Part shown: positions 1 to 64,000 of the stretch, one piece after another
Layout of the letters: the number at the start of each line of letters is the position of its first letter
Numbering within the stretch: position 1 is the first letter of the stretch
Assembly (NCBI GenBank): GCA_016192825.1
Contig: JACPTK010000050.1
Span: forward strand, 1-64,000
DNA from: Betaproteobacteria bacterium
GTDB lineage: Bacteria; Pseudomonadota; Gammaproteobacteria; Burkholderiales; SG8-41
Reading direction: 5' to 3'
Length of the DNA: 64,000 nucleotides
The notes under the pieces: model-generated
What the model saw: the letters and a program-made list of their open reading frames with translations, nothing else
Databases searched by the model: none
What the model was told of the DNA's origin: nothing
Program-made: the position numbers and the translations under genes

Positions 1-45
1 CTGCTCCAGCGAACAAAGTCGCGTCTCGTTCATGTCGATCACCAT
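1..45 (-). CDS. Possible 5' end of a transposase-like gene, cut by the window edge
   Basis: Reading leftwards from an ATG whose complement is at 43-45 gives MVIDMNETRLCSLEQ and then leaves the window. This resembles the first residues of some insertion-sequence transposases or integrases, but 15 residues cannot settle it. A second possible ATG is at 31-33. The neighbouring pair of 14-bp direct repeats would fit an insertion-sequence end. The call is an inference and could be wrong. Confidence 0.25.
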   Translation of the reverse strand, partial: MVIDMNETRLCSLEQ

Positions 46-74
46 GCCCTGAATGATCGACCCAATCACTTCGC

Positions 75-124
75 TTCAGACTCATACCTCGTTGGAAATA
101 CGTCCCCCCGTTCAGACTCATACC
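75..124. repeat. Two direct copies of TTCAGACTCATACC, 36 bp apart
   Basis: TTCAGACTCATACC occurs at 75-88 and again at 111-124, and each copy is followed a few bases later by TTGG. Two identical 14-mers at a 36-bp period just inside a possible insertion-sequence gene suggest terminal transposase-binding repeats. They could instead be paired operator sites for the operon that starts at 306. Confidence 0.5.
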
Positions 125-305
125 ATATTGGACAAGACTCAGCCTTGACGCCGAATGACCGTGTGCCGTAGTATTGTTTCCAAATATAAGAATAGTGTTC
201 AATATACTCGAACAGTGGCTCCAGACGACAGGAGCTTGACTCAGGTGCCAGGCTGTCGGTTCTGCGCACTAGCCGCGGTCGACCCACCGCGAAACGGAGG
301 AACGA
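125..305 (+). promoter_or_regulatory. Upstream region of the 306-10222 operon with an AT-rich inverted repeat
   Basis: This is the AT-richest stretch nearby. GTTC at 197-200 and GAAC at 210-213 form an inverted repeat around AATATACTC, the kind of site bound by small dimeric regulators such as the IclR or GntR families. A GGAGG Shine-Dalgarno sequence at about 297-301 precedes the GTG start at 306. No regulator gene lies next to it, and I see no convincing gene in the gap. Confidence 0.4.
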
Positions 306-1964
306 GTGGCCACCGCAGCCCAGGACGTCGCCAGGACTCTGAAGGCCCTTGGCACGCGTCGGGTGTTTGCATTGTGCGCAGACCAGACGAACAGCCTTCT
401 GGATGCGTTGTCGGGAGAGGGCATTCCGGTTGTGGGCACGCGACAGGAATCCGCCGCGGTTCACATGGCCGATGGATGGGCGCGCGCCACAGGAGAACCT
501 GGCGTGGCCATCGTGGGCGCGGGCCCCGGCTACGCAAATTCGGTCACCGGCTTCGCGGTTTCCCAGAGCGCCGCAACGCCCGTGATTGTAATCGCGGGGC
601 AGCCGCCGCTGCATACGCGGGAGAGAAACGGCCATCAGATTCTCCATCAGGCGGACATCACCCGCACTCTTACCAAGTGGTCGCAGGAGATCACCAGTCC
701 CGCGATAGCCACTGAGTTTGTCTGCCGGGGCTTTGCCATGGCAACTTCGGGAAAGCCGGGTCCCGTAAGCCTTTCCATGCCGTTGAACGTGCTGGATGGC
801 GATCCCAAGGCGTCTGTATACAGGCCGGTGCGCCACAACTGGTGGCCGCACGATTCATCGGCGATGCGCGGGCCCGAGATCGATCACGCGTTGGAGCTGC
901 TGAAAAGCGCCAGGAATCCCATAATCGTGATCGGGGGCGGCGCCTGGTGGGAGCTCAAGCGAAGCGACCTGGCTGCCATTGCGCGCCAGCTGCGAATGCC
1001 AGTCTTCACGACCGAACTTTCCCGCGGTCTCATTGAAGATGATGGCCAGATCTGCTTCGGCTACGCGCATCCCTCGTTCAATCGAACGTTCAGGGAGATA
1101 CCGGCCTCGGATCTGCTGATCCTGGTGGGCACCGAGATGAATCTTCACACGGGTGCGCCGGCCAGAAATCTCATCGGCCGTTCCGCCCGCATTCTCCAGC
1201 TTCACCGCGACGCCGGGCAGATCGGAATCGGCCGCCCAACGGATGTGGCATTGATCGGTCCGCTAAAGAGCGCCCTCGAGGCCCTGGCGGACGGGCTGGC
1301 GCCATCGGTGACGGAACATTATCAACCGTGGCTCGATCACATTCGCAAACGGTACGCCGCTCATCGAGAGGAATGGAACGCGCTGAAGAACAGGCACGCT
1401 GGGGGTGCATCGGGTGAAATCCATCCAATGCAGGTTTGTGCGAGCCTCGCGCGACATTATTCCGAAGAAGTGCGCGTCATCATTGATGGCGGTGATTTCG
1501 TGCACTGGCCCCGGCTCTACCTGCCAGCCTTGAGCCCGGGCTATTGGATGGACGGGGCGGAGATCGGCGCGCTGGGGGCCTCGTTGCCTGTCGGGATCGG
1601 CGCGCAACTTGGCAGTCCGGCTCAGCAAACGTGGGTGTTCATCGGCGATGGCGGCATCGGCTTCTACGGCTTCGAGATTTCCACGGCGGTCGAGAGCAGG
1701 CTGCCGCTGAAGGTTATCATAGGAAACGACAGCTGCTGGGGCGTAGAGCGGCGATTGCAGCGAAAGCAGTATGGCCGCACCGTCGCAACCGACCTTCCAG
1801 ACATTCAGTATCACGCGCTTGCGCAGTCGCTCGGAGCCCGGGGCCTCCTGGTGGAAGACCTTGGCAAGCTGGATAGTGCCGTCGACGAGATGGTGGAGAG
1901 CGATGGGCCATTCGTGCTGAACATCAGGATCGCGCGCGATGCAGGGCGGCCGCTGATGGATTGA
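306..1964 (+). CDS. Thiamine pyrophosphate-dependent acetolactate synthase-like enzyme
   Basis: A 552-residue protein of the large TPP family (acetolactate synthase, benzoylformate decarboxylase, oxalyl-CoA decarboxylase). The N-terminal Pyr domain has the pattern GTRQESAAVHMADGWARATG, with the conserved glutamate that activates TPP. A central domain contains IIVIGGGAWW. The C-terminal PP domain carries the GDG...ND diphosphate motif (IGDGGIGFYGFEI through GNDSCWGVER). Such enzymes decarboxylate or ligate 2-oxo acids, but the substrate cannot be read from sequence. The start is a GTG with GGAGG just upstream. It is the first gene of a plus-strand operon reaching 10222, so a role in 2-oxo-acid breakdown is likely. 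A second, divergent family member is at 21118. Confidence 0.85.
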   Translation: MATAAQDVARTLKALGTRRVFALCADQTNSLLDALSGEGIPVVGTRQESAAVHMADGWARATGEPGVAIVGAGPGYANSVTGFAVSQSAATPVIVIAGQPPLHTRERNGHQILHQADITRTLTKWSQEITSPAIATEFVCRGFAMATSGKPGPVSLSMPLNVLDGDPKASVYRPVRHNWWPHDSSAMRGPEIDHALELLKSARNPIIVIGGGAWWELKRSDLAAIARQLRMPVFTTELSRGLIEDDGQICFGYAHPSFNRTFREIPASDLLILVGTEMNLHTGAPARNLIGRSARILQLHRDAGQIGIGRPTDVALIGPLKSALEALADGLAPSVTEHYQPWLDHIRKRYAAHREEWNALKNRHAGGASGEIHPMQVCASLARHYSEEVRVIIDGGDFVHWPRLYLPALSPGYWMDGAEIGALGASLPVGIGAQLGSPAQQTWVFIGDGGIGFYGFEISTAVESRLPLKVIIGNDSCWGVERRLQRKQYGRTVATDLPDIQYHALAQSLGARGLLVEDLGKLDSAVDEMVESDGPFVLNIRIARDAGRPLMD

Positions 1965-2045
1965 GGGCCGCGTCGAAGTCGTGCGTGCCGGGTGGCGATG
2001 CAGGCACCAGCGGCTGCCACTGCAACTTTCAGGAATTGACCGGAA

Positions 2046-3107
2046 ATGATCGATCATATTGCCATCATCGGGGTCGGCGCGGTTGGCGGCTTGGTCGGCG
2101 GGCGGCTTGCAAAAGCCGGTTACAACGTGACGCTGATCGATTCCTGGGCCGAGCACATAGAAGCCATCAAGAAAGACGGTCTCAGGATCACGACTCCTGA
2201 ATCGGACGAGCGAGTCCGCGTACGGTGCATGCACCTCAACGACGTGCAGAGCCTCATGCGCATTCCCGTCGACGCGGCCATGATCGCTACGAAATCGTAC
2301 GACACCGGCTGGGCGACCATGATGGTGAAGGATTACCTGTCCGCCAATGGCGTGGTGGTGTCATTGCAGAACTGCATCAACGAGGAAAGGATTGCCGGCA
2401 TCGTCGGATGGGGCCGCACCATTGGCTGCATCGCTCATACGATCAGTGCTCGCCTGGAAGGTCCCGGCCATGTCGTCCGCACGAGAATGGCGGGTGCGGC
2501 TGCAAGGCACGTATTCAGCGTCGGAGAAGTGCATGGGCGGGTTACGGAGCGCGCCCGGCAACTCGCCCGGATTTTCGGGGCCGTCGACGGGTCGATCGTT
2601 ACGACGAATCTCTGGGGCGAGCGGTGGGCAAAACTAAGCCTCAATTCGATGCATAACGGATTGGCGGCGGTGACCGGGCTCAATCATCATGGCGTGGCCG
2701 AAAACGAGCTGGCTCGACGCTTCTCCATCAAGCTCGGCGGGGAAGCAATTCGGATCGGCCTTGCGCTCGGGTTCGAAATCGGAGAGATCCGAAAAGTGGG
2801 CGCGAAGACGTGGCTTGGGGCTTCCATGGGAGATGCCCCGTCTCTCGGGGAGATTGAGAAAATCATTCTAGCGGAAGTCAAAAAGATGACCGATGCGGGA
2901 CGCCCCTCCACCGCTCAGGATGTGCAGAAGGGGAGAAGGACCGAGATCGAGTTCATCAATGGCTACGTGGCCGCGAAGGGCGCGGAGGTCGGCATTGCCG
3001 CGCCCGCCCAGCGGGCCATTACGGAACTGGTGCGGGAGGTCGAGTTCGGAAAGCTTGCTCCCGGCATGGAAAACCTGGGGCTTCTTGTGGCGCGAGCCCC
3101 GCTGTGA
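2046..3107 (+). CDS. Ketopantoate reductase-like (ApbA/PanE family) dehydrogenase
   Basis: A 353-residue protein that begins with a Rossmann dinucleotide site, IAIIGVGAVGGLVGGRLAKA, followed by an acidic residue at the end of strand 2 (VTLIDSW). KSYDT at about residues 87-91 matches the family lysine of the N-terminal domain, and WGERWAKLSLNSMHNGLAAV is the typical second-domain entry helix with a lysine and an asparagine. ApbA/PanE proteins reduce 2-oxo acids with NADPH. Outside pantothenate synthesis they commonly sit in catabolic operons and act on other oxo acids, which fits this position behind a TPP enzyme. Its TGA overlaps the GTG of the next reading frame. Confidence 0.85.
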   Translation: MIDHIAIIGVGAVGGLVGGRLAKAGYNVTLIDSWAEHIEAIKKDGLRITTPESDERVRVRCMHLNDVQSLMRIPVDAAMIATKSYDTGWATMMVKDYLSANGVVVSLQNCINEERIAGIVGWGRTIGCIAHTISARLEGPGHVVRTRMAGAAARHVFSVGEVHGRVTERARQLARIFGAVDGSIVTTNLWGERWAKLSLNSMHNGLAAVTGLNHHGVAENELARRFSIKLGGEAIRIGLALGFEIGEIRKVGAKTWLGASMGDAPSLGEIEKIILAEVKKMTDAGRPSTAQDVQKGRRTEIEFINGYVAAKGAEVGIAAPAQRAITELVREVEFGKLAPGMENLGLLVARAPL

Positions 3108-3460
3108 GCGGATCGCTGGCTTCCGCCGCGCGCGGTCCCGTGGAAACAATCGCGGCTTGCGATCGCCACGACCATATCATCGGGCCGGCGATGCAATACG
3201 CCCTGGCCCCCGAGCGCGACTACACGCCTGAAGAGGCGACGGTCGAGGCGTGTCAGGATCTCTTCCGGCGGCTCGGGCAAAGAGGATGTAATTGGCCGCA
3301 CCCGCGGCGGCATTTAACACTCGACGAGAACCAGGAATTGCTGGCCCTGCTCGACGTATGGGTTGGCGACGAGCGGATCAGGCGGCGGATTTTCGAGAAG
3401 AACCCCGCATGTCTTTACGACCTGCAAGGCGCCACTTCGGGAGAGGCAGATGAAAATTGA
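3104..3460 (+). pseudogene. Amidohydrolase (PDC-hydrolase-like) with a large in-frame internal deletion
   Basis: This 118-residue frame joins two ends of a metal-dependent amidohydrolase of about 280 residues. Residues 19-60 (CDRHDHIIGP through DLFRRLG) match the N-terminal metal-binding strand with its DxHxH pattern and the YTPEEATV segment. Residues from about 63 onward (CNWPHP through NPACLYDL) match the C-terminal end, normally GTDWPHP...NPARLY, here with the metal-binding Asp changed to Asn. The roughly 170 residues between are missing and the frame is kept. Its GTG overlaps the previous stop (GTGA) and its end overlaps the next start, so it still occupies an operon slot. A working enzyme is very unlikely. 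Confidence 0.7.
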
Positions 3461-4622
3461 TCGCGTAGAAGTGTTTGTAACTTCTTTTCCGCAGCGGCTC
3501 AAGAGAGAGCTGGCCAGCGGGACATGGGATACGGGGCCCGCCGAGCGCATCCTTGGCAAGCCGGTCCTCGTGAAGGTCTTCGCCGGTGGGGTCGTCGGCA
3601 TCGCGCAGATCAGGCCGATTGCGCCGAGCCATATCGTGGCCGACAGCACGCACAGCGTCGTCTCGGCTATCGTCGACCTGTACGGCCCGAAGCTGGTGGG
3701 CCGCGATCTTTTCGACCTTGAAAACAACGTCGTTCAGTTCGATCGTGTCCTGGCGGGCAATCCCACCGCGCGGGCGGTGCTGGATCACGCGATACACGAC
3801 GCCATGGGCAAGGCGCTCAAATTGCCGGTGTACAAACTACTGGGCGGCCTTTGCCAACCCAGGATTCCGCTCGAATGGTCGATCGGCATGGCCGACGACC
3901 CGGCGCAGATCGCGGAAGAGGCGCTGCGCGCGCTGCATGAATTCGGCATCAAGGTCCAATGCGTCAAGGCGGGTGACCGACGAGGCTGGGAGCAGGACGT
4001 CGTCAACTTTGCCGCGGTCAGAAAGGCGGTTGGGGACGACGTCATGCTCGGTGTCGACCCCAATTGCGCGTGGACGGTGGATACGACGATCGCGGCCCTC
4101 GGGCAGATGGAGCCATACAAGGTCGGTTACCTCGAGCAACCCATCGCTCGGCGCGACATTGACGGCCTGGCGGAGATCAGGCGGCAGGCGAAGGGAGTTC
4201 CACTGCTGGCCGATGAGAGCCTGTTTACGCTGGATGATGCGCTAGAGCTCGTGCGACGGCGCGCCGTAGACGGCTTTTGCATCAAGCTCTACAAGGTCGG
4301 TGGCCTGCGCCCGGCGAAGAAGATCGCCGCGATCGCGGAAGCCGCGCAGATCCGATTGAATGCTGGCGGGGTCTGCGCGTTTTCGCAGCTTGAGGCCGCC
4401 GCCACCGCGCATTTCTACGCGAGTATTCCGGAGCACCGGATGGTCGGGGCAGGGGAGTTCGTTTTCGGTCTGGGAACCTTTGGTCCGGATCCTTTGGTGC
4501 CCGTTACCGACTTTGTAATCAAGGACGGCTACGCGGAGGTTCCACATGGAGATGGATTTGGTATTCAGATCGACGAGAAGGCGCTCCAGAAGCTAACCCT
4601 GCGGCATGAGGTAATCAAATAG
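3450..4622 (+). CDS. Enolase-superfamily (mandelate racemase/muconate lactonizing) dehydratase
   Basis: A 390-residue protein. The N-terminal capping domain (MKIDRVEVFVTSF) is followed by the (beta/alpha)7-beta barrel. Metal ligands appear in order: the Asp of VDPNCAW, the Glu of YLEQPI and the Glu of LADESLFTL. Possible base residues are the lysine in VKAGD and the lysine in CIKLYKVGG. Members dehydrate or racemize acid sugars and related hydroxy acids. The ATG at 3450 is chosen over in-frame codons upstream because a GGGAGAGG ribosome site precedes it and the protein then aligns with the paralogue beginning at 63548. The two DapA-like genes downstream would suit the 2-keto-3-deoxy acid that such a dehydratase makes. 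Confidence 0.85.
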   Translation: MKIDRVEVFVTSFPQRLKRELASGTWDTGPAERILGKPVLVKVFAGGVVGIAQIRPIAPSHIVADSTHSVVSAIVDLYGPKLVGRDLFDLENNVVQFDRVLAGNPTARAVLDHAIHDAMGKALKLPVYKLLGGLCQPRIPLEWSIGMADDPAQIAEEALRALHEFGIKVQCVKAGDRRGWEQDVVNFAAVRKAVGDDVMLGVDPNCAWTVDTTIAALGQMEPYKVGYLEQPIARRDIDGLAEIRRQAKGVPLLADESLFTLDDALELVRRRAVDGFCIKLYKVGGLRPAKKIAAIAEAAQIRLNAGGVCAFSQLEAAATAHFYASIPEHRMVGAGEFVFGLGTFGPDPLVPVTDFVIKDGYAEVPHGDGFGIQIDEKALQKLTLRHEVIK

Positions 4623-4685
4623 GGCGCCCCGCGTGTCCGACGTCGATTGGCGCGCAGGACAGCGACATCAATGAGAGGAGGACTT

Positions 4686-5663
4686 ATGAATGCCATTGCA
4701 ACTGTGGTCCGGACACTGATCGTTCTTGCTTCTGCGGGGCTTTGTCTATCCAGCAATGCCCAACCGTATCCCACCAAGCCGATCCGCTTCGTGGTGCCCT
4801 TTGCACCGGGAGGCGCTACCGACATCCTGGCCCGCATGGTGGCGCGTCGGCTCACCGATACGCTCGGGCAACAGGTCATCGTGGACAACCGGGGCGGTGC
4901 TGCAGGGCGAATTGGTACGGAGATCGTTGCCCGGGCGATTCCTGACGGATACACGATCGCGATCGGGCATGTCGGGACGCTGGCGATGAACCCGACTCTC
5001 TTCACGAATCTTTCTTACGATCCGTTGAAGGACCTGACTCCAATAAGCCTGATCGCGATGATGCCCAATGCCCTGGTCGTTTCGAAGTCGCTTCCCGTAA
5101 CCTCCGTCAAGGATCTCATCGCGATGGCGCGCGCAAAGCCGAACACCATCCTGTATGGCTCGGGTGGCAACGGCAGCTCCAATCATCTTGGCATCGTCTA
5201 TCTGGAACTCCTTGCCAAGATCAAGCTGACGCACGTTTCGTACAAGGGGGGCGGACCAGCAATTGTGGACCTTATCGCCGGCAACATATCGGTGATGATG
5301 CCGGGGTTACTGCCGGTGGCACCACACATCAAGTCCGGCAGGATCCGCCTGATCGCCGTCAGCACCCGAGCCCGGCTTCCGATATTTCCGGAGGTGCCGA
5401 CGATCGCCGAGTCCGGCGTATCCGGCTACGAATATTCGAACTGGATGGGCGTGGTGGGGCCCGCCAAAATACCGCCGGCAATTGTCAGAAAGCTGAACGA
5501 GCACCTGGCCGAGGCAACCGCGCATCCTGAGTTCAAAACCAGGCTCGCTGTTGAGGGCGGGGACGCGACAAACAGCAGTTCCGCTCAGTTCCGCACACAC
5601 ATCAAGGAAGAGATTGCGCGTTGGGCCCCGGTCGTAAAGGCGTCCGGGCCGCGCAGAAATTGA
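4686..5663 (+). CDS. Bug (TctC-like) tripartite tricarboxylate receptor
   Basis: A 325-residue periplasmic binding protein. Signal peptide: residues 1 to about 22, with cleavage near SSNAQPYP. The mature start PYPTKPIRFVVPFAPGGATD and the VDNRGGAAGRIGTEIVA stretch are the two ligand-loop signatures of the Bug family, which bind small carboxylates for TTT transporters. The C-terminal end (EEIARWAPVVKASG) is also typical. The ATG at 4686 is chosen because GAGAGGAGG lies just before it and the signal peptide then starts cleanly. It follows the dehydratase gene by about 60 bp in the same operon, so it may bind that pathway's substrate. No TctA/TctB partner is nearby. Confidence 0.9.
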   Translation: MNAIATVVRTLIVLASAGLCLSSNAQPYPTKPIRFVVPFAPGGATDILARMVARRLTDTLGQQVIVDNRGGAAGRIGTEIVARAIPDGYTIAIGHVGTLAMNPTLFTNLSYDPLKDLTPISLIAMMPNALVVSKSLPVTSVKDLIAMARAKPNTILYGSGGNGSSNHLGIVYLELLAKIKLTHVSYKGGGPAIVDLIAGNISVMMPGLLPVAPHIKSGRIRLIAVSTRARLPIFPEVPTIAESGVSGYEYSNWMGVVGPAKIPPAIVRKLNEHLAEATAHPEFKTRLAVEGGDATNSSSAQFRTHIKEEIARWAPVVKASGPRRN

Positions 5664-5723
5664 GCGGTCCTTTCCGAATCTAGGCGTCGGTTGGCGGAGG
5701 CCCGACTTTGATGAGGAGCAGCG

Positions 5724-6455
5724 ATGAAGTGTGATGTGAGGGTTGTAATCCCGGGGTTTCCGGCCAAGTACACATACGGCCCATGCGGGCTGTCCAGCAT
5801 ATACCTCGTGGAAACCGGCAAGAGAAAGATGCTGTTCGATACGGGCGGCTTCGGTCAGAGGCGCGAGCTGTTTCCGCGCCTGAAGGCCATGGGGCATCCC
5901 GCCGAGAGCTTCGAGATCGTGGTGCTGAGTCACGCGCATTGGGATCACATGATGAACGTTCCGTATTTTTCCAATGCGGATATCTACCTTCATGCCGAAG
6001 ACATGAAGTTCGCGAACGCAAAGGTGCAAGACGTCGACCGGGCCTACCCGCTTCCCTACATGAGAGACCTGCTCAGTACACGGCATCTCCGCTGCTGGGA
6101 AGGAGACAGTACATTGGTCGAAGGCGTGCAACTCATCCATACCCCCGGCCATACTCCCGGCAGCATTTCCGCAGTCGTGGAAACGGAGTGGGGGCGAACG
6201 GTTCTTTGCGGCGATACGATCAAGAACCGCGCCGAGTACTTCAGCGAGGAGTACGACGTCCGCGGCGATGAACAGACGTTCCACGCCGGGGTCAAGCGGA
6301 TCAGGGCCCTGGCGGACGCAATCGCTCCCGGCCACGATCGCCCGTTCGATACGAAGTCCGGAAAGTATCTGGCTGACGGGGACCGGGAGCCGGCGATCAT
6401 CGCGAATTTCGAAAAGAATATTCAGAAGGAATCGGTTTGCAAGCCGATGCCCTGA
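5724..6455 (+). CDS. Metallo-beta-lactamase-fold hydrolase
   Basis: A 243-residue enzyme with the full metal set of the fold: HAHWDH near residues 73-78 (HxHxDH), TPGHTPGS further on, CGDTI with the bridging Asp, and a late His in APGHDRPF. The overall order and length resemble the quorum-quenching lactonase (AiiA-like) branch, which hydrolyses lactones and related esters. In this operon a sugar-lactone or thioester substrate is as plausible as an acyl-homoserine lactone. ATG at 5724 follows GAGGAG at about 5711-5716. There is no signal peptide, so it should be cytoplasmic. Confidence 0.8.
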   Translation: MKCDVRVVIPGFPAKYTYGPCGLSSIYLVETGKRKMLFDTGGFGQRRELFPRLKAMGHPAESFEIVVLSHAHWDHMMNVPYFSNADIYLHAEDMKFANAKVQDVDRAYPLPYMRDLLSTRHLRCWEGDSTLVEGVQLIHTPGHTPGSISAVVETEWGRTVLCGDTIKNRAEYFSEEYDVRGDEQTFHAGVKRIRALADAIAPGHDRPFDTKSGKYLADGDREPAIIANFEKNIQKESVCKPMP

Positions 6456-6478
6456 GACATTGAGGGAGGTGCGTTGCA

Positions 6479-7348
6479 ATGAAGAAGTACGAAGGCGTGG
6501 CGACAATCACGAGCTGCACCCTTGACGGCAAGGGGAGATTCAACGCGGCGGAGTACGAGAGAATCATCGATCATCAGATCGCAAACGGCGTGAAGCTGGT
6601 CCAGGGCCCGTTGATTGACGAGCTCGTAGAACTTGCGCCGGGGGAATATCGCCTCGCCCTGAAGGTTCTCGCGAAGGCGACGAAGGGCAAGGCTCTGTCG
6701 ATCGCAAACGTCTGTCCATCTCCCGACATAAACCAGACGATTGCCAATGCCAAGGAGTGCGCCGAATGCGGTGTGGACGCGCTGAAGATACTGACGCCGC
6801 TGTACGTGACGCCCGAGCTGACGCAGGACGACCTGTACACCTATTTCTCGGCGGTCATCAGGGCGACGAGCTGCCTGGTGGTCATCTACAACCAACCCAG
6901 CAGGACCCTGATAAACGTGGCGCCCGAAACGCTGGCTAGGCTGGCGGAGGCTTTCCCGCAACTGGTCATGGTCCAGGACGACATCAGCCAACTGCCGGCA
7001 ATCAAGCGCAGGCTGGGGGACCGGCTATCCGTCGGCGTGAAGTTTCCTTACTGGGTCGCGTCCCACGCGATCGGCGGCGAGGTGTTCTACAGTCGTGTCC
7101 CGTACGCGCCGCTTGCCATGCATGAGCTTTACCAGCTCTGCGCCAAGTCTGACTACTTAGCGGCGCGCAAGATGTTCTATGACCGGTACGATCTCTATCA
7201 ACTGTCCGCGCTGCGCCCCGGAGGGAAGGCCCTCCGGCTATGCCTGAAGCAAGCGGGTTTCGATGCCGGAGACAGCGAGGGATTGCCGGAGAAGGTCCAT
7301 CAGCAGATCACGCAAGCCATCGGAAAGCATCTTCGACCGAAGTCATGA
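6479..7348 (+). CDS. DapA/NanA-like class I aldolase, first of two in the operon
   Basis: A 289-residue dihydrodipicolinate synthase-family protein. The catalytic Tyr is visible in VVIYNQPSR and the Schiff-base Lys in VGVKFPYW. The usual oxo-acid-binding GTTGE loop after the first barrel strand is replaced by QGPLIDE, so the substrate is probably not the usual pyruvate/semialdehyde pair. GGGAGGTG precedes the ATG. The paralogue at 8304 shares the altered loop, and the two flank an epimerase gene. The end overlaps that gene's ATG (ATGA), a sign of translational coupling. Confidence 0.8.
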   Translation: MKKYEGVATITSCTLDGKGRFNAAEYERIIDHQIANGVKLVQGPLIDELVELAPGEYRLALKVLAKATKGKALSIANVCPSPDINQTIANAKECAECGVDALKILTPLYVTPELTQDDLYTYFSAVIRATSCLVVIYNQPSRTLINVAPETLARLAEAFPQLVMVQDDISQLPAIKRRLGDRLSVGVKFPYWVASHAIGGEVFYSRVPYAPLAMHELYQLCAKSDYLAARKMFYDRYDLYQLSALRPGGKALRLCLKQAGFDAGDSEGLPEKVHQQITQAIGKHLRPKS

Positions 7349-8307
7349 GCGTTCTCATAACTGGCGGAGGCGGCCTCGTCGGCATTCATGTCGCAAAGGC
7401 GCTCGGCAAACTTGGTGAGCGGGTGATTTGCGTCGACGTAAAACCTCCTCCGGCCCATGCCGCCTACATTCTCGACGGGTCTGCCGATCAGGTGACCTAT
7501 ATCCGGGGTGACATCCTGGATCGGGGGTTTGTTGCCGAGACGATAGACCGGTATCGAATTGAAGGCGTCGTGCATGCGGCGGCAATCGTAAATGAGCGGG
7601 CATTTCGAGAAGATCCGGCTCGCGGATTTGAGACGAACTGCGTCGGCACGCTAAATGTGCTAGAAGCGGCACGCCAGCTCGGATTGAGGCGAGTGGTCTA
7701 TGCCTCGTCCGCGACGGTCTACGGCCCCCGCGCAAGTAGTTCCCCGATCCCGGAGGAGCCACCGGCCCCGGAAAGTCTCTATGCCGAATCGAAGTACATC
7801 GGCGAGCGTTTGCTGGAACGCTACCGCACCGTGTACCGGATCGATGCACTGACTGTCAGGATTTCCACGGCTTATGGGCCGGGCAAGCCGTGGATGCCCG
7901 AGCGATATCCGTTGCAGAGGTTGCTGTGGGAGGCGATGCGCGGTAATCATTTCCGGATGGCCGAAGGGGGAGATTATCTTCGGGACTTTACCTTTATTTC
8001 GGACACAGCGCTCGGCGTTTGCCTCGCCTATCGCGCGGTCAGTCCCGGTTATAGTGTCTACAACATTGCGTCCGGCGCCAGCCACACGCTCGCGGAAGTG
8101 GCATCCGTATTGAACACGTTGTTTCCGGGCGCAGGTATCGAAATCGGCCCGGGTCGCTTTGAAAACGATTTCGCGCTGGCGGGCAGCTTTCGGGGACCAT
8201 TAGATATCCGTCGTGCCGCCGAAGATCTTGGGTTTCGTCCGCGGTACGGAGTTAAGCAAGGACTTGAAGCCTACGCCGCGTTCCTTCGGCAGCACCCGCC
8301 TGAATGA
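7345..8307 (+). CDS. NAD-dependent epimerase/dehydratase (extended SDR)
   Basis: A 320-residue extended short-chain dehydrogenase. The glycine motif is TGGGGLVGIHVAKALG at the N-terminus, the acidic residue is in CVDVKPP, the serine stretch is YASSATVYGP, and the catalytic YxxxK is YAESKYIGE. Family members epimerize, dehydrate or oxidize sugars, commonly uronic acids. ATG 7345 is preferred over in-frame codons further upstream because it overlaps the previous TGA and puts the nucleotide motif at residue 6. With a dehydratase and aldolases around it, oxidation or epimerization of a sugar acid is a reasonable guess. Confidence 0.85.
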   Translation: MSVLITGGGGLVGIHVAKALGKLGERVICVDVKPPPAHAAYILDGSADQVTYIRGDILDRGFVAETIDRYRIEGVVHAAAIVNERAFREDPARGFETNCVGTLNVLEAARQLGLRRVVYASSATVYGPRASSSPIPEEPPAPESLYAESKYIGERLLERYRTVYRIDALTVRISTAYGPGKPWMPERYPLQRLLWEAMRGNHFRMAEGGDYLRDFTFISDTALGVCLAYRAVSPGYSVYNIASGASHTLAEVASVLNTLFPGAGIEIGPGRFENDFALAGSFRGPLDIRRAAEDLGFRPRYGVKQGLEAYAAFLRQHPPE

Positions 8308-9251
8308 GTGACACACTGGTTTTTTCCCGGGAGGACCAATCCGTGACGCCTAAAAACGCATCCGCAAAGTTCCGCGGTATTGCAATGATCACCGCTGTGC
8401 CGTTCAACGATCGCGGAGAGTTCAACGCGCCCGAGTATCGGCGCCTGATCGAGCACCAAATCAACGGCGGAATCCGAATCGTCCAGTGTCCCCTGGCCGA
8501 GGAAATCTACTATATGTCGGACGACGAGTGCTGGGCCGTGATGAAAACGCTGGCAGAGTCCACCAAGGGCAGCGGTGCTCTCTCTTGCGCGATTGCCAGT
8601 CACTCTCCGTCGGTTGCGACGATCATCGACAACGTGAAGCGCTACCAGGACTTCGGTATTGATGTCATCAAACTCTTGGCACCGTTACATTATGGCCTCG
8701 ATTTCGGGCAGCAGCAGGTATACGACTACTACGCGTCCGTGCTGGCAGTCGCTAAGGTGCCCGTCATGCTCTATAACCAGCCGAAACGTTGCGGCGTGAA
8801 CGTATCGGTGGAGGTGATCACGCGTTTGGCACGTGAATTCGAACACGTGGTGATGCTCGAAGAGACCAATTTCAATCAAGTTGCTCGAATAAAGGCGCTC
8901 GCGGGAAAGACCATCAGTATCTACAATAAATTCCCATTTTGGCTCGCAGGTGCGGCAATGAGTTGCGAGGGCTTCTATGCGCGCACGCCTTTCATCCCGC
9001 GCCAAGTCCAGGAGTTGTACGAGTTATGGGAAACCGGTCGCCATGACGAGGCGATCGGGATGTTCTTTGATCGCTATGACCTGTACGCACTGTCTACCCC
9101 GGGTGATTCGGTGGCGGCTCTGAAGTACGCGCTTGAGCTCATCGGCTTCCGAATGGGCGGCGTGCGCGCACCTCTCGAGTCGGACGTTTCCCAGGCTACA
9201 AGGCAAGCATTTGCTGCCACGCTCTCAAAGCATGGTCTGGTTAAAAAGTAG
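8304..9251 (+). CDS. DapA/NanA-like class I aldolase, second of two in the operon
   Basis: A 315-residue paralogue of the product of 6479. It keeps the catalytic Tyr (VMLYNQPKRCG) and Lys (SIYNKFPFW). In place of the GTTGE loop it has VQCPLAEE. Compared with the first copy it has an N-terminal extension of about 20 residues before KFRGIAMITAVPFND. The start may therefore be a later codon, although the ATG at 8304 overlaps the previous stop. Two diverged copies in one operon suggest two consecutive or alternative substrates, or a hetero-oligomer. Confidence 0.8.
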   Translation: MSDTLVFSREDQSVTPKNASAKFRGIAMITAVPFNDRGEFNAPEYRRLIEHQINGGIRIVQCPLAEEIYYMSDDECWAVMKTLAESTKGSGALSCAIASHSPSVATIIDNVKRYQDFGIDVIKLLAPLHYGLDFGQQQVYDYYASVLAVAKVPVMLYNQPKRCGVNVSVEVITRLAREFEHVVMLEETNFNQVARIKALAGKTISIYNKFPFWLAGAAMSCEGFYARTPFIPRQVQELYELWETGRHDEAIGMFFDRYDLYALSTPGDSVAALKYALELIGFRMGGVRAPLESDVSQATRQAFAATLSKHGLVKK

Positions 9252-9259
9252 AGGAAACG

Positions 9260-10222
9260 ATGAATAAGGCATGCTCCAGTGTTTTGGCAGGGTTGGTGGC
9301 GCTGTTGCTGCCGTCGTTTGCCTGCTCGCAAACGTATCCGGTCAAGCCGGTTCGCGTAGTCGTACCATTTGCTCCTGGAGGATCGAACGATATCGTTGGA
9401 CGCATCGTATTTCAGCAGGTGGCCAAATCGCTGGGCAAGCAGTTCGTGATCGAAAACAGGCCGGGCGCCGGAGGAGTCATGGGGGCTGCGTTTGTCGCAA
9501 GTAGTGCGCCTGACGGATACACCATACTGATGCACTCCGCCGTGCTGCTCTCCAATGCCCACCTTCACAAACAGCCATATGACAGCCTCAATGACTTCAT
9601 CGGCGTTACGCCCCTTGGGAAGCAGGTGTTCATGCTGGTTGTACACCCGTCGCTTCCGGTGAAGTCCGTGGCGCAGTTCATCGCTCTCGCGAAAAGGAAC
9701 CCCGACCAGATCCTTTACGGTTCTGGCGGCTTCGGAACCACTCCGCATCTTTCGATGGCCTTATTGACCTCCATGTCACGCGCGAGAATGGCTCATGTGC
9801 CATACAAGGGAGGTGGTCCGGCCGGTGTGTCGCTCATCTCCGGCGAAACCCAGGCGATGATGGCTAATACGGGCGTGCTTCTGCAGCATATTAAATCGGG
9901 TCGAGTGAGGCCTCTGGGCGTAACATCCAGCCAGAGAATGCCGCTGTTCCCGAACATCCCTACCATTGGAGAGACGGTTCCCGAATACGAATTCATTGGA
10001 TGGGTAGGATGTTTCGTCCCGGCTGGCGCTCCAAAAGCGGTTATCGAGAAACTCAATGCAGTCCTTAGAGAGGCTCTGTCCGACCGCGGAGTAGCAGATC
10101 AATTGAGCAATCAAACATTTGACCCGATGTACATGGCATCTGGGGAATTCACGCGCCTTCTCAAAGCAGAGTACGAGAAGTACCGGGCCCTCGCAAAGGA
10201 GATCGCAGCTAGCAACAAATAA
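9260..10222 (+). CDS. Bug receptor, last gene of the first operon
   Basis: A 320-residue secreted receptor: signal peptide MNKACSSVLAGLVALLLPSFACS, then QTYPVKPVRVVVPFAPGG and the IENRPGAGGVMGAAFVASSA ligand loop. It starts 8 bases after the aldolase stop, with GAGGAAACG as ribosome site. It ends just before a strong terminator, so it belongs to the same transcript as 306. It is diverged from the first receptor of this operon (4686), so the pathway may serve two ligands. Confidence 0.9.
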   Translation: MNKACSSVLAGLVALLLPSFACSQTYPVKPVRVVVPFAPGGSNDIVGRIVFQQVAKSLGKQFVIENRPGAGGVMGAAFVASSAPDGYTILMHSAVLLSNAHLHKQPYDSLNDFIGVTPLGKQVFMLVVHPSLPVKSVAQFIALAKRNPDQILYGSGGFGTTPHLSMALLTSMSRARMAHVPYKGGGPAGVSLISGETQAMMANTGVLLQHIKSGRVRPLGVTSSQRMPLFPNIPTIGETVPEYEFIGWVGCFVPAGAPKAVIEKLNAVLREALSDRGVADQLSNQTFDPMYMASGEFTRLLKAEYEKYRALAKEIAASNK

Positions 10223-10238
10223 ATCAATGCATTGCAAT

Positions 10239-10265
10239 GGGGCCAGACTGAGCTGGCCCCGTTTT
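10239..10265 (+). terminator. Rho-independent terminator of the first operon
   Basis: GGGGCCAG at 10239-10246 pairs perfectly with CTGGCCCC at 10253-10260 around a 6-base loop and is followed by GTTTT. It lies 17 bases after the receptor stop codon, where the operon should end. Confidence 0.85.
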
Positions 10266-10303
10266 CGTGGTCTGTCACCTAAGTGGAACGCCGGATTCCC
10301 GGG

Positions 10304-10500
10304 CTATCGCGCAGGCTGGAAGCCCGGCCGGGCCTCGTCGTTGGGCTGCATCCCGAGGGCGTCGTTGATCCGGTTGTTGGAGTTGTAGATCGCGACGATC
10401 TGGGTCGCCTCGAAGTTCTCTTATTCCCGAGCTCCACCGCGCGCAGCCGGGCCGCGGGACGATCGTGGATTTCATCGGGTTCATTCTCGTGGACGTTGCT
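10304..10500 (-). pseudogene. C-terminal remnant, possibly of a carboxymuconolactone decarboxylase-like protein
   Basis: On the minus strand a frame reads ENFEATQIVAIYNSNNRIND and then ALGMQPNDEARPGFQPAR before its stop at 10304. The IVAxYNxxNRxNDALG pattern is what I associate with the last helix of alkylhydroperoxidase/carboxymuconolactone-decarboxylase-like proteins. A stop codon lies immediately upstream in this frame. Upstream sequence continues in another frame (HDRPAARLRAVELGNK), so a frameshift or deletion has broken the gene. The family call is tentative. Confidence 0.35.
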
Positions 10501-10602
10501 GCCGCCGGCGCTTCGCGCGCAGGCTGGTGCCGATCACCATGCTAACATTAACGCACTTATCGTTCGCGGCACAATCACGGCCGCATCGATAGGGAAATTC
10601 AG

Positions 10603-10870
10603 ATGGACCTCGGCATCAGGGGAAAGAACGCGCTGGTGTGCGCCGCGAGCAAGGGGCTCGGCCGCGGCTGCGCGATGTTGCTCGCCCGCAAGGGCGTGAA
10701 CGTCACGATCGTCGCGCGCGGGCGCGAGGCGCTGGAGCAGACGGCGGCGGAGATCCGCTCGGCGACCCGGCGGAGTTCGGCGAGTTGTGCGCGTACCTCT
10801 GCAGCGCCCAGGCCGCGTTCATCACCGGGCAGAACTTCCTCATCGACACGGTGGGACGTATCCGGGGACC
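10603..10870 (+). pseudogene. Short-chain dehydrogenase remnant: two ends joined with a frameshift
   Basis: From ATG 10603 the frame gives a normal SDR beginning: MDLGIRGKNALVCAASKGLG, with the TGxxxGxG-like nucleotide site, through RGREALEQTAAEIR. After about 10760 the SDR match continues in a different frame as DPAEFGELCAYLCSAQAAFI then TGQNFLIDTVG, which is the usual C-terminal end. The central part, with the catalytic Ser and Tyr, is absent. About 150 residues are lost and the reading frame is broken, so this is a dead gene. It lies directly upstream of the acyl-CoA dehydrogenase. Confidence 0.65.
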
Positions 10871-11001
10871 TACTGAGGCAAGGCGGAAGGATGGAGGCGG
10901 AAGGGTGATTGCGTTTGTGCATCCGCGCTGCGGCGGTCATCCTTCATTCCTCATCCTTCGGCATGCCGAAGCCACACGCTGTCATTTGCGATGGAGTCCA
11001 C

Positions 11002-12201
11002 ATGAGCGATAGCAATGCCGTCACGCTGATCGGCGGCCAGTTCGACTGGGCCGACCCGCTGCTGCTGGAGCAGCTGCTGACGGAGGAGGAGCGGCAGATC
11101 CGCGACACCGCGCGGCAGTACGCGCAGGAGAAACTCGCGCCGCGCATCCGCGAATGGAACCGCAACGAGTCGTTCGACCCGGTGGTGATGCGGGAGATGG
11201 GCGAGCTGGGTTTTCTCGGCGCGCCGCTGGAGGGCTACGGTTGCGCGGGTATCGGCTACGTCGCCTACGGACTCGTCATGCGCGAACTGGAGCGCGTGGA
11301 CACGGCATTCCGGTCGGCTTGCAGCGTGCAGACGGCGCTGGCGATGACGCCCATCTACGCCTACGGCACCGACGCGCAGCGCGAGAAGTACCTGCCGCGG
11401 ATGGCGAAAGGGGAGCTGCTCGGCTGCTTCGGGCTGACCGAGCCCGACCACGGCTCCGACCCCGGCAGCATGAACGCGCGCGCGCGCAAGTGCGACGGCG
11501 GCTACACGCTGACCGGTACCAAGCTGTGGATCACCCATGCGCCGATCGCCGATGTGCTCGTGGTGTGGGTGAAGGATGACGGCGGCGCGATCCGCGGCTT
11601 CATCCTCGAGCGCGGCATGAAGGGGCTCACGACACGCAAGATCCAGGGCAAGTTCTCGGTGCGCGCCTCGCCCACCGGCGAAGTCGTGATGGACCAGGTG
11701 TTCGTGCCCGAGGAGAACCTGCTGCCGGGCGCGCAGGGACTGAAGGGACCGTTCGGCTGCCTGAACAATGCGCGCTTCGGCATCTGCTGGGGGGCGCTGG
11801 GCGCCGCCGAGGCTTGCTGGCACACCGCGCGGCAGTACGTGATCGACCGCAAGCAGTTCGGCCGGCCGCTCGCCGCCAACCAGCTCGTCCAGAAGAAGCT
11901 CGCCGACATGCAGACCGAGATCGCCGTCGGGCTGCTCGCCTGCCTGCACGTGAGCCGGTTGCGCGAGCAGCACCGCGCCACCCCGGAGATGGTGTCCCTG
12001 CTCAAGCGCAACTCGACCGGGAAGGCGCTGGAAATCGCCCGCGTCGCCCGCGACATGCTGGGCGGCAACGGCATTTCCGACGAGTACCCGGTGATACGCC
12101 ACATGCTGAACCTCGAGACGGTCAACACGCTCGAGGGCACCCACGATATCCACGCGCTCGTGCTCGGGCGCGCGCAGACCGGGATCTCCGCCTTCACCTG
12201 A
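11002..12201 (+). CDS. gcdH: Glutaryl-CoA dehydrogenase-like acyl-CoA dehydrogenase
   Basis: A 399-residue flavoenzyme. The acyl-CoA dehydrogenase signature [16 protein letters not shown] is present. The catalytic Glu lies in [20 protein letters not shown], which is characteristic of glutaryl-CoA dehydrogenases. An Arg in the [13 protein letters not shown] segment could bind the second carboxylate. The expected reaction is oxidative decarboxylation of glutaryl-CoA to crotonyl-CoA, but close relatives act on other dicarboxyl-CoA esters. ATG 11002 is chosen because the upstream 31 codons of the open frame do not look like protein and GATGGAGTC precedes it. A GST and a Bug receptor follow on the same strand. 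Confidence 0.85.
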
Positions 12202-12353
12202 CGCCGCCAGGGCATCGGGCACCAGTCCGAGTCACCCATCACGAGAGGAGAACGTGGTTTGTCACCGGTTCTTGTCCTTCTTGTCTATTGCGGCGCCTGA
12301 CGACTAAACTCTCTTCCTCACCTCACCGTCGCGATCGTCAGGGAAAGCAAGCA

Positions 12354-12992
12354 ATGCTGAAAATCTGGGGACGAGAGGACTCCCTCAACGTCCAGAAGGT
12401 CATGCTGTGTGTCCGGGAGCTCGGACTTCAGTTCGAGCAAATCAATGCCGGGAAGCAATACGGGGTACTCAACGAGCCCTGGTACCTCGCGATGAACCCG
12501 AATGGCTTATGTCCCACGATCGACGACGACGGGTTCGTGCTTTGGGAATCGAACGCGATCGTCAAATTTCTCTGCGCCAGGCACAGTCCCGGCAACCTGA
12601 GCCCCGCCGATCCGCGCGAATATGCCGATGCCGACCGCTGGATCTCGTGGCAGGGGTCGACGCTCGGCGTCACGATGCGCCAGATCCTCGTCAATCTCGT
12701 GCGAACGGCGGAGGAGAAGCGCGACGCGAAATTCGTCGCGGATCTGATCGCGACCACGACCGGGCATTGGAAGATCATGAACGGCAGGCTCGAAGGCCGG
12801 GATTACATGATGGGGCCGCGCTTCACCATGGTCGACATCGTCTTCGCGCCGCATGTCTATCGCTGGTTCGCCTATCCCTTCGAGCGCCCCGACTTGCCGC
12901 ATCTTGAAGCGTGGTACAAGCGTCTCTGCCAGCGCAAGCACTACAATCCGCGCTTCACCGCCGGCGACGTCGTCACGGCACTGCAACGCTGA
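12354..12992 (+). CDS. Glutathione S-transferase family protein
   Basis: A 212-residue GST. The thioredoxin-like domain starts MLKIWGREDSLNVQKVML, with the Ser/Asn region expected to contact glutathione. The cis-Pro turn is MNPNGLCPTID and the glutathione-binding ES pair is in LWESNAIVKFL. An all-helical C-terminal domain follows. In catabolic clusters such proteins often do glutathione-dependent isomerization, cleavage or detoxification. ATG 12354 gives the standard N-terminus, and 14 bases separate its stop from the next gene's GTG. Confidence 0.85.
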   Translation: MLKIWGREDSLNVQKVMLCVRELGLQFEQINAGKQYGVLNEPWYLAMNPNGLCPTIDDDGFVLWESNAIVKFLCARHSPGNLSPADPREYADADRWISWQGSTLGVTMRQILVNLVRTAEEKRDAKFVADLIATTTGHWKIMNGRLEGRDYMMGPRFTMVDIVFAPHVYRWFAYPFERPDLPHLEAWYKRLCQRKHYNPRFTAGDVVTALQR

Positions 12993-13005
12993 AACTGGAG
13001 TCGAC

Positions 13006-14016
13006 GTGCGCCTCCCTCAACTTGCCGGAAGCAGGATGACCCTGCCCTGCCGGCTCCGCGTCGGGCCACCTGCGCTGCTTGCGCTCGCCGTGCTCTGTTC
13101 AATGCCGGCTCAGGCGGCCGAGCGCTGGCCTTCGAGGCCGATCCGCATCGTCGTGCCCTATGCGGCCGGCGGAAATTCGGACGACATCCTTCGGCCGGTC
13201 GAGCCGAGACTGGCGGCGGCATTGGGACAGCCGGTCATCATCGACAATCGGCCCGGCGGTGGAACTCAAATCGGCACCGCCATCGTGGCCAGGTCGGAAC
13301 CTGACGGCTACACGCTGCTTTATGTCCCGGTTCCGTTCGTGGTCAATCCGGGCATCAGGAGCAAGCTGCCGTACGACTCGTTGAAGGATTTCGCGCCGAT
13401 TACCCAGGTCATGACCAGTCCGCTGGTGCTGGTGGTCAATCGCGAAATTGAGGCCAACTCGGTATCGCAACTGATCGCGCTTGCCAAGGCAAAGCCCGGG
13501 GCACTGAGCTTTGGGTCCGGCATGGCCGGCGCGGGCCATCTGGCCGGGGAACTGATGAAGGGCATGGCGGGGATCGATATGGTTCACATTCCCTACAAGG
13601 GCAGCGCCCCGGCCATGACCGACCTGATCGGCGGCCGTATTCAGATCATCTTCGCCACGGCGTCAGCCGCGATCGCACAGATGCAAGGCGGCAGATTGAA
13701 GGCGCTCGCGGTAACCACTGCGCGGCGTAGCTCCAGCTTGCCCGATTTACCGACGCTCGACGAGGCCGGGCTCAAGGGCTTCGATGTCTCGGTGTGGGGC
13801 GGCCTTGCCGGTCCTGCGAGGACACCGCAAGCGAGAGTGGCCAAGCTGCATGCGCAGCTTGTCAGAATTCTGGCGCTTGCCGAAATCAAGGAGCGCTTCA
13901 AAGCGGCCGGCGCAGAGCCTGTAGGCAGCACGCCGAACGAGTTCGGCAAGTTCCTGCGAACCGAAATCGAGAAATGGACCAAGGTGGTGAAGCGCGCGAA
14001 TATCAGAGTGGAGTAG
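13006..14016 (+). CDS. Bug receptor downstream of the GST gene
   Basis: A receptor of 336 residues from GTG 13006, or 326 from ATG 13036. CTGGAG at 12995-13000 favours the GTG, while the ATG gives the neater signal peptide (MTLPCRLRVGPPALLALAVL). Mature signatures are WPSRPIRIVVPYAAGGNSDD and IDNRPGGGTQIGTAIVA. NSDDILRPVEPRL departs from the usual DxxAR motif, suggesting a changed ligand pocket. It is probably co-transcribed with gcdH and the GST and may bind a dicarboxylate degraded through CoA esters. Confidence 0.85.
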   Translation: MRLPQLAGSRMTLPCRLRVGPPALLALAVLCSMPAQAAERWPSRPIRIVVPYAAGGNSDDILRPVEPRLAAALGQPVIIDNRPGGGTQIGTAIVARSEPDGYTLLYVPVPFVVNPGIRSKLPYDSLKDFAPITQVMTSPLVLVVNREIEANSVSQLIALAKAKPGALSFGSGMAGAGHLAGELMKGMAGIDMVHIPYKGSAPAMTDLIGGRIQIIFATASAAIAQMQGGRLKALAVTTARRSSSLPDLPTLDEAGLKGFDVSVWGGLAGPARTPQARVAKLHAQLVRILALAEIKERFKAAGAEPVGSTPNEFGKFLRTEIEKWTKVVKRANIRVE

Positions 14017-14086
14017 ATGGGACCCCGGTGATAAATGGCGGATGGCGAATGGCGAATGGCGGAAGGGCCCGGTCACGAGTCACTCT

Positions 14087-14136
14087 GGGGTCGGACCACC
14101 ACAACCCGTTGAGGTGGCACGAAAACACCGCAATTT
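14087..14136. repeat. Copy 1 of a roughly 47-bp dispersed repeat
   Basis: GGGGTCGGACCACCACAACC followed by CGTTGAGGTGGCACGAAAAC recurs with few changes at 25109-25160. The region 14017-14203 between two convergent genes otherwise contains a short run of GGCGGATGGCGAATGGCGAA-type tandem copies (about 14036-14063) and no gene that I can see. Confidence 0.5.
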
Positions 14137-14203
14137 AACGGCTGATTTTGGCCTTGGAAGGCCAATTTCCCGCCCGAAATCGCTGCCCTAAGCCAGGGTT
14201 GAG

Positions 14204-14599
14204 TCACCCCCCGCCGGACTTGCCGGCAGCGTGGCTACCCTGTTGCTCGGCCATGACCGCCTTGAGCTTTCGCATCGCGAACAGCGCCTTGGGCATGCCG
14301 AGATAGATCGTGCACTGCAGGATCACCTCCTTGATCTCGTCGAAGGTGATGCCGAGGTTGTGGGCGTTGCGCATGTGCAGCGCGATGCCGTCGGCCTTGG
14401 CCGCCATCAGGACGCCAAGGGTCACCAGCTCGCGCTCGCGCAGGCTCAGCCCGGGGCGCGACCAGATCTCACCGAACAGCACGTCAGTGGTGAAATTCCA
14501 CAGGTCCTCGTCGAGCTCCTTGACGCCCGCGTTGTTGCCCCATCCCATGCGCTGGTAGACCTGCAACCCTCGTTCCCTTCGGTTCTTTGGATCCGGCAT
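14204..14599 (-). CDS. Carboxymuconolactone decarboxylase family protein
   Basis: A 131-residue all-helical protein. LSLRERELVTLGVLMAAKAD and LHMRNAHNLGITFDEIKEVI match the gamma-carboxymuconolactone decarboxylase/AhpD-like family. There is no CxxC pair, so it belongs to the decarboxylase-like rather than the peroxidase-like branch. It is the last gene of a minus-strand unit led by the CoA ligase at 17970, which makes a role in aromatic or lactone breakdown plausible. The exact reaction is unknown. Confidence 0.8.
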   Translation of the reverse strand: MPDPKNRRERGLQVYQRMGWGNNAGVKELDEDLWNFTTDVLFGEIWSRPGLSLRERELVTLGVLMAAKADGIALHMRNAHNLGITFDEIKEVILQCTIYLGMPKALFAMRKLKAVMAEQQGSHAAGKSGGG

Positions 14600-14666
14600 C
14601 GCGAACTCTCCTGGTAAGTAAGGATCATTCCACGCGCCGCGCCTGCCGCGCGGCGCGCGTTCCCGG

Positions 14667-15644
14667 CTAATCGGCGCGCAGCCCGATCTTTTTCACGAGC
14701 CCTGCCCATTTCGTGATTTCCGCCTGCAGGTATTTGCCCAGCTCGGCCGGAGAACTCCCCACGGGCTCCACGCCCAGCACGTTGAAACGTTCTTTCACAT
14801 CGGCGCTTCGCACCGCGCGGACGGCCGCTGCGTTGATTTTCTCGATCACCCCGGTTGGCGTGCCGCCCGGCACGAACATGCCGTACCACGACACGGCCTC
14901 ATACGACTTGACGCCCGCCTCCTGCATCGTGGGGACATCGGGAACCCCCGCCGAGCGCTTGGTTCCCGACACCGCGAGGGCCCGCATCCTGCCCGACTGG
15001 ATATGCGGCACGGCGCCCGGCAGGGACGTGATCCAGAGTATGATCCGCCCCGCCATCAAGTCGGTCTGCGCCTGGCCGATGGACTTGTACGGCACGTGCA
15101 GGACGTTGATGCCGGTCAGGCTCTTGAAGAGCTCCATGTTCAGGTGGCCCGCGGTGCCGGGACCGGTCGACGCGTAGGTCAGCTCGCCCGGCCTCGACTT
15201 GGCGAGCGCGATGAGCTCCTTCACGTTCCGGACGGGCAGGGTGGGCGGAACGAGCAGCACGCCGTTGGTCCACGCGAGCAGCGACACCGGCGCGAAATCC
15301 TTCATCGGGTCGTAGGGCAGCTTGCGCGTCAGGCTCGGATTCACGGCGAATGCCGGCGTGTTGACGAATAGCGTGTAGCCGTCCGGCTTGGCGCGTGCCG
15401 CAAGCTGGGCGCCGATATTGCCGCCGGCGCCGGCGCGGTTATCGATGACCATCTGCTGCTTCCACGCTTCCGTGAGCTTGGGGGTGATCAGTCTCGTGAT
15501 CGTGTCGAGCGTGCCGCCCGTCTGGAACGGGACGATCACCCTGACCGGGCTTGCCGGGTACTCTTGAGCCGGGGCGTGACCGGCCACGCCGACCACGCCC
15601 AGGATTGCGCTCCAGGCGAGCGCGCGCCGCTTCGTTGAGATCAT
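14667..15644 (-). CDS. Bug receptor of the minus-strand CoA-ligase operon
   Basis: A 325-residue receptor with signal peptide MISTKRRALAWSAILGVVGVAG, then EYPASPVRVIVPFQTGGTLD and the ligand loop IDNRAGAGGNIGAQLAARAK. Its ATG overlaps the stop of the amidohydrolase gene (ATGA), so the two are translated together. This is the strongest physical link in the window between a Bug receptor and a particular enzyme, and it makes an amidohydrolase substrate or product the likely ligand. Confidence 0.9.
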   Translation of the reverse strand: MISTKRRALAWSAILGVVGVAGHAPAQEYPASPVRVIVPFQTGGTLDTITRLITPKLTEAWKQQMVIDNRAGAGGNIGAQLAARAKPDGYTLFVNTPAFAVNPSLTRKLPYDPMKDFAPVSLLAWTNGVLLVPPTLPVRNVKELIALAKSRPGELTYASTGPGTAGHLNMELFKSLTGINVLHVPYKSIGQAQTDLMAGRIILWITSLPGAVPHIQSGRMRALAVSGTKRSAGVPDVPTMQEAGVKSYEAVSWYGMFVPGGTPTGVIEKINAAAVRAVRSADVKERFNVLGVEPVGSSPAELGKYLQAEITKWAGLVKKIGLRAD

Positions 15645-16504
15645 TTCTCTAACCCTCCAAAGTAAGTTTCGGCATTGTCGTGAAGGATTTTCGCAAGCAT
15701 TTCCGGTGGATATCCTTCCGCCTTCCAGTCGGACAGGACCTTCTCGTAGCGCAGCACCGGGAAGTCGCAGCCGAACATGACGCGGTCCTGCAGCCGGCCG
15801 CGGATTTCCTTCTTGAGCGCCGGCGTGAACTGCTTCGGCCCCCAGCCGTGCAGTTCGTAGCTCACGTTCGCCTTGTGCCGCAGGATGGCGATCATTTCGT
15901 CCTGCCAGGGCCAGGCCGGCCGGGCCGCGAGGATCTTCAGTTCCGGATAGCGCGCGGCGACATCATCGACGTGCCGCGGGTGCCCGTCGTCGAGCCGGAT
16001 GCCGAGGCCGCCGGGCAGGCCCTGGCCGATGCCGGTCAGGCCGCAGAGGATCATCACCGGCAGGCCGGCCTCGCGCGACGCCTGGTAGAACGGGTCCCAG
16101 GCCGGGTCGGACGCGGGAACGCCGGTGACCTGACCGTTGATGTTGAGTCCCGCGAAGCCCGCGCGCTTGTCGAGGCAGCGGCGGAATTCCTGCACGGCCG
16201 CGGCGCCGTGGCGGCGCGGATCGAACTGCAGCCATTGCCCGAAGATGACGTCGCGATGCTTGCGCTGCTCATCGAACACGTAGTCGTGGTAGGCGCGCAT
16301 CTCGTCGAGCGGCAGCGCCTTGATCCACGAGATGTCGAGGATCACGCGGACGTTGTTCCTGCGGAAGTAATCCGCCTGCTCGTCCTCGGTAAAGACCTTG
16401 AACGGCGTGCGCCACACCTTCTCCTGCTGGGCGCGCTCCGCGTCGGTCCGGAAGATATACCCCTTCTCGGTGGCCCAGTGCGAGTGGCAGTCGAATATCT
16501 TCAC
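15641..16504 (-). CDS. Amidohydrolase-family TIM-barrel hydrolase or decarboxylase
   Basis: A 287-residue protein of the amidohydrolase 2 family. The first strand IFDCHSHW carries a His pair (HxH), LNINGQVTG and the AARPAWPW stretch correspond to barrel strands, and FGCDFPVLRYEK carries the late metal-binding Asp. The family includes 2-pyrone-4,6-dicarboxylate lactonase and ACMS-type decarboxylases. The start is a GTG overlapping the CoA-ligase stop (GTGA). A much longer open frame upstream is a shadow of the ligase. The normally conserved His in strand 6 (LAGHxG) reads LAARPA here, so metal binding may be altered. Confidence 0.8.
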   Translation of the reverse strand: MKIFDCHSHWATEKGYIFRTDAERAQQEKVWRTPFKVFTEDEQADYFRRNNVRVILDISWIKALPLDEMRAYHDYVFDEQRKHRDVIFGQWLQFDPRRHGAAAVQEFRRCLDKRAGFAGLNINGQVTGVPASDPAWDPFYQASREAGLPVMILCGLTGIGQGLPGGLGIRLDDGHPRHVDDVAARYPELKILAARPAWPWQDEMIAILRHKANVSYELHGWGPKQFTPALKKEIRGRLQDRVMFGCDFPVLRYEKVLSDWKAEGYPPEMLAKILHDNAETYFGGLEK

Positions 16505-17970
16505 GTGCGTGCCTCGCCGCGCTTGTCGATCAGGCGCCGCGTCTTCGAGGTTATCGACAGCCCGGTCAACTCGTCGAGGCCACCGGGCTCGACCACGGTG
16601 ACCGCGAGCGTCACGCCAAGCGCCTCCTTGAAGCGCATGACGAGCTCGCGCGCGAGGCGATCCCGGGATACCTGCGCGCTCACCGCTTCGACCATGACCG
16701 TCATGTCCTCGCGTCCGGAAGCGGAGCGCTCGACGATGCACACGTACTCGCCGTTCGCTCCGGCGTTTTCGCTGACAAGCCCGCCGATCGCCTCCGGAAA
16801 GATGTTGGTGCCGCGCAGTTTCACCATGTTGTCGGCCCGGCCGTGTATGCGGTCGATGCGCCGGTGGTGGCTGCCGCACGGGCACGCACCGGTTGCAAAG
16901 GCCGAGATATCGTTGGAGTTGAAGCGGACGAGGGGGGCAAGGTGCTTGAACAGCGTCGTCTGGAAAATGACGCCTTTCTCGCCGTCCCCCTTCGGCCGGC
17001 CCGTCTCCGGGTCGACGATCTCGATCAGGAACGCGTCCTCGAATACGTGCATGCCGGTCTGGTATTCGCACTCGGCGGCGAGTGACCCGCACTCGTTCGT
17101 GCCGTAGGTGTCATAGACGCGCGCGCCCCAGAGCGCTTCCAGCGAATGGCGGTCGTCCAGGCCCAGGTGCACGATCAGGCTCCGGATGCCGCAACTGCGC
17201 GGGTCGATCCCGAGCTCATCGCGCATGACGAGCCCGACATGGCGCACGTACGCCGGGAAACCGACGAGATGGCGCGTCTTCCACGCCCGCATGATCTCGA
17301 TCTGGCGCCGCGTCGGCGTCTGGGCGCCCGAGCCGGTCATGACCGGAACGGCGCCCGTGTACTTCCAGATACCCTCCCGCGCAAGCAGGCCGCCATTGGG
17401 CAGGCCCAGCGAGAGCATCACCTGCACGATGTCGAACGGGCGCACACCCTGCATGTACAGGCGGCGGCCGGTAATGATGTTCATCACCTCGCGATCCCGC
17501 GGCGAGTAGAGCATGGGCCTCGGCAGGCCAGTCGTTCCGCCGCTCGTCTGCAGTACGAGCGGTAGCGGCGCATCGACAGCAGGATCAATCCCCATGAAGT
17601 CGCCCCACGGGGGATTGCGCTCAATCGCCGCCCACAGGTCATGGACCGAGAACGGCGGAATGGAAGCGAGGTCATCGAGGCTGCGGATGTCGCCGGCTTC
17701 CATCCCCGCCGCCTTCCAGTGTCGCTGGTAGAACGGGATCTGCCATGCCCGTCGCATCTGCGCGAGAAACCGCTCGTTCTGGAGCTTGTGGAGGGATTCG
17801 CGCGAATCGCGGTAGCAGGCGGCGAAGTAATCGGGTGCGGGCGGGAACTCCCGCCACAGCTGCTCGAAATCGAGCGAGCCGTAGTAGCGCGGAATCACGG
17901 CGCGGCGTGATTCCAAGTGCGCGGACCGGTCGGCTGGCGGTGTCGGCATCGGCGCTTGCGCGTTGCTCAA
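16501..17970 (-). CDS. Phenylacetate-CoA ligase-like adenylate-forming enzyme
   Basis: A 489-residue AMP-forming ligase related to PaaK. The P-loop-like motif is LQTSGGTTGLPRPM, the adenine-binding motif is YDTYGTNECGSLAAECE, and IHGRADNMVKLRGTNIFPEA is the hinge and C-terminal subdomain. Cys residues in GACPCGSHH resemble the PaaK structural metal site. It should activate an aromatic or other carboxylate as the CoA thioester. As the first gene of the unit running to 14204, it points to CoA-dependent degradation of the compound sensed by the adjacent receptor. Confidence 0.8.
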   Translation of the reverse strand: MSNAQAPMPTPPADRSAHLESRRAVIPRYYGSLDFEQLWREFPPAPDYFAACYRDSRESLHKLQNERFLAQMRRAWQIPFYQRHWKAAGMEAGDIRSLDDLASIPPFSVHDLWAAIERNPPWGDFMGIDPAVDAPLPLVLQTSGGTTGLPRPMLYSPRDREVMNIITGRRLYMQGVRPFDIVQVMLSLGLPNGGLLAREGIWKYTGAVPVMTGSGAQTPTRRQIEIMRAWKTRHLVGFPAYVRHVGLVMRDELGIDPRSCGIRSLIVHLGLDDRHSLEALWGARVYDTYGTNECGSLAAECEYQTGMHVFEDAFLIEIVDPETGRPKGDGEKGVIFQTTLFKHLAPLVRFNSNDISAFATGACPCGSHHRRIDRIHGRADNMVKLRGTNIFPEAIGGLVSENAGANGEYVCIVERSASGREDMTVMVEAVSAQVSRDRLARELVMRFKEALGVTLAVTVVEPGGLDELTGLSITSKTRRLIDKRGEART

Positions 17971-18133
17971 ATATCGAACAGAAGAATCAAATGATAACGC
18001 GTTAAGCGACGGACCCCAGAGGAGCGCGAGAAGGCAACAGGGATCAGGTTCGATTCATCGAAGAGCGCTGTCCTCGCTCGAGGGATCCGGCACAGCATTA
18101 GCGTATGCCAGCGCAATACCTGCCCCCTAACCC

Positions 18134-18364
18134 TTATTCAACCGGCGCGCCGGACGCCTTCACCACCCTGGCCCACTTGGCGATTTCCGCCTTGATGAAA
18201 GCGGTGAATTCCTCGGGGGAGTTGTTGACGGATTCCATCGACACGGCTGCGAGCGGATTGACGACCTTGGGCGATCGCCCTGCCGCCGGAATCAAAGGGG
18301 CCAGGCTCATGATGTTGTGCCGCTTGAGCAGCTTCAGGATGAATGTCTTGCGCGCGGCGTTCAT
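18134..18364 (-). pseudogene. Fusion remnant: PNPOx-like N-terminus joined to a Bug C-terminus
   Basis: A 76-residue frame. The end, NSPEEFTAFIKAEIAKWARV followed by VKASGAPVE, is a standard Bug receptor C-terminus. The beginning, ARKTFILKLLKRHNIMSLA, is not a signal peptide. It resembles the opening of pyridoxamine-phosphate-oxidase-family proteins (xLLxxHxIMxLAT). The simplest reading is a deletion that removed most of two neighbouring minus-strand genes and fused their ends. An FNR-type box lies 74 bases upstream of the start, as if the promoter had survived. Protein function is unlikely. Confidence 0.55.
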
Positions 18365-18437
18365 GGGTCGCGTCCTCCGGACAGGGGGATTGAGGGATGC
18401 CGTCGCGACAATTTAGCTCGGCGGTTCCGCAGGGCTA

Positions 18438-18451
18438 TTGACCCAGATCAA
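18438..18451. promoter_or_regulatory. FNR/ANR-type box upstream of the fusion remnant
   Basis: TTGACCCAGATCAA matches the TTGAT-N4-ATCAA consensus with one mismatch. It lies 74 bases before the minus-strand start at 18364, the same spacing class as the second good match (61888-61901, 69 bases before its gene). It would confer oxygen-responsive control through an FNR-family protein. Confidence 0.45.
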
Positions 18452-18514
18452 ACGTCGGTCGCCGGACGCTGGTGCTTAGTGACGAGGGATGAGGGAGGAT
18501 TGCGAAACCCAAAG

Positions 18515-18593
18515 GCGTGATAGGTGATAGGTGATAGGAGATAGGAAATCACCCCCATCCCCGCCCTTCCCCCATCAAGGGGGAAGGGCGATG
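18515..18593. repeat. Tandem GTGATAG units followed by a C-rich/G-rich palindrome
   Basis: GCGTGATAGGTGATAGGTGA is a short tandem array. It is followed by ACCCCCATCCCCGCCCTTCC, whose last part forms an inverted repeat with GGGGGAAGGGCG. Similar arrays flanked by the same C-rich sequence occur at about 25166-25330 and near 54930. No gene is seen between 18365 and 18640. Confidence 0.6.
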
Positions 18594-18654
18594 ATAGTTC
18601 AGGTTTTTCCTTTCTTGGGCGTCCTGGGGCGCCGCGCTCCACGCGCCGCTCGAG

Positions 18655-18940
18655 CATCTCCGCGATTTGCGCTTTGAACCGATCGTTGGGCTGCGCCTCG
18701 CTCGTTGTCGTTTCGTCCCAACGCGAGGTATTCGCCGTGCGGAGTCAGCAGTTGCGAGGCGGCGCACCCGGCATTCGCCGCGAAGCTGGATGAGGCAAGG
18801 GCGGCGATCTTCGATTACATCGAGCTGTTCTACAATCGGCAGCGCAAGCACCAGGCGTTGTGTTATCTCGGCCCGGTGCAGTTTGAACAGACGAGGAAAA
18901 TTGCTTAATTGACCGTCCGGGAAAACCGGGGCAGCTCAGA
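18655..18940 (+). pseudogene. IS3-family transposase OrfB 3' remnant with IS end
   Basis: The frame ending at 18908 reads KLDEARAAIFDYIELFYNRQ then RKHQALCYLGPVQFEQ. This is the last part of an IS3-family DDE integrase (the final catalytic Glu helix and the YNRxRxHxALxxxxP motif). Everything upstream of the last 50 or so residues is missing or unrecognisable. TGACCGTCCGGGAAAACCGG at about 18909-18930 looks like the terminal inverted repeat of that element. The insertion sequence is therefore only a right end. Confidence 0.7.
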
Positions 18941-18944
18941 CCCC

Positions 18945-19177
18945 TAGGAGTTTGTCGGACTTAGGGCCGACAAACTCCTGATGCAAAACCGCCCGCGCAA
19001 AAACAGAAGAAAAAGGCTGTAAAAGCCTTATTTTCAGCCCGCGCGCGCGTCCGTTGGAGGCCAAGATGGGTCGTCATCCCGAATGTCAGATGGGTCGTCA
19101 TCCCGAATGTCATTCGAAATTCGCAGGCGGTTTTGCTGTGAGCAGCCTGTCGGAATGCCAAGTCCGACAGGCTGCTA
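18945..19177 (+). repeat. TAG-hairpin element, two-hairpin form (233 bp)
   Basis: The left hairpin begins TAGGAGTTTGTCGGACTT and closes with CCGACAAACTCCT. The right hairpin begins near GCAGCCTGTCGG and ends GTCCGACAGGCTGCTA. Between them lies the inner inverted repeat GCAAAACCGCC/GGCGGTTTTGC. It matches the element at 47778 along its length but contains a 24-bp tandem duplication (GATGGGTCGTCATCCCGAAT...), which accounts for 233 rather than 209 bp. There is no coding capacity. It separates two insertion-sequence remnants. Confidence 0.85.
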
Positions 19178-19182
19178 AATGG

Positions 19183-19686
19183 AACGACAGGTTGCGCGGG
19201 GCTGCAGTCAACCTGAATGGCGTGGGTACGTTAGGCAAGCAGGGCATATCGATTGTGAGGCATTTGCGCGGGCGAACCGGCTCATGAAGCTGGGCAACGG
19301 AGCGCTCGATGGGACCACGGTGAGGGCCAACGCGAGCCGGCGCCGCGCGCGCTCCTACGCGAGGGGCGCCGCCCCCGGGTCCTCCGCCCACGCCACCGGC
19401 CCCGGGCGTCGACCCCAAAAGCCCAGGTCAATCTCTGCGCGCGCTGCCGCCCGAGCTGGGAACGGTGCAGGCGCTGGTGGCGATGGCGCACCGGCTCAAG
19501 ACCCGCGAGGCACGCGCGTTGTACGCATTGCGCAAGAGCACGGTCGAACCGGTGATCGGGATCATCAAGTCGGTGATGAAGTTCAGGCAGTTTCTGCTGC
19601 GGGGCGTAAATAACGTCAGCGGCGAATGGGATTGGGCGTGCCTCGCCTACAATGTGAAGCGGAGGCACCGGATGCAGTGCGCCTGA
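19183..19686 (+). pseudogene. IS1182-family transposase remnant with internal deletion
   Basis: Two parts of an IS1182-type transposase survive. Around 19260-19350 the frame reads RLMKLGNGALDGTTVRANAS, the DGT(K/T)VxANAS motif from the first half of the protein. At 19465-19686 another frame gives TREARALYALRKSTVEPVIG then GEWDWACLAYNVKR, the typical C-terminal end. The two are in different frames and the middle is missing. It is bracketed by a hairpin element on the left and a half hairpin (19725-19748) on the right. Confidence 0.7.
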
Positions 19687-19724
19687 ATGAAGTTTCCGGG
19701 CCGATAAATACCCCATTCGTTCAT

Positions 19725-19748
19725 GATGCCGAGTCCGACAGGCTGCTA
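19725..19748. repeat. Half of a TAG-hairpin arm
   Basis: ATGCCGAGTCCGACAGGCTG followed by CTA matches the 3' half of the right hairpin that ends at 19177, with one change. The 5' half is absent, so this is a truncated copy. It lies 17 bases before the MFS gene start. Confidence 0.75.
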
Positions 19749-19765
19749 GGAACCGATTGCTTCCC

Positions 19766-20932
19766 ATGAAGATATACCTGGTTGTGATGATCTCGGCTCT
19801 TAGCCAGATCGGATTCAGCGGCAGCCGGGTCGCGGTGTCGCTTCATGCCCTGGAGTTGACCGCCAGCCCTTTCGCGATCGGCGTGGTCATCGCGCTCTAT
19901 TCGCTCTGCCCCATGCTGCTGTCGATTGTCATCGGAAAGTTTGCAGATCGGGCGCCACCGCGATGGCCGGTAATCCTGGGCTCTGCCGCCATGACGGCCG
20001 CGCTGATCCTGCCGTTCTTGTTCCAGGGGCTTGGGGTGCTTTGTGCGACAGCCTTTGTGCTGGGTCTGGCCCATCAGGTTTTCAGCATCCCGCTGGAGGC
20101 CATCGTAGGTGGTATCGACGGCGCAAAAAACCGCGCTCGCAACTACGCCTTCATTACCATGGGATGGTCCGCCGCCAATTTTCTCGGCCCGCTCATCGCC
20201 GGATTCACGATCGACTACATCGGGCAGTTGCAGGTGTATCTGGTGCTGGCCGCGCTGACCGCGATGCCGATCCTGATCTTGCTACTGAAGCCAGCCTTGT
20301 TGCCCAAGACGGCGGCCATGCATGCCGAGGCCGCCACTCGCGGCAGTGTCCTCGATCTGTGGCGCATGCCGTCCGTGCGAATGACCATCATTGCCGCCGG
20401 CGTCGTTGGCTCGGCGCAGGATTTGTTCCAGTTCTATCTCCCCATTTACGGCCACTCGATCGGGCTTTCGGCGTCCGCCATCGGAACGATACTCGGGGTG
20501 GTGTTCCTGGCCGCTTTCGTGATTCGGGGCATCGTTCCGCTTCTGGTGAAAAAGCTCAGGGAGGCCAGGATACTGATTTACGCCATGTTCATCGCGGCTA
20601 CTGCGTTCACCTTGCTTCCGTTCTTCGTCAGTCCCTACGCGCTGGCGGCAATTGCGTTCCTGCTCGGGCTTGGCGTCGGTTGCGCGCAGCCGATGACGAT
20701 GTCACTGCTCTACGTGCTGACGCCGACGGGCCGCATAGCGGAGTCCTTCGGGCTGCAAAAGACGGTGCGCAACGCCACGCATCTGGTGGTGCCGATCGTC
20801 TTTGGCAGCGTGGGCGCGGCGTTCGGTGTCGCAACGGTATTCATGTCGAATTCCGTTATTCTCGTCGCGAGCGGCTTCCTCCTGCGCAAAGCCGGCATAC
20901 CGGATAGCGATTCACAACGTAGGCAGGGCTGA
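19766..20932 (+). CDS. Major facilitator superfamily transporter
   Basis: A 388-residue, 12-helix MFS protein. Loop 2-3 has GKFADRAPPRWPV, the usual GxxxDRxxxR-like signature, and a central cytoplasmic loop (about residues 180-205) separates the two six-helix halves. Its substrate is unknown, and the spread of the family includes sugar and drug exporters. ATG 19766 is preferred to the TTG at 19757. There is no good Shine-Dalgarno sequence, and the half hairpin ends only 17 bases upstream, so an original leader has probably been lost. Confidence 0.8.
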   Translation: MKIYLVVMISALSQIGFSGSRVAVSLHALELTASPFAIGVVIALYSLCPMLLSIVIGKFADRAPPRWPVILGSAAMTAALILPFLFQGLGVLCATAFVLGLAHQVFSIPLEAIVGGIDGAKNRARNYAFITMGWSAANFLGPLIAGFTIDYIGQLQVYLVLAALTAMPILILLLKPALLPKTAAMHAEAATRGSVLDLWRMPSVRMTIIAAGVVGSAQDLFQFYLPIYGHSIGLSASAIGTILGVVFLAAFVIRGIVPLLVKKLREARILIYAMFIAATAFTLLPFFVSPYALAAIAFLLGLGVGCAQPMTMSLLYVLTPTGRIAESFGLQKTVRNATHLVVPIVFGSVGAAFGVATVFMSNSVILVASGFLLRKAGIPDSDSQRRQG

Positions 20933-21117
20933 ACGAGGCCAACGCAACAGCAAACGCGGCGACAGGCCCCACTGCAAGAAGGGCGCTTTCATGCGGTTAC
21001 TGTAGGAAGACAGGGTCTGTCCGGTTTTGCAGGCCAACTGATATCATCTGTCGCACGGGTTGGTCTGTCCCCATCATTTCACCCGTTACAAAGCTGATTT
21101 TTTCCGGGCGGACGCCT

Positions 21118-22773
21118 ATGAAAGTTTTTGATGCTGTTGCGAACGCCTTCGTGAAGGAAGGCACTTCGACCCTATTCGGGCTCTTGGGCGACGGCCAATT
21201 GTCATGGTGGTCGGCCATCGCGAAGCACCCGGGCATCCGGATCGTGGACGCGCGGGAAGAAGGCGCCGGGCTCGCGATGGCCGAAGGCTGGGCGAAAGCG
21301 ACCGGCAAGACCGGTGTTTGCAGCGTCACCCACGGGCCCGGGCTCGCGCGCCTCTCGCTGTCCCTGATCGCCGCCAGGCGTTCCCGCACGCCCATTGTCG
21401 TTCATACCAGCAAGACCTCTTTCAACAACGAGCACGCAGTCCAATTCCTGAACCAGGACCTGTTTGTCAGCGGCACGGAAGCGGGCTACATCGAAGTGAT
21501 GACGCCGGGGTTTGCGGAAGAGGCGGTGCGCCAGGCGTTTTACCGCGCCCGGCTGGAGTCCCGGCCGATCGTGCTGTGCATACCGCTCGACATTCAAGGC
21601 AAGGACTGCGACAGCGACGGAGACGAGTATCGACCGTCCGCCACGATGTTTTCCGGCCAGCAACGCATCCGGCCGGACCTGGATCGTTTGCATGCAGCGG
21701 TCGACATCATTGCCGGAAGCAAGAAACCGGTGGTCGTGCTGGGCCGCGGCGCCATGGAGCCTCAGGCGAGACAAGCCGCGGACCGCCTTGCAGCGCGCAT
21801 CGGTGCCTTGATCGCCACGACGCTCCTCGCGAGGGGGGTGCTCGCCGAGTGCGAGTACCACGCCGGCGTCTCAGGCACGTTGTCCACGCGCGCGGCGATG
21901 CAGTTCTTCGCAGAGGCCGACTGCGTGATTGCGATCGGCGCAGGCCTGAACGACCGCACCATACAGGGCGGATATCTCTATCCCAACGCCCGCATTGTCC
22001 ATATCGACGTCGCACCGCACATCATGATGGGCAACGAGCGGAGCGCGGACTGCTATGTGCAGGGCGACGCCGCGACGACGACGCAGGAAATCGACGAGAT
22101 ACTGGCGCAAAAAGGCGTCGCCGGGCAGGGTTTCCGCACGGATGCAGTACGCAACGTGCTGCGTCACGCGGACCGGGACCCGGCTGAATTCGAGATCGAG
22201 CCGGGCACGATCGATCCGCGCGAGGTGGTCAGGGTGATAGACGACAAATTGCCGTCCAGCGTCGGCTTGGTGATCGGCTCGGCGCACAACTTCTCGTTTC
22301 CTGTCTGGCACATGAAAAAGCCGCGTGGGCTGCAGGTGTGCGTCAATGCCTTTACGGGCGTCGGCCAGTTGCTGGCGAACGCGATCGGCGTCGGCGTCGC
22401 GGTCAACGAGCCCATCGTTGCCATCGACGGCGATGGCAGCGCGTTGCAGAACATCCAGGAACTGGATACCGCCGCGCGCCTGGGCATCAAGATGCTTTAC
22501 GTCATCATGAACGATGAGGCCTACGGCGCCGAATACCATAAGCTCAAGGCGAAAAACCGCGACGGTAACCTGTCGGTGGTTCGTACTCCCGATTTGGGTG
22601 CTGTCGGCCGGGCGTTCGGCTGCCGCGGCCGCCTGGCTCGCACTTTGGAGGAGGTTGCCGCGGGTATCGAAGAATTTCTGGCCGGCGACGGGCCCATGGT
22701 TCTCGATGTCAGGGTGTCGCGCAACGTCATCAGCATTCCCTACCGGCGCGTGCACTTCGGCCAGGATGTGTAG
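21118..22773 (+). CDS. Thiamine pyrophosphate-dependent enzyme (acetolactate synthase-like)
   Basis: A 551-residue TPP enzyme only distantly related to the one at 306. The N-terminal domain has DAREEGAGLAMAEGWAKATG with the catalytic Glu. The C-terminal domain has the diphosphate motif IDGDGSALQNIQELDTAARL through IMNDEAYGAEYHKLK. No membrane segment is seen. It starts a three-gene group with a Bug receptor 72 bases downstream and a convergent SDR, suggesting decarboxylation of an imported 2-oxo acid. The 185-bp gap upstream contains only the likely promoter. Confidence 0.85.
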   Translation: MKVFDAVANAFVKEGTSTLFGLLGDGQLSWWSAIAKHPGIRIVDAREEGAGLAMAEGWAKATGKTGVCSVTHGPGLARLSLSLIAARRSRTPIVVHTSKTSFNNEHAVQFLNQDLFVSGTEAGYIEVMTPGFAEEAVRQAFYRARLESRPIVLCIPLDIQGKDCDSDGDEYRPSATMFSGQQRIRPDLDRLHAAVDIIAGSKKPVVVLGRGAMEPQARQAADRLAARIGALIATTLLARGVLAECEYHAGVSGTLSTRAAMQFFAEADCVIAIGAGLNDRTIQGGYLYPNARIVHIDVAPHIMMGNERSADCYVQGDAATTTQEIDEILAQKGVAGQGFRTDAVRNVLRHADRDPAEFEIEPGTIDPREVVRVIDDKLPSSVGLVIGSAHNFSFPVWHMKKPRGLQVCVNAFTGVGQLLANAIGVGVAVNEPIVAIDGDGSALQNIQELDTAARLGIKMLYVIMNDEAYGAEYHKLKAKNRDGNLSVVRTPDLGAVGRAFGCRGRLARTLEEVAAGIEEFLAGDGPMVLDVRVSRNVISIPYRRVHFGQDV

Positions 22774-22844
22774 ACGGTGAGGCGGTTCATGCACCGCTTG
22801 ACCGAAAATGTTGAATCTTCCATGCCACCGGGGAGCGGAACAAT

Positions 22845-23822
22845 ATGGCACGCGTGAGGTTATCCAGATGGGCTGTCTGCGCCGCGCTCTGCCTGCTGGG
22901 CATCGGCCTCGACGCCGCGGCGCAGCGCTATCCGAGCAAGCCGATCCGGCTGGTCGTCGGCTTCTCGCCGGGCGGCAACGTTGACATCACCGCGCGCCTG
23001 GTCGCGCAGAAGCTCTCGCAGTCGCTGGGCGAGCCGGTGATCGTGGACAACCGCGGCGGCGCGGGCGGCATGATAGGCGCCGACCTGGTTGCCAAGTCCA
23101 CGCCGGACGGCTACACCCTGCTGGTGGTGAGCAGCTCCCACATGATCAACGCGGCGACCGCCCGGCATTCTCCCTACGATGCGGTCAAGGATTTCTCGCC
23201 GGTATCGACGCTGACGCACGGTCCGCATTTCGTGGCGGTGAACGCGGCGATGCCGGTCAACTCGATCCAGGAGTTGATCGCGCTGGCCCGCGCCAAGCCC
23301 GGATCCATCAATTTTGGCTCTGCCGGAACCGGAAGCCTCACGCACCTGGAAGGCGAGTTCTTCAAATCGGCTGCCGGCATCGATATCGTGCACGTTCCGT
23401 ACAAGAGCACGAACCTCGCGTTCACCGATCTGGCGGGCGGGCATGTGCAGCTTGTCTTTTCCAGCACGGTGTCCACCCTGCCATTCGTCAGGACCGGCAG
23501 AGTCAAGGCCCTCGCGGTCACGAGCGCGAAGCGGCTTGCCGCGTTTCCGGAAATCCCCACCGTCGCCGAATCCGGCCTGCCGCAATTCGTCGTGGATTCC
23601 ATCGCGGGCATGCTGGCCCCGGCCAAAACGCCGCGCAGTATCATCAACAAGCTGAGCGCCGAAATCAGGAAGTTTCTCAGCACGCCTGAAATGCACAGAG
23701 CCCTGGCGGCTCAGGGCGCCGAAGCGGGCGGCAGCACGCCGAAGGAATATGCCGAAAGAATCGCCGGGGAAATCGCGCGCTGGAGAAAAGTGGCGGCGGA
23801 CGCGGGAATTGCCAGGAAGTAA
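22845..23822 (+). CDS. Bug receptor paired with the TPP enzyme
   Basis: A 325-residue receptor with signal peptide MARVRLSRWAVCAALCLLGI ending near DAAAQ, then RYPSKPIRLVVGFSPGGNVD and VDNRGGAGGMIGADLVAKST. The VVGFSPGG form (Gly-Phe instead of Pro-Phe) occurs also at 38086. It lies 72 bases after the TPP-enzyme stop on the same strand, so its ligand may be that enzyme's substrate. Confidence 0.9.
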   Translation: MARVRLSRWAVCAALCLLGIGLDAAAQRYPSKPIRLVVGFSPGGNVDITARLVAQKLSQSLGEPVIVDNRGGAGGMIGADLVAKSTPDGYTLLVVSSSHMINAATARHSPYDAVKDFSPVSTLTHGPHFVAVNAAMPVNSIQELIALARAKPGSINFGSAGTGSLTHLEGEFFKSAAGIDIVHVPYKSTNLAFTDLAGGHVQLVFSSTVSTLPFVRTGRVKALAVTSAKRLAAFPEIPTVAESGLPQFVVDSIAGMLAPAKTPRSIINKLSAEIRKFLSTPEMHRALAAQGAEAGGSTPKEYAERIAGEIARWRKVAADAGIARK

Positions 23823-24026
23823 GCGGTACTGACGCTGACATTCGCTCATCACGCGTCGTTCGTCACTGATCATCGGCGGCCGATCCCTGGTGGTCCGTAC
23901 CCTGCGGTTCCATGAGGTTGTGTCAGGTTTCAGCGTTGCGCCCCCAGCCTCGCCCTGCGCCGCGCCCGCTTGTTCGGCGGGCCGGGAGTCGATCCAACGG
24001 GCGGCGCAGGCGATCGATCCGGACGG

Positions 24027-24785
24027 CTACATTCCGGGATATCTTCCCCCGGAACACGTTATTCGGTCGCCCGTGATATAGGACGCCTCGTCGGAGGCCA
24101 GGAACAGCGCCGCGTTCGCGACTTCCTGGGGGTAACCGTCGCGTCGCAGGGCCAGGTGCTCGTGCTCGGGACGGGGATGCTCGCCCGGCCGGTACCATTC
24201 GGGGTTGCGCCGCTCGGTATCGATGTTGCCCACGGCGATGAGGTTTGCCCGTATGCGGTACTGCCCCAGATCCACTGCCATCGCCTTGATCAGCCCGTAC
24301 AGGCCATGCTTGGACGCCGCCACGGCGCCGATACCCGGCCTCATTGCGGTCAGCGACGACATCCCGCCCAGGGCGATAATGCTTCCGCTCCTGCGTTCTA
24401 TCATCGACGGGGCAAGCGCCTTGGCAAAGTAGAAAGTCGAGTGAACGTTGACGTTGAACACCTGGTGCCACTCGTCGTGGCTGAAATCCCAGAATGGCCG
24501 GTGAGGCCGCAGGCCGGCCACGCTCACCAGCACGTCCACCTTGCCGAATCGGTCTAGGCTCAGCCGCACCACGCGGGTGACTTCCCCGTGCTTGCTCACG
24601 TCCGCCGGCAGGGGCAGCGCCTTCACGCCGGAGTCCTCGCATTCCCTGGCGACCTGCTTCAAGTCGTCACCCGTTCTCGCCACCAGCACGACGTCAGCCC
24701 CTTCGCGCGCAAAGGCGACGGCGATCGCTTTGCCGATGTTGCGGCCGGCGCCGGAAATCAACGCGGTCTTGCCACGGAATCGCAT
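24027..24785 (-). CDS. Short-chain dehydrogenase/reductase lacking the catalytic tyrosine
   Basis: A 252-residue classical SDR by length and order: nucleotide motif SGAGRNIGKAIAVAFA, DVS after strand 3, the NxAG-equivalent VSVAGLRP, and a serine stretch GGMSSLTAM. At the active site the YxxxK motif reads VAASK (GAVAASKHG), so the catalytic Tyr is a Val. Dehydrogenase activity by the usual mechanism is therefore doubtful, and a binding or altered catalytic role is possible. The C-terminal GDRITCSGGRYPGM is normal. Start 24785 is chosen for the AAGAGG upstream. It converges with the Bug gene at 22845. Confidence 0.8.
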   Translation of the reverse strand: MRFRGKTALISGAGRNIGKAIAVAFAREGADVVLVARTGDDLKQVARECEDSGVKALPLPADVSKHGEVTRVVRLSLDRFGKVDVLVSVAGLRPHRPFWDFSHDEWHQVFNVNVHSTFYFAKALAPSMIERRSGSIIALGGMSSLTAMRPGIGAVAASKHGLYGLIKAMAVDLGQYRIRANLIAVGNIDTERRNPEWYRPGEHPRPEHEHLALRRDGYPQEVANAALFLASDEASYITGDRITCSGGRYPGM

Positions 24786-24852
24786 ATGAAGCCTCTTGAC
24801 AGCCATGCATTGGGCCTGATTGCGACCAATATAGCAGAGCAGGATAATCACC

Positions 24853-25093
24853 TAGGAGCTTGTCGGACCTGGGTCCGACAAGCTCCTTAGGCAAAACCGC
24901 CCCGGGAAAAAATGCGAAAGTGCCATCAAGAACCTGCCGAAACACCATCCGTACGCGTTTCATTAGGAGTTTGTCGCTCCAAGTCCGACAAACTCCTGGG
25001 TGAAACGACCGTGGAATTAAACGTTATTCAAGAACCCCGGGGTGGTTTTGCTTTTAGCAGCCTGTCGGGCAATCAAAGTCCGACAGGCTGCTA
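24853..25093. repeat. TAG-hairpin element with a third hairpin nested inside
   Basis: The outer left hairpin is TAGGAGCTTGTCGGACCTGG...AGCTCCT and the outer right hairpin ends GTCCGACAGGCTGCTA, with the usual GCAAAACCGCC/GGTGGTTTTGC inner repeat. A further TAGGAGTTTGTCG...CAAACTCCT hairpin lies in the middle (about 24965-24999). It looks like one copy inserted in another. Both outer ends sit in CTAG. There are no coding features. Confidence 0.85.
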
Positions 25094-25108
25094 GGGTCGG
25101 ACCCCCGG

Positions 25109-25160
25109 GAAACCGGGTCGGACCAATGCAACCCGTAGAGGCGGCGCGAATAGACCGCAA
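25109..25160. repeat. Copy 2 of the roughly 47-bp dispersed repeat
   Basis: GGGTCGGACCAATGCAACCC followed by GTAGAGGCGGCGCGAATAGA matches 14087-14136 with scattered changes. It directly follows the hairpin element and precedes a CGTGA-type tandem run. Confidence 0.5.
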
Positions 25161-25395
25161 CCCGGGTGATGCGTGATAGGTGATAGGAGGTCACCCCCAT
25201 CCGCGCCCTTCCCCTTTCCCCTCATCCCTTCCCCTTTCCCCTCATCCCTTCCCCTTCTCCCGAGTGGAGAAGGGGAATGTCGAGCCTCCCCTCTCAGCTT
25301 GGGAGAGGGGCGGGGGTGAGGATGGGGGAAGGGAGATATCAGAGCTACGCACCTGAGAACACTCGAATCACGGCTCACGAATCACGATTCACGCC
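25161..25395. repeat. Low-complexity block: TGATAGG units, CCTTCCCCTTTCCCCTCAT tandems, CGTGA units
   Basis: In order: GATGCGTGATAGGTGATAGG; tandem copies of a CCCTTCCCCTTTCCCCTCAT-like unit; a palindrome around CTTCTCCCGAGTGGAGAAGG; a second palindrome around CTCAGCTTGGGAGAGG; then AATCACGGCTCACGAATCAC. The palindromes recur at 55217-55310. No gene is seen between 25094 and 25475. Confidence 0.7.
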
Positions 25396-25397
25396 TT

Positions 25398-25411
25398 TTG
25401 ATCTGGCGCAA
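25398..25411. promoter_or_regulatory. Weak FNR-like box before trpB
   Basis: TTGATCTGGCGCAA matches one full half-site of the TTGAT-N4-ATCAA consensus and two bases of the other. It lies 65 bases before the ATG at 25476. It is less convincing than the sites at 18438 and 61888. Confidence 0.2.
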
Positions 25412-25475
25412 GGTCTTGCAGGGGCGGGGGCGCTTATACTGGCTCGCGCTTCCCATCCGACCGCGAGGCTCGACC

Positions 25476-26843
25476 ATGAAAGAATCGACCAAGTATCTCC
25501 TCGACGAATCGCGCATCCCGCGCTACTGGTACAACATACTGGCAGATCTGCCTTCACCCCCGCCGCCGGTGCTGCACCCGGGCACGATGAAGCCGGTGGG
25601 TCCCGACGATCTGGCGCCGCTCTTCCCGATGTCGCTGATCGCGCAGGAAGTCACGACCGAGCGCGAAGTGGAGATCCCGGGGCCGGTGCGCGACATCTAC
25701 CGGCAATGGCGCCCGACCGCGCTGCACCGCGCGCGCAGGCTCGAGAAGGCGCTCCAGACACCGGCGCGCATCTACTACAAGTACGAGGGCGTGAGCCCCG
25801 CCGGCAGCCACAAGCCCAACACCGCGGTGGCGCAGGCGTTCTATAACGTCGAAGCCGGGATCACGCGCATCACGACCGAGACCGGCGCGGGGCAATGGGG
25901 CTCCGCGCTCGCGTTCGCCGGCGCGCTCTTCGGCATCGAGGTGCAGGTGTTCATGGTGCGCGTCTCCTACGACCAGAAGCCGTACCGGCGCGCGCTCATG
26001 GAAACCTACGGCGCGCGCTGCGTGCCCTCGCCCTCGAACGAGACGCAGTCGGGCCGCGCGATCCTGGCGAAGGACGCGAAGCATCCGGGCAGCCTCGGCA
26101 TCGCGATCTCGGAGGCGGTCGAGGTCGCCGCGAGCCGCGACGACACCAAGTACGCGCTGGGCTCCGTGCTGAACCACGTGCTGCTGCACCAGACCGTGAT
26201 CGGACAGGAGGCAATCGCGCAATTCGAGCTCGCCGAGGACTTCCCGGACGTCATCGTCGGCTGCACCGGCGGCGGCTCGAACTTCGCCGGCATCGTCTTC
26301 CCGTTCCTGGGCCTGCAACTGCGCGGCGGCAGGAAGCTGCGCATCGTCGCCGTCGAGCCCGCGGCGTGCCCGAGCCTGACCCGCGGCCGCTACGCCTACG
26401 ATTTCGGCGACACCGCGCATCTCACCCCCCTCGCGAAGATGCACACGCTGGGCTCGACCTTCACGCCGCCCGGCTTTCACGCCGGGGGCTTGCGCTATCA
26501 CGGCATGTCGCCGCTCGTGAGCCACGTGAAGGAGCTCGGGCTGATCGAGGCGCGCGCCTACCCCCAGATCCGGTGCTTCGAGGCGGGGGTGAAGTTCGCG
26601 CGCGCCGAAGGCATCCTGCCCGCGCCGGAGGCCAACCATGCGGTGCTGGGCGCGATCGAGGAAGCGCTGCGCTGCAAGGAGGAAGGGGTGTCGCGCGCGA
26701 TCCTCTTCAACCTCTGCGGCCACGGCCACTTCGACATGCAGGCCTACATCGACTACTTCGCGGGGAAGCTCACGGACCAGCAGTACGACGAAGCCGAGCT
26801 CGCCATGGCGCTCGCGGGCCTGCCCTCGGTCAAGGCGGCGTGA
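25476..26843 (+). CDS. trpB: Tryptophan synthase beta chain-like, TrpB2 type
   Basis: A 455-residue PLP enzyme. [11 protein letters not shown] holds the PLP lysine, [18 protein letters not shown] follows with the Glu/Gln region of the active site, and the phosphate cradle is GCTGGGSNF. Length and the N-terminal extension ([19 protein letters not shown]) fit the TrpB2 group, which catalyses the indole plus serine reaction without a partner alpha subunit. No trpA is nearby, which agrees. The start was chosen at ATG 25476, which leaves GCGAGG upstream and removes 26 unlikely codons. Confidence 0.9.
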
Positions 26844-26870
26844 AAGAGCAGGGATGAGGCCCGTTCCAAC

Positions 26871-27078
26871 CAGCAGCCTGTCGGACTTAGGTGTCGGACA
26901 GGCTGCTAACAGCAAAACCGCCCGCGAATTTCGAATGAACCCAGGGTAACGGCCCCCATCAGTCTCCAGAAAGCAGGCAAGCAGATCGGAAATGAAGTCT
27001 TTACTGCCGTTTTCCTCCATTTGCATGCAGGCGGTTTTGCATAAGGAGTTTGTCGGAGCCAAGTCCGACAAACTCCTA
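26871..27078 (-). repeat. TAG-hairpin element, reverse orientation (208 bp)
   Basis: On the plus strand the order is GCAGCCTGTCGGACTTAGG...GGCTGCTA, CAGCAAAACCGCC, interior, GGCGGTTTTGC, then AAGGAGTTTGTCGG...CAAACTCCTA. Read in reverse it aligns with the elements at 18945 and 47778, and it is very like the one at 32159. Its outermost left base has decayed (CAG instead of TAG). It follows trpB by 28 bases and could terminate it. Confidence 0.85.
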
Positions 27079-27157
27079 GGGCTCGCAGGTCCCAATAAGC
27101 TTCCTCATTTGATCTTTCCCGTCCGGCGGACGTGAAAGCCGGTGTAACATCACGCCG

Positions 27158-27235
27158 CTGAGCGTGGGAGAGCCTGGTCGATCCGCCTGCCTTGGGCGCC
27201 GGAGATCGCCGGTTCGAATCCGGCCGCGCAGACCA
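27158..27235 (+). tRNA. tRNA-Pro(UGG)-like gene with encoded CCA, possibly degenerate
   Basis: The cloverleaf folds by hand. Acceptor: CTGAGCG pairs with CGCGCAG, with one A-G mismatch and the bacterial tRNA-Pro C1-G72 pair. The D-stem is GGA/TCC with a CCTGGTCGA loop. The anticodon stem CCTGC/GCCGG has one mismatch, and the loop CTTGGGC gives anticodon TGG. The variable loop is AGATC. The T-arm GCCGG-TTCGAAT-CCGGC is perfect, the discriminator is A and CCA is encoded. Two stem mismatches and an unusual D-arm suggest a divergent or decaying copy. The remaining sequence between the repeat at 27078 and the gene at 27311 holds nothing else recognisable. Confidence 0.55.
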
Positions 27236-27310
27236 GGACCAGCAACCGGCAAATAACGGACAGCTTCCAGCCACAACCCACGATCCATCTCTGTCAAGGA
27301 AGGGTATTCA

Positions 27311-28276
27311 ATGCCTCCCCAGCGTATCGTTGCATGGACGGTCCCGGCCGCAATCATCGCTCTCGGCATGGGCGCGGCGTCGGGCCAGGATTACCCGGTC
27401 AAGCCCATACGCCTGCTCAGCCCTGGGCCGGGCGGCGGCGCGGATTTCGTGGCGCGCTTCGTCGCGCAGGGCATCTCGGCGCCGCTGGGCCAGCAGGTCA
27501 TCGTCGACAACCGGCCGGCTGGGGTGATACCGGGACAGGTCGTGTCCAAGGCGCCGCCCGACGGCTATACGCTGCTCCTCAACGGCAACAGCTTCTGGAT
27601 CGCGCCGCTCATGCGCGAGGGCATTCCCTACGACCCGGTGAAGGATTTTTCCCCGATCGCGCTGGCGGTGAGCTCGCCCAACATCCTGGTCGTGCACACG
27701 TCCGTGCCGGCGAAGTCCGTCAAGGCGCTGATCGCGCTGGCCAGGGCGAGACCGGGGGTGCTCAACTATGGCTCGGCCTCCGCCGGCGGCTCGGTTCACC
27801 TCGCGGCGGAACTGTTCAAGTTCATGGCGGGCGTCGACATCGTGCGCATCAGCTACAAGACCAGCGGAACGTCCGTCACCTCGCTCCTTGCCGGCGAAGT
27901 GGACCTGATGTTCGGCAACGCGCCGCCGGTGATTCCGCACGTTAAATCGGGCCGGCTGAGGGCCCTGGCGGTGACCACGCTCAAGCCGAGCGTGCTGATG
28001 CCCGGATTGCCGACGATCGCCGACTCGGGGCTGCCGGGATTCGAAGTGTCCTCGTCGTACGCTTTTTTCGCGCCGGCCAGGACGCCCGCGGCCATCATCG
28101 GCCGCCTGAACCAGGAGATCGTCCGCTTCCTCGCCCGCGCGGACGCGAAGAAGAAGTTTCTCGCGACCGGCGTGGAGCCGGTCGGCGGCGCCCCGGAGCA
28201 GCTGGTGGCCACGATCAAGTCCGAGATGACGCGGATGGGCAAGGTCATCAGGGCGGCGGGCATTCGCGGGAACTGA
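27311..28276 (+). CDS. Bug receptor of the 'GVIPG' subtype
   Basis: A 321-residue receptor with signal peptide MPPQRIVAWTVPAAIIALGM to about residue 25, then DYPVKPIRLLSPGPGGGADF. The ligand loop reads VDNRPAGVIPGQVVSKAPPD, without the usual GAGG. The same GVIPG variant is found at 31064. This pair probably binds a related ligand different from the other receptors. An alpha/beta hydrolase follows 54 bases later on the same strand. Confidence 0.9.
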   Translation: MPPQRIVAWTVPAAIIALGMGAASGQDYPVKPIRLLSPGPGGGADFVARFVAQGISAPLGQQVIVDNRPAGVIPGQVVSKAPPDGYTLLLNGNSFWIAPLMREGIPYDPVKDFSPIALAVSSPNILVVHTSVPAKSVKALIALARARPGVLNYGSASAGGSVHLAAELFKFMAGVDIVRISYKTSGTSVTSLLAGEVDLMFGNAPPVIPHVKSGRLRALAVTTLKPSVLMPGLPTIADSGLPGFEVSSSYAFFAPARTPAAIIGRLNQEIVRFLARADAKKKFLATGVEPVGGAPEQLVATIKSEMTRMGKVIRAAGIRGN

Positions 28277-28330
28277 AGCGTGGTAAGTGATACCAATCAC
28301 TAATCACGCATTTCGAGCCAAGATCAAAGC

Positions 28331-29128
28331 ATGCCGTTTGCCAGGATTTCCGACGATCTCGACATGTACTACGAGGTCGACGATTTCACCGATCCGTGGA
28401 CGAAGCCCGAGACAATCGTGCTGCACCACGGCAACTGCAAGAGCACCCGCTTCTGGTATCGCTGGGTTCCGATCCTCGCCCGCCACTACACCGTGGTGCG
28501 GCTGGATGCCCGCGGGCTGGGGCGGTCCACGGTGCCCCCGCCGGGCTACCAGTGGTCGCTGAACGGCCTGGCGCGGGACCTGGAGCGGCTGCTGGACTTT
28601 CTGAAGCTCGACAAGGTGCACGTGGTCGGCGAGACGGTGGGCGGCACCATCTCCATGCTCTTCACCGCCGAGCACCCGGAGCGGGTCCGCAGCCTGACCG
28701 TGTGCAGCTCGCCGTTTCGCTTCACGGATCCCTATTACAAGGATTCGGCGCGCAAGGCGGAGACGGACGGCGTGCTCGCGTGGGCGCGGGAGAGCATGAA
28801 GCGCCGGCTCGACCCCGCGCGGGTGGGACCGGAATTCGTCGAGTGGTACGCCAACGAGATGGGCAAGACCCCGCTGCACGTCGTCGTGGAGACGCACGAC
28901 GCGCTGGTCGGGCACGATCTCTCGGACACCCTGCGGCGGATCAAGGCGCCGACGCTGCTGCTCTCCGCGGAGAGCCGGCCCGGCTATACGCGGGGGTACG
29001 TGCAGGAGATGGAGCAGCTCATACCGGGATCGAAACTGGTGGTTTTCCCGCGCACCTTCGGCTTCGTGCACCACAGCGAGCCGGAGAAGTGCGCGGAAAC
29101 GGTGCTCGAGTTCCTGCGCGGGATCTGA
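28331..29128 (+). CDS. Alpha/beta hydrolase with threonine at the nucleophile position
   Basis: A 265-residue alpha/beta-fold protein. The oxyanion HHGNCKSTRFWYRW segment, DARGLGRST after strand 4 and the nucleophile elbow VVGETVGGTISM are all in place, but the elbow GxSxG reads G-E-T-V-G. A late His (FVHHSEPEK) and an Asp/Glu candidate (SAESRPG) complete the usual triad order. Thr nucleophiles are rare in this fold, so activity may be altered or the protein may use the scaffold otherwise. It is probably co-transcribed with the Bug gene at 27311. Confidence 0.8.
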   Translation: MPFARISDDLDMYYEVDDFTDPWTKPETIVLHHGNCKSTRFWYRWVPILARHYTVVRLDARGLGRSTVPPPGYQWSLNGLARDLERLLDFLKLDKVHVVGETVGGTISMLFTAEHPERVRSLTVCSSPFRFTDPYYKDSARKAETDGVLAWARESMKRRLDPARVGPEFVEWYANEMGKTPLHVVVETHDALVGHDLSDTLRRIKAPTLLLSAESRPGYTRGYVQEMEQLIPGSKLVVFPRTFGFVHHSEPEKCAETVLEFLRGI

Positions 29129-29156
29129 GCGGGGGCGGAAGGATGACCCGAGGGGC

Positions 29157-29260
29157 TAGGAGCTTGTCGGACTTGGGTCCGACAAGCTCCTCAGGCAAAA
29201 CCGCCCCGGGAAAAAATGCGAAAGCGCAATCAAAAACCTGCCGAAAACCGGACTGGGTGG
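29157..29260 (+). repeat. Left half of a TAG-hairpin element
   Basis: TAGGAGCTTGTCGGACTTGG...AGCTCCT followed by GGCAAAACCGCCCCGGGAAA copies the first 100 or so bases of the element at 24853. The right half is missing. The rest of the gap to 29424 contains CGTGA/TCACG-type short repeats (29360-29410) and no gene. Confidence 0.8.
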
Positions 29261-29423
29261 CTTATGCCGCACCGACCCCTGACGGACCGAGACATGGCGC
29301 AATGCCTTCACTAATAGTGGACTTTCGTTTGCTCTCGACCGGTAGATCACTTACAGTCTTAACTGCCGTGATTCATGACTCGCGCACCGGTCACGCGTCG
29401 CTTATCACGCATCATTTAAGCCG

Positions 29424-30497
29424 ATGGCTTCCCAGGCGCAAACCCGTTACCACGTCGAGTCGCTCGACCAATTTCCCGAGTTCGCCTACGAGCAGGAGTG
29501 GACAGACGGTCTGCCCGTTTTTCCGCCCACTCGCGAGGTCGTCCAGCGCATGCTCGATTACGTGGGGCGTGATCCCGACGAAGTGATCGGCGCGGTATTC
29601 CCCGGTGACGGCGAGGCGACCATTCGGAATATCGCCGCGAACTGCGCAATGGCGGGCTGCCTTCCGGAGTACCTGCCGGTCGTAATCGCCGCGGTCGAGT
29701 GCATCGTGGACCCGCAGCTCCTCATCACGACGACCCAATCCACCGGCTCGGCGTCCCTGTGCACGATCGTCACCGGGCCCGCCGTCAGCCGGCTGAAATT
29801 CCACACGAGGGAATGGTTTTTCGGGCCGAACGGCGGGCGCGCGAACGCCACCATCGGCCGGGCCGTTCGGCTGGTCCTCTGGAACATCGGACGCGCGCAC
29901 CCGGGCAAGCTCATCAAAGGCACGATGGGCCATCCGGCGTCGTGGAGCTACTGCATCGGCGAGGAGCAGGAGCTGTCACCCTGGGCGCCGATGCACGTCG
30001 ATTTCGGCCTGGACGCCGCCGACAGCGCCGTCACGGTCATGAAGGCGGGTGAGCATTCCCAGATCGCGGCGCCGCTCAATTCCGTCGGGCTGGAGGAATG
30101 CATCACCCTGCTGGCACGGGGCATCGGCAAGGTGGGCATCACAACCAGCGGCGGCAAGCGGGGGTTCCTCTTTGTGATCAACCCGTCGCTGGCGCGTGCG
30201 TTCGCCGACGCCGGCTATTCCCGGGAAAAGCTGCGGGCCGCCATCGCCAAGCGGGCATTCAAGTACTCCTACGACTGGCAGAACGACCGGAAACAGGGCG
30301 AGGCGGTCGCGATTGCGGACCTGTACGCAAAAACGCCCAGCGAGCGTCAGACGCTGGTGGCGCCGGTGCTGCTGGACGAAGTCTTCGTGTGCGTTGGCGG
30401 TGGCGTGTCGCCGCAGATGGGCCAGTGCGTATCGATTTCCAGCCGGAGTTCCGCCGGCAAGCCGATGTTGACGAAGAAGGTGCAGTTCCCGAAATAA
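29424..30497 (+). CDS. Uncharacterized protein encoded just before a UGSC selenoprotein
   Basis: A 357-residue soluble protein with no signal peptide and no catalytic motif that I recognise. Visible features are EWTDGLPVFPPTREVVQRML near the N-terminus, a hydrophobic Cys-containing helix IAANCAMAGCLPEYLPVVIA, GPNGGRANATIGRAVRLVLW, and a C-terminal CVGGGVSPQMGQC. Its stop is 14 bases before the GTG of the UGSC gene, so the two are surely co-transcribed. I recall this arrangement as recurrent but cannot cite it, so the functional link is inferred from spacing alone. CGTGA-type repeats lie immediately upstream. Confidence 0.75.
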   Translation: MASQAQTRYHVESLDQFPEFAYEQEWTDGLPVFPPTREVVQRMLDYVGRDPDEVIGAVFPGDGEATIRNIAANCAMAGCLPEYLPVVIAAVECIVDPQLLITTTQSTGSASLCTIVTGPAVSRLKFHTREWFFGPNGGRANATIGRAVRLVLWNIGRAHPGKLIKGTMGHPASWSYCIGEEQELSPWAPMHVDFGLDAADSAVTVMKAGEHSQIAAPLNSVGLEECITLLARGIGKVGITTSGGKRGFLFVINPSLARAFADAGYSREKLRAAIAKRAFKYSYDWQNDRKQGEAVAIADLYAKTPSERQTLVAPVLLDEVFVCVGGGVSPQMGQCVSISSRSSAGKPMLTKKVQFPK

Positions 30498-30511
30498 GGG
30501 TGGAGGGCAAT

Positions 30512-31036
30512 GTGATAGAGCTCATCAGTCCCGTCGGCTACCCTCGAGTCGAGGAGCAGGCCGCAAGGAAGCCGCTCGGCACCCCCGTGGGCCGGCGCCT
30601 GGGATTCATCTGGAACCAGTATCAGACCACGCGCAATTTCTGGCCCCGTCTCGAGCGTGCCGTCGAAGAGATCTGCAAACCGGCGGCCGTCAAGCGGGCG
30701 TACAAGGCGAACACCTGGACGCCACTCGACAAAACGCAGTTCGGCGAGCTGGCCGCGGCGGTCGATTACCTGGTCATCGGCGTCGGCGCCTGAGGATCCT
30801 GCACCGGCGCCGCCGTGCGCGACGCTTTTGCAGCCTGGAAGCAGGGCATGCCGGCCGTGGTGCTGGTGCACGAGCCTTTTGCGAACCTGGCGAAGGCACA
30901 GTGCCAGAGCCTGGGCGCCAGGGAGCCGCTCATACTCGTGTACAAGCAGGACGCACCCGCGCGCGAGTCCGACCAGGAATCGGACGGCAAGGCCCGCGGA
31001 GTCGCGGCGGAAGTGCTCAAAATGCTGGCCGCGTGA
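30512..31036 (+). CDS. UGSC-family selenoprotein; in-frame TGA at 30791 read as selenocysteine
   Basis: A frame from GTG 30512 (perfect GGAGGG Shine-Dalgarno at 30502-30507) runs to TGA 30791, then stays open in the same frame to TGA 31034. The junction reads VIGVGA-U-GSCTGAAVRDAF, i.e. the Sec-Gly-Ser-Cys motif of the UGSC family, a predicted redox UxxC. Read through, the protein is 174 residues with Sec at 94. Protein-like sequence continues on both sides (EELI-type N-terminal beta strand, then AWKQGMPAVVLVHEPFANLA). A conventional annotation would stop at 30793 or call two fragments. It depends on selA, selB, selC and selD elsewhere in the genome. The alternative is a Cys-to-stop mutant, which the flanking conservation argues against. 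Confidence 0.8.
30801..30818 (+). promoter_or_regulatory. Candidate bacterial SECIS hairpin after the Sec codon
   Basis: GCAC at 30801-30804 pairs with GTGC at 30815-30818, and GGC at 30806-30808 with GCC at 30812-30814. There is one bulged C and a GCC loop that begins with G. The loop starts 16 bases after the TGA, near the lower end of the spacing I remember for bacterial SECIS elements. The stem is short and the region is GC-rich, so chance pairing is possible. Confidence 0.4.
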
Positions 31037-31063
31037 TCAAGGCAAAAGGCGAAAGGCGGAAAG

Positions 31064-32029
31064 ATGAAATCAAAATCGGCTCGGCCCCTCACGGGTTTCC
31101 TGGCGCTCGGCCTGTGCTTGTCGCAGGCCAGCGCATGGGCGCAGGGATTCCCGGAACGGCCTCTTCGCATTGTGACGTCCCAGGCGGGAGGCGGAAACGA
31201 TGTCCAGGCCCGGGCGATTGCGCGCGGGCTGACGGAAGCTCTCGGCCAGCAGGTGATCGTGGACAACCGGCCAAGTGGCGTCATTCCGGGAGATATCGTG
31301 TCGAAGGCGAGCCCGAATGGATACACGCTCCTGTTCTACAACAACGCCTTGTGGACGGGGCCGCTCATGCAGAACACGCCGTACGATCCGGTGCGCGACT
31401 TCGCGCCCGTCACCACGTCGACGATCGGGCCGAACATCCTGGTGGTCAACACCGCGCTGCCCGTAAATTCCGTGCAGGGTCTGATCGATCTTGCCAAAGC
31501 GAAGCCCGGAGAACTCAATTATGCATCGAGCGGCATGGGCGCTTCCAACCATCTTGCCGCCGAGTTGTTCAAGGCGATGGCCGAGGTCAGCATCGTGCGG
31601 ATCGGCTATAAGGGCGCCAGCCCCGGGCTCAATGATTTGATCGCGGGCCAGATACAGGTGATGTTTCCCACGGCCGGCGCGGCGGTGCCGCACATCAAGA
31701 CCGGGCGGGTCAAGCCGCTGGCTGTGACGAGCCAGGAGCGCTCTTCCGTTGCGCCCGACTTGCCGACGGTCGCCGCTTCGGGCTTGCCTGGTTACGAATC
31801 GCTGGCGATATACGGCATCTTTGCGCCCGCTGGAACCCCCCGGCCCATCATCAACCGGCTCAATAGGGAGATCGTCCGCGTTCTGGCTGCGCCGGAAGTG
31901 AAGGACAGATTCTTCAAGCTGGGCATGGAGACCGTCGGCGGCTCGCCTGAGCAGCTCGCGGCCAAGGTCAGATCCGAGATGAAGAGAATGGCCAAGGTCA
32001 TCAAGGCGGCCGGCATCAAGGTCCAGTGA
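31064..32029 (+). CDS. Bug receptor of the 'GVIPG' subtype, after the UGSC gene
   Basis: A 321-residue receptor with signal peptide MKSKSARPLTGFLALGLCLS to about residue 26 (ASAWAQ), then PERPLRIVTSQAGGGNDVQA and the loop VDNRPSGVIPGDIVSKASPN. It is the closest relative in the window of the receptor at 27311, including the NxxxW(T/I)xPLM segment. It lies 28 bases after the selenoprotein stop with GGCGGAAAG before the ATG, so 29424, 30512 and 31064 are probably one transcript. Confidence 0.9.
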   Translation: MKSKSARPLTGFLALGLCLSQASAWAQGFPERPLRIVTSQAGGGNDVQARAIARGLTEALGQQVIVDNRPSGVIPGDIVSKASPNGYTLLFYNNALWTGPLMQNTPYDPVRDFAPVTTSTIGPNILVVNTALPVNSVQGLIDLAKAKPGELNYASSGMGASNHLAAELFKAMAEVSIVRIGYKGASPGLNDLIAGQIQVMFPTAGAAVPHIKTGRVKPLAVTSQERSSVAPDLPTVAASGLPGYESLAIYGIFAPAGTPRPIINRLNREIVRVLAAPEVKDRFFKLGMETVGGSPEQLAAKVRSEMKRMAKVIKAAGIKVQ

Positions 32030-32044
32030 GCCGCAATTGCCAGC

Positions 32045-32158
32045 CTTGAACAATTGGGGACAGCCCCGTTTTCCGGAGGATGAAATCAGCCGGGCTGAAT
32101 ACCCGCCTCTGATAGCTCAGGCTTTTCCCTCCTTGGCCGTCCCGGGGCGCCGCTTCGC
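32045..32158. other. Intergenic debris with possible IS-end sequence
   Basis: GGGGACAGCCCCGTTTTCCG at about 32054 resembles the reverse complement of the IS end at 18915-18935. GATAGCTCAGGCTTTTCCCT followed by CCTTGGCCGTCCCGGGGCGC resembles 18593-18637. Both pairs suggest that the same IS-related sequence once lay here. No gene is seen. Confidence 0.35.
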
Positions 32159-32367
32159 TAGCAGCCTGTCGGACTTAGGTGTCGGACAGGCTGCTAACAG
32201 CAAAACCGCCTGCGGATTTCGAATGAAACCCGGGATAGCGACCCTTATTGCCCTGCAAAAGGCGGACGAGTAGGCTCGAAATGAAGTTTTCATCGCTTTT
32301 TGCCTCCCTTTTCGTGCAGGCGGTTTTGCATAAGGAGTTTGTCGGAGCCAAGTCCGACAAACTCCTA
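32159..32367 (-). repeat. TAG-hairpin element, reverse orientation (209 bp)
   Basis: Outer left: TAGCAGCCTGTCGGACTTAG...GGCTGCTA. Outer right: AAGGAGTTTGTCGG...CAAACTCCTA. Both ends are in CTAG. The interior aligns with the element at 26871 and, in reverse, with those at 18945 and 47778, notably the ATTCGAAATCCGCAGGCGG stretch. It lies 23 bases before prpD. Confidence 0.85.
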
Positions 32368-32389
32368 GAACGTTTTTGAAGGAGCAACC

Positions 32390-33874
32390 ATGCAGCTGGA
32401 ACGCAGCCCGGCGCCGTCGGCTTCCGGCAGCCGGAAGACCATCGCGAGCCCGCGGGTCAACCAACGTCCGCCGTATGACAAGGAACTGGTCGCCATCGCG
32501 GATTACGTGCTCGACTACGAGGTGCGCAGCCCGAAGACGATCGATATCGCCCGGCTCCGGCTGACGGATACCCTGGCGTGCGCGCTGGATGCACTGGCGT
32601 ATCCGGAATGCACGAAGCTACTCGGACCGGTCGTTCCGGGCACGCAGGTGCCGTACGGCGCGCGGGTGCCCGGCACAGCGTTTCAGCTCGACCCGGTCAA
32701 GGCCACCTTCGACATCGGCTGCCTGATCCGCTGGCTGGACTTCAACGACACCTTTACGGCCGCACAGGGAAGCCATCCGTCCGACAATCTCGCGGGCATA
32801 TTGGCCGTAGCCGATCACCTCAGCCGGAAGCGGGTGGCGAACGGGGAGAAGCCATTCCTGATGCGCGATGTGCTCGAAGGATTGGTCAAGGCGTACGAGA
32901 TCCAGGGTTGCATCGCCATCGAGAACGACTTCAACGAAATGGGTGTGGACCACGTCATCCTCAGCCGGGTGGCGACAGCCGCCGTGGTGACCAGGATGCT
33001 CGGCGGCGGACGGGAAGAAATTCTCAACGCCGTATCGAACGCCTGGATCGACACCAGCCTGCGCGTTTACCGGCAGGCACCCAACGCGGGGTGGCGCAAA
33101 AGCTGGGCCGCGCCGAAAGCCACCTCGGAAGGCGTGGCGCTCGCCGTCATGGCGGCCAAGGGCGAGATGGGCTATCCATCGGTTCTGACCGCCCCGAAAT
33201 GGGGGTTCTGCGATCAATTCCGCAATGGCAAGCCGCTCGCGTTCCAGCGCCCCTACGGCGACTATGTCATCCAGCACGCAATGTTCAAGTTTGTCGCGGC
33301 CGGCATGCACGGCCAATCCGCCGTGGAGTGTGCGTTGCGGCTGCATCCCCTGGCGAAGGACCGTCTCTCGGAAATCGAGCGCATCGAGATCACGAGCCAG
33401 CGGGCGCTGATGGGCATCATGGACAAGACCGGGCCGCTGCATAACCCGGCCGACCGAGATCATTGCGTCCAGTACATCGTTGCGGTCGGCCTGATTTTTG
33501 GCCGCTTGCTCGCCGAGGATTTCGAAGACGAGGTGGCGCGGGATCCGCGCATCGACGCCCTGCGCGACAAGATGACCGTTGCCGAGGATCCGGGTTACAG
33601 CCGGGATTTCTACGATCCGCAGAAGCGTTCGAGCGCCAATGCCGTGCAGGTGCGCTTCAAGGATGGATCGAGCACGCCGAAGATCGAGGTGGCGTATCCG
33701 TTCGGCCATCCGCGCCGGCTGGCCGAGGCGGAGCCGGTGCTGCGCGCCAAGTTCGAGCGCAGCCTGAGTCGCCACTATGGGGCGGGGCGGAAAAAAAAGA
33801 TACTGAGCGCCTGCCACGCCCGTTCCCTGGATGCGATGCCGGTCAACGAGTTCATGGATCTATTATCCATTTGA
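32390..33874 (+). CDS. prpD: MmgE/PrpD family, 2-methylcitrate dehydratase-like
   Basis: A 494-residue protein matching PrpD in length and order. IRWLDFNDTFTAAQGSHPSD is the diagnostic active-site segment, with the Asp/His pair, and AAKGEMGYPSVLTAPKWGFC and QHAMFKFVAAGMHGQSAVEC are the family-specific middle and lid regions. PrpD dehydrates 2-methylcitrate in propionate breakdown without an iron-sulfur cluster. No prpB or prpC is adjacent, and a second MmgE/PrpD paralogue lies at 36369, so the true substrate may be another tricarboxylate taken up by the two receptors between them. ATG 32390 follows GAAGGAG. Confidence 0.85.
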   Translation: MQLERSPAPSASGSRKTIASPRVNQRPPYDKELVAIADYVLDYEVRSPKTIDIARLRLTDTLACALDALAYPECTKLLGPVVPGTQVPYGARVPGTAFQLDPVKATFDIGCLIRWLDFNDTFTAAQGSHPSDNLAGILAVADHLSRKRVANGEKPFLMRDVLEGLVKAYEIQGCIAIENDFNEMGVDHVILSRVATAAVVTRMLGGGREEILNAVSNAWIDTSLRVYRQAPNAGWRKSWAAPKATSEGVALAVMAAKGEMGYPSVLTAPKWGFCDQFRNGKPLAFQRPYGDYVIQHAMFKFVAAGMHGQSAVECALRLHPLAKDRLSEIERIEITSQRALMGIMDKTGPLHNPADRDHCVQYIVAVGLIFGRLLAEDFEDEVARDPRIDALRDKMTVAEDPGYSRDFYDPQKRSSANAVQVRFKDGSSTPKIEVAYPFGHPRRLAEAEPVLRAKFERSLSRHYGAGRKKKILSACHARSLDAMPVNEFMDLLSI

Positions 33875-34050
33875 GCACGGGGAAGTCAGTCAGTATCAGA
33901 AGCGGTCTCATGATCACCGGCGGAATTTGGCTGCAGTTACGCGCCGATCAATGCCGCTCAAAACGGGCCATTGGAACCGGATCTGCGTTCATCGAGGGTC
34001 TTCATGGATGTAAGCTATTCTTGAGATCACATCCAACCAAAGGAGGATGC

Positions 34051-35040
34051 ATGAAATCCCGCTCAAGCCTGTTCCGTCCCATCGCGCTGGCGCTGTCATT
34101 GCTCGCATTGCCGGCGGCAGCGGCCAGCCCGGCCTGGAAGCCGGAACGCAACGTGGAATTGATCATCCCCACCGCCGCCGGCAGCGGCAGCGACAGGACC
34201 GGGCGGCTGATCCAGAGCCTGATGCAGGACAAAAATCTGGTCGACCGGCCGGTCACGGTTGTGAACAAGCCGGGAGGCGGCGGCACGATCGGGCTCAACT
34301 ACCTCACGCAGCAGACGGACACCGGCCATCATTTTCTGGTCACCTCGCCGACTCTGCTCACCAACCATATCCTGGGAAAAACCACCGTCACCTATCGTGA
34401 CCTCACGCCCGTTGCCGTGATCGGCGCCGACTTCGTGGTTTTTTCGGTGCGTGCCGACTCTCCGGTCAAGACCGGGATGGAGCTGGTCGACCGGCTGAAG
34501 AAGGACGCCGACAGCGTCAACTTTGCGCTCGCCAACGCGCTGGGCAACCACAATCACATCGCCATAGGGGAAGTGGCCCGCGCAGTGGGGGCCGACATCA
34601 AGAATCTCAAGGTGGTCGTCTTCAACAGCTCCGGCCAGGTTGCGACCAGCTTGCTGGGCGGTCACGTCGACGTGATCGCGTCGCCGGCCTCGCAGGTGCT
34701 ACAGCACGCCAAGAGCGGCAAGGCGCGCATCATAGCCGTTGCGTCCGAGCGGCGGCTGACCGGGGCGCTCGCGTCGATTCCGACCTGGAAGGAGCAGGGC
34801 GTCCCCGCGGTATCGGCGAACTGGCGCAACGTGGTGGGAACCAAAGGCATGAGCGACGCCCAGGTCGCCTACTGGGACAAGGTATTCGCCCAGCTCGTGC
34901 AGCAGCCCGAATGGAAGAAGGCCGCCGACGCGTCGCTGACCGAGAATATCTATCTCAACAGCGCCGAGACGCGCAAGCAGCTCGATCAATTGTACGAGCA
35001 GTTGACGGTCACGCTGCGCGCGCTGGGACTGGCAAAGTAA
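34051..35040 (+). CDS. Diverged Bug receptor, first of a tandem pair
   Basis: A 329-residue receptor. AGGAGG at 34041-34046 and a clean signal peptide (MKSRSSLFRPIALALSLLAL...AAA) decide the start. The mature start PERNVELIIPTAAGSGSDRT has the family pattern, but the loop VVNKPGGGGTIGLNYLTQQT lacks the usual VDNR and DGYT. NALGNHNHIAIGEVAR is shared only with the next gene. The odd loops point to a distinct ligand class. It lies 176 bases after prpD. The gap holds no gene. Confidence 0.85.
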   Translation: MKSRSSLFRPIALALSLLALPAAAASPAWKPERNVELIIPTAAGSGSDRTGRLIQSLMQDKNLVDRPVTVVNKPGGGGTIGLNYLTQQTDTGHHFLVTSPTLLTNHILGKTTVTYRDLTPVAVIGADFVVFSVRADSPVKTGMELVDRLKKDADSVNFALANALGNHNHIAIGEVARAVGADIKNLKVVVFNSSGQVATSLLGGHVDVIASPASQVLQHAKSGKARIIAVASERRLTGALASIPTWKEQGVPAVSANWRNVVGTKGMSDAQVAYWDKVFAQLVQQPEWKKAADASLTENIYLNSAETRKQLDQLYEQLTVTLRALGLAK

Positions 35041-35195
35041 CGCCGGCCGAGTCCCGCGGACCAGCAACGGTCAAGCAGTCGGGGTCGGACCAGCGCAAGG
35101 CATTGATCTGTGCAATATTGATGGACCGGCGAATGCTAGACCCCAGGGAGAGTCGAAATAGGGTGAACGCTTTGGGCAACCAAGGGAGGAAACGT

Positions 35196-36200
35196 ATGGA
35201 GAACCGGATGACGGTGCTGTCCGCCGCGCGGGCGGCGATTGCGGCGCTTGTACTGATCCCGCTGGCTGCGGGGAGCGCCGCGGCGCAATGGCAACCCGAC
35301 AAGCGAGTCGAGATCATCGTGCCGTCCAGCACCGGCGGCGGCAACGACCGGATCGGACGGCTGATGCAAAGCATCATGCAGAAGGAGAAGCTGGTCGACG
35401 CCGTCACGACCGTCGTCAACAAGCCGGGCGCCGGCATGGCTCTGGGAATGGCTTACCTGAACCAGCATCCCGGCGATGCCCATCACCTGCTGATCACCTC
35501 CGTGGGATTCCTCACCAACCACATCACCGGGCGCAGCGAGTACAGCCACCGGGATGTAACGCCGGTGGCGCTGCTGTTCGAGGAATATGTCGCCTTCGCC
35601 GTACGGCCCGACTCCAGGATCAAGACGGGCAAGGATCTGATGGCGGCGCTGAAATCGGACGCCGGCAGCGCCAGTACCGCGATGGCGAGCGCCGGCGGCA
35701 ATCACAATCACATGGCGTTGGCGGCGGTCACACGCCACGCCGGCGGCGATCTCAAGAAGCTCAAAATCGTCGTCTACGGCTCCGGCGGCAAGGCCATGGC
35801 CGCGGCGCTCGGCGGGCACGTGGACCTGGTAGTGGCTCCGGCGGCCACCCTGCTGTCCCAGTCGCAGCAGGGGCTGCTGAGGATGATCGCGATCACTGCG
35901 CCCAAGCGCCAGGCGGGCGCCCTGGCCGAGGTGCCGACCTGGCGTGAACAGGGCGCGAACGCCGTGATATCCAATTGGCGCGTGATACTCGCGCCGCGCG
36001 GCGCTTCGGCACAGCAAACAGGTTATTGGGAGAATGTTCTGGCCCGGCTGGTTGAAGCCGCCGAGTGGAAGGAAATGCTGGAGAAGAATGTCGTGACGGG
36101 CAATTTTCTGCGCAGCGGCGAAACCCGCAAGTTTCTCGACGAGGAATACAAGGAACTGCAGGTCATGCTGGACGCCCTGGGCTTGGTCAAGAAAAAGTAA
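35196..36200 (+). CDS. Diverged Bug receptor, second of the tandem pair
   Basis: A 334-residue paralogue of the product of 34051: PDKRVEIIVPSSTGGGNDRI, VVNKPGAGMALGMAYLNQHP, and SAGGNHNHMALAAVTRHAGG in the same places. The signal peptide is MENRMTVLSAARAAIAALVL...AAAQ. AAGGGAGGAAACG precedes the ATG, and the longer open frame upstream is noise. Tandem duplication followed by clear divergence suggests that the pair bind different but related compounds. Confidence 0.85.
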   Translation: MENRMTVLSAARAAIAALVLIPLAAGSAAAQWQPDKRVEIIVPSSTGGGNDRIGRLMQSIMQKEKLVDAVTTVVNKPGAGMALGMAYLNQHPGDAHHLLITSVGFLTNHITGRSEYSHRDVTPVALLFEEYVAFAVRPDSRIKTGKDLMAALKSDAGSASTAMASAGGNHNHMALAAVTRHAGGDLKKLKIVVYGSGGKAMAAALGGHVDLVVAPAATLLSQSQQGLLRMIAITAPKRQAGALAEVPTWREQGANAVISNWRVILAPRGASAQQTGYWENVLARLVEAAEWKEMLEKNVVTGNFLRSGETRKFLDEEYKELQVMLDALGLVKKK

Positions 36201-36211
36201 GGTTCCCGGTC

Positions 36212-36286
36212 TAGGAGTGTGTCGGACTTCTGCGGGCGGTTTTGCATTTAGCAGCCTGTCAGAGCTTCAAGTCCGACAGGCTGCCA
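36212..36286 (+). repeat. Compact TAG-hairpin element (75 bp)
   Basis: TAGGAGTGTGTCGGACTTCT, then GCGGGCGGTTTTGCATT, then TAGCAGCCTGTCAGAGCTTC and the closing GTCCGACAGGCTGCCA. It is the reverse complement of 61974-62048 with a single difference (CCA for CTA at the end). It starts 11 bases after the receptor stop and may act as its terminator. Confidence 0.85.
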
Positions 36287-36333
36287 GGCGCCTCCGGGAC
36301 GCAGGACAAGCAGGCAGGATGCGAAACGACAAA

Positions 36334-36360
36334 GCGCGACCGGGTGTTGCCCGGTCGCGC
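36334..36360 (-). terminator. Terminator of the minus-strand PrpD-like gene
   Basis: GCGCGACCGGG at 36334-36344 and CCCGGTCGCGC at 36350-36360 form a perfect 11-bp stem with a TGTTG loop, 8 bases beyond the stop of the gene at 36369. On the minus strand it is followed by TTTGTCGTTT, a weak T-tract. Confidence 0.75.
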
Positions 36361-36368
36361 AGGCGGCT

Positions 36369-37739
36369 TCAGACGCTGTAGAGCTTGCGCAGCGCCCGCA
36401 CGTCCTTCATCCGCCCGATGTCATAGAGCGCGGCGATCAAGGCTTTTCCGCGTGTTTTTCCGATGGCCGGCCCCATCAGGTCGATCGCCTTGTCCGCGAC
36501 TTCGTCGCGGTTCAATGGATTGTCGGGACTGCCCTTGGCCGCCATGGTCTGGTGGGTCAGCGTGCGGCCATCCTTGAGCGTCACTTCCATGATGCAACGC
36601 CAGCCACGCACGGGGGCCGGGATGCTGGGGTCGGCAACCGCCTGTATGCGTTCCCGCATTTTGCGCACCCGGGGATCTTTCACGCGCTTGTAGTCGTGCG
36701 CCGCGGCGAAGGTCATGGCGCCGTCCACCGCCATCACCGCCAGCAGATGCTGCAGCGATATGTCGGGCATGTCGCGGTTGTCCACGACTTTCAGCTCCGC
36801 CGCAGGCACCCGTGCCACGAGCTTCTCCACGTCGTCGGCCTTGAAGCGATGCTCGCGGATGAGCTCATGGAGCACGTGCATGGGGCCTTGTATGGGCCCG
36901 CCGATCGTCCAGCGCTTGACGCCTCCGCGCATGATCTCGAACTTGCGCCCCAGATCCTTGATCATCTCCTCCGGCTTCGCCTGGTCTATGAAGATGGAAA
37001 AGAAATTCGGCCCTCCCGAGAACACATCCTCGACCCCCGTGAAGCCGCGGGCGGCCATCAGCGCGGCCGACAGCCCGTCGTGAGCGGGCATGCCGCCCAT
37101 GGCGTAGGCTTTCTCGACGTGCTCGGTATCCCGGAACATGGTGGCGATGCCGCCCACGTGCTCGGCCGCGTATGAGAGCGAGTAGCGGACCTTGCGCGCA
37201 TCGAGCTTGAGCAACGCGCAGGAAGCGGCAGTCGCGCCGAAGAGCTGTCCCATCGCCCCGGCATGACGGCCGGTGTTCGCATAGCGGGTGGCATCGAGCG
37301 CGAGCAGGGTCCTGGCGCACAAGTCATAGCCCAGCACCATCGCCCGCAGCAACCGTTCTCCCGAGAGCTGTTGCCATTCCGCCAGCGCCAGCGCAGCCGG
37401 AATCACGCTGGTGCCGGGATGCGAGCGCGTCGGGGGGTGGGTATCGTCGGTTTCGTCGGCATGGCCGAACATGCCGTTGGCCAGCGCGGCATTGAGCGTC
37501 GTGGTGACCATGCGTGTCCCGATCACGCCTGCTTCGCGCGTGCCGCCCAGCGGCTTGACGAAAGCAATGGCTCGCCTGCCCGGGAGCTGGCGGGAACCCG
37601 ACAGCATTGAAGCGAAAGTATCCACGAGGTGAAGCCGGGCGCGTTCCGCCACCTCGGGCGGTAGCTTGGCCTTGAGCGCGCCGGCGATATAGCTGCTCAA
37701 CTGCTGAGTGAACGGAGAGATTTGCGTTGCCGTTTTCAT
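36369..37739 (-). CDS. MmgE/PrpD family protein
   Basis: A 456-residue protein of the same superfamily as prpD at 32390 but a different branch: FGHADETDDTHPPTRSHPGT is the active-site segment, HVGGIATMFRDTEHVEKAYA and MGGMPAHDGLSAALMAARGF follow. Such paralogues include aconitate decarboxylase and iminodisuccinate-type epimerases. The ERLLRAMVLGYDLCARTLLA helix is typical. It is transcribed towards the receptor pair and ends at a hairpin terminator. It starts ATG 37739, with a divergent promoter region shared with the receptor at 38086. Confidence 0.8.
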   Translation of the reverse strand: MKTATQISPFTQQLSSYIAGALKAKLPPEVAERARLHLVDTFASMLSGSRQLPGRRAIAFVKPLGGTREAGVIGTRMVTTTLNAALANGMFGHADETDDTHPPTRSHPGTSVIPAALALAEWQQLSGERLLRAMVLGYDLCARTLLALDATRYANTGRHAGAMGQLFGATAASCALLKLDARKVRYSLSYAAEHVGGIATMFRDTEHVEKAYAMGGMPAHDGLSAALMAARGFTGVEDVFSGGPNFFSIFIDQAKPEEMIKDLGRKFEIMRGGVKRWTIGGPIQGPMHVLHELIREHRFKADDVEKLVARVPAAELKVVDNRDMPDISLQHLLAVMAVDGAMTFAAAHDYKRVKDPRVRKMRERIQAVADPSIPAPVRGWRCIMEVTLKDGRTLTHQTMAAKGSPDNPLNRDEVADKAIDLMGPAIGKTRGKALIAALYDIGRMKDVRALRKLYSV

Positions 37740-38085
37740 TCAAAGTCCCTTATTGAGCAAAAACCAGTCTAACAGGAGTGGCGCCGGCTTTCCCTCCATC
37801 GGGTCGGAAAAGGGTCTTAGTGGCCTGTCCCCTAAGAACCGCTCGAAGAGCAAGGAGAGAGGCGGAAGGCAGAGGGAAATGCGTCACCGGTCACAAGTCA
37901 CCGGCGTGAGGCCCAATCACGAGCCACGGAATTTGGAGGCGTCCTCATAGCCGGAACGCGCTTTGCCTTTGTCTTGCGAAGACGATTGGCGTAACCTGAA
38001 CCATTCGTGCCAGGTGGCTGTCAGAATTTTTTGCGGCGGGCACTGCCGGCGCACCGTCAAAAACAAGATTACGAGCGAGGAAATC
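37740..38085. other. Divergent intergenic region, no gene seen
   Basis: This 346-bp gap between two divergent genes should hold both promoters. It contains AGTCACCGGCGTGAGGCCCA and TCACGAGCC (CGTGA-type short repeats) and the GGCGGAAGGCAGAGGG motif seen also near 51850. The stretch before the receptor gene (37960-38080) is less GC-rich. No regulator gene or convincing operator was found. Confidence 0.4.
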
Positions 38086-39066
38086 ATGACTATTAAGCCA
38101 ATCCATACAGCGTATCTTGCCCTTGTCATCCTGCTGGGCGGCTTCATTCCATGGCGTGCAGGCGCGGTGGCCTTTCCGGAAAAGCCGGTCCGCGTCATCA
38201 TCGGGTTCGCGCCCGGCGGCGCAACCGACATCCAGGCCCGCCTGTTCTCGCAGAAGCTTTCCGAGGAGACGGGGCAGCAGTTCATCGTCGATAACCGCCC
38301 CGGGGCCGGTTCCCTCATCGCCGCCAGCATCGCGAAGGACGCGACCCCCGATGGCTACACCTTGCTGGCCGTGACCACCAGCTACACCATCGCGCCGGCC
38401 TTGCGAAAGAAGCCTCCGTACGATGCCGTTCGCGATTTCCAACCCATTTCCCTGATGACCAAGGCGCCGTACCTGCTGGTCGCGAACAAGGCGTTGCCGG
38501 TGAAGTCCATGAAGGATTACATCGCCCACATGCGCAGCAAGCCCGGCGCGATCAATCATGGCGTCTCGGGCCACGGCAGCCTGATCCATCTGGGCGCGGA
38601 ATGGCTGCAGGAAGCGACCGGCACGAAGTTCAACGTGATTACCTACAAGGGCACCGGACCGGCGATGTTGGCGGTGATGTCGAACGAAGTCCAGTCGACG
38701 TTCGCCAACACGGTGAGCGGCGGACAGTACGTCAAGACGGGCAGGCTGCGCGCGCTGGCCGTCACCACCGCCACTCGCTCGAAAGCCTTCCCGGATCTGC
38801 CCACGATCGCGGAATCCGGCGCGCCCGGATACGACGTCAACACGTGGCACGGCTGGCTCGCGCCCAGGAACACGCCGCGGGCGCTCATCGCGAGGCTCAA
38901 CGCGCTGCTCGTGAAAATCGCGAGGGCGCCGGACACGGAACGCCTGCTGGAATCGTCCGGCGCCGAGGTGATCGGGAGCACCCCGGACGAATTCCGGAAA
39001 CTCATCGCGGATGATATCGTGCGCTGGGGCCGCATCATCAGGCAAACGGGCCTGGGCGAGAAATAA
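38086..39066 (+). CDS. Bug receptor paired with an FAD oxidoreductase
   Basis: A 326-residue receptor. The signal peptide MTIKPIHTAYLALVILLGGF ends near RAGAVA, followed by FPEKPVRVIIGFAPGGATDI and VDNRPGAGSLIAASIAKDAT. ATG 38086 is preceded by GCGAGG, and the 41 upstream codons of the open frame are not protein-like. The flavoprotein at 39368 follows after about 300 bases on the same strand, a combination familiar from tricarballylate utilization (receptor plus TcuA-like dehydrogenase). Confidence 0.9.
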   Translation: MTIKPIHTAYLALVILLGGFIPWRAGAVAFPEKPVRVIIGFAPGGATDIQARLFSQKLSEETGQQFIVDNRPGAGSLIAASIAKDATPDGYTLLAVTTSYTIAPALRKKPPYDAVRDFQPISLMTKAPYLLVANKALPVKSMKDYIAHMRSKPGAINHGVSGHGSLIHLGAEWLQEATGTKFNVITYKGTGPAMLAVMSNEVQSTFANTVSGGQYVKTGRLRALAVTTATRSKAFPDLPTIAESGAPGYDVNTWHGWLAPRNTPRALIARLNALLVKIARAPDTERLLESSGAEVIGSTPDEFRKLIADDIVRWGRIIRQTGLGEK

Positions 39067-39367
39067 CCGGTTTCGGCGTCTTGACGCGGCCGGCATCGCG
39101 AGCGCGGCGGGCGCGCCGGCCGCTCCCCTCCGGATGCGGCGATTTTCCGGGCACGCCGCCCCGGAGTCGCCGCCTCTTGCAGCTGTCCTCGCGGGCGCCG
39201 GACCGCCCGGCAACGGGCGGTGAGCCCTTGCCGCCTGCGCGGTGGGCAGGCTTGCCCGCAGGCCGACCCATGGGCCGGTAATAGTGGAACTGTCGATGTC
39301 CCGCGACAGTCGGGTCGCGCGCGCAACGGGACGGAAGGACGTTGAATCGCCAGAGATGGGAGAAAGC
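39067..39367. other. GC-rich intergenic gap with a small hairpin
   Basis: No gene is seen. ACTGTCG and CGACAGT (about 39289-39310) form a 7-bp stem that could mark a processing or attenuation site before the flavoprotein gene. GGAGAAAGC then leads into the ATG at 39368. Confidence 0.35.
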
Positions 39368-40882
39368 ATGCGGTCGAAGGACGTGCGGGAAGCGAATGTG
39401 GTGGTGGTTGGCGCGGGCAATGCGGCGATGTGCGCCGCGTTCGCCGCGCGCGACGCGGGGGCGAGCGTGCTGGTCCTCGAAAGGGCGCCGGAAGCGGAAT
39501 GCGGCGGCAACAGCGCGTTCACGGGCGGCGCCACGCGATTTGCCTTCAGCAACGTGGACGAAGTGCGGGAAGTCCTCGACCTGACCGAGGAGGAAATCGC
39601 CAACACCGATTTCGGCACCTACACCGAGGAAGACTTTCTCGAGGACATGGGGCGCGTCACCCAGTACCGCTGCGATCCCGACCTCACCGAGCTGTTCGTG
39701 CGCAACAGCCGCCAGACGCTAGCGTGGATGAAGTCGAAGGGCGTGCGCTTTGAGGCGATGTGGGCGCGCCAGTCGCAGAAAGTCGACGGCCGGGTCAAGT
39801 TCTACGCCGGCCTCATCTGCGCCACGTGGGGCGCGGGGCAGGGGCTCATCGACAGCCTGCACAAGCTCGCCAGGCAGAACGGCATCCCGGTGTTGTACGA
39901 GGCCGCGGCGACCGGCCTGATCCGCGAGAACGGCGCCGTGCGCGGCGTGGTGGCGGAAGCGCGGGGCCGGACGCTCGAGGTGCGGGCGGGCGCGGTTGTG
40001 CTGGCCTGCGGCGGCTTCGAGTCCAACGCCGAAATGCGAGCCCGCTATCTCGGCCCTAGCTGGGATCTCGCGAAGGTGCGCGGGACCCGCTTCAACATGG
40101 GCGACGGCATCCGGATGGCGCTCGCGGCCGGGGCGATGCCGTTCGGCCACTGGTCGGGCGCGCATGCCGTGGGCTGGGATCTCAACGCGCCGCGATTCGG
40201 CGAACGCGAGATCGGCGATCTCTTCCAGAAGCACAGCTATCCGTTCGGGATCATGGTGAACGCGAACGGCGAGCGTTTCGTGGACGAGGGCGCGGACTTC
40301 AGGAACTACACCTACGCGAAGTACGGGCTCGAGATCCTCCAGCAGCCCGGCATGTTCGCCTGGCAGATCTTCGACGCCAAGGTCAACCACCTGCTGCGCG
40401 ACGAGTACCGCATACGCAAGATCACCAAGGTGGAAGCGCCCACGCTAGAAGCGCTGATGGCGAAGCTCGAAGGCGTGAACGCCGAGCGCTGCCTCCGGAC
40501 CATCGCCGAATACAACCTGGCGGTCCGCCAGGACATCCCGTTCAACGCCGTGATCCTGGACGGGCGCGGCACGACCGGTCTCGCCATACCGAAGTCGAAC
40601 TGGGCGAACGTGCTGGACACCCCGCCGTTTCAGGCCTACGCGATCACCTGCGGGATCACGTTCACGTTCGGCGGCGTGCGCATCTCGACCCGGGCGGCGG
40701 TGCAGAGCGTCGCCGGGCGCGATGTCCCGGGGCTCTACGCGGCGGGAGAGATGGTCGGCGGTCTTTTCTATTTCAACTATCCCAGCGGCACCGGGCTGGT
40801 GTCCGGCGCGGTTTTCGGCCGGATCGCCGGCACCGAAGCGGCGCGCCACGCGCGCGCGAAGGCCGCGATGGCGGTGAAGTGA
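39368..40882 (+). CDS. FAD-binding dehydrogenase, TcuA/fumarate reductase flavoprotein-like
   Basis: A 504-residue flavoprotein. The dinucleotide site VVVVGAGNAAMCAAFAARDA is near the N-terminus, followed by ERAPEAECGGNSAFTGGATR, which is the FAD-contacting loop typical of tricarballylate dehydrogenase and 3-ketosteroid dehydrogenase relatives. A second FAD motif is near the end (AAGEMVGGLFYFNYPSGTGL). The fumarate-reductase-like active-site Arg region is IRMALAAGAMPFGHWSG. The likely reaction is oxidation of a saturated carboxylate. GGGAGAAAGC decides the start at 39368. A hairpin element begins 5 bases after the stop. Confidence 0.85.
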   Translation: MRSKDVREANVVVVGAGNAAMCAAFAARDAGASVLVLERAPEAECGGNSAFTGGATRFAFSNVDEVREVLDLTEEEIANTDFGTYTEEDFLEDMGRVTQYRCDPDLTELFVRNSRQTLAWMKSKGVRFEAMWARQSQKVDGRVKFYAGLICATWGAGQGLIDSLHKLARQNGIPVLYEAAATGLIRENGAVRGVVAEARGRTLEVRAGAVVLACGGFESNAEMRARYLGPSWDLAKVRGTRFNMGDGIRMALAAGAMPFGHWSGAHAVGWDLNAPRFGEREIGDLFQKHSYPFGIMVNANGERFVDEGADFRNYTYAKYGLEILQQPGMFAWQIFDAKVNHLLRDEYRIRKITKVEAPTLEALMAKLEGVNAERCLRTIAEYNLAVRQDIPFNAVILDGRGTTGLAIPKSNWANVLDTPPFQAYAITCGITFTFGGVRISTRAAVQSVAGRDVPGLYAAGEMVGGLFYFNYPSGTGLVSGAVFGRIAGTEAARHARAKAAMAVK

Positions 40883-40886
40883 GCCC

Positions 40887-41095
40887 TAGGAGCTTGTCGG
40901 ACTTACGATGTGACAAGCTCCTTATGCAAAACCGGCCGCCGGAATGAGGTCGAAAACACTACTGAGTGGCCCGAACCACGAAGAAACGTGCGTGCTCACG
41001 CGGCTGTTGAGGCTATTGTGAATGATATCTTGTGGAAATCCGGCCGGTTTTGCTGTTAGCAGCCTGTCCCGACTGGTAAGTCCGACAGGCTGCTA
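40887..41095 (+). repeat. TAG-hairpin element (209 bp), diverged interior
   Basis: Left hairpin TAGGAGCTTGTCGGACTTAC...ACAAGCTCCT, inner repeat GCAAAACCGGCC/GGCCGGTTTTGC, right hairpin TAGCAGCCTGTCCCGACTGG...GGCTGCTA. The length equals other full copies, but the interior differs from the 18945/47778 group, so the ends are conserved more than the middle. Its right end supplies the stop codon of the LysR remnant. Confidence 0.85.
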
Positions 41096-41215
41096 GCGGA
41101 CAGGCGGGGTTGCCCCGACATTCAGCATGCCGCCGAGCTTGTCGCTGCTTACGGCGGCGGCAAACGTGCCGTGTTTCGCCACGGCCAGAAAGGTCTTGAG
41201 GTGTCTGATCGACAT
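41093..41215 (-). pseudogene. LysR regulator remnant ending in the repeat
   Basis: From ATG at 41215 the minus strand reads MSIRHLKTFLAVAKHGTFAA, the classic start of a LysR helix-turn-helix domain. It then jumps to KLGGMLNVGATPPV, which resembles the first strand of the effector domain (LxGxLxVGAxPTV). The stop TAG is the last three bases of the repeat. About 70 residues in the middle and the rest of the protein are gone. It lies divergently, 78 bases from the Bug gene at 41294, where a LysR activator is expected, so that receptor has probably lost its regulator. Confidence 0.65.
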
Positions 41216-41293
41216 GGCATTCCCCCTGTTGTTATCATTAAATTGATTGGCACGAGTAATAGATTGGTGGGACGGTTACGGAGTGGCACTGTC

Positions 41294-42286
41294 ATGAAAA
41301 TCAACCGCATACGCGTGCTGGCGTTTGTCGCAGGCGCAACGCTTTTCTCCTACGTTTCCATGGGGCATGCGGCTTCCGGAGCGCTCGCATACCCGGAACG
41401 TCCCATACGGATGGTGGTTCCCTTTCCCGCAGGTGGAGGAGTGGATGTCGTGACCCGCATGCTTGCCCAAGAAATGACGGAGAAGCTCGGGCAGCAGGTG
41501 GTCGTGGACAATCGATCGGGAGCGAGCGGGATCGTTGGAACGGAGATCGTGGCCAAGGCGACGCGAGATGGCTACACGCTGCTGATGGGCAACGTGGCCA
41601 CGCATGCGGTAAACGTGAACCTCTACAGGAAGCTTTCCTACGATCCGCTCAAGGACTTTGCGCCGGTAACGAGAGTCGCCGTGGTGCACGAGATTCTCGT
41701 CGTGCATCCCTCGGTGCCGGCGACGTCGGTCAAGGCGCTGATCGCTCTTGCGAAGAGCAAGCCAGGGCAACTCACGTTTGGCTCGGCGGGCAACGGAACG
41801 CCTCCCCACCTGGCTGGAGAGCTGTTCAAGTCGCTCGCCGGCGTGAATATCCTGCATGTGCCCTACAAGGGCACGCCGCTCGCGCTCTCGGACCTCATGG
41901 GCGGGCAGATCACGATGATCTTCAGCAACATCCTGTCCGCGCTGCCACTGGTCAAGTCCGGAAAGCTCCGCGCCCTGGGCGTGTCGAGCCTCAAGCGGTC
42001 TCACGTCGCCCCGGATGTCCCGACGATCTCCGAATCAGGCCTCCCGGGTTACCAGAAGAACAGCTGGTACGGGGTCCTCGCCCCGGCAGGAACGCCGAAT
42101 GCCGTGATCGCAAAACTGAACGGCACGATAGTGGCGGCGCTCGGAGTGCCAGCGGTGCTTGATCGCCTGGCCAGGCAGGGGGCGGAAATCGAGACAAGCT
42201 CACCGGAAGAATTTCGCAATTTCATCCAGTCTGAAATAAAGCGATACGCGACCATCATCAAGAACAGCGGCCTGCGAGTGGAGTGA
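41294..42286 (+). CDS. Bug receptor with a downstream amidohydrolase (pair 1)
   Basis: A 330-residue receptor: signal peptide MKINRIRVLAFVAGATLFSY to about residue 28 (GHAA), then YPERPIRMVVPFPAGGGVDV and VDNRSGASGIVGTEIVAKAT. ATG 41294 is chosen because the upstream frame reads through the divergent promoter. The amidohydrolase at 42343 follows after 56 bases. This receptor/amidohydrolase order is repeated at 43342/44338. Confidence 0.9.
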   Translation: MKINRIRVLAFVAGATLFSYVSMGHAASGALAYPERPIRMVVPFPAGGGVDVVTRMLAQEMTEKLGQQVVVDNRSGASGIVGTEIVAKATRDGYTLLMGNVATHAVNVNLYRKLSYDPLKDFAPVTRVAVVHEILVVHPSVPATSVKALIALAKSKPGQLTFGSAGNGTPPHLAGELFKSLAGVNILHVPYKGTPLALSDLMGGQITMIFSNILSALPLVKSGKLRALGVSSLKRSHVAPDVPTISESGLPGYQKNSWYGVLAPAGTPNAVIAKLNGTIVAALGVPAVLDRLARQGAEIETSSPEEFRNFIQSEIKRYATIIKNSGLRVE

Positions 42287-42342
42287 ACGGTTCGAGCCGC
42301 AGCGACGTTCGCGTGCCACGAATACTTCGGAAAGGGAAAGGG

Positions 42343-43263
42343 ATGCGGATCATCGATGTGCGTTGCAGGGTGACGGTCAAGGAAGCCGGGGACTACTTCG
42401 CCAACACGGCCAAGCAGGCGGGGCGATTCCATTTTTACCGCACGCGGCCTCTTATCGAGGAGATCAAGTCGTACGCCAAAGGGACCATGGAGGCGTTTCT
42501 CGAGGAGATCGGCGAGGCCGACATCCACACGGCGGTGTCGGTATCGGGCCAGACGCCTGGAGGAATAGTCATCGGCGGCAAGCCCAAGGCGGCGCGAACC
42601 ATGTCAAACGACCTGATGGCGAAGCTGCAGAAGGAGAACTGGGGGCGCATCATCGGGGTGGCCGGCATAGACGCTGGAAACGTGCTGCACAACGCACTGG
42701 ACGAAATCGAACGCTGCTATCGACTGGGCCTTAGGGTGGTCTTTATCGAGCCGGGTCGGTCGCCGGGCTGCGACGTTGATGACCGGCGGCTATACCCGAT
42801 CTACGAGAAGTGCGCCGAGCGGGACATGATGCTGATTCCGCAGACCTCCGGTCTATACGCCGGCAAGAACATGGACTGCTGCCATCCGCACCGGCTGGAC
42901 AAGGTGGCGCAGGATTTTCCTTCATTGCGAATACTCGCCGGGCACGGATGCTACCCATACGTGCGCGAGGCAATCATTCTCGCCGCGCGGAATGAAAACG
43001 TGTTCGTTTCCCCCGACATGTATCTCATTCAATTGGGGACCGAGGAATGGGTCAAGGCGGTCAACAGAAATTTTTTCGGATTCCAGGATCAGTTCCTGTT
43101 CGGTTCGGGGTTCCCGGCGGTGCCGATATTGCCGTTCATGAAGGAGTTCTGGAAAGTCCCCTTCAAGGAAGAGGTGCTTCCGAAGATTCTCTACAAGAAT
43201 GCTTTGCGGGCTTTCAAGCTCGAGCAGGATCCGACATTCAAAAAGCTGTACGCGGAGCGGTAA
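42343..43263 (+). CDS. Amidohydrolase-family TIM-barrel protein (pair 1)
   Basis: A 306-residue member of the amidohydrolase 2 group. MRIIDVRCRV is the first strand, but the usual HxH is absent. VFIEPGRSPGCDVDDRRLYP and LRILAGHGCYPYVREAIILA match the middle, the latter with the conserved strand His. FLFGSGFPAVPILPFMKEFW is where GTDxP is expected, with the metal Asp replaced. Loss of these ligands suggests a metal-independent activity such as a lyase or decarboxylase, or a non-catalytic role. AAAGGGAAAGGG precedes the ATG. It is a paralogue of the product of 44338. Confidence 0.75.
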   Translation: MRIIDVRCRVTVKEAGDYFANTAKQAGRFHFYRTRPLIEEIKSYAKGTMEAFLEEIGEADIHTAVSVSGQTPGGIVIGGKPKAARTMSNDLMAKLQKENWGRIIGVAGIDAGNVLHNALDEIERCYRLGLRVVFIEPGRSPGCDVDDRRLYPIYEKCAERDMMLIPQTSGLYAGKNMDCCHPHRLDKVAQDFPSLRILAGHGCYPYVREAIILAARNENVFVSPDMYLIQLGTEEWVKAVNRNFFGFQDQFLFGSGFPAVPILPFMKEFWKVPFKEEVLPKILYKNALRAFKLEQDPTFKKLYAER

Positions 43264-43282
43264 GCAGATCCGATGGGTGTAA

Positions 43283-43304
43283 CGGGACACCGTGACCTGT
43301 CCCG
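43283..43304 (+). terminator. Hairpin between two receptor/amidohydrolase pairs
   Basis: CGGGACA at 43283-43289 pairs with TGTCCCG at 43298-43304 around an 8-base loop, 20 bases after the amidohydrolase stop. There is no T-run, so it may be a weak terminator or an mRNA-stabilizing hairpin within one transcript. Confidence 0.35.
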
Positions 43305-43341
43305 GGTTGTTGACGGACACGTTTTTAGGAGACCAATCGTC

Positions 43342-44313
43342 ATGAAAGGACCATTTCCATTTCGGCTGTTTCTGTTGCCGTTGCTGCTTGCGTGTCATCT
43401 GCCGGTTGTCGCGGCAGACAGCTACCCGGAGCGGCCATTGCGCCTCGTCGTTCCGTATCCCCCGGGAGGGGCGGCTGACGTGATCGGCCGGATGCTCGCG
43501 AGAAAGCTGGCGGACGATCTGGGGCAGCAGGTCATCGTCGACAACCGGGCCGGCGGCGGGCAGGTCATCGGCACCGACATCGTGGCCAAGGCGACGCCGG
43601 ATGGCTACACGATCCTGCAGGCCTCGATTACGCATTCAATCAATCCGGGCCTGGTGTCCAAGCTGCCTTACGACTCCGTCAGGGACTTCACGCCGATATC
43701 GCTGCTCGCGAGCTCACCGCTCGTTCTCGTGGTGCATCCCTCGGTGCCCGCCAGGTCCGTCAAGGAGCTCGTTTCCCTGGCGAAGGCGAGACCCGGCGCG
43801 CTCAACTTCGCGTCTGCCGGGAACGGATCGGGCGGGCATCTTGCGATGGCGCTGTTGGCGGAGATGACCAATACCCGGATGGTCCACGTGCCCTACAAGG
43901 GGGCGGGCCCCGCGTTGATCGATTTGATAGCCGGCCAGGTTCAGATGATCATCACCAGTCCCCTGGCCGCCGTTCCACACGTGAAAGCCGGAAAACTGCG
44001 CCTGCTCGGTGTCTCCAGCAAGGCGCGGACAGCAGCGATGCCCGATGTGCCCGCCATTTCGGAAGCCGTGCCGGGCTACGAGGCTTCACTGTGGTATGCG
44101 TTCCTGGCGCCCCGCGGGATCCCCGGCAATGCCGCTTCCCGGCTGAACGCGGCGGTGTTGAAGGCGCTGGCCTTGCCGGATGTCCGCGCGCTGTTCGAGA
44201 AGAGCGGCGTGGAAATCGTGGGGAGCTCTCCCGAAGACCTGGCGAGTTTTCTCAGGAAAGAAATAGCAAAGTGGCGGAAAGTCATCGAGGCCGCCGGTAT
44301 ACGCCAGGGATAG
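43342..44313 (+). CDS. Bug receptor with a downstream amidohydrolase (pair 2)
   Basis: A 323-residue receptor: signal peptide MKGPFPFRLFLLPLLLACHL to VVAA, then SYPERPLRLVVPYPPGGAAD and VDNRAGGGQVIGTDIVAKAT. TTAGGAGACC precedes the ATG, and the 23 codons upstream in the open frame lie in the hairpin region. The next gene starts within 4 to 25 bases of its stop, so they are clearly co-transcribed. Confidence 0.9.
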   Translation: MKGPFPFRLFLLPLLLACHLPVVAADSYPERPLRLVVPYPPGGAADVIGRMLARKLADDLGQQVIVDNRAGGGQVIGTDIVAKATPDGYTILQASITHSINPGLVSKLPYDSVRDFTPISLLASSPLVLVVHPSVPARSVKELVSLAKARPGALNFASAGNGSGGHLAMALLAEMTNTRMVHVPYKGAGPALIDLIAGQVQMIITSPLAAVPHVKAGKLRLLGVSSKARTAAMPDVPAISEAVPGYEASLWYAFLAPRGIPGNAASRLNAAVLKALALPDVRALFEKSGVEIVGSSPEDLASFLRKEIAKWRKVIEAAGIRQG

Positions 44314-44337
44314 ACCATGCGACCAGAGGCGCCGGGA

Positions 44338-45180
44338 ATGCGCATTATTGATTTTAGATTGCGGCCTCCGTTCGGGTCGTACCTGAATACGATCATGTAC
44401 GCCAACATCGAGCGCACGGCAGTCAGCGCGAAGAAGAAGGGAATGGACGTCGCCCGGTCGGCGCGCGAGCGGTCGATCGATCTTCTGATCCAGGAAATGG
44501 ATCAGGCGCAAGTCACGTTGGGCGTCGCCCCGGGGAGGACCGGCGGCGTCTTCGGCACGATGAGCAACGATGACCTGACGCAATTGATCAAGAACTATCC
44601 CGGCAGGTTTGCCGGTTTCGCGGGCATCGACCCGGTGAACCGGAAGCGCGCGATCCAGGAAATAGACCGCGCCATGCAGATCGGCCTGAAAGGCGTGGTG
44701 CTCGAACCCGGGCTGTCCCATGCCCCGATGCACATCGACGATGCCAGGGTCTATCCGCTCTACGCCCATTGCGAGGATCGCGGAATCCCGGTTCTGCTCA
44801 TGGCGGGCGGCAATGCCGGGCCGGACTGCTCCTACAGCTCGCCAGAGCATATCGACCGCGTTGCACGCGATTTCCCGGATCTGGTGCTGATCTCCGGCCA
44901 TGGCAACTGGCCGTGGGTCGGCGAAATCATCCATGTCTGCTACCGCAGACCCAATGTGCACTTGTCTCCCGACACCTACATGTTCGGCATGCCGGGGGCG
45001 AGGGATTACGTGGATGCGGTCAACGGTTTTCTTTCCAACCGCTTTCTTTTCGGAACGGCTTATCCGTTCGTGTCCTTGAAATCCGCGGTCGACCGCTTCC
45101 TGCAACTGGGCATAAAAGAGGAATTTCTGGATGACGTGCTCTACGCCAATGCAGCGCGGATCCTGCGGCTCAACGCCTGA
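44338..45180 (+). CDS. Amidohydrolase-family TIM-barrel protein (pair 2)
   Basis: A 280-residue paralogue of the product of 42343, sharing MRIIDxRxR, TMSNDDL, GVVLEPGLSHAPMHIDDARV, LVLISGHGNWPWVGEIIHVC and FLFGTAYPFVSLKSAVDRFL. As there, the first-strand HxH and the GTDxP Asp are missing while the strand-6 His is kept, so the lost ligands are a feature of this subgroup rather than random damage. ATG 44338 matches the paralogue's start. ATG 44317, four bases after the receptor stop, is the alternative. Confidence 0.75.
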   Translation: MRIIDFRLRPPFGSYLNTIMYANIERTAVSAKKKGMDVARSARERSIDLLIQEMDQAQVTLGVAPGRTGGVFGTMSNDDLTQLIKNYPGRFAGFAGIDPVNRKRAIQEIDRAMQIGLKGVVLEPGLSHAPMHIDDARVYPLYAHCEDRGIPVLLMAGGNAGPDCSYSSPEHIDRVARDFPDLVLISGHGNWPWVGEIIHVCYRRPNVHLSPDTYMFGMPGARDYVDAVNGFLSNRFLFGTAYPFVSLKSAVDRFLQLGIKEEFLDDVLYANAARILRLNA

Positions 45181-45416
45181 TGGCCCGTTGCGGTGTCCTG
45201 CCTGGCCGCCCGTGCCCGGGCGGAGGGAGTCAGGTTGAGGCGTCCCGAGTCTCTCGGACAGTAAATCAGGCTTAGCGACGAGTCTCCCGCACTGCTGGGG
45301 TCACCCTTCACCCTTCCGCCTTCATCCTTGTTTTTGCCCCGTCGCCCATCACTCATCTCCCCGGCCGCTGGCCGGGGTCGCGTTGTAAGATCAGGCCAAC
45401 GTGGGAGGGACAGCGC
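45181..45416. other. Intergenic region before the alcohol dehydrogenase gene
   Basis: No gene is seen. It contains a C-rich block (TCACCCTTCACCCTTCCGCC near 45300) like those near 49265 and 54990, and CGTGGGAGGGACAGCGC just before the ATG, which supplies the ribosome site. Confidence 0.4.
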
Positions 45417-46430
45417 ATGAAAGTCTACAGGCTCGACCCGGTCGGCACGCTCGACGGCCTGAAGCTTGGCGAGGAGGAGGACCGCCGCCCCGGTCCGGGG
45501 GAAGTCGCGATCCGCATCCGCGCGACCTCTCTCAATTACCGCGACCTCAAGGTCGCCACGGGGGCCTACGAGCGGGGTGCGATCAAGCCGCGGGTGATTC
45601 CGCTTTCGGACGGCGCCGGCGAAGTCGCGGAAGCCGGCCCCGGGGTCACGCGCGTCAAGGTGGGCGACCGCGTCGCGGCGATCTTCGTGCAGCGCTGGCT
45701 CGCCGGGCGCGTCGATCCGGCATATGCGTCTTCCGCGCTCGGCGGCCCGTCGGACGGCGTGCTGGCCGAGCGCATCGTGCTCCCGGAGGAAGGCGTCGTC
45801 CCGATTCCCGCGCACCTCACCCTCGAGGAGGCGGCCACCCTGCCGTGCGCGGCCGTCACCGCCTGGCACGCCCTGTTCGCCCGCGGCGGGCTGACCGCGG
45901 GCGAGACCGTGCTGACGCTGGGCACCGGCGGCGTGTCGCTGTTCGCGGCGCAGTTCGCGCGCCTGGCGGGGGCGCGCGTGATCGTCACCTCGGGCAGCGA
46001 AGAGAAGATCGCGCGGTTGAGGGCGATGGGCATCACCGACGTGGTGAACTACCGCGCCACGCCCGACTGGGAGCGCGCGGTCATGGACCTGACGGGCGGG
46101 CAGGGCGCCGACCACGTGGTCGAGCTGGGCGGCGCGGGAACGTTCCGGAAATCGCTCCTCGCGCTCCGCGTGGGCGGGCGGCTCTACGCGATCGGCAATC
46201 TCGCGGGCGAGGCCCAGATCAACCCGCAGATGATCCTCGCCAAGCGCGCCAACGTGCACGGCATCCAGGTCGGCAGCCGGGAGATGTTCGAAGCCATGAA
46301 CCGGGCGATCTCTCAGGCAAGGCTCAAACCGGTCATCAACCGGCAGTTCGAGTTCGGGGATGCCCGGGCGGCCTACGACTATCTGGCCGGCCGCACGCAC
46401 TTCGGCAAGATCGTCATCCGCGGCGCGTGA
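45417..46430 (+). CDS. Zinc-type alcohol dehydrogenase/quinone oxidoreductase family (MDR)
   Basis: A 337-residue medium-chain dehydrogenase/reductase. RATSLNYRDLKVATG and PLSDGAGEVAEAGPGVTRVK form the GroES-like domain, and TLGTGGVSLFAAQFARLAGA is the nucleotide site of the Rossmann domain. The structural-zinc cysteine cluster and the catalytic Cys are absent (YRDL replaces the C/GxD ligand region), so it belongs to the zinc-free quinone-oxidoreductase-like branch. NADPH-dependent reduction of a carbonyl or enone is likely. It appears to be a single-gene unit. Confidence 0.85.
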   Translation: MKVYRLDPVGTLDGLKLGEEEDRRPGPGEVAIRIRATSLNYRDLKVATGAYERGAIKPRVIPLSDGAGEVAEAGPGVTRVKVGDRVAAIFVQRWLAGRVDPAYASSALGGPSDGVLAERIVLPEEGVVPIPAHLTLEEAATLPCAAVTAWHALFARGGLTAGETVLTLGTGGVSLFAAQFARLAGARVIVTSGSEEKIARLRAMGITDVVNYRATPDWERAVMDLTGGQGADHVVELGGAGTFRKSLLALRVGGRLYAIGNLAGEAQINPQMILAKRANVHGIQVGSREMFEAMNRAISQARLKPVINRQFEFGDARAAYDYLAGRTHFGKIVIRGA

Positions 46431-46590
46431 AAAGGCGAAAGGAAAAGCCGTGAGGGCGGGAGCGCGTCAGGGCGTGAGAGCGAACGCTCAACTTCCCGGT
46501 CTCACGATCTCCCGATTTCACGAGTCAATCGACCCACTACCCACCATCCACCACCCACGGGGGTCGGGGTCCACTCACCCCTCACGCCAT

Positions 46591-47169
46591 TCAGCTCAGC
46601 AGTCCAAGCATTTCGAACTTCAAGTACAACTCGCGGCTGGCCCAGGCATCCGTCGCGGCGTAGGCGATCTGCGCCGGGGAGAGGCGCGGCGCGGCCCAGT
46701 TGGAGGTACGGTTGCCTTTGGGAATCCGGAAACCGAGGAGCATTCCGGCGAGATTGCGCACGCCGCTCTGGCCGAGGCCGCGGCGGCGCGCGACGACGCC
46801 CAGGTCGAGCGTGTTTTCCACCGTGAACGGAAATACCTCCTTGAGCTGGCGCAGATCGTGCGCGAGCCCGACGCCGGCCTTGACGACGGAAGGGCTCGCC
46901 AGCAACTCGACGAGGGCGGGGAAAACCTCCAGGCGGGTCAATTGGAACAAGTACACCGCGCGGGCCGTGGCCGCCTGGACCAGGCAGGGCAGGTGGCTCT
47001 CGCCCTTCCTGAAGGAGGGCCGCGTTTCCGTATCGAGGCCGACGACGCGCTCCTGCCGGAAGTCCGCCCGCGCATCGGCCAGCTCACGCAGCGTCGCCAC
47101 CAGCGACACCGTGCCCTCGTAGCGGCGGATCGGCAGCTCCGCCAGTGCTTCCTTGGAGATGCTTCTCAT
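46591..47169 (-). CDS. RNase D-like 3'-5' exonuclease (DEDDy)
   Basis: A 192-residue stand-alone exonuclease domain. VVGLDTETRPSF gives the first D-E pair, GLAHDLRQLKEVF the second Asp, and AYAATDAWASRELYLKF the Tyr and last Asp of the DEDDy set. There is no HRDC domain, so it is shorter than RNase D and matches the small RnhD/KlenowX-like group acting on structured RNA or DNA ends. The ATG at 47169 is preferred over one 23 codons upstream, which lies in a CGCGGATCGCGGAT tandem repeat. Confidence 0.85.
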   Translation of the reverse strand: MRSISKEALAELPIRRYEGTVSLVATLRELADARADFRQERVVGLDTETRPSFRKGESHLPCLVQAATARAVYLFQLTRLEVFPALVELLASPSVVKAGVGLAHDLRQLKEVFPFTVENTLDLGVVARRRGLGQSGVRNLAGMLLGFRIPKGNRTSNWAAPRLSPAQIAYAATDAWASRELYLKFEMLGLLS

Positions 47170-47378
47170 CGGGGATGAGTGGCCAGAATACTCCAATTTC
47201 GCGTGACTCGCGGATCGCGGATCGCGGCTCGTGATCAAGAAGGCCGGCTTGGTCGTCTGTCCCCTCGGAAGATGAACTGTTGATGCAGGTCAAGCAGGCC
47301 GCCCGGGGCGTCCAATAGAATGGACACAGCCGCCTGTCCGTTGCTGCAGTTGTGAGTGATGCGTGATGATCCTTGTTC

Positions 47379-47780
47379 ATGCCTCGTCGCTCGTCGCCAG
47401 GTGACGCGGAAACCTCAGAGCCAGGAAATTCTCCCTTGAATACCGGTGCCACCGAGTCCAGCCGCAAGGCGCAGATCGACGCGCTGCTGCTCAAGCTCCC
47501 GGGCGTCAGCACAGGAAAAATCAACGGCCTCGACGCCTACTTCGTCAGCGACAAGATGTTCGCTTGCATCAGCGGCCGCGGTGTCGGACTGCGTCTGCCC
47601 GCCGCCATCGCGACCGAACTGCAGTTCTCGAGGGACAACGTCGTCCCGTTTCAACCCGGCGGCATGGCCAGCTCGAGGGAGTGGATACAGATCGACCGCG
47701 CCGACGCGGCTGAGTACGAGAAGGATCTCCCGCTGTTTCAGGCCTCGCTCGAGTTCGTGAAAGCCGCCCGGGCCCGCTAG
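47379..47780 (+). CDS. TfoX N-terminal-like/YjbR-type small protein
   Basis: A 133-residue protein. KINGLDAYFVSDKMFACISG followed by GVGLRLPAAIATEL and FQPGGMASSREWIQI matches the small TfoX N-terminal/MmcQ-like fold found in many proteobacteria, whose function is not established. The stop TAG (47778-47780) is the first three bases of the adjoining hairpin element, so the original C-terminus may have been longer. The TTG two codons upstream is an alternative start. Confidence 0.7.
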   Translation: MPRRSSPGDAETSEPGNSPLNTGATESSRKAQIDALLLKLPGVSTGKINGLDAYFVSDKMFACISGRGVGLRLPAAIATELQFSRDNVVPFQPGGMASSREWIQIDRADAAEYEKDLPLFQASLEFVKAARAR

Positions 47781-47986
47781 GAGTTTGTCGGACTTAGCGC
47801 CGACAAACTCCTGATGCAAAACCGCCAGCGCAAAAGCGAAAGGAAAAGGCCGTGAAAACCCTGTTTTCAGCCTGCTCGCGCGCCCGTTGGAGGCCAAGAA
47901 CGGTCGTCATCCCGAATTTTGGTCGAAATTCGCAGGCGGTTTTGCTGTCAGCAGCCTGTCGGAATACCAAGTCCGACAGGCTGCTA
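47778..47986 (+). repeat. TAG-hairpin element (209 bp)
   Basis: Left hairpin TAGGAGTTTGTCGGACTTAG...ACAAACTCCT, inner repeat GCAAAACCGCC/GGCGGTTTTGC, right hairpin ending GTCCGACAGGCTGCTA. Both ends are in CTAG. The interior matches 18945-19177 without its 24-bp duplication. It overlaps the stop codon of the TfoX-like gene. Confidence 0.85.
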
Positions 47987-48009
47987 GACCGGCGCGGGAA
48001 ATGAACCTC

Positions 48010-48065
48010 GGGGGACGGACCACCAAGGATCGGCCACGGTAGCGCCGTCCCGGTGGTCCGTCCCC
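48010..48065. repeat. Inverted repeat upstream of the HD-domain gene
   Basis: GGGGACGGACCACC (48011-48024) and GGTGGTCCGTCCCC (48052-48065) are a perfect 14-bp inverted repeat around a 27-base spacer. It could be a terminator without a T-run or a regulatory hairpin. Related single-arm sequences (GGGTCGGACCA, GGTGGTCCGTACCC) occur near 14090, 23890 and 35080. Confidence 0.6.
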
Positions 48066-48136
48066 TGAGTCGTCGCGGTCACCAGTATCGAATCACGCTT
48101 CTACGGCATGGCGGTGGCGGGGTTAAAATTCGCGAG

Positions 48137-49096
48137 ATGCGACGTAGCGATTTCGACATCACCGACAAGGTCCGCACCACCGACCCCGTAGAGGTCGGCA
48201 GCGAGGTCATCCGCCTGTACCTCGGCCTGTACTCGGGCAGGACGTCGCCCCAGATCGAGCGCGCGTTCAAGGACATGGCGCTGCTGTATCGCGGCGAGCA
48301 CCCCGATTACCACCCCTGCGATACCCCGTACCACGACATCCAGCACGTGCTCGACGTGACGCTGACGATGGCGCGCCTGCTCGACGGCTACGAGCGCGGC
48401 CGCCAGGGCGAGGCGCCGCTGCCGCCGGAGTACTTCGGTATCGGCGTCGTCACCGCGCTGTTCCACGATTTCGGCTACCTGCGGCGGCGCAGCGACCACA
48501 AGCACCGCTACGGCGCCGAATACACGCTCACGCACGTGTCGCGCGGATCGGATTTCCTGCTCGACTATTTCCCGAGGCTGGGCTGGGAGCAGTACGCCGC
48601 GGCGGCCTCGGAACTGGTGCACTTCACCGGTTACGAGCGCCCGGTCGAAACCATCCGCGTGGACGACCCGGTGCTGCACCGCGTCGGCGAGATCCTCGGC
48701 ACCGCCGACATCATCGCGCAGATGTCCGATCGCTGCTATCTGGAGAAGTGCCGCGAACGCCTCTACCCCGAGTTCGTACTGGGCGGGCTCGCGCTCCGCA
48801 AGCAGCCCGACGGCCACACCGTCACTGTGTACTCGTCCGGCTCCGACCTGGTGCACAAGACGCCCGGGTTCTATTTCAACGCGATGAAGCGGCTCGACGA
48901 GCAGCTGCACCGCGCCTACACCTACGCGGAAACGCATTTCGGCGGCCGGAACCTGTACCTCGAGGAGATGGACAAGAACGTCAGGTACGCGCAGCTGATG
49001 GCGACCGACGGCGGGCACGACCCGCTGCGCCGCACGCTGCCCATCACGCTGCCGCCACGCGTGCGCGGGTACCCGGAGGACCTGGTCATCCGCTGA
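48137..49096 (+). CDS. HD-domain phosphohydrolase-like protein
   Basis: A 319-residue protein. TPYHDIQHVLDVTLTMARLL and VVTALFHDFGYLRRRSDHKH give the His and His-Asp metal ligands of the HD superfamily, and AASELVHFTGYERP carries a further His. The layout is close to cyclic-nucleotide phosphodiesterase-type HD proteins, but no partner sensor domain is present. Start ATG 48137 is chosen because the upstream open frame runs through the inverted repeat. Confidence 0.75.
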   Translation: MRRSDFDITDKVRTTDPVEVGSEVIRLYLGLYSGRTSPQIERAFKDMALLYRGEHPDYHPCDTPYHDIQHVLDVTLTMARLLDGYERGRQGEAPLPPEYFGIGVVTALFHDFGYLRRRSDHKHRYGAEYTLTHVSRGSDFLLDYFPRLGWEQYAAAASELVHFTGYERPVETIRVDDPVLHRVGEILGTADIIAQMSDRCYLEKCRERLYPEFVLGGLALRKQPDGHTVTVYSSGSDLVHKTPGFYFNAMKRLDEQLHRAYTYAETHFGGRNLYLEEMDKNVRYAQLMATDGGHDPLRRTLPITLPPRVRGYPEDLVIR

Positions 49097-49376
49097 GAAG
49101 CCGGAACGGCGTAATTCGTGATTCGTGAGTGGACTTCCGCACTGCGGGGTGCGGCCTCCGATAGACCATTGCAGGAAATATAATCAATCTTGTCGGCCGC
49201 TCTGCGCGCCACCGGGGGTCGCATCCCCGAACGGGTTCGGGGCCCCTGCTCCACCCCTCGACGCGCTATCCTTCATCCATCCGCCTTCATCCTTCGGTCA
49301 TCACTCGTCACCGTGTCGCGATTGACGCGCGGCGGCCGGGAGTACACGATGTTGTCACTTGGAGCGAGGAGGCAGC

Positions 49377-49730
49377 ATGGCCGGCTGGATCACCGCGTTC
49401 AAAGTCATTCCCTGGGCGGAGCTGATCGCCGCCGCGCCGGCGGTCGTGAAGGGCGCGCGGCAGCTCTGGTCATCGGTGAGGACACAGGACGCGCCGCCGC
49501 TCGCCGGGCAGGGGCCGGAAGCCGCTCGGCGCACGCTCGAAGCGCAGGTCGCGGAGCTGCGCCAAGAACTGACCGCCGCCTCAGAGCTCGTCACGAGTCT
49601 TGCCGAGCAGAACAACCGCCTCGTCGGGGCGGTCGAGGTGCTGCGCGTGCGCACGCGCGTCTTTCTCGTGGTATTCGTGATCATGGCCCTCGCATTGGTC
49701 GGGCTGGCGATCGTCGTTGCGCTCAAGTGA
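49377..49730 (+). CDS. Small membrane protein with a coiled coil
   Basis: A 117-residue protein of unknown function. AGGAGG (49367-49372) sets the start. Residues 1-25 are amphipathic and hydrophobic, residues 52-85 (RTLEAQVAELRQELTAASEL onward) form a probable coiled coil, and the last 22 residues (FLVVFVIMALALVGLAIVVA) are a transmembrane segment. The tail-anchored topology and heptads suggest a membrane-bound oligomerization or scaffolding role. It is flanked by CGTGA-type repeats. I do not recognise the family. Confidence 0.7.
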   Translation: MAGWITAFKVIPWAELIAAAPAVVKGARQLWSSVRTQDAPPLAGQGPEAARRTLEAQVAELRQELTAASELVTSLAEQNNRLVGAVEVLRVRTRVFLVVFVIMALALVGLAIVVALK

Positions 49731-49877
49731 GGGCGGAGGGAGGAGGACCGTGAAAACCCGTGAAAGGTACCAGGTGATAGGTGATAGAAGCTTGAAAATC
49801 CCGCTTTGCGGTAGTCCAATCACTAATCATGATTCACGCCGTTCCTCGCAGATCACCCCTCCCGTCGCGAGGAAGAC

Positions 49878-51206
49878 ATGACCGAAACGTTCGCCGAATC
49901 GCTGGCCGCCCGCGCGCAGGACGTGCTGGACCGCTGCACGCGCTGCGGGCGCTGCTTCGAGGTGTGCCCGATGACCGCGCCCGCGGGCATCGCGGACCGG
50001 AGCGCGGCGGATGTCGTCGGCGGCGTGCTGGACATCCTCCGCGGCGGCAGCGGCGCGCCCGACTCGGAGCGCTGGGCGCAGGTGTGCTCGGGCAGCGGGA
50101 GCTGCATTTCGGCGTGTCCCGAATCGATCAACCCGCGCTTCATGCTCGCCCTCGCGCGCGTCGCGATGCAGCGGCGCGCGAGCGCGGAAGAGCAGCGCAA
50201 GAAGGGCAGCGCCGCGTTCTCGAAGATGGGTCGCGGCGTGCGGGTGCTCTCGCGCATGCAGCTTCCGGCCGATGTGCTCCGGCGCTTTCGCGGCGAGGCG
50301 CCGGCGGAAACCGCGCCCGAGGTGGTGTTCTACACCGGCTGCAACGTGCTCAAGACTCCGCACATTGTCCTGCTCGCGCTCGATATCCTCGACGCGCTCG
50401 GCGTGTCCTACCGCGTGATGGGCGGGCCGGGCGACTGCTGCGGCGTGCTGCAGTTCCGCACCGGCGACCTCGACGCCTCGGGACGCATCGCCTACCGCAC
50501 GGCCGACCGCTTCGCCGCCACCGGCGCGGGCAAGGTGCTCGCGTGGTGCCCGACCTGCGCGATCCAGCTCGGGGAGAACGTGCTGCCCGGGCGCGAGGGC
50601 GCGCCCGCCTACGATCTCGAGGCCTTCGTCGTGTACCTCGCGAGCCGACTCGACCGGCTGCGCCCGCTCATGCACCGCCGCGTCGAGAAGCGCGTCGCGC
50701 TGCACGAGCATCCGGGCCTGGCGGGCGCGTGCGAATCCGCGGTCCGGATCCTGAAGGCGATCCCGGGGCTCGAGTACGTCGAGCTCGCGCAGCCGCAGGT
50801 CGGCTACATGTGCAACACGCTGCAGCCGCTGCCCGCGTTCAAGCGCGAGGTGCACCGCGGGCTGCTCGAAGCCGCCGCGGCAGCGAAAGTCGACGCGCTC
50901 GCCGGCGTCTACCACGCCTGTCACCGCGAGCTGTGCAGCCACGAAACCGAATGGCCGTTCGAGGTGGTGAACTTCCTGGAGCTCGTCGGCGAGAGCCTGG
51001 GCGTCCGGCGCGAGGACAGCTTCAAGCGCCTGAAGAAGATGCAGGACGCCGACGCGATCCTCGCGGACGTGATGGACCTGGTGGAGCGGCACGGGCTCGC
51101 GCTCGAGGAAGTGCGCGCGGTGATCGAGAAGGACCTGCTCGGGGAGCAGCCGCTGCCGCTGCGCGGCGCGCGCGCCGAGCGGGACGGCGCGTCCGCGCCC
51201 GGCTGA
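49878..51206 (+). CDS. Heterodisulfide reductase-like Fe-S oxidoreductase
   Basis: A 442-residue protein with two N-terminal [4Fe-4S] motifs. The first is CTRCGRCFEVCP. The second is CSGSGSCISACPE, in which one ligand Cys is Ser, a form I associate with this subgroup rather than damage. Two CCG-type regions follow: GGPGDCCGVLQF with PTC, and YHACHRELC. HdrD/GlpC-like proteins of this type pass electrons to a disulfide or quinone partner. No FAD subunit is adjacent. The ATG at 49878 follows GAGGAAGAC. The adenosine-specific kinase-like gene is 146 bases downstream. Confidence 0.8.
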   Translation: MTETFAESLAARAQDVLDRCTRCGRCFEVCPMTAPAGIADRSAADVVGGVLDILRGGSGAPDSERWAQVCSGSGSCISACPESINPRFMLALARVAMQRRASAEEQRKKGSAAFSKMGRGVRVLSRMQLPADVLRRFRGEAPAETAPEVVFYTGCNVLKTPHIVLLALDILDALGVSYRVMGGPGDCCGVLQFRTGDLDASGRIAYRTADRFAATGAGKVLAWCPTCAIQLGENVLPGREGAPAYDLEAFVVYLASRLDRLRPLMHRRVEKRVALHEHPGLAGACESAVRILKAIPGLEYVELAQPQVGYMCNTLQPLPAFKREVHRGLLEAAAAAKVDALAGVYHACHRELCSHETEWPFEVVNFLELVGESLGVRREDSFKRLKKMQDADAILADVMDLVERHGLALEEVRAVIEKDLLGEQPLPLRGARAERDGASAPG

Positions 51207-51316
51207 TACTCGGCGGGGCCTCCGTCGATGGCGACCAGGGCGCAATGGAGTTCTGCCAGGTCGCCAACGAAATCCTCGATCGCAAGCACAAGGTCGAGGT
51301 CGGATTACTGCGCTAA
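51203..51316 (+). other. Short frame resembling a protein C-terminus
   Basis: In a frame overlapping the end of the Fe-S gene the sequence reads ILGGASVDGDQGAMEFCQVA then NEILDRKHKVEVGLLR before its stop. It looks like real protein but has no good start codon (CTG at 51203, or ATG at 51244). It may be the end of a lost gene fused here by deletion, or a frameshifted extension of the Fe-S protein. Confidence 0.35.
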
Positions 51317-51352
51317 ACTGGCTCATCCAGGCGTGCGAAGAGGGATCAGGCC

Positions 51353-51838
51353 ATGCAACTGCTCACCGTGAGAATCGAGAAGCCCGGGACGACCAACTTC
51401 ATTCTCGGGCAGACGCACTTCATCAAGACCGTGGAAGACGTGCACGAGGCGCTCGTCGGGGCGGTGCCGGGGATCAAGTTCGGCCTGGCGTTCTGCGAGG
51501 CGTCGGGCGCCTGCCTGGTGCGCTGCTCGGGCACCGACGCGGCCCTGCTGGAGCTGGCGGGGAAGAACGCGCTCGCGCTGGGCGCGGGGCACACGTTCAT
51601 CGTGTTCCTGGGCGATGGCTTCTTTCCGGTGAACGTGCTCAACGCGCTGAAGATGGTGCCGGAGGTGTGCCGCATCTTCTGCGCCACGGCCAACTCCACC
51701 GAAGTGGTGATCGCGCAGACCGATCAGGGGCGCGGGATCCTGGGCGTGGTGGACGGCGCCTCGCCCAAAGGGGCGGAGGGCGAAGCCGACGTCGCCTGGC
51801 GCAAGAGCCTGCTGCGGCAGATCGGCTACAAGCTCTAG
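51353..51838 (+). CDS. Adenosine-specific kinase family protein (DUF355)
   Basis: A 161-residue protein. IEKPGTTNFILGQTHFIKTV, KFGLAFCEASGACLVRCSGT, NALALGAGHTFIVFLGDGFF PVNVLN and STEVVIAQTDQGRGILGVVD all match the small conserved family named for an archaeal adenosine-specific kinase. The biochemical role in bacteria is poorly known. It begins with ATG 51353 after a GAGGGATCAGGCC site. A 35-bp stretch of this gene (around NALALGAGHTF) recurs inside a remnant at about 55125-55160. Confidence 0.8.
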   Translation: MQLLTVRIEKPGTTNFILGQTHFIKTVEDVHEALVGAVPGIKFGLAFCEASGACLVRCSGTDAALLELAGKNALALGAGHTFIVFLGDGFFPVNVLNALKMVPEVCRIFCATANSTEVVIAQTDQGRGILGVVDGASPKGAEGEADVAWRKSLLRQIGYKL

Positions 51839-51951
51839 CCGGGCCACAAGGCGGAAGGCGGAGGGGGTAAGGGGCTTAACCCCTATCCCCTATCCCCTAT
51901 CCCTTATCACCTATCACGCTTTCAGGCTCCGCCTGCATCGTGCAGGCGGTG

Positions 51952-52224
51952 CTATCTCCGCCGCATATACGCCGGGCGCGCCATCGACGGAGGCGGCGCG
52001 TTGGTGTCCTTGTGCCGGAAGTTGATCCGCCCCTTCGTCAGGTCGTAGGGTGAGATCTCGACCGTGACGCGGTCGCCGGTGAGGACGCGGATGCGGCGCT
52101 GGCGCATCTTGCCGCAGGCATGGGCGGTGATCGTGGCGCCGTTCTCGAGCGTCACGCGGAACACCGCATTGCGCATCACTTCGTCGACGACGCCGACCAT
52201 TTCGATTGTCTCTTCTTTTGCCAT
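51952..52224 (-). CDS. infA: Translation initiation factor IF-1
   Basis: A 90-residue S1/OB-fold protein: [40 protein letters not shown] and [20 protein letters not shown] are the canonical IF-1 strands. IF-1 blocks the A site during initiation. The C-terminal tail [16 protein letters not shown] extends about 18 residues beyond standard 72-residue IF-1, as in the second infA copies of betaproteobacteria. It is not in a ribosomal-protein operon here, which also suggests an additional copy. A TATCACC-type repeat block lies just beyond its stop (51875-51920). Confidence 0.9.
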
Positions 52225-52611
52225 GTCCATTTCCCTGGCGGGACCGAGCGGCGCTGCCGCCTTCCCGCGGTGAAGTGTTGCGCGTGAGTTTCCTGGGACC
52301 CAACCCGTGACGGGCGCGGCGTCGACCAGGAAATTGATGAAGCCGCCCGGAAACGACGTGAACGACCGCCGGCGGCCAATGCGACGCGCGAGTATGGGCG
52401 CTTTCGGTGTTCATGGCAAGGGAAATCGCATGAAAACAGGACGCGCGCTCATGAGTAAAACGGCGTGCGTCCCGTTTTTCGATCCATCGGATGATCGGCG
52501 CGGCGCTGGCGGAGATCGTGGTGCTGCTCGCGGCGATTCTCGTCACGGGCGCACCGCGCTCCACCCGCCTTTCGCGGGCGGCAGCCGAAAGGCCCGGGCG
52601 CGGCACGCGGG
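52225..52611. other. Intergenic region with an imperfect long hairpin
   Basis: AAAACAGGACGCGCGC (from 52433) and GCGTGCGTCCCGTTTTT (to 52479) form an imperfect stem of about 14 pairs followed on the plus strand by a T-run, so it has the shape of a terminator. No plus-strand gene precedes it, so it may be left over from a lost one. No gene could be supported in the 387 bp. Confidence 0.4.
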
Positions 52612-53580
52612 TCAGTCAACCTTGATGCCGGCCGACCGTATGACCTTTTCCCACTTGTCGTTTTCGGCACGCAGGAACCTGGCCAGTTCCGCGGGCGAGC
52701 TTGCCACGAGTTCCACATCGTCCACCGCCATGACCTTCCGCAGCGCGGGCGCGGCGACGGCCGCCGCGAAGGTCTGTTGCAGCTTGAGAACGGCCGGCTG
52801 CGGCGTTCCGGCCGGCGCGACGACGGCGTGCCACGCCGTGCTGTGAAAGCCCGGCATGCCTACCTCGGCCGCGGTCGGCACATCGGGATAGTGAGGCGAG
52901 CGGCGGGTCCCGCCGCTCATGAGCGGCCGCAGGCGTCCGGCTTTCACGTGCGGCGCCGCGCCGGAGTAAGGGTAGGTCAGTATGTGCACCCGGCCCGCGG
53001 CGATCTCGGGAATCGCGACGCCGATCCCCTTGAAGGGAACGTGGACGATCTGGATGGACGCCACGCGCGCGAAAAGCTCCGACGTGAGGTGCAGGCCGCT
53101 GCCCATGCCGCTCGAGGCATAGTTCAACTGTCCCGGCCGCGCCCTGGCGTAGGCGACGAGCTCTTTCACCGAGCGCACGGGCAGGGTCGTGGACGAAAAG
53201 AGCACGAACGGCGCGCTCGCCGCCAGCGTCACCGGCGCGAAGTCCTTGAAGACGTCGTAGCCGAGCTGCTTGTACATGTGCGGACCGATCGACAGGGGAC
53301 CGATGTTTCCGTAGAGGATGGTGTAGCCGGTGGGCGGCGCCTTCGCGACCAGCTCCGTCCCGATCGTGCCCCCCGCGCCGCCGCGGTTGTCCACCACGAT
53401 CTGCTGCCCGAGCCTGCCCACCCATTCCTGCACGATGCGGCGCGCGACCGTGTCGATCGCGCCGCCCGGGGGGTAGGGGATGACCATGCGGATCGGGCGG
53501 TCGGGATAGGCCTGACCGGACGCGGAACCGGCTGCGAGCGCCAGCGCGGCGCAAACGCCGAGTATCGTGGTTCGCTTCAT
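52612..53580 (-). CDS. Bug receptor with a downstream-strand esterase partner
   Basis: A 322-residue receptor: signal peptide MKRTTILGVCAALALAAGSA, then YPDRPIRMVIPYPPGGAIDT and VDNRGGAGGTIGTELVAKAP. AGGAGAGAACGCC precedes the ATG at 53580. It follows the alpha/beta hydrolase gene (stop 53676) by 95 bases on the same strand, so that enzyme and receptor are probably one unit. It is the last receptor in the window and the most canonical in sequence. Confidence 0.9.
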   Translation of the reverse strand: MKRTTILGVCAALALAAGSASGQAYPDRPIRMVIPYPPGGAIDTVARRIVQEWVGRLGQQIVVDNRGGAGGTIGTELVAKAPPTGYTILYGNIGPLSIGPHMYKQLGYDVFKDFAPVTLAASAPFVLFSSTTLPVRSVKELVAYARARPGQLNYASSGMGSGLHLTSELFARVASIQIVHVPFKGIGVAIPEIAAGRVHILTYPYSGAAPHVKAGRLRPLMSGGTRRSPHYPDVPTAAEVGMPGFHSTAWHAVVAPAGTPQPAVLKLQQTFAAAVAAPALRKVMAVDDVELVASSPAELARFLRAENDKWEKVIRSAGIKVD

Positions 53581-53675
53581 GGCGTTCTCTCCTCAGTCGT
53601 CTTCGCGGGCGCCGCCGGCTCGCGGGCCGTGCATGCGCCACGCAGTTGATGAACCCGCGCCGGGCCGCCGTCCGC

Positions 53676-54833
53676 CTACAGCAGGCGGGCGGACAGCCAG
53701 TCCGCGATGGTGTCGATCCCGACCTGCCGGTTGTCGGCCTGGCAGTGCTCGAAGCCGCCGGTCTCGCGCGTGAAGATCTTGAGCGTCTTGTCGCGCGATC
53801 CGACCGCGGCATACAGCCGGTCCGCCACGTCGCGCGTGGTGAGCCGGTCCTCCTCGCCCCAGGTGATCAGCACGGGGCACGTGATTTTCTCGGCCACGCC
53901 GGCGAGCGTGAACTGCTTCACCTTCTCCATCGCGGATTCCATGTCCTTGGTGCCGAGCACCCACGGCAGCTGGAAGTGCGAGGTAGCGACGCTGTTGTGG
54001 CTCTTCTTCATCTGCGCCCAGCGCTTTTCCCACACCTCGTGGTAGTCGTAATGCGGGCCCCAGGCGACGCAGGCGGCGTAGCGCTTCTCGAAAGCGGCGA
54101 CACGCGGGGCGTAGTAGCCGCCGGCGCTGTAGGCCATGATGGCGACGCGCTTCGGATCCACGTCCGCGCGCCGCGCGACGAACTCGTACGCCGGCGTGCC
54201 GGCGGCCTCGTAGTCGTAGCGGGCGTGGTGGCTGCGCAGCCGCAGGGACTCGCCTTGGCCGGGGCCGTCGATCGCCAGGGTGTGGAAGCCGCGGAACGCC
54301 AGCTCGACGCCGGCGAACAGGACGTTCATCTCCTTGCAGTTGTCGAGGCCGTTGAACAGCACGACGGTGGGGGCGCGGCCCTTCGCGCGCGGCGACTTGA
54401 GGAAATACGCGGCGAGCGCGGAATCCTCGTAGGGCACGTCCGCGAACTCGAGATCGGGATAGCGCCGCGTCAGCCCTTCCCGGGCGCACCGCAGGCTCTT
54501 GCGGTAGATGGCGAGCTTCTGCTCGCCCGGCGGCACCATGCGCTCGCCCGTGTAGTAGTAGGTGCCCGCGCGCAGGTAGTAGTTTCCCGCGGTCGCGTCG
54601 CGCCGCTCCGCCGCCGCCGCATCGGCCGTCCGCTCCATGCGCCCGGCCATCGCGCACCATTCCTCCCACCACGCCTGCGGCTCGTGGGCCCGCTGATGCA
54701 GGCGCTGCACGACTTCGTCGATCTCGCCCAGCGCCACCGCACCCCACGGGGCCATTCCCTTCGTGATCGAAGTGGCGTTCGACCACTGGTAGTTCGTCGG
54801 AAAGCTGTCGACCCAGTTGCCTTCGTAGAACAT
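53676..54833 (-). CDS. Alpha/beta hydrolase, FrsA/dihydropseudooxynicotine hydrolase-like
   Basis: A 385-residue enzyme with a helical N-terminal domain (residues 1-140) before the alpha/beta core. VVLFNGLDNCKEMN is the oxyanion region, DGPGQGESLRLRS follows strand 4, and IMAYSAGGYYAPRVAAFE is the nucleophile elbow (A-Y-S-A-G). The Asp is in TWGEEDRLT and the His in GGFEHCQADN. C-C bond hydrolases for aromatic or heterocyclic compounds share this architecture. The start is ATG 54833 after GGAGGAGTTACGG, a strong ribosome site. Confidence 0.85.
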   Translation of the reverse strand: MFYEGNWVDSFPTNYQWSNATSITKGMAPWGAVALGEIDEVVQRLHQRAHEPQAWWEEWCAMAGRMERTADAAAAERRDATAGNYYLRAGTYYYTGERMVPPGEQKLAIYRKSLRCAREGLTRRYPDLEFADVPYEDSALAAYFLKSPRAKGRAPTVVLFNGLDNCKEMNVLFAGVELAFRGFHTLAIDGPGQGESLRLRSHHARYDYEAAGTPAYEFVARRADVDPKRVAIMAYSAGGYYAPRVAAFEKRYAACVAWGPHYDYHEVWEKRWAQMKKSHNSVATSHFQLPWVLGTKDMESAMEKVKQFTLAGVAEKITCPVLITWGEEDRLTTRDVADRLYAAVGSRDKTLKIFTRETGGFEHCQADNRQVGIDTIADWLSARLL

Positions 54834-54960
54834 GCCGTAACTCCTCCTAAAACCGGTGACCGGTGAACAGTGACTGGAAAAGTCCGCAGTCGGTTGGCCT
54901 GAAAAGGCGTGAGTGGTGAGTAGAGGCTATCACTTATCACCTATCACTTGTCACGCCGTT

Positions 54961-55165
54961 TCAGTCAAGGGTCGGATCCCCGGGAAAAGACAATAGTCTC
55001 AGCCGCCAGCCGGTGCAGATGCACTCGACCTGGCGCGCGGCGTTTTGCCCGTCGCTGCCGGCACAGATGAGCGCCGCATAGGGGCGGCTCGCGATGCGGT
55101 CGAGCGCCGCGTAACAGGTGCGGTCGAAGAAAAACGCGCTCGCGCTGGGCGCAGAGCACACGTTC
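54961..55165 (-). pseudogene. NAD(P)H:FMN reductase/flavodoxin-family remnant joined to a DUF355 fragment
   Basis: The minus strand gives FFDRTCYAALDRIASRPYAA, LICAGSDGQNAARQVECICT and GWRLR. These resemble the last third of flavodoxin-like NADPH-dependent reductases (KPYAxxxCAGSDGxxAxRQxERIATGWRL). The upstream part, about 55125-55160, is instead nearly identical to part of the DUF355 gene at 51353 (AACGCGCTCGCGCTGGGCGC on the plus strand). The two families are fused head-to-head, so this is recombined debris. The gap 54834-55355 otherwise holds CGTGA-type and C-rich repeats. Confidence 0.5.
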
Positions 55166-55216
55166 AAATGGTTGACAGACCATTTGCCGCCGTCCATTTC
55201 CCCTCTTCGCTCGATC

Positions 55217-55310
55217 CCCTCATCCCTTCCCCTTCTCCCGAGTGGAGAAGGGAAAGCTCGAGCCTCCCCACTCCGCTCGGGAGAGGGGCGGGGGTGAGGG
55301 ATGGAGGGGG
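55217..55310. repeat. C-rich palindromic repeat, second copy
   Basis: CCTTCCCCTTCTCCCGAGTG followed by GAGAAGGGAAAGCTCGAGCC and CACTCCGCTCGGGAGAGGGG matches about 25245-25320. Each half is a small palindrome. It lies just beyond the gshA stop and could end its transcript. Confidence 0.65.
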
Positions 55311-55355
55311 AAGGGGTGAGGGGTCGGGCATCGTCAGCCGGTTGCACGATGCCCG

Positions 55356-56915
55356 TCAGCCGGGATTGAGCGTCTCCGGCGCGAGGTAGGCGCGGCGGAA
55401 TTCCTCGAAAGGCAGGGTGTCCGCGGCCTCGATCTTGCGCCGATCCTCGACCGAGCGCTGCGCAAGCTGCGCATAGCGCGCCTCGATCTCCGCCGGATAA
55501 GGCAGGCCGAGGAGCGCGGCGCGATGCGCGTGCGACCGCGCCAGAACGAAATTCGTGTAGGAGTTGCGGTGGTCCCGCGCCATCTCCTCGAGCATACGCG
55601 CCGAGGGCACCGCGGCCGGATCCCCCAGCGCAGCCGCGCCCCGGGCGAGCGCGTCGTGGTACGCGCGACCGCCCTGCGCGGCGCCCACGGCGCGGTCCAT
55701 GGCTTCCGCAATGGGCCCGCACTCGGCGAGCACTTGCCCGCCCCACTCGGTGAGGCTCACGTCCCGCCCGTTGCGCTGCAAACGCAGCTCGGGCTCGCGG
55801 CCGCGCGCGGCGACGCGCTCCTGGGTGTGCGCGATGGCGGCGATCTCCGCCGGCGTGTCGGGCGGGCTCTCGCTCAACAGGCAGTGCAGGAGAAACACGT
55901 CGAGCAGCCGCATGGTAGGCGCGGTGATGCCCACCGGCGAAAACGGGTCCAGGTCCATCAGGCGCACTTCCACGTACTCCACGCCGCGCTCGCGCAGCGC
56001 GTGCAGCGGCCTCTCGCCGCGGCGGATGACGCGCTTGGGGCGGATCATGCTGTAGAACTCGTTCTCGATCTGCAGCAGGCTCGCGGAGAGCTGGCGGTAG
56101 TCGTCGCCCTCGCAAATCCCGATCTCCTGGTACGGCGGATAGGGCACGAGGAGCGCGTCGTGCAGCGAGCCGGCGTAGCTCTCCAGGCTGTTGCAGCTCA
56201 CCGCGAGCGAGGACTGCGCCTCGCTCTGGTAGCCCAGGCGCCCCATGCGCAGCGACGTGGCGTGCGGAAGATAGAGCGTGTCGGGGGCGAGCGGGGCGAG
56301 CCCGTGCTGCCGGCCCGCGACGAAGCTCGGGCACACCGCGGGGGAGGCGCCGAAGAGGTAGAAGAGCAGCCAGGCGTGACGCCGGAAGTTGCGCATGAGC
56401 GCGAAATACCCCGCGTTGGCGCCGCCCGACCAGGGCAGCGCGTCCCAGGCGTCCTCGGGCAGCGAGAAGTTATAGTGAATGCCCGAGATCGTCTGCATGC
56501 GCCGGCCGTAGCGGTGCGCCAGGCCGATGCGATACACCGTCTTCGCCCGCCCCAGGTTCGAGCTGCCATAGCGGCCGATGGGGATGGCGTGTTCCTCGGG
56601 CAGGCGGCAGGGCATGCTCGCGCACCACAGCACCTCGTCTCCGATCGCGCGGTACACGGCCTGGTGGATGTGCGTGAGTTCCTCGAGGCAGGCCTCCACG
56701 CTCGCGTGCGTGCCGGTGATGAGCTCCAGCTGCGCCTCGCTGAAATCGGTGGTGATGCGCGGGTGCGTGAGCGCCGAACCCAGTGCCGCCGGATGCGGCG
56801 TCGCGGCGAGACGGCCGTCCGGCTGCACGCGCAACGACTCCTTCTCGATGCCGCGCCGGATGCCCCGCAGGAGCATCGGGCCGAGCGAGCGGAGGCGGTC
56901 GGGAATGGGGCTCAT
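55356..56915 (-). CDS. gshA: Glutamate-cysteine ligase, E. coli type
   Basis: A 519-residue enzyme, full length for the gammaproteobacterial GshA type (E. coli 518). RGIRRGIEKESLRVQPDGRL, ITTDFSEAQLELITG, SGIHYNFSLPEDAW, RYGSSNLGRAKTVYRIGLAH and EYVEVRLMDLDPFSPVGI are the conserved ATP/Mg and glutamate-site segments. It joins glutamate and cysteine in the first step of glutathione synthesis, in the cytosol. ATG 56915 is set by alignment. The long open frame upstream overlaps the MFS gene and is not coding. The GST at 12354 would use the product. Confidence 0.93.
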   Translation of the reverse strand: MSPIPDRLRSLGPMLLRGIRRGIEKESLRVQPDGRLAATPHPAALGSALTHPRITTDFSEAQLELITGTHASVEACLEELTHIHQAVYRAIGDEVLWCASMPCRLPEEHAIPIGRYGSSNLGRAKTVYRIGLAHRYGRRMQTISGIHYNFSLPEDAWDALPWSGGANAGYFALMRNFRRHAWLLFYLFGASPAVCPSFVAGRQHGLAPLAPDTLYLPHATSLRMGRLGYQSEAQSSLAVSCNSLESYAGSLHDALLVPYPPYQEIGICEGDDYRQLSASLLQIENEFYSMIRPKRVIRRGERPLHALRERGVEYVEVRLMDLDPFSPVGITAPTMRLLDVFLLHCLLSESPPDTPAEIAAIAHTQERVAARGREPELRLQRNGRDVSLTEWGGQVLAECGPIAEAMDRAVGAAQGGRAYHDALARGAAALGDPAAVPSARMLEEMARDHRNSYTNFVLARSHAHRAALLGLPYPAEIEARYAQLAQRSVEDRRKIEAADTLPFEEFRRAYLAPETLNPG

Positions 56916-57007
56916 TTGCGTTCCTTCAAGCCTTGCGTAAACCGGCCAATCCGGGGAAGACCCCCGTTTCCGGAAATTGAAACCGGTCCAACCCCGGATT
57001 CCTTTGG

Positions 57008-58570
57008 CTAAAGCGCCGGGCGCCGCCGAGCGGCCCGGCCCATCATCCACGCGGGGATCAGCCCGAGCGCGAAGATGATCGCGACGACGAGGAAGCTGTC
57101 GCGAAAGCCCATCGTGTACGCCTGGGCGTAGACGACGCGGCCGAGGTAGTGCAGCGCGCCCGCCGATTGAAGGTCGGCCGAGGCGCCGGCCTGCGCGAGC
57201 AAAGCCTCCACCTGGCGCAGCAGGTCCGCGGTCGCGCCGTTGGCCGCGGTCTGCAGGCTGGTGAAGGTGTCGCTGTGAAAAAACGTGCGGCGGTCGAGGA
57301 TGACCGACAGCACGTTCACGCCGAAGGCCCCGCCGAGCTGGCGCGAGAAGTTGATCATGCCCGCCCCCTGCCCGAGCAGCTCCGGCCGCAGCGACCGCAG
57401 GGCCGCGACGTTGAGCGCGGGCTTGATCAGGCTGAGACCGAGGCGCGAGACGACAACGCACCACGCGATGGTCCAGAACGACATGTTGGCGTCGACGCCC
57501 GCCAGCCACCAGGAGGACACGGCGAAGCACAGCAGCCCCGTGACGATCAGGGTGCGCGCGGGAACGTGGTCGCTCAGGTAGCCGGCCATCGGCATCAGGG
57601 CGCCCATGATCAGTCCCGCCGGCATCAGCATGAGCCCGGCCGAGTACGGCGTCAGGTGCTGCACGGTCTGCACGAACAGGGGCACGAGGTAGGTGGAGCC
57701 GAACAGCCCCACGCCGAAGAGCAGGGACACGACGGCCGCCCCGGTGAACTGCGAATTGGCCAGCACCTTCAGGTTGACCAGCGGCTGCGGCGCGCGCAGT
57801 TCCCAGGCGATAAAACCGACGGCGGCGAGAATGGCGACCGCGAACAGGCCGAGGATGATGTCGGAATGCCAGCCTTCGCGCTGGCCGTTGGACAACCCCG
57901 TGAGCAAGCAGGACAGTGCCGCCACCAGCAGCAGGAATCCCGGCCAGTCGAACCGCACCCGCGCGCCTTCCTCCTCGCGCTCCGGAAGGAACAGGCTGCC
58001 CATCAGGATCGCGACGGCGCTCACCGGCACCGCGACGTAGAAGATGTAGCGCCAGTTGAACTGGTCGATCATCACCCCGCCCAGCGTCGGGCCCAGCGCC
58101 GGGCCGAGGATCACGCTCATGCCGAAGAATCCCATGGCGGTTCCCCGCTGCTCGGGCGGGAACACCCGGAACAGCGTGTACATGGAGAGCGGCTGCAGCA
58201 CGCCCGCCACCGCACCCTGCACGATCCGGCAGAAAATGAGCACCGTTTCGTTGGGGCTCGCGCCGGCCAGCGTCAGCGAGGCGACGAAGATGCCCAGCGC
58301 CCCGATGAAGGTCCTGCGCTGCCCGAAGCTCGTCATCATCCAGGCGTTGAGCAGCATGCCGACGGTCATCGCCGCCAGCGTCCCGGTGGAAAGCCACTGC
58401 GCCCGGTCCTGCCCGATGCCGAAGGCGCCCATGATGTCCGGGATCGCGACGTTGACCGACGTCGTCGTCAGCACCGCGGCCACCGTGCCCAGCATCACGG
58501 TGACGGTGGCGAGCCAGCGGTAGCCCGGGCCGTAGCGCCCGAACAGCGTTTCAGTCGTTTCGGTGGGCAA
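57008..58570 (-). CDS. DHA2-type MFS drug transporter (EmrB/QacA-like)
   Basis: A 520-residue, 14-helix transporter. Loop 2-3 has AWMMTSFGQRRTFIGALGIF, motif C is VLGPALGPTLGGVMIDQFNW, and the long hydrophilic end of the family is present. DHA2 members export hydrophobic drugs, usually with an HlyD-type adaptor, and the gene at 58551 encodes one. It starts at a TTG (58570) that overlaps the adaptor gene by 20 bases, a strong sign of coupling. Confidence 0.88.
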   Translation of the reverse strand: MPTETTETLFGRYGPGYRWLATVTVMLGTVAAVLTTTSVNVAIPDIMGAFGIGQDRAQWLSTGTLAAMTVGMLLNAWMMTSFGQRRTFIGALGIFVASLTLAGASPNETVLIFCRIVQGAVAGVLQPLSMYTLFRVFPPEQRGTAMGFFGMSVILGPALGPTLGGVMIDQFNWRYIFYVAVPVSAVAILMGSLFLPEREEEGARVRFDWPGFLLLVAALSCLLTGLSNGQREGWHSDIILGLFAVAILAAVGFIAWELRAPQPLVNLKVLANSQFTGAAVVSLLFGVGLFGSTYLVPLFVQTVQHLTPYSAGLMLMPAGLIMGALMPMAGYLSDHVPARTLIVTGLLCFAVSSWWLAGVDANMSFWTIAWCVVVSRLGLSLIKPALNVAALRSLRPELLGQGAGMINFSRQLGGAFGVNVLSVILDRRTFFHSDTFTSLQTAANGATADLLRQVEALLAQAGASADLQSAGALHYLGRVVYAQAYTMGFRDSFLVVAIIFALGLIPAWMMGRAARRRPAL

Positions 58571-59693
58571 TGGAGACCTCCACCATCATCCCCGGGCGCA
58601 GCGCCGGCTCCTTGTCGGCGAGACGGATGCGCACCGGCAGGCGCTGCGTGATCTTGGTGAAGTTGCCGCTCGGATTGGGATCGGGCAGGAGCGCGAACTT
58701 GCTGGTCGCCGTCTGCCCGATCCGGAAGATCTCCCCCGCAAAGACCTTCCCGGGGTAGGCGTCGACGCGGACCTCCGCCTTCATGCCCGGCTTGAGCATC
58801 CGCACCTCGGTCTCCCGCACGTTCGCCTCGACCCAGATCTTGTCCGGGTCGTGGAACATGAGAATGCGCTGCCCGGGAGACACGTGTTCCCCCTGGCGCG
58901 CGAAGGTCATGACGACGCGGCCGTCGGTCGGGGCCGAGATGGTGCGGTCGGCGATGTCGGCGTCGCGCCGGCGGATTTCGGCGCGGATCTCGTCCGCCTG
59001 GTGTCCGAGCACGATCAGCTGCCGCGCGATCACCTGGAGCTGGCGGCGGCTGCCGCCGGCGGAGGAAAGCGTGCCGCGCGCGGCCGCCACCTCGGATTGC
59101 GCCTTGCGGTGGTTCTCGCGCACCTGCTCGTAGGTGGTGCGCGCGCGCTCCATCGCCTGCGGCGAAAGCCACTTGGCCTCGGCCAGCTCCTTCGCCCGCT
59201 GATAGTCGTCGAGCGCCTGCCTGGCCTGCGCGGCGAGCGATGCGACCTCCGCCTGCGCCGCGGCGAGGCGGTTGGTCTCGCTTTCGTACTTGCCGAGCGT
59301 TTCCTGGTCGACCTGGCCGATCTGCGCCTGCGTCGCCGCGGATTGGCTTTCGAGCGCCTTGAGCCTGGCGACGAGGACTTCGCGCTGCAGCGCCATGTCG
59401 CGGGCATCGATCCGGGCGAGCAGCTGTCCTTTCTTCGCGCGGTCGCCCTCGATCACGGGGAGGTCCGTGATCCATCCCGAAACGCGGCTCGAGATCGAGA
59501 CGACCTCGCCGTCAATGCGCGCGTCGTCCAGGTAGACGTGAGTCCACCGGTAGTACGCCCAGTGCGCGCCCCACGCGGCGAGCAACAGGGCGGCCGCTCC
59601 GAGCAGCCAGCTCTTCCCGTGCACGGGGAAACGCACGCGGGCGCGCGCCGGCGCGCGATCGGCGCGAGAGGAACGAGGCTCGTTCGTTGCCAT
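58551..59693 (-). CDS. HlyD/EmrA-type periplasmic adaptor
   Basis: A 380-residue membrane-fusion protein. A single transmembrane segment (SWLLGAAALLLAAWGAHWAY) near residues 28-47 leaves a short cytoplasmic N-terminus. DARIDGEVVSISSRVSGWIT is the lipoyl-like half, then a long coiled-coil hairpin (about residues 115-230) and SAPTDGRVVMTFARQGEHVS the second lipoyl half. It should connect the transporter at 57008 to an outer-membrane channel, which is not encoded nearby. Confidence 0.88.
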   Translation of the reverse strand: MATNEPRSSRADRAPARARVRFPVHGKSWLLGAAALLLAAWGAHWAYYRWTHVYLDDARIDGEVVSISSRVSGWITDLPVIEGDRAKKGQLLARIDARDMALQREVLVARLKALESQSAATQAQIGQVDQETLGKYESETNRLAAAQAEVASLAAQARQALDDYQRAKELAEAKWLSPQAMERARTTYEQVRENHRKAQSEVAAARGTLSSAGGSRRQLQVIARQLIVLGHQADEIRAEIRRRDADIADRTISAPTDGRVVMTFARQGEHVSPGQRILMFHDPDKIWVEANVRETEVRMLKPGMKAEVRVDAYPGKVFAGEIFRIGQTATSKFALLPDPNPSGNFTKITQRLPVRIRLADKEPALRPGMMVEVSIAHRND

Positions 59694-59753
59694 GGAACGA
59701 CGCTACTCCGCAGGGGGCTGGGCGGGCGGCCCGGCCGGAAACGATGACCAGTC

Positions 59754-59792
59754 TAGCAGCCTGTCGGACTTTGATGGTCCGACAAACTCCTA
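59754..59792. repeat. Single TAG hairpin with mismatched arms (39 bp)
   Basis: The left arm is TAGCAGCCTGTCGGAC (type 2), the loop is TTTGATG, and the right arm is GTCCGACAAACTCCTA (type 1). It is identical to the hairpin at 61472 except for the last arm, so it is a recombinant of the two arm types. Both ends are in CTAG. The pairing is interrupted where the arms differ. The rest of the 59694-59998 gap holds no gene. Confidence 0.85.
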
Positions 59793-59998
59793 GGGCACCC
59801 GCCACGCAGCATGCGAGGACGATTCCAATATGTGGCCCTCAACGATTAATAGCAATGAAGATCCACTCGCCGCGACACTTGCGTTAGATCAAGGCGTCGT
59901 GCGCCCCCGGGAGTAGTCTGCGAATCGCGAGCCATGCGGATCGAGACGGCATCCGCGTTGCGGGCCGGTTCGGGCGGGGTCTTCCGGGAGACGACGCG

Positions 59999-61474
59999 AT
60001 GAGCCTCAGGGTGCAAAAGCAGAAGAGGAAGGTGCAGACCGATGTCCTGGTGGTCGGTGGCGGCACGGCGGGTTTCGTCGCCGCGGTCGCGGCCGCAAGG
60101 AACGGCGCCAGGGTGATTCTCGTCGAAAAACGCGACCACCTGGGCGGCACCCACTCCGGGGGCATGGTCATGATGATCCGCTCGATGCGGCACATGAGAG
60201 CACCCAAGGGCCCGGACGACAAGAAAGTGATGATCGCGGGCTATGAAAGCTCGTTTGACGACCAGCAGGTCGTTTTCTCGATTGCGCAGGAGTACATAGA
60301 CCGGATGCTGGAAGCCGGTTCGGCGTGGGGCGCGAAGGGCCAGGCCACCGCCCGGCAGCTCTTCGATCCCGAGATCGCGAAATGGATGATCGAACGCATG
60401 GTTCTGGAAGCCGGCGTCGACGTGTGGATGTATTCGCACTCGACCGACGTGCTGATGGCCGGCCACGCGGTCAACGGCGTGGTGATCGAGAGCATGCTGG
60501 ACCGGAGCGAGATCACCGCCAAGGTCACCATCGACACCACGGGGGACGGGGAAGTGTGCGCGGCCGCCGGCGCCCGCTTCGAACAGGGCGATCCGGAGAC
60601 CGGTTACGGGCAGCCGCTGACGCTGTACTTCGTCATCGGCGGCGTAAACCTGGAAAAGACGCTGGACTACATCAGGAACAATCCGGCTGAATTCGGCCCG
60701 GACTACGTCGCGGCCGTCGATCGCCTGCGCCGGGAAGGCAAGCCTTTTACGGTGCTTCCCTTCAAGGCCAGGATCAAGGAGGCGCTGCGGAAGGGGGACT
60801 ATCCGATACCGCACGGCATCGAGAAGGTCGATCCGGAAACCCTGACCTATATGGCGCGGCCGATGTTCCGCAACGGCAAGTTCCGCTACGACCTGCTTTC
60901 CCACAACCTGGACATGGCCTACAACGTCGATGCGACGGACCGGAAGCAGCTCACGGAAGCCACCATGGCCATGCGGGACGTGGCGGTGAGAATGGCCGCT
61001 TTCTATCGCAAGTATGTCCCCGGCTACGAGGATTCCTACCTGGTCCACACGGCACAAGCGGTGGGCGTGCGCGACTCCCGGCGCATCGTCGGCGATTACA
61101 CCCTTACCCGGGAGGACGTTCTTGCGGGACGAACTTTCGATGACGGGATCGGACGCTACGGCAGCGTCGTGGACGTGCACGACAAGGACGGCAAGCAATC
61201 GCTGATGCTGGCCGAGGTCGGCGGCGCGGGGTGGTTCCACGTGCCGTATCGCGTGCTGCTTCCCGCGGGGATCAAGAACCTCCTCGTGGCGGGCCGATGC
61301 CTATCGGCGGATTACGTCGCCCAGGGCTGCACGCGTTCACAGGCGGCTTGCATGATGACCGGGCAGGCCACGGGGACGGCAGCCGCCCTGGCGATACGGG
61401 CGGGCGTGGAACCTCGGGCAGTGAACATCGAGGAGCTGCAGAAGACGCTGATCGCGCAGAACCAGATCATCTAG
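59999..61474 (+). CDS. FAD-dependent oxidoreductase (FAD_oxidored family)
   Basis: A 491-residue flavoprotein. The nucleotide site is DVLVVGGGTAGFVAAVAAAR, then RDHLGGTHSGGMVMMI and TIDTTGDGEVCAAAGARFEQ. Near the end are NLLVAGRCLSADYVAQGCTR and QATGTAAALAIRAGVEPRAV, all typical of this family of dehydrogenases of unknown substrate. There is no signal peptide. Its stop TAG is the first three bases of the palindrome at 61472, so the natural C-terminus may have been truncated by the repeat. Confidence 0.8.
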   Translation: MSLRVQKQKRKVQTDVLVVGGGTAGFVAAVAAARNGARVILVEKRDHLGGTHSGGMVMMIRSMRHMRAPKGPDDKKVMIAGYESSFDDQQVVFSIAQEYIDRMLEAGSAWGAKGQATARQLFDPEIAKWMIERMVLEAGVDVWMYSHSTDVLMAGHAVNGVVIESMLDRSEITAKVTIDTTGDGEVCAAAGARFEQGDPETGYGQPLTLYFVIGGVNLEKTLDYIRNNPAEFGPDYVAAVDRLRREGKPFTVLPFKARIKEALRKGDYPIPHGIEKVDPETLTYMARPMFRNGKFRYDLLSHNLDMAYNVDATDRKQLTEATMAMRDVAVRMAAFYRKYVPGYEDSYLVHTAQAVGVRDSRRIVGDYTLTREDVLAGRTFDDGIGRYGSVVDVHDKDGKQSLMLAEVGGAGWFHVPYRVLLPAGIKNLLVAGRCLSADYVAQGCTRSQAACMMTGQATGTAAALAIRAGVEPRAVNIEELQKTLIAQNQII

Positions 61475-61510
61475 CAGCCTGTCGGACTTTGATGGTCCGA
61501 CAGGCTGCTA
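61472..61510. repeat. Perfect single TAG hairpin between convergent genes (39 bp)
   Basis: TAGCAGCCTGTCGGAC - TTTGATG - GTCCGACAGGCTGCTA, a perfect 16-bp stem. Its first three bases are the stop codon of the plus-strand gene and its last three, read in reverse, are the stop codon of the minus-strand gene. The stem can also serve as a terminator for both. Confidence 0.9.
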
Positions 61511-61819
61511 GCGGCGCTCGAACGGCCTCAAGGCGTCGAGGTTGATCGGAACGCCGTCGCAGGTTTCGTGGTAGCGCTGGAGGCAGCCCTGCCCGCAGCC
61601 CGCTTTTTCCGGCCACAACAGGCAGTAATGCACCAGCGGCACGGGCTCGCCGTCGTCGCGCGACGAAACCTGCAACACGCCGACCTGGGTGATCGCCCCG
61701 GTGTTGGGACACCGCATCAAGCTGTATTTCGAGACCTGCGCGATCAGCCGCAACACGTAGAACGCGACTGCCGCCAGGACGGCGCCCGTCGCCACCCATT
61801 CCAGCGTCACCATGTCCAT
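61508..61819 (-). CDS. Small Cys-rich membrane-anchored protein
   Basis: A 103-residue protein with one N-terminal transmembrane segment (residues 5-28, LEWVATGAVLAAVAFYVLRL). It has a soluble part with five Cys (MRCPNTGAI, YCLLWPEKAGCGQGCLQRYH, TCDG), suggesting a metal or Fe-S site or disulfides. Family not recognised. The stop is provided by the palindrome at 61472. An FNR-type box lies 69 bases upstream of the start, which fits a redox- or oxygen-related role. Confidence 0.6.
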   Translation of the reverse strand: MDMVTLEWVATGAVLAAVAFYVLRLIAQVSKYSLMRCPNTGAITQVGVLQVSSRDDGEPVPLVHYCLLWPEKAGCGQGCLQRYHETCDGVPINLDALRPFERR

Positions 61820-61887
61820 GATCGGGACCCTCCCAGGAAAGATTTTGCTTCAGAGGCACACTTTGCACCCCGGCATAGGGTGGGGTT

Positions 61888-61901
61888 TTGAGCTAGATCA
61901 A
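61888..61901. promoter_or_regulatory. FNR/ANR-type box before the Cys-rich membrane protein
   Basis: TTGAGCTAGATCAA has one mismatch to TTGAT-N4-ATCAA. It is 69 bases upstream of the ATG at 61819 on the minus strand, a plausible activator position. A Cys-rich protein is a sensible FNR target. Confidence 0.5.
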
Positions 61902-61973
61902 CAACCGGCGGCCCTGCTTGAAATAACCTGTTTTTCAGAGGCTTGGCCCCGAACATGACACGGGCTCAGACCC

Positions 61974-62048
61974 TAGCAGCCTGTCGGACTTGAAGCTCTG
62001 ACAGGCTGCTAAATGCAAAACCGCCCGCAGAAGTCCGACACACTCCTA
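61974..62048 (-). repeat. Compact TAG-hairpin element (75 bp), reverse copy
   Basis: In reverse complement it is the same as 36212-36286 apart from one base. It begins TAGCAGCCTGTCGGACTTGA and ends CACACTCCTA. The rest of the gap 61820-62330 holds a TATCACCTATCACCTATCAC tandem at about 62083-62115 and no gene. Confidence 0.85.
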
Positions 62049-62330
62049 GGACAACTGCCCTGAACAGCGTGAATCGTGATATCACCTATCACCTATCACC
62101 CATCACCCATCACGGATTCTCAAGGTCCTCATAGTCAACTGCCAGCTGACGGTTTCGGGTCGGTCACGATTCCGCCGAGCGGTGCTTCAGGTTCTGCGAG
62201 CGGCTCTGCGGCGACCTCGCGGCTCGCTCCCCGCCGGCCGCCGATTTCTTCACACGTTCCCCACAAACGCGCCACACTTCGCGTTGTATACTCGCGGCGA
62301 CTCGCAGGACGAAGATGGGAAAGGAATGCA

Positions 62331-62630
62331 ATGACTTTTTTTGTCGAGGGATTGAGCCGGCACCACGAGCCGGAGACGCAGGTGCGCCGCATCGGGGAAT
62401 ACCAGACTGTTGCCGAGGCGATCGCCGTGGCGCAACGCACGGTCGATGAGTTCCTGCGCCGGGAGCGCAAGCCGGGGATGGATGCCAAAGCGCTGTTTTC
62501 CCACTACCAGGCCCACGGCGAGTATCCGTTCATCTTCCGGGACGACGACAAGACCATCAACGTGCCCGGCTTCAACCACGCCCACTACGCCATGATCCGC
62601 GCCGCGGAACTCTGCGGCGGTAAGAAGTAG
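62331..62630 (+). CDS. Conserved-looking small protein of unknown function
   Basis: A 99-residue hydrophilic protein: MTFFVEGLSRHHEPETQVRR, IGEYQTVAEAIAVAQRTVDE, then FSHYQAHGEYPFIFRDDDKT. No membrane segment or known motif. AAAGGAATGCA precedes the ATG at 62331, and the upstream open frame crosses the repeat array and is not protein-like. The sharp composition and clean start argue for a real gene. TTGTATAC at 62283-62290 may be a regulator half-site related to the one at 62753. Confidence 0.6.
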   Translation: MTFFVEGLSRHHEPETQVRRIGEYQTVAEAIAVAQRTVDEFLRRERKPGMDAKALFSHYQAHGEYPFIFRDDDKTINVPGFNHAHYAMIRAAELCGGKK

Positions 62631-62752
62631 CCACCCCCGCGCCAGGGCGCCGCCGGGCGCCATCGATTCCTGTCGCGTGAGGCGCTAAGCAGCGCCCCCG
62701 TGTTCCTCGCCTTTCGCCCGTTGTTCGGTGCGGCTGGACAGCCGGGATGCAT

Positions 62753-62762
62753 GTGTATACAC
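62753..62762. promoter_or_regulatory. Candidate operator GTGTATACAC
   Basis: A perfect 10-bp palindrome 45 bases upstream of the GntR gene, followed by an AT-rich TAGAATACAATTACC stretch that could be the promoter. GntR/FadR-type regulators often bind (T)GTATAC-like palindromes and control their own genes, so autoregulation is likely. Confidence 0.5.
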
Positions 62763-62806
62763 TAGAATACAATTACCTACGATACGCCGCGGCCCGCCCG
62801 AACCCC

Positions 62807-63514
62807 ATGTCCGCCCGTCCCGCAGCCGCCGCAAGACGCCCCGCCGCCGCACCGGGAACGGGGCGCGTGCGTCACGGCGCGCGCAGCGAGCACGTCTACC
62901 GGCGCCTGCGCGACGCGATACACGAAGGGCGATTCAAGTCCGGCCATCGCGTGATGGAAAACGAGGTGGCCGACTGGCTCAAGGTGAGCCGCACGCCGGT
63001 GCGCGACGCAATCCGGCGGCTCGAGGCCGAAGGCATGCTGGAGCACGCGCCGCGCAACGGTCTGGTGGTGGCCCGGCTCGACCGCCAGGCGGTGATGGAG
63101 CTCTACGTCATGCGCGAGACGCTGGAGGGCACCGCGGCGCGCCTGTGCGCGCGGCACGCCTCGGACATGGAGCTCCTCGACCTCGCCGAGCTGGTCGAGC
63201 GCGAGCGGCAGATCCAGGGCGATCCCGAGGCGGTGGCGCGCCACAACCGGCGCTTCCACGAGGCGATCCATCGCGGCGCGCACAACCGCTACCTGGAGAA
63301 GAGTCTCGCCGCGGTCAACGATTCGATGTGGCTGCTGGGCAAGTCGCTCATGCTTCTGCCGCATCGCGCGCAGGCGGCGCTGGACGAGCACGCCCGGATC
63401 GTCGAGGCCATCCACCGCCGCGATCCCGACGCGGCGGAAGAGGCCGCCCGCCGGCACGTGCGCACCGCGCAGCGCGAGCGCCTGAAGCGGCTGTTCCCGG
63501 AATCCGATTCGTGA
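62807..63514 (+). CDS. GntR-family (FadR subfamily, FCD domain) regulator
   Basis: A 235-residue regulator. Winged helix: HVYRRLRDAIHEGRFKSGHR, VADWLKVSRTPVRDAIRRLE and AEGMLEHAPRNGLVVAR. FCD effector domain: YVMRETLEGTAARLCARHA through FHEAIHRGAHNRYLEKSL, with metal-ligand-type His and Asp residues. Such proteins bind small carboxylates. ATG 62807 is preferred since upstream codons cross the palindrome. It lies 33 bases before the enolase-superfamily gene and almost certainly controls it. Confidence 0.85.
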   Translation: MSARPAAAARRPAAAPGTGRVRHGARSEHVYRRLRDAIHEGRFKSGHRVMENEVADWLKVSRTPVRDAIRRLEAEGMLEHAPRNGLVVARLDRQAVMELYVMRETLEGTAARLCARHASDMELLDLAELVERERQIQGDPEAVARHNRRFHEAIHRGAHNRYLEKSLAAVNDSMWLLGKSLMLLPHRAQAALDEHARIVEAIHRRDPDAAEEAARRHVRTAQRERLKRLFPESDS

Positions 63515-63547
63515 TCCCCGCCGCGCCCGCCCGGAGAAGGCCCCGTC

Positions 63548-64000
63548 ATGGCCATTGATTGCATCGAAGTGCTGGTCACCGACCTGACGGTGCGGGTGCG
63601 GCGCGAGGTCTCGAGCGGCGCGTACGACACCGGCCCTTCGGGCACGCTGCTCGGCAAGCCGGTGCTGGTGAAGATCCACGCCGACGGCGTGATCGGCTAC
63701 GGCCAGATCCGGCCGATCAGCCCGGGGCACTTCATGCCCGACACGGTGCACAGCATGGTCGGCGCGATCGCGGAGGTCTACGGGCCGCGGCTGATCGGGA
63801 AGGACCTCCTCGACCTCGAGTCCGCGCACGCGATGTTCGACCAGGCCCTGCCCGCGAACATGAACGCGCGCGCGGCGCTCGATCACGCGCTGCACGACGC
63901 GGCCGGCAAGGCGCTGCAGCTTCCCGCGTACCGGCTGCTCGGCGGGCGCTGCCAGCAGCGGATCCCGCTCGAGTGGTCGGTCAGCATGGCGGCCGACGCC
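63548..64000 (+). CDS. Enolase-superfamily dehydratase, 5' part (cut by window edge)
   Basis: The first 151 residues of a protein clearly paralogous to the one at 3450: GAYDTGPSGTLLGKPVLVKI, GQIRPISPGHF, AALDHALHDAAGKALQLPAY and RLLGGRCQQRIPLEWSVSMA align without gaps, with more than half of residues the same by eye. The active-site half lies beyond the window. Located just after a GntR gene, it is probably the first structural gene of a second acid-sugar-type operon. Confidence 0.85.
   Translation, partial: MAIDCIEVLVTDLTVRVRREVSSGAYDTGPSGTLLGKPVLVKIHADGVIGYGQIRPISPGHFMPDTVHSMVGAIAEVYGPRLIGKDLLDLESAHAMFDQALPANMNARAALDHALHDAAGKALQLPAYRLLGGRCQQRIPLEWSVSMAADA

Follow-up and report, generated by a model that had tools for sequence, protein, structure and literature searches.

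UGSC proteins (Pfam PF24696; NCBIfam NF041046; the 'UGSC-containing protein' of Zhang and Gladyshev) share a Sec-Gly-Ser-Cys motif in about 170 residues, stand alone or are fused to an unknown domain, a fusion already reported in 2008 (PMC2398784), and figure in the literature as a redox family with no function assigned. UGSC was among the commonest selenoprotein families of the ocean-survey samples and most frequent in the non-marine ones (PMC2398784), a 2016 survey counted 33 UGSC proteins in 26 organisms (PMC5029168), and the accessible text of a 2026 review lists the family without a function (PMC13188914). The B proteins of glycine, sarcosine and betaine reductase (GrdB/GrdF/GrdH) have in common with UGSC a Sec-G-[ST]-C-T motif, a weak profile match around the Sec and a link to the thioredoxin system, but the GrdB type is about 430 residues long against about 170 for UGSC, the partner differs, and UGSC falls below every curated cut-off. 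D-proline reductase PrdB is, like UGSC, a small Sec protein with a second subunit and a UxxC motif; however, PrdB works with the pyruvoyl subunit PrdA, and none is recognisable beside UGSC, whose partner fits no known family. A third system is FarB/FarE of Cloacibacillus, a fluoroacetate reductase, which points to the GrdB type being adaptable to other leaving groups (C-F) (PMC10838667) but is unlike UGSC in being of the GrdB type, with other operon genes, and in coming from anaerobic Synergistota. Here we tie UGSC to a partner protein and to the Sec domain of GrdB/PrdB. The UGSC family itself is known; new here are the paired module, the very large paralogue sets, the proposed GrdB/PrdB relation and a TrxB-like gene beside selB.

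The window, that is, the whole 64-kb stretch of DNA analysed here, carries on its plus strand a frame (30512-31036) that runs from a GTG start to a TGA stop at 31034-31036 and is otherwise open except for one in-frame TGA at 30791-30793, codon 94. The initial annotation had proposed that this TGA hides a single UGSC-family selenoprotein gene, and the follow-up supports that proposal: the read-through product has 174 residues with VIGVGA-U-GSCTG across the junction, placing Sec94 at the TGA and a resolving-type Cys97 at 30800-30802 (plus strand), and it matches Pfam PF24696 from residue 4 to residue 173, straight across the TGA, with 96.4 bits (cut-off 25). Against the NCBIfam equivalog NF041046 (UGSC_fam) the protein reaches 64.7 bits, under the cut-off of 125, and hence it is a divergent UGSC member outside that equivalog. 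Orthologues at 74% and 75% identity (L156 and L157) occur in two other genera (genomes G011 and G013; 41 genomes searched) and share the start position of the window gene, as GTG in L156 and ATG in L157. The GGAGGG ribosome-binding site noticed earlier lies at 30502-30507 (plus strand), four bases 5' of the GTG, and recurs 5' of the GTG of L156. Both flanks of the TGA had been thought to be conserved protein and indeed evolve as such, with differences between the window gene and L156 biased toward third positions upstream (51 of 93 third codon positions differ, and 8 of 93 second ones) and downstream (34 of 81 and 12 of 81). Below the two orthologues stand eleven further matches at 34-40% identity, and every match listed from that search has one TGA. 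We conclude that the gene is a divergent new member of the known UGSC family and that its in-frame TGA very probably encodes selenocysteine.

Conservation across the family centres on the same residues. In an alignment of 76 UGSC members, position 94 (Sec or Cys) and Gly95 are invariant, Cys97 is present in at least 90% and Ser96 is variable. Every UGSC match listed from the relatives contains the TGA, as do all but two of those listed in a full recount. Homologues with Cys at the Sec position were sought as well as those with Sec, and such CGSC forms came from two haloarchaea, a Sphingomonas MAG, a Binatia MAG and four plasmid loci. Seven UGSC matches in the 80 loci described below have no TGA: four have Cys, one (L127) has TAG, one (L121) is degenerate (GGNP) and one (L086) is an N-terminal piece. 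In a UGSC tree of 100 sequences, from which L127 was left out, the six sequences without a TGA require at least two changes, and the copies of the window genome are spread over several clades; we claim no evolutionary history, since the backbone is poorly supported and the branch of the window protein is very long (3.02). In the same tree, MAGs titled Bordetella parapertussis group (L066, L114, L118 and L123) group with uncultured Betaproteobacteria MAGs, and their record names appear doubtful.

Directly upstream, at 29424-30497 on the plus strand, lies a gene for a 357-residue protein homologous to the domain that is fused behind UGSC in other copies of the same genome. This partner domain is probably the 'Unknown_1' of the 2008 GOS paper. 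Partner and UGSC keep close company: in the window genome the partner is fused or adjacent in 18 of 19 UGSC copies, the nineteenth ending 181 bases from a contig end, and the subfamily of the window protein has it in all nine loci, window included (of the 14 matches with at least 34% identity, the nine with the best scores, each taken with flanks of some 1.5 kb). Searching other genomes with the partner alone gave at least 583 loci, the best 80 of which (not a random sample) contain 99 partner stretches; 91 of these have UGSC on the same strand no more than 1.5 kb away, and two of the remaining eight are at a contig edge. Fused Sec forms number 29 among these loci, 28 with UGSC first and one with the partner first, in a test that tolerated one TGA; three 'fused' matches lacking the UGSC TGA cannot be relied on (a TGA splits L097) and stand outside the 29. 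Beyond Betaproteobacteria and Burkholderiales MAGs, the partner ranges over Chloroflexota, Rokubacteria, Deltaproteobacteria, haloarchaea, Bacillus and Blastococcus. The sequences show that UGSC and partner are linked halves, fused in many relatives. A fused UGSC-partner gene with one TGA also occurs in Bacillus dakarensis (L117:7440-9017).

The partner itself resembles nothing we could recognise in the databases searched. The window partner has no Pfam match over cut-off, and a set of five partner proteins gave one with two sub-threshold matches (best E 0.025); two stand-alone partners run against NCBIfam matched nothing there, with a profile built from 17 partners nothing convincing came up in the PDB (matches at E 1.5 only), and profile comparison with PrdB-like proteins found nothing. 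There is likewise no recognisable relation to a pyruvoyl subunit, and the Cys of a conserved MAGC motif is not invariant. An AlphaFold2 model of the fused protein L107 (pLDDT 90.3, pTM 0.90) suggests that the UGSC and partner parts take up a defined arrangement, and the structure matches of this model fall mainly on the UGSC part.

A link to the thioredoxin system emerges from cultured organisms. Three of six plasmid regions opened carry the Cys-form module beside trx genes, in the orders trxB-trxA-partner-UGSC (Arthrobacter), partner-UGSC-trxB (Roseovarius) and trxB-TctC-SDR-partner-UGSC (Variovorax, where UGSC is annotated as hypothetical and was identified here); the Natrinema, Acidovorax and Paracoccus regions have no annotated trx genes. 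For comparison, dedicated trxA/trxB genes are found in the grd operon of Clostridia (PMC10880999). In the window genome, a TrxB-like flavoprotein with a CADC motif is encoded between selB and the tRNA-Sec gene (L051:5315-6208) and scores 240 bits against TIGR01292, under the cut-off of 343. The position recurs: a TrxB-like ORF directly follows selB in 26 of 30 loci, namely all 25 from the family of the window genome (f1; two of these TrxB matches are cut by contig ends) and that of G040, a genome with 19 UGSC matches. This survey covered 30 of the 39 genomes with SelB over cut-off, being 25 of the 36 f1 genomes and five others; G044 (SelB, no UGSC match) and G037 (one UGSC match) fell outside it. 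The gene is absent at selB in G042, G049 and G058, which have SelB and no UGSC match, and in G047, which has six.

This TrxB-like gene could have another task, that of making selenide for SelD in selenoprotein-rich genomes, unrelated to UGSC turnover. The location fits such a task, as the gene follows selB and, wherever this could be seen (16 of the 26 loci), precedes the tRNA-Sec gene; nor does it sit beside the UGSC copies, no trxB match being present in 16 of 17 fetched UGSC regions of the window genome, with the sel cluster itself as the exception. Against it stand the Arthrobacter, Roseovarius and Variovorax plasmids, in which trxB adjoins a Cys-form UGSC and is therefore unable to serve Sec synthesis for that protein. 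That pattern is no rule, because Blastococcus L127, with its Sec encoded by TAG, also has a TrxB-like match, immediately 5' of UGSC. Apart from this one, the 80 loci yielded a single trxB match, in L077, some 5 kb from a module. We consider the selenide explanation rather unlikely, and it concerns that one gene only.

A further question is which kind of protein UGSC is. We modelled the window protein (pLDDT 89.9) and obtained five strands and five helices in alternation, with Sec94 between the third strand and the third helix. In structure searches the model best matches doubly wound domains like those of flavodoxin, lumazine synthase and receivers (Z 8.2-10.5, rmsd 2.5-4.5 over 112-147 residues in the matches shown), arrangements that, taken from a predicted structure, are common and uninformative on function. 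We also scanned 76 UGSC proteins against NCBIfam at E <= 1, and five of the seven commonest families are Grd/Prd families, the other two being UGSC and NAD kinase: TIGR01917 (GrdB) matched 46 proteins (best 2e-6), GrdF 17 (best 5.9e-4), TIGR01918 14 (best 2.2e-5), GrdH 11 (best 2.3e-4) and PrdB five (best 4.2e-5), with NAD kinase in eight (best 0.0042). When ten UGSC proteins were viewed singly, nine had a GrdB/PrdB-type match over the Sec region, the best being that of L032 to PrdB (6.1e-6). Compared by hhalign with 14 PrdB-like proteins, UGSC scored poorly (E 0.023, probability 2%), yet Sec was aligned with Sec. The window protein and its orthologue L156 have no GrdB/PrdB match at E <= 1, and in the scores seen the UGSC matches lie below the curated cut-offs of TIGR01917, TIGR01918 and TIGR04483; the window protein may work like GrdB/PrdB and yet is not filed with them. 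With moderate confidence we regard UGSC as a remote, pared-down relative of the domain that carries Sec in GrdB/PrdB.

Full-length GrdB-type selenoproteins (L135 and L136; UGTS / UGTC) are found in G003 and G010, and G003 has five full-length GRDB matches, one of which was read. A second selenoprotein family, PrdB-like, of about 400-440 residues and with the motif U-P-N-C-T (UPNYT in one), occurs in many f1 genomes (L137-L151, L153 and L154) and in the window genome (C20:12165-12515); of the GRDB loci fetched, 17 of 20 stay open across a single TGA.

The published view of UGSC would instead make it a thioredoxin-fold oxidoreductase engaged in antioxidant or disulfide work (PMC2398784; PMC13188914), and both the UxxC motif and the trxB/trxA genes beside some members suit a thiol-redox role. 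The predicted fold argues otherwise: the model is strictly alternating with Sec just before the third helix, and its matches, as far as listed, are doubly wound alpha/beta domains with no thioredoxin among them; neither the model nor the profile scans lend support to a thioredoxin fold. All 76 members match UGSC, the leading 25 families that each of two scans listed include no thioredoxin family, and dozens of divergent paralogues, many beside solute receptors, hardly point to housekeeping antioxidant work. We therefore hold the thioredoxin-fold explanation to be improbable. The initial annotation's term 'redox protein' stands in a loose sense only, as the evidence favours a GrdB/PrdB-like catalytic half of a two-part enzyme with the product of 29424-30497.

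The neighbours of the module suggest carboxylate substrates. Next to UGSC, at 31064-32029 on the plus strand, a TctC/Bug-type periplasmic carboxylate receptor (211 bits) adjoins the module, and TctC is present in eight of the nine subfamily loci, window included. In other genomes TctC accounts for 27 of 143 nearest neighbours of modules, an approximate count from script-called ORFs (147 flanking ORFs less four very long ones). TctC is nevertheless weakened as a specific marker of the module because the window genome has at least 150 TctC matches, 11 of them in the window. Three more plus-strand genes assigned by domain matches may or may not belong to the module: a second TctC receptor further upstream (27311-28276, Pfam), an alpha/beta hydrolase directly 5' of the partner (28331-29128, Pfam) and a MmgE/PrpD-family dehydratase (32390-33874, Pfam/NCBIfam). 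PrpD-like genes are found in six of 18 UGSC regions of the window genome and near modules in six of the 80 other loci. The window has two MmgE/PrpD genes (32390-33874 and 36369-37739), and between the adjoining TctC gene and the first of them, at 32140-32380, we noticed by eye an inverted-repeat-like sequence (TGTCGGAC ... GTCCGACA motifs).

Since some predicted selenoproteins are considered to be metal ligands (PMC13188914), the Sec and Cys of UGSC might hold a metal, a metalloid or mercury, in which case the module would act in detoxification or trace-element handling. The recurrent neighbours, however, are carboxylate receptors, PrpD-like and other catabolic genes, with no metal-resistance family among the 25 commonest neighbour families listed, which makes metal handling very unlikely. 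The same 25 families include no other Grd family.

Taking these observations together, we lean toward a reading in which UGSC is the catalytic half of a two-part reductase with the partner encoded at 29424-30497, turning over through a cycle of Sec94, Cys97 and thioredoxin. The TctC receptor would bring in a small organic acid for the partner to hold; the Sec94 selenolate would attack the carbon bearing the leaving group, be it an amine, a thiol, a halide or similar; Cys97 would open the resulting selenoether as a Se-S bond; and a thioredoxin system fed by NAD(P)H would reset that bond. We infer these steps by analogy, as attack by Sec followed by resolution by Cys is the model for PrdB and similar proposals exist for glycine reductase (PMC3091704). 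The leaving group need not be an amine, because a GrdB-like pair has been proposed to act on the C-F bond of fluoroacetate (PMC10838667). The partner, the chemistry of glycine and proline reductases and the thioredoxin system together give UGSC a testable function. The openly accessible literature on UGSC, within the portions available, makes no tie to GrdB/PrdB, to a thioredoxin system or to a paralogue expansion such as the one described next.

UGSC genes are numerous in these organisms. The window genome has 19 UGSC matches, 18 of them with one TGA. UGSC matches were found in 39 of 60 genomes, comprising all 36 of family f1 (the window genome included) and three of 24 from the order's other families, and the number per f1 genome ranged from one to at least 48 among the matches listed in a first count. 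A full recount gave 58 UGSC matches in G010, 40 in G035 and 30 each in G013 and G012, although co-assembly might inflate copy counts in MAGs; the G010 MAG is 98% complete and 2% contaminated. Of its 58 matches, 54 are listed (hand count), all with the TGA and three also with a TAA or TAG. The relatives are named as Betaproteobacteria and Burkholderiales MAGs. For scale, the largest bacterial selenoproteomes cited in the 2026 review have 57 and 63 genes in all, the latter in a Methylomirabilota MAG (PMC13188914), and in 2006 FdhA was the sole selenoprotein in the Betaproteobacteria examined (PMC1794560). Two copies of the window genome stand apart: one (L021; L040:8260-9858, C108) is a Cys form reading CGTS, without the resolving Cys, in a genome whose other copies keep the TGA, and another (L034; L043:15552-16379, C30), counted among the 18, is the remnant of a fused gene in which the opening half of UGSC and portions of the partner are missing.

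If the paralogues carry out the chemistry proposed above, they would differ in substrate, the substrates perhaps being carboxylic acids. We tentatively extend the reading to the whole group, as a possibility that we rate well below the two-part reductase itself: in an uncultivated Burkholderiales family, the minimal GrdB-like UGSC-partner pair may have become a modular platform for reductive cleavage, with up to about 58 paralogues per genome, each acting on its own organic acid, often with its own Bug receptor, and with a single TrxB-like reductase, encoded next to selB, serving them all. Were this so, the selenoproteome would be among the largest known and yet consist of little besides a single family. 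If the function proposed for UGSC is right, reductive cleavage of organic acids with the help of selenium may be common outside the anaerobes to which it is usually ascribed, and gene callers blind to UGA would cut short dozens of these enzymes in each genome.

All of this presupposes that the organism inserts selenocysteine, and the genome (5.1 Mb, 123 contigs) encodes the machinery that the initial annotation had proposed to look for: SelA (577 bits), SelB (441 bits), SelD (408 bits) and a tRNA-Sec (76 bits, confirmed by ARAGORN), with selA, selB and the tRNA-Sec gene on one contig and with one TGA in selD itself. We then folded 45-nt windows and compared them with synonymous recodings. In 71 UGSC genes from other genomes, the mean z was -1.83 (se 0.14) at 0 nt from the TGA, -0.62 at 15 nt, with values from -0.38 to +0.29 in 16 other windows; 17 copies of the window genome gave a mean z of -1.23 (se 0.34) at the TGA. 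The hairpin of the family has 8 bp, with positions 15-22 (from the U of UGA) pairing with 26-33, and 90% of its pairs are formed across 98 genes. Sliding the register lowers the figure to 18-50%; shuffling the partners within columns still gives 82%, so that much of the pairing derives from conserved columns, but none of 1000 such shuffles attains 90%. At least six of the eight pairs form in 87 of the 98 genes, and a G stands first in the loop in 89; with a shift of 0-3 bases allowed, 90 genes reach six of eight pairs and eight fail.

The window copy is one of the 11 exceptions to the family register. Its bSECIS-like hairpin (30807-30825, plus strand) is the family hairpin shifted by 2 nt, with six of eight pairs and a GUG loop at 30815-30817, and the same shifted hairpin with six of eight pairs is present in L156 and L157. 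The region after the TGA has an ordinary minimum free energy (z 1.09; z -0.03 against synonymous recodings), and recodings equal the shifted hairpin in 34% of draws (null fraction 0.34); the hairpin of the window copy is accordingly plausible and not proven. A second measure concerns synonymous sites: where the window gene, L156 and L157 encode the same residue, 9 of 12 codons are identical in codons 95-106, compared with 21 of 99 in the rest of the gene (Fisher p 3.4e-4). The 12-codon segment with the best-conserved synonymous sites begins at codon 93. Such conservation would fit an RNA signal after the TGA. Although the window copy is divergent and its own hairpin is weak when taken alone, the idea that the TGA is a true stop, ending the first of two ordinary short proteins or marking a decayed gene, is rejected as exceedingly improbable, above all on the conservation of the TGA in the orthologues, and also on the coding constraint on both sides, the synonymous-site conservation after the TGA, the UGSC match that runs across it and the Sec machinery of the genome.

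In Blastococcus sp. CT_GayMR19 (L127:7699-7701), UAG replaces UGA at the Sec site of UGSC and is followed by a usual-looking hairpin. This agrees with the report that Geodermatophilaceae have a UAG-reading tRNA-Sec and UGSC proteins (PMC5330540).
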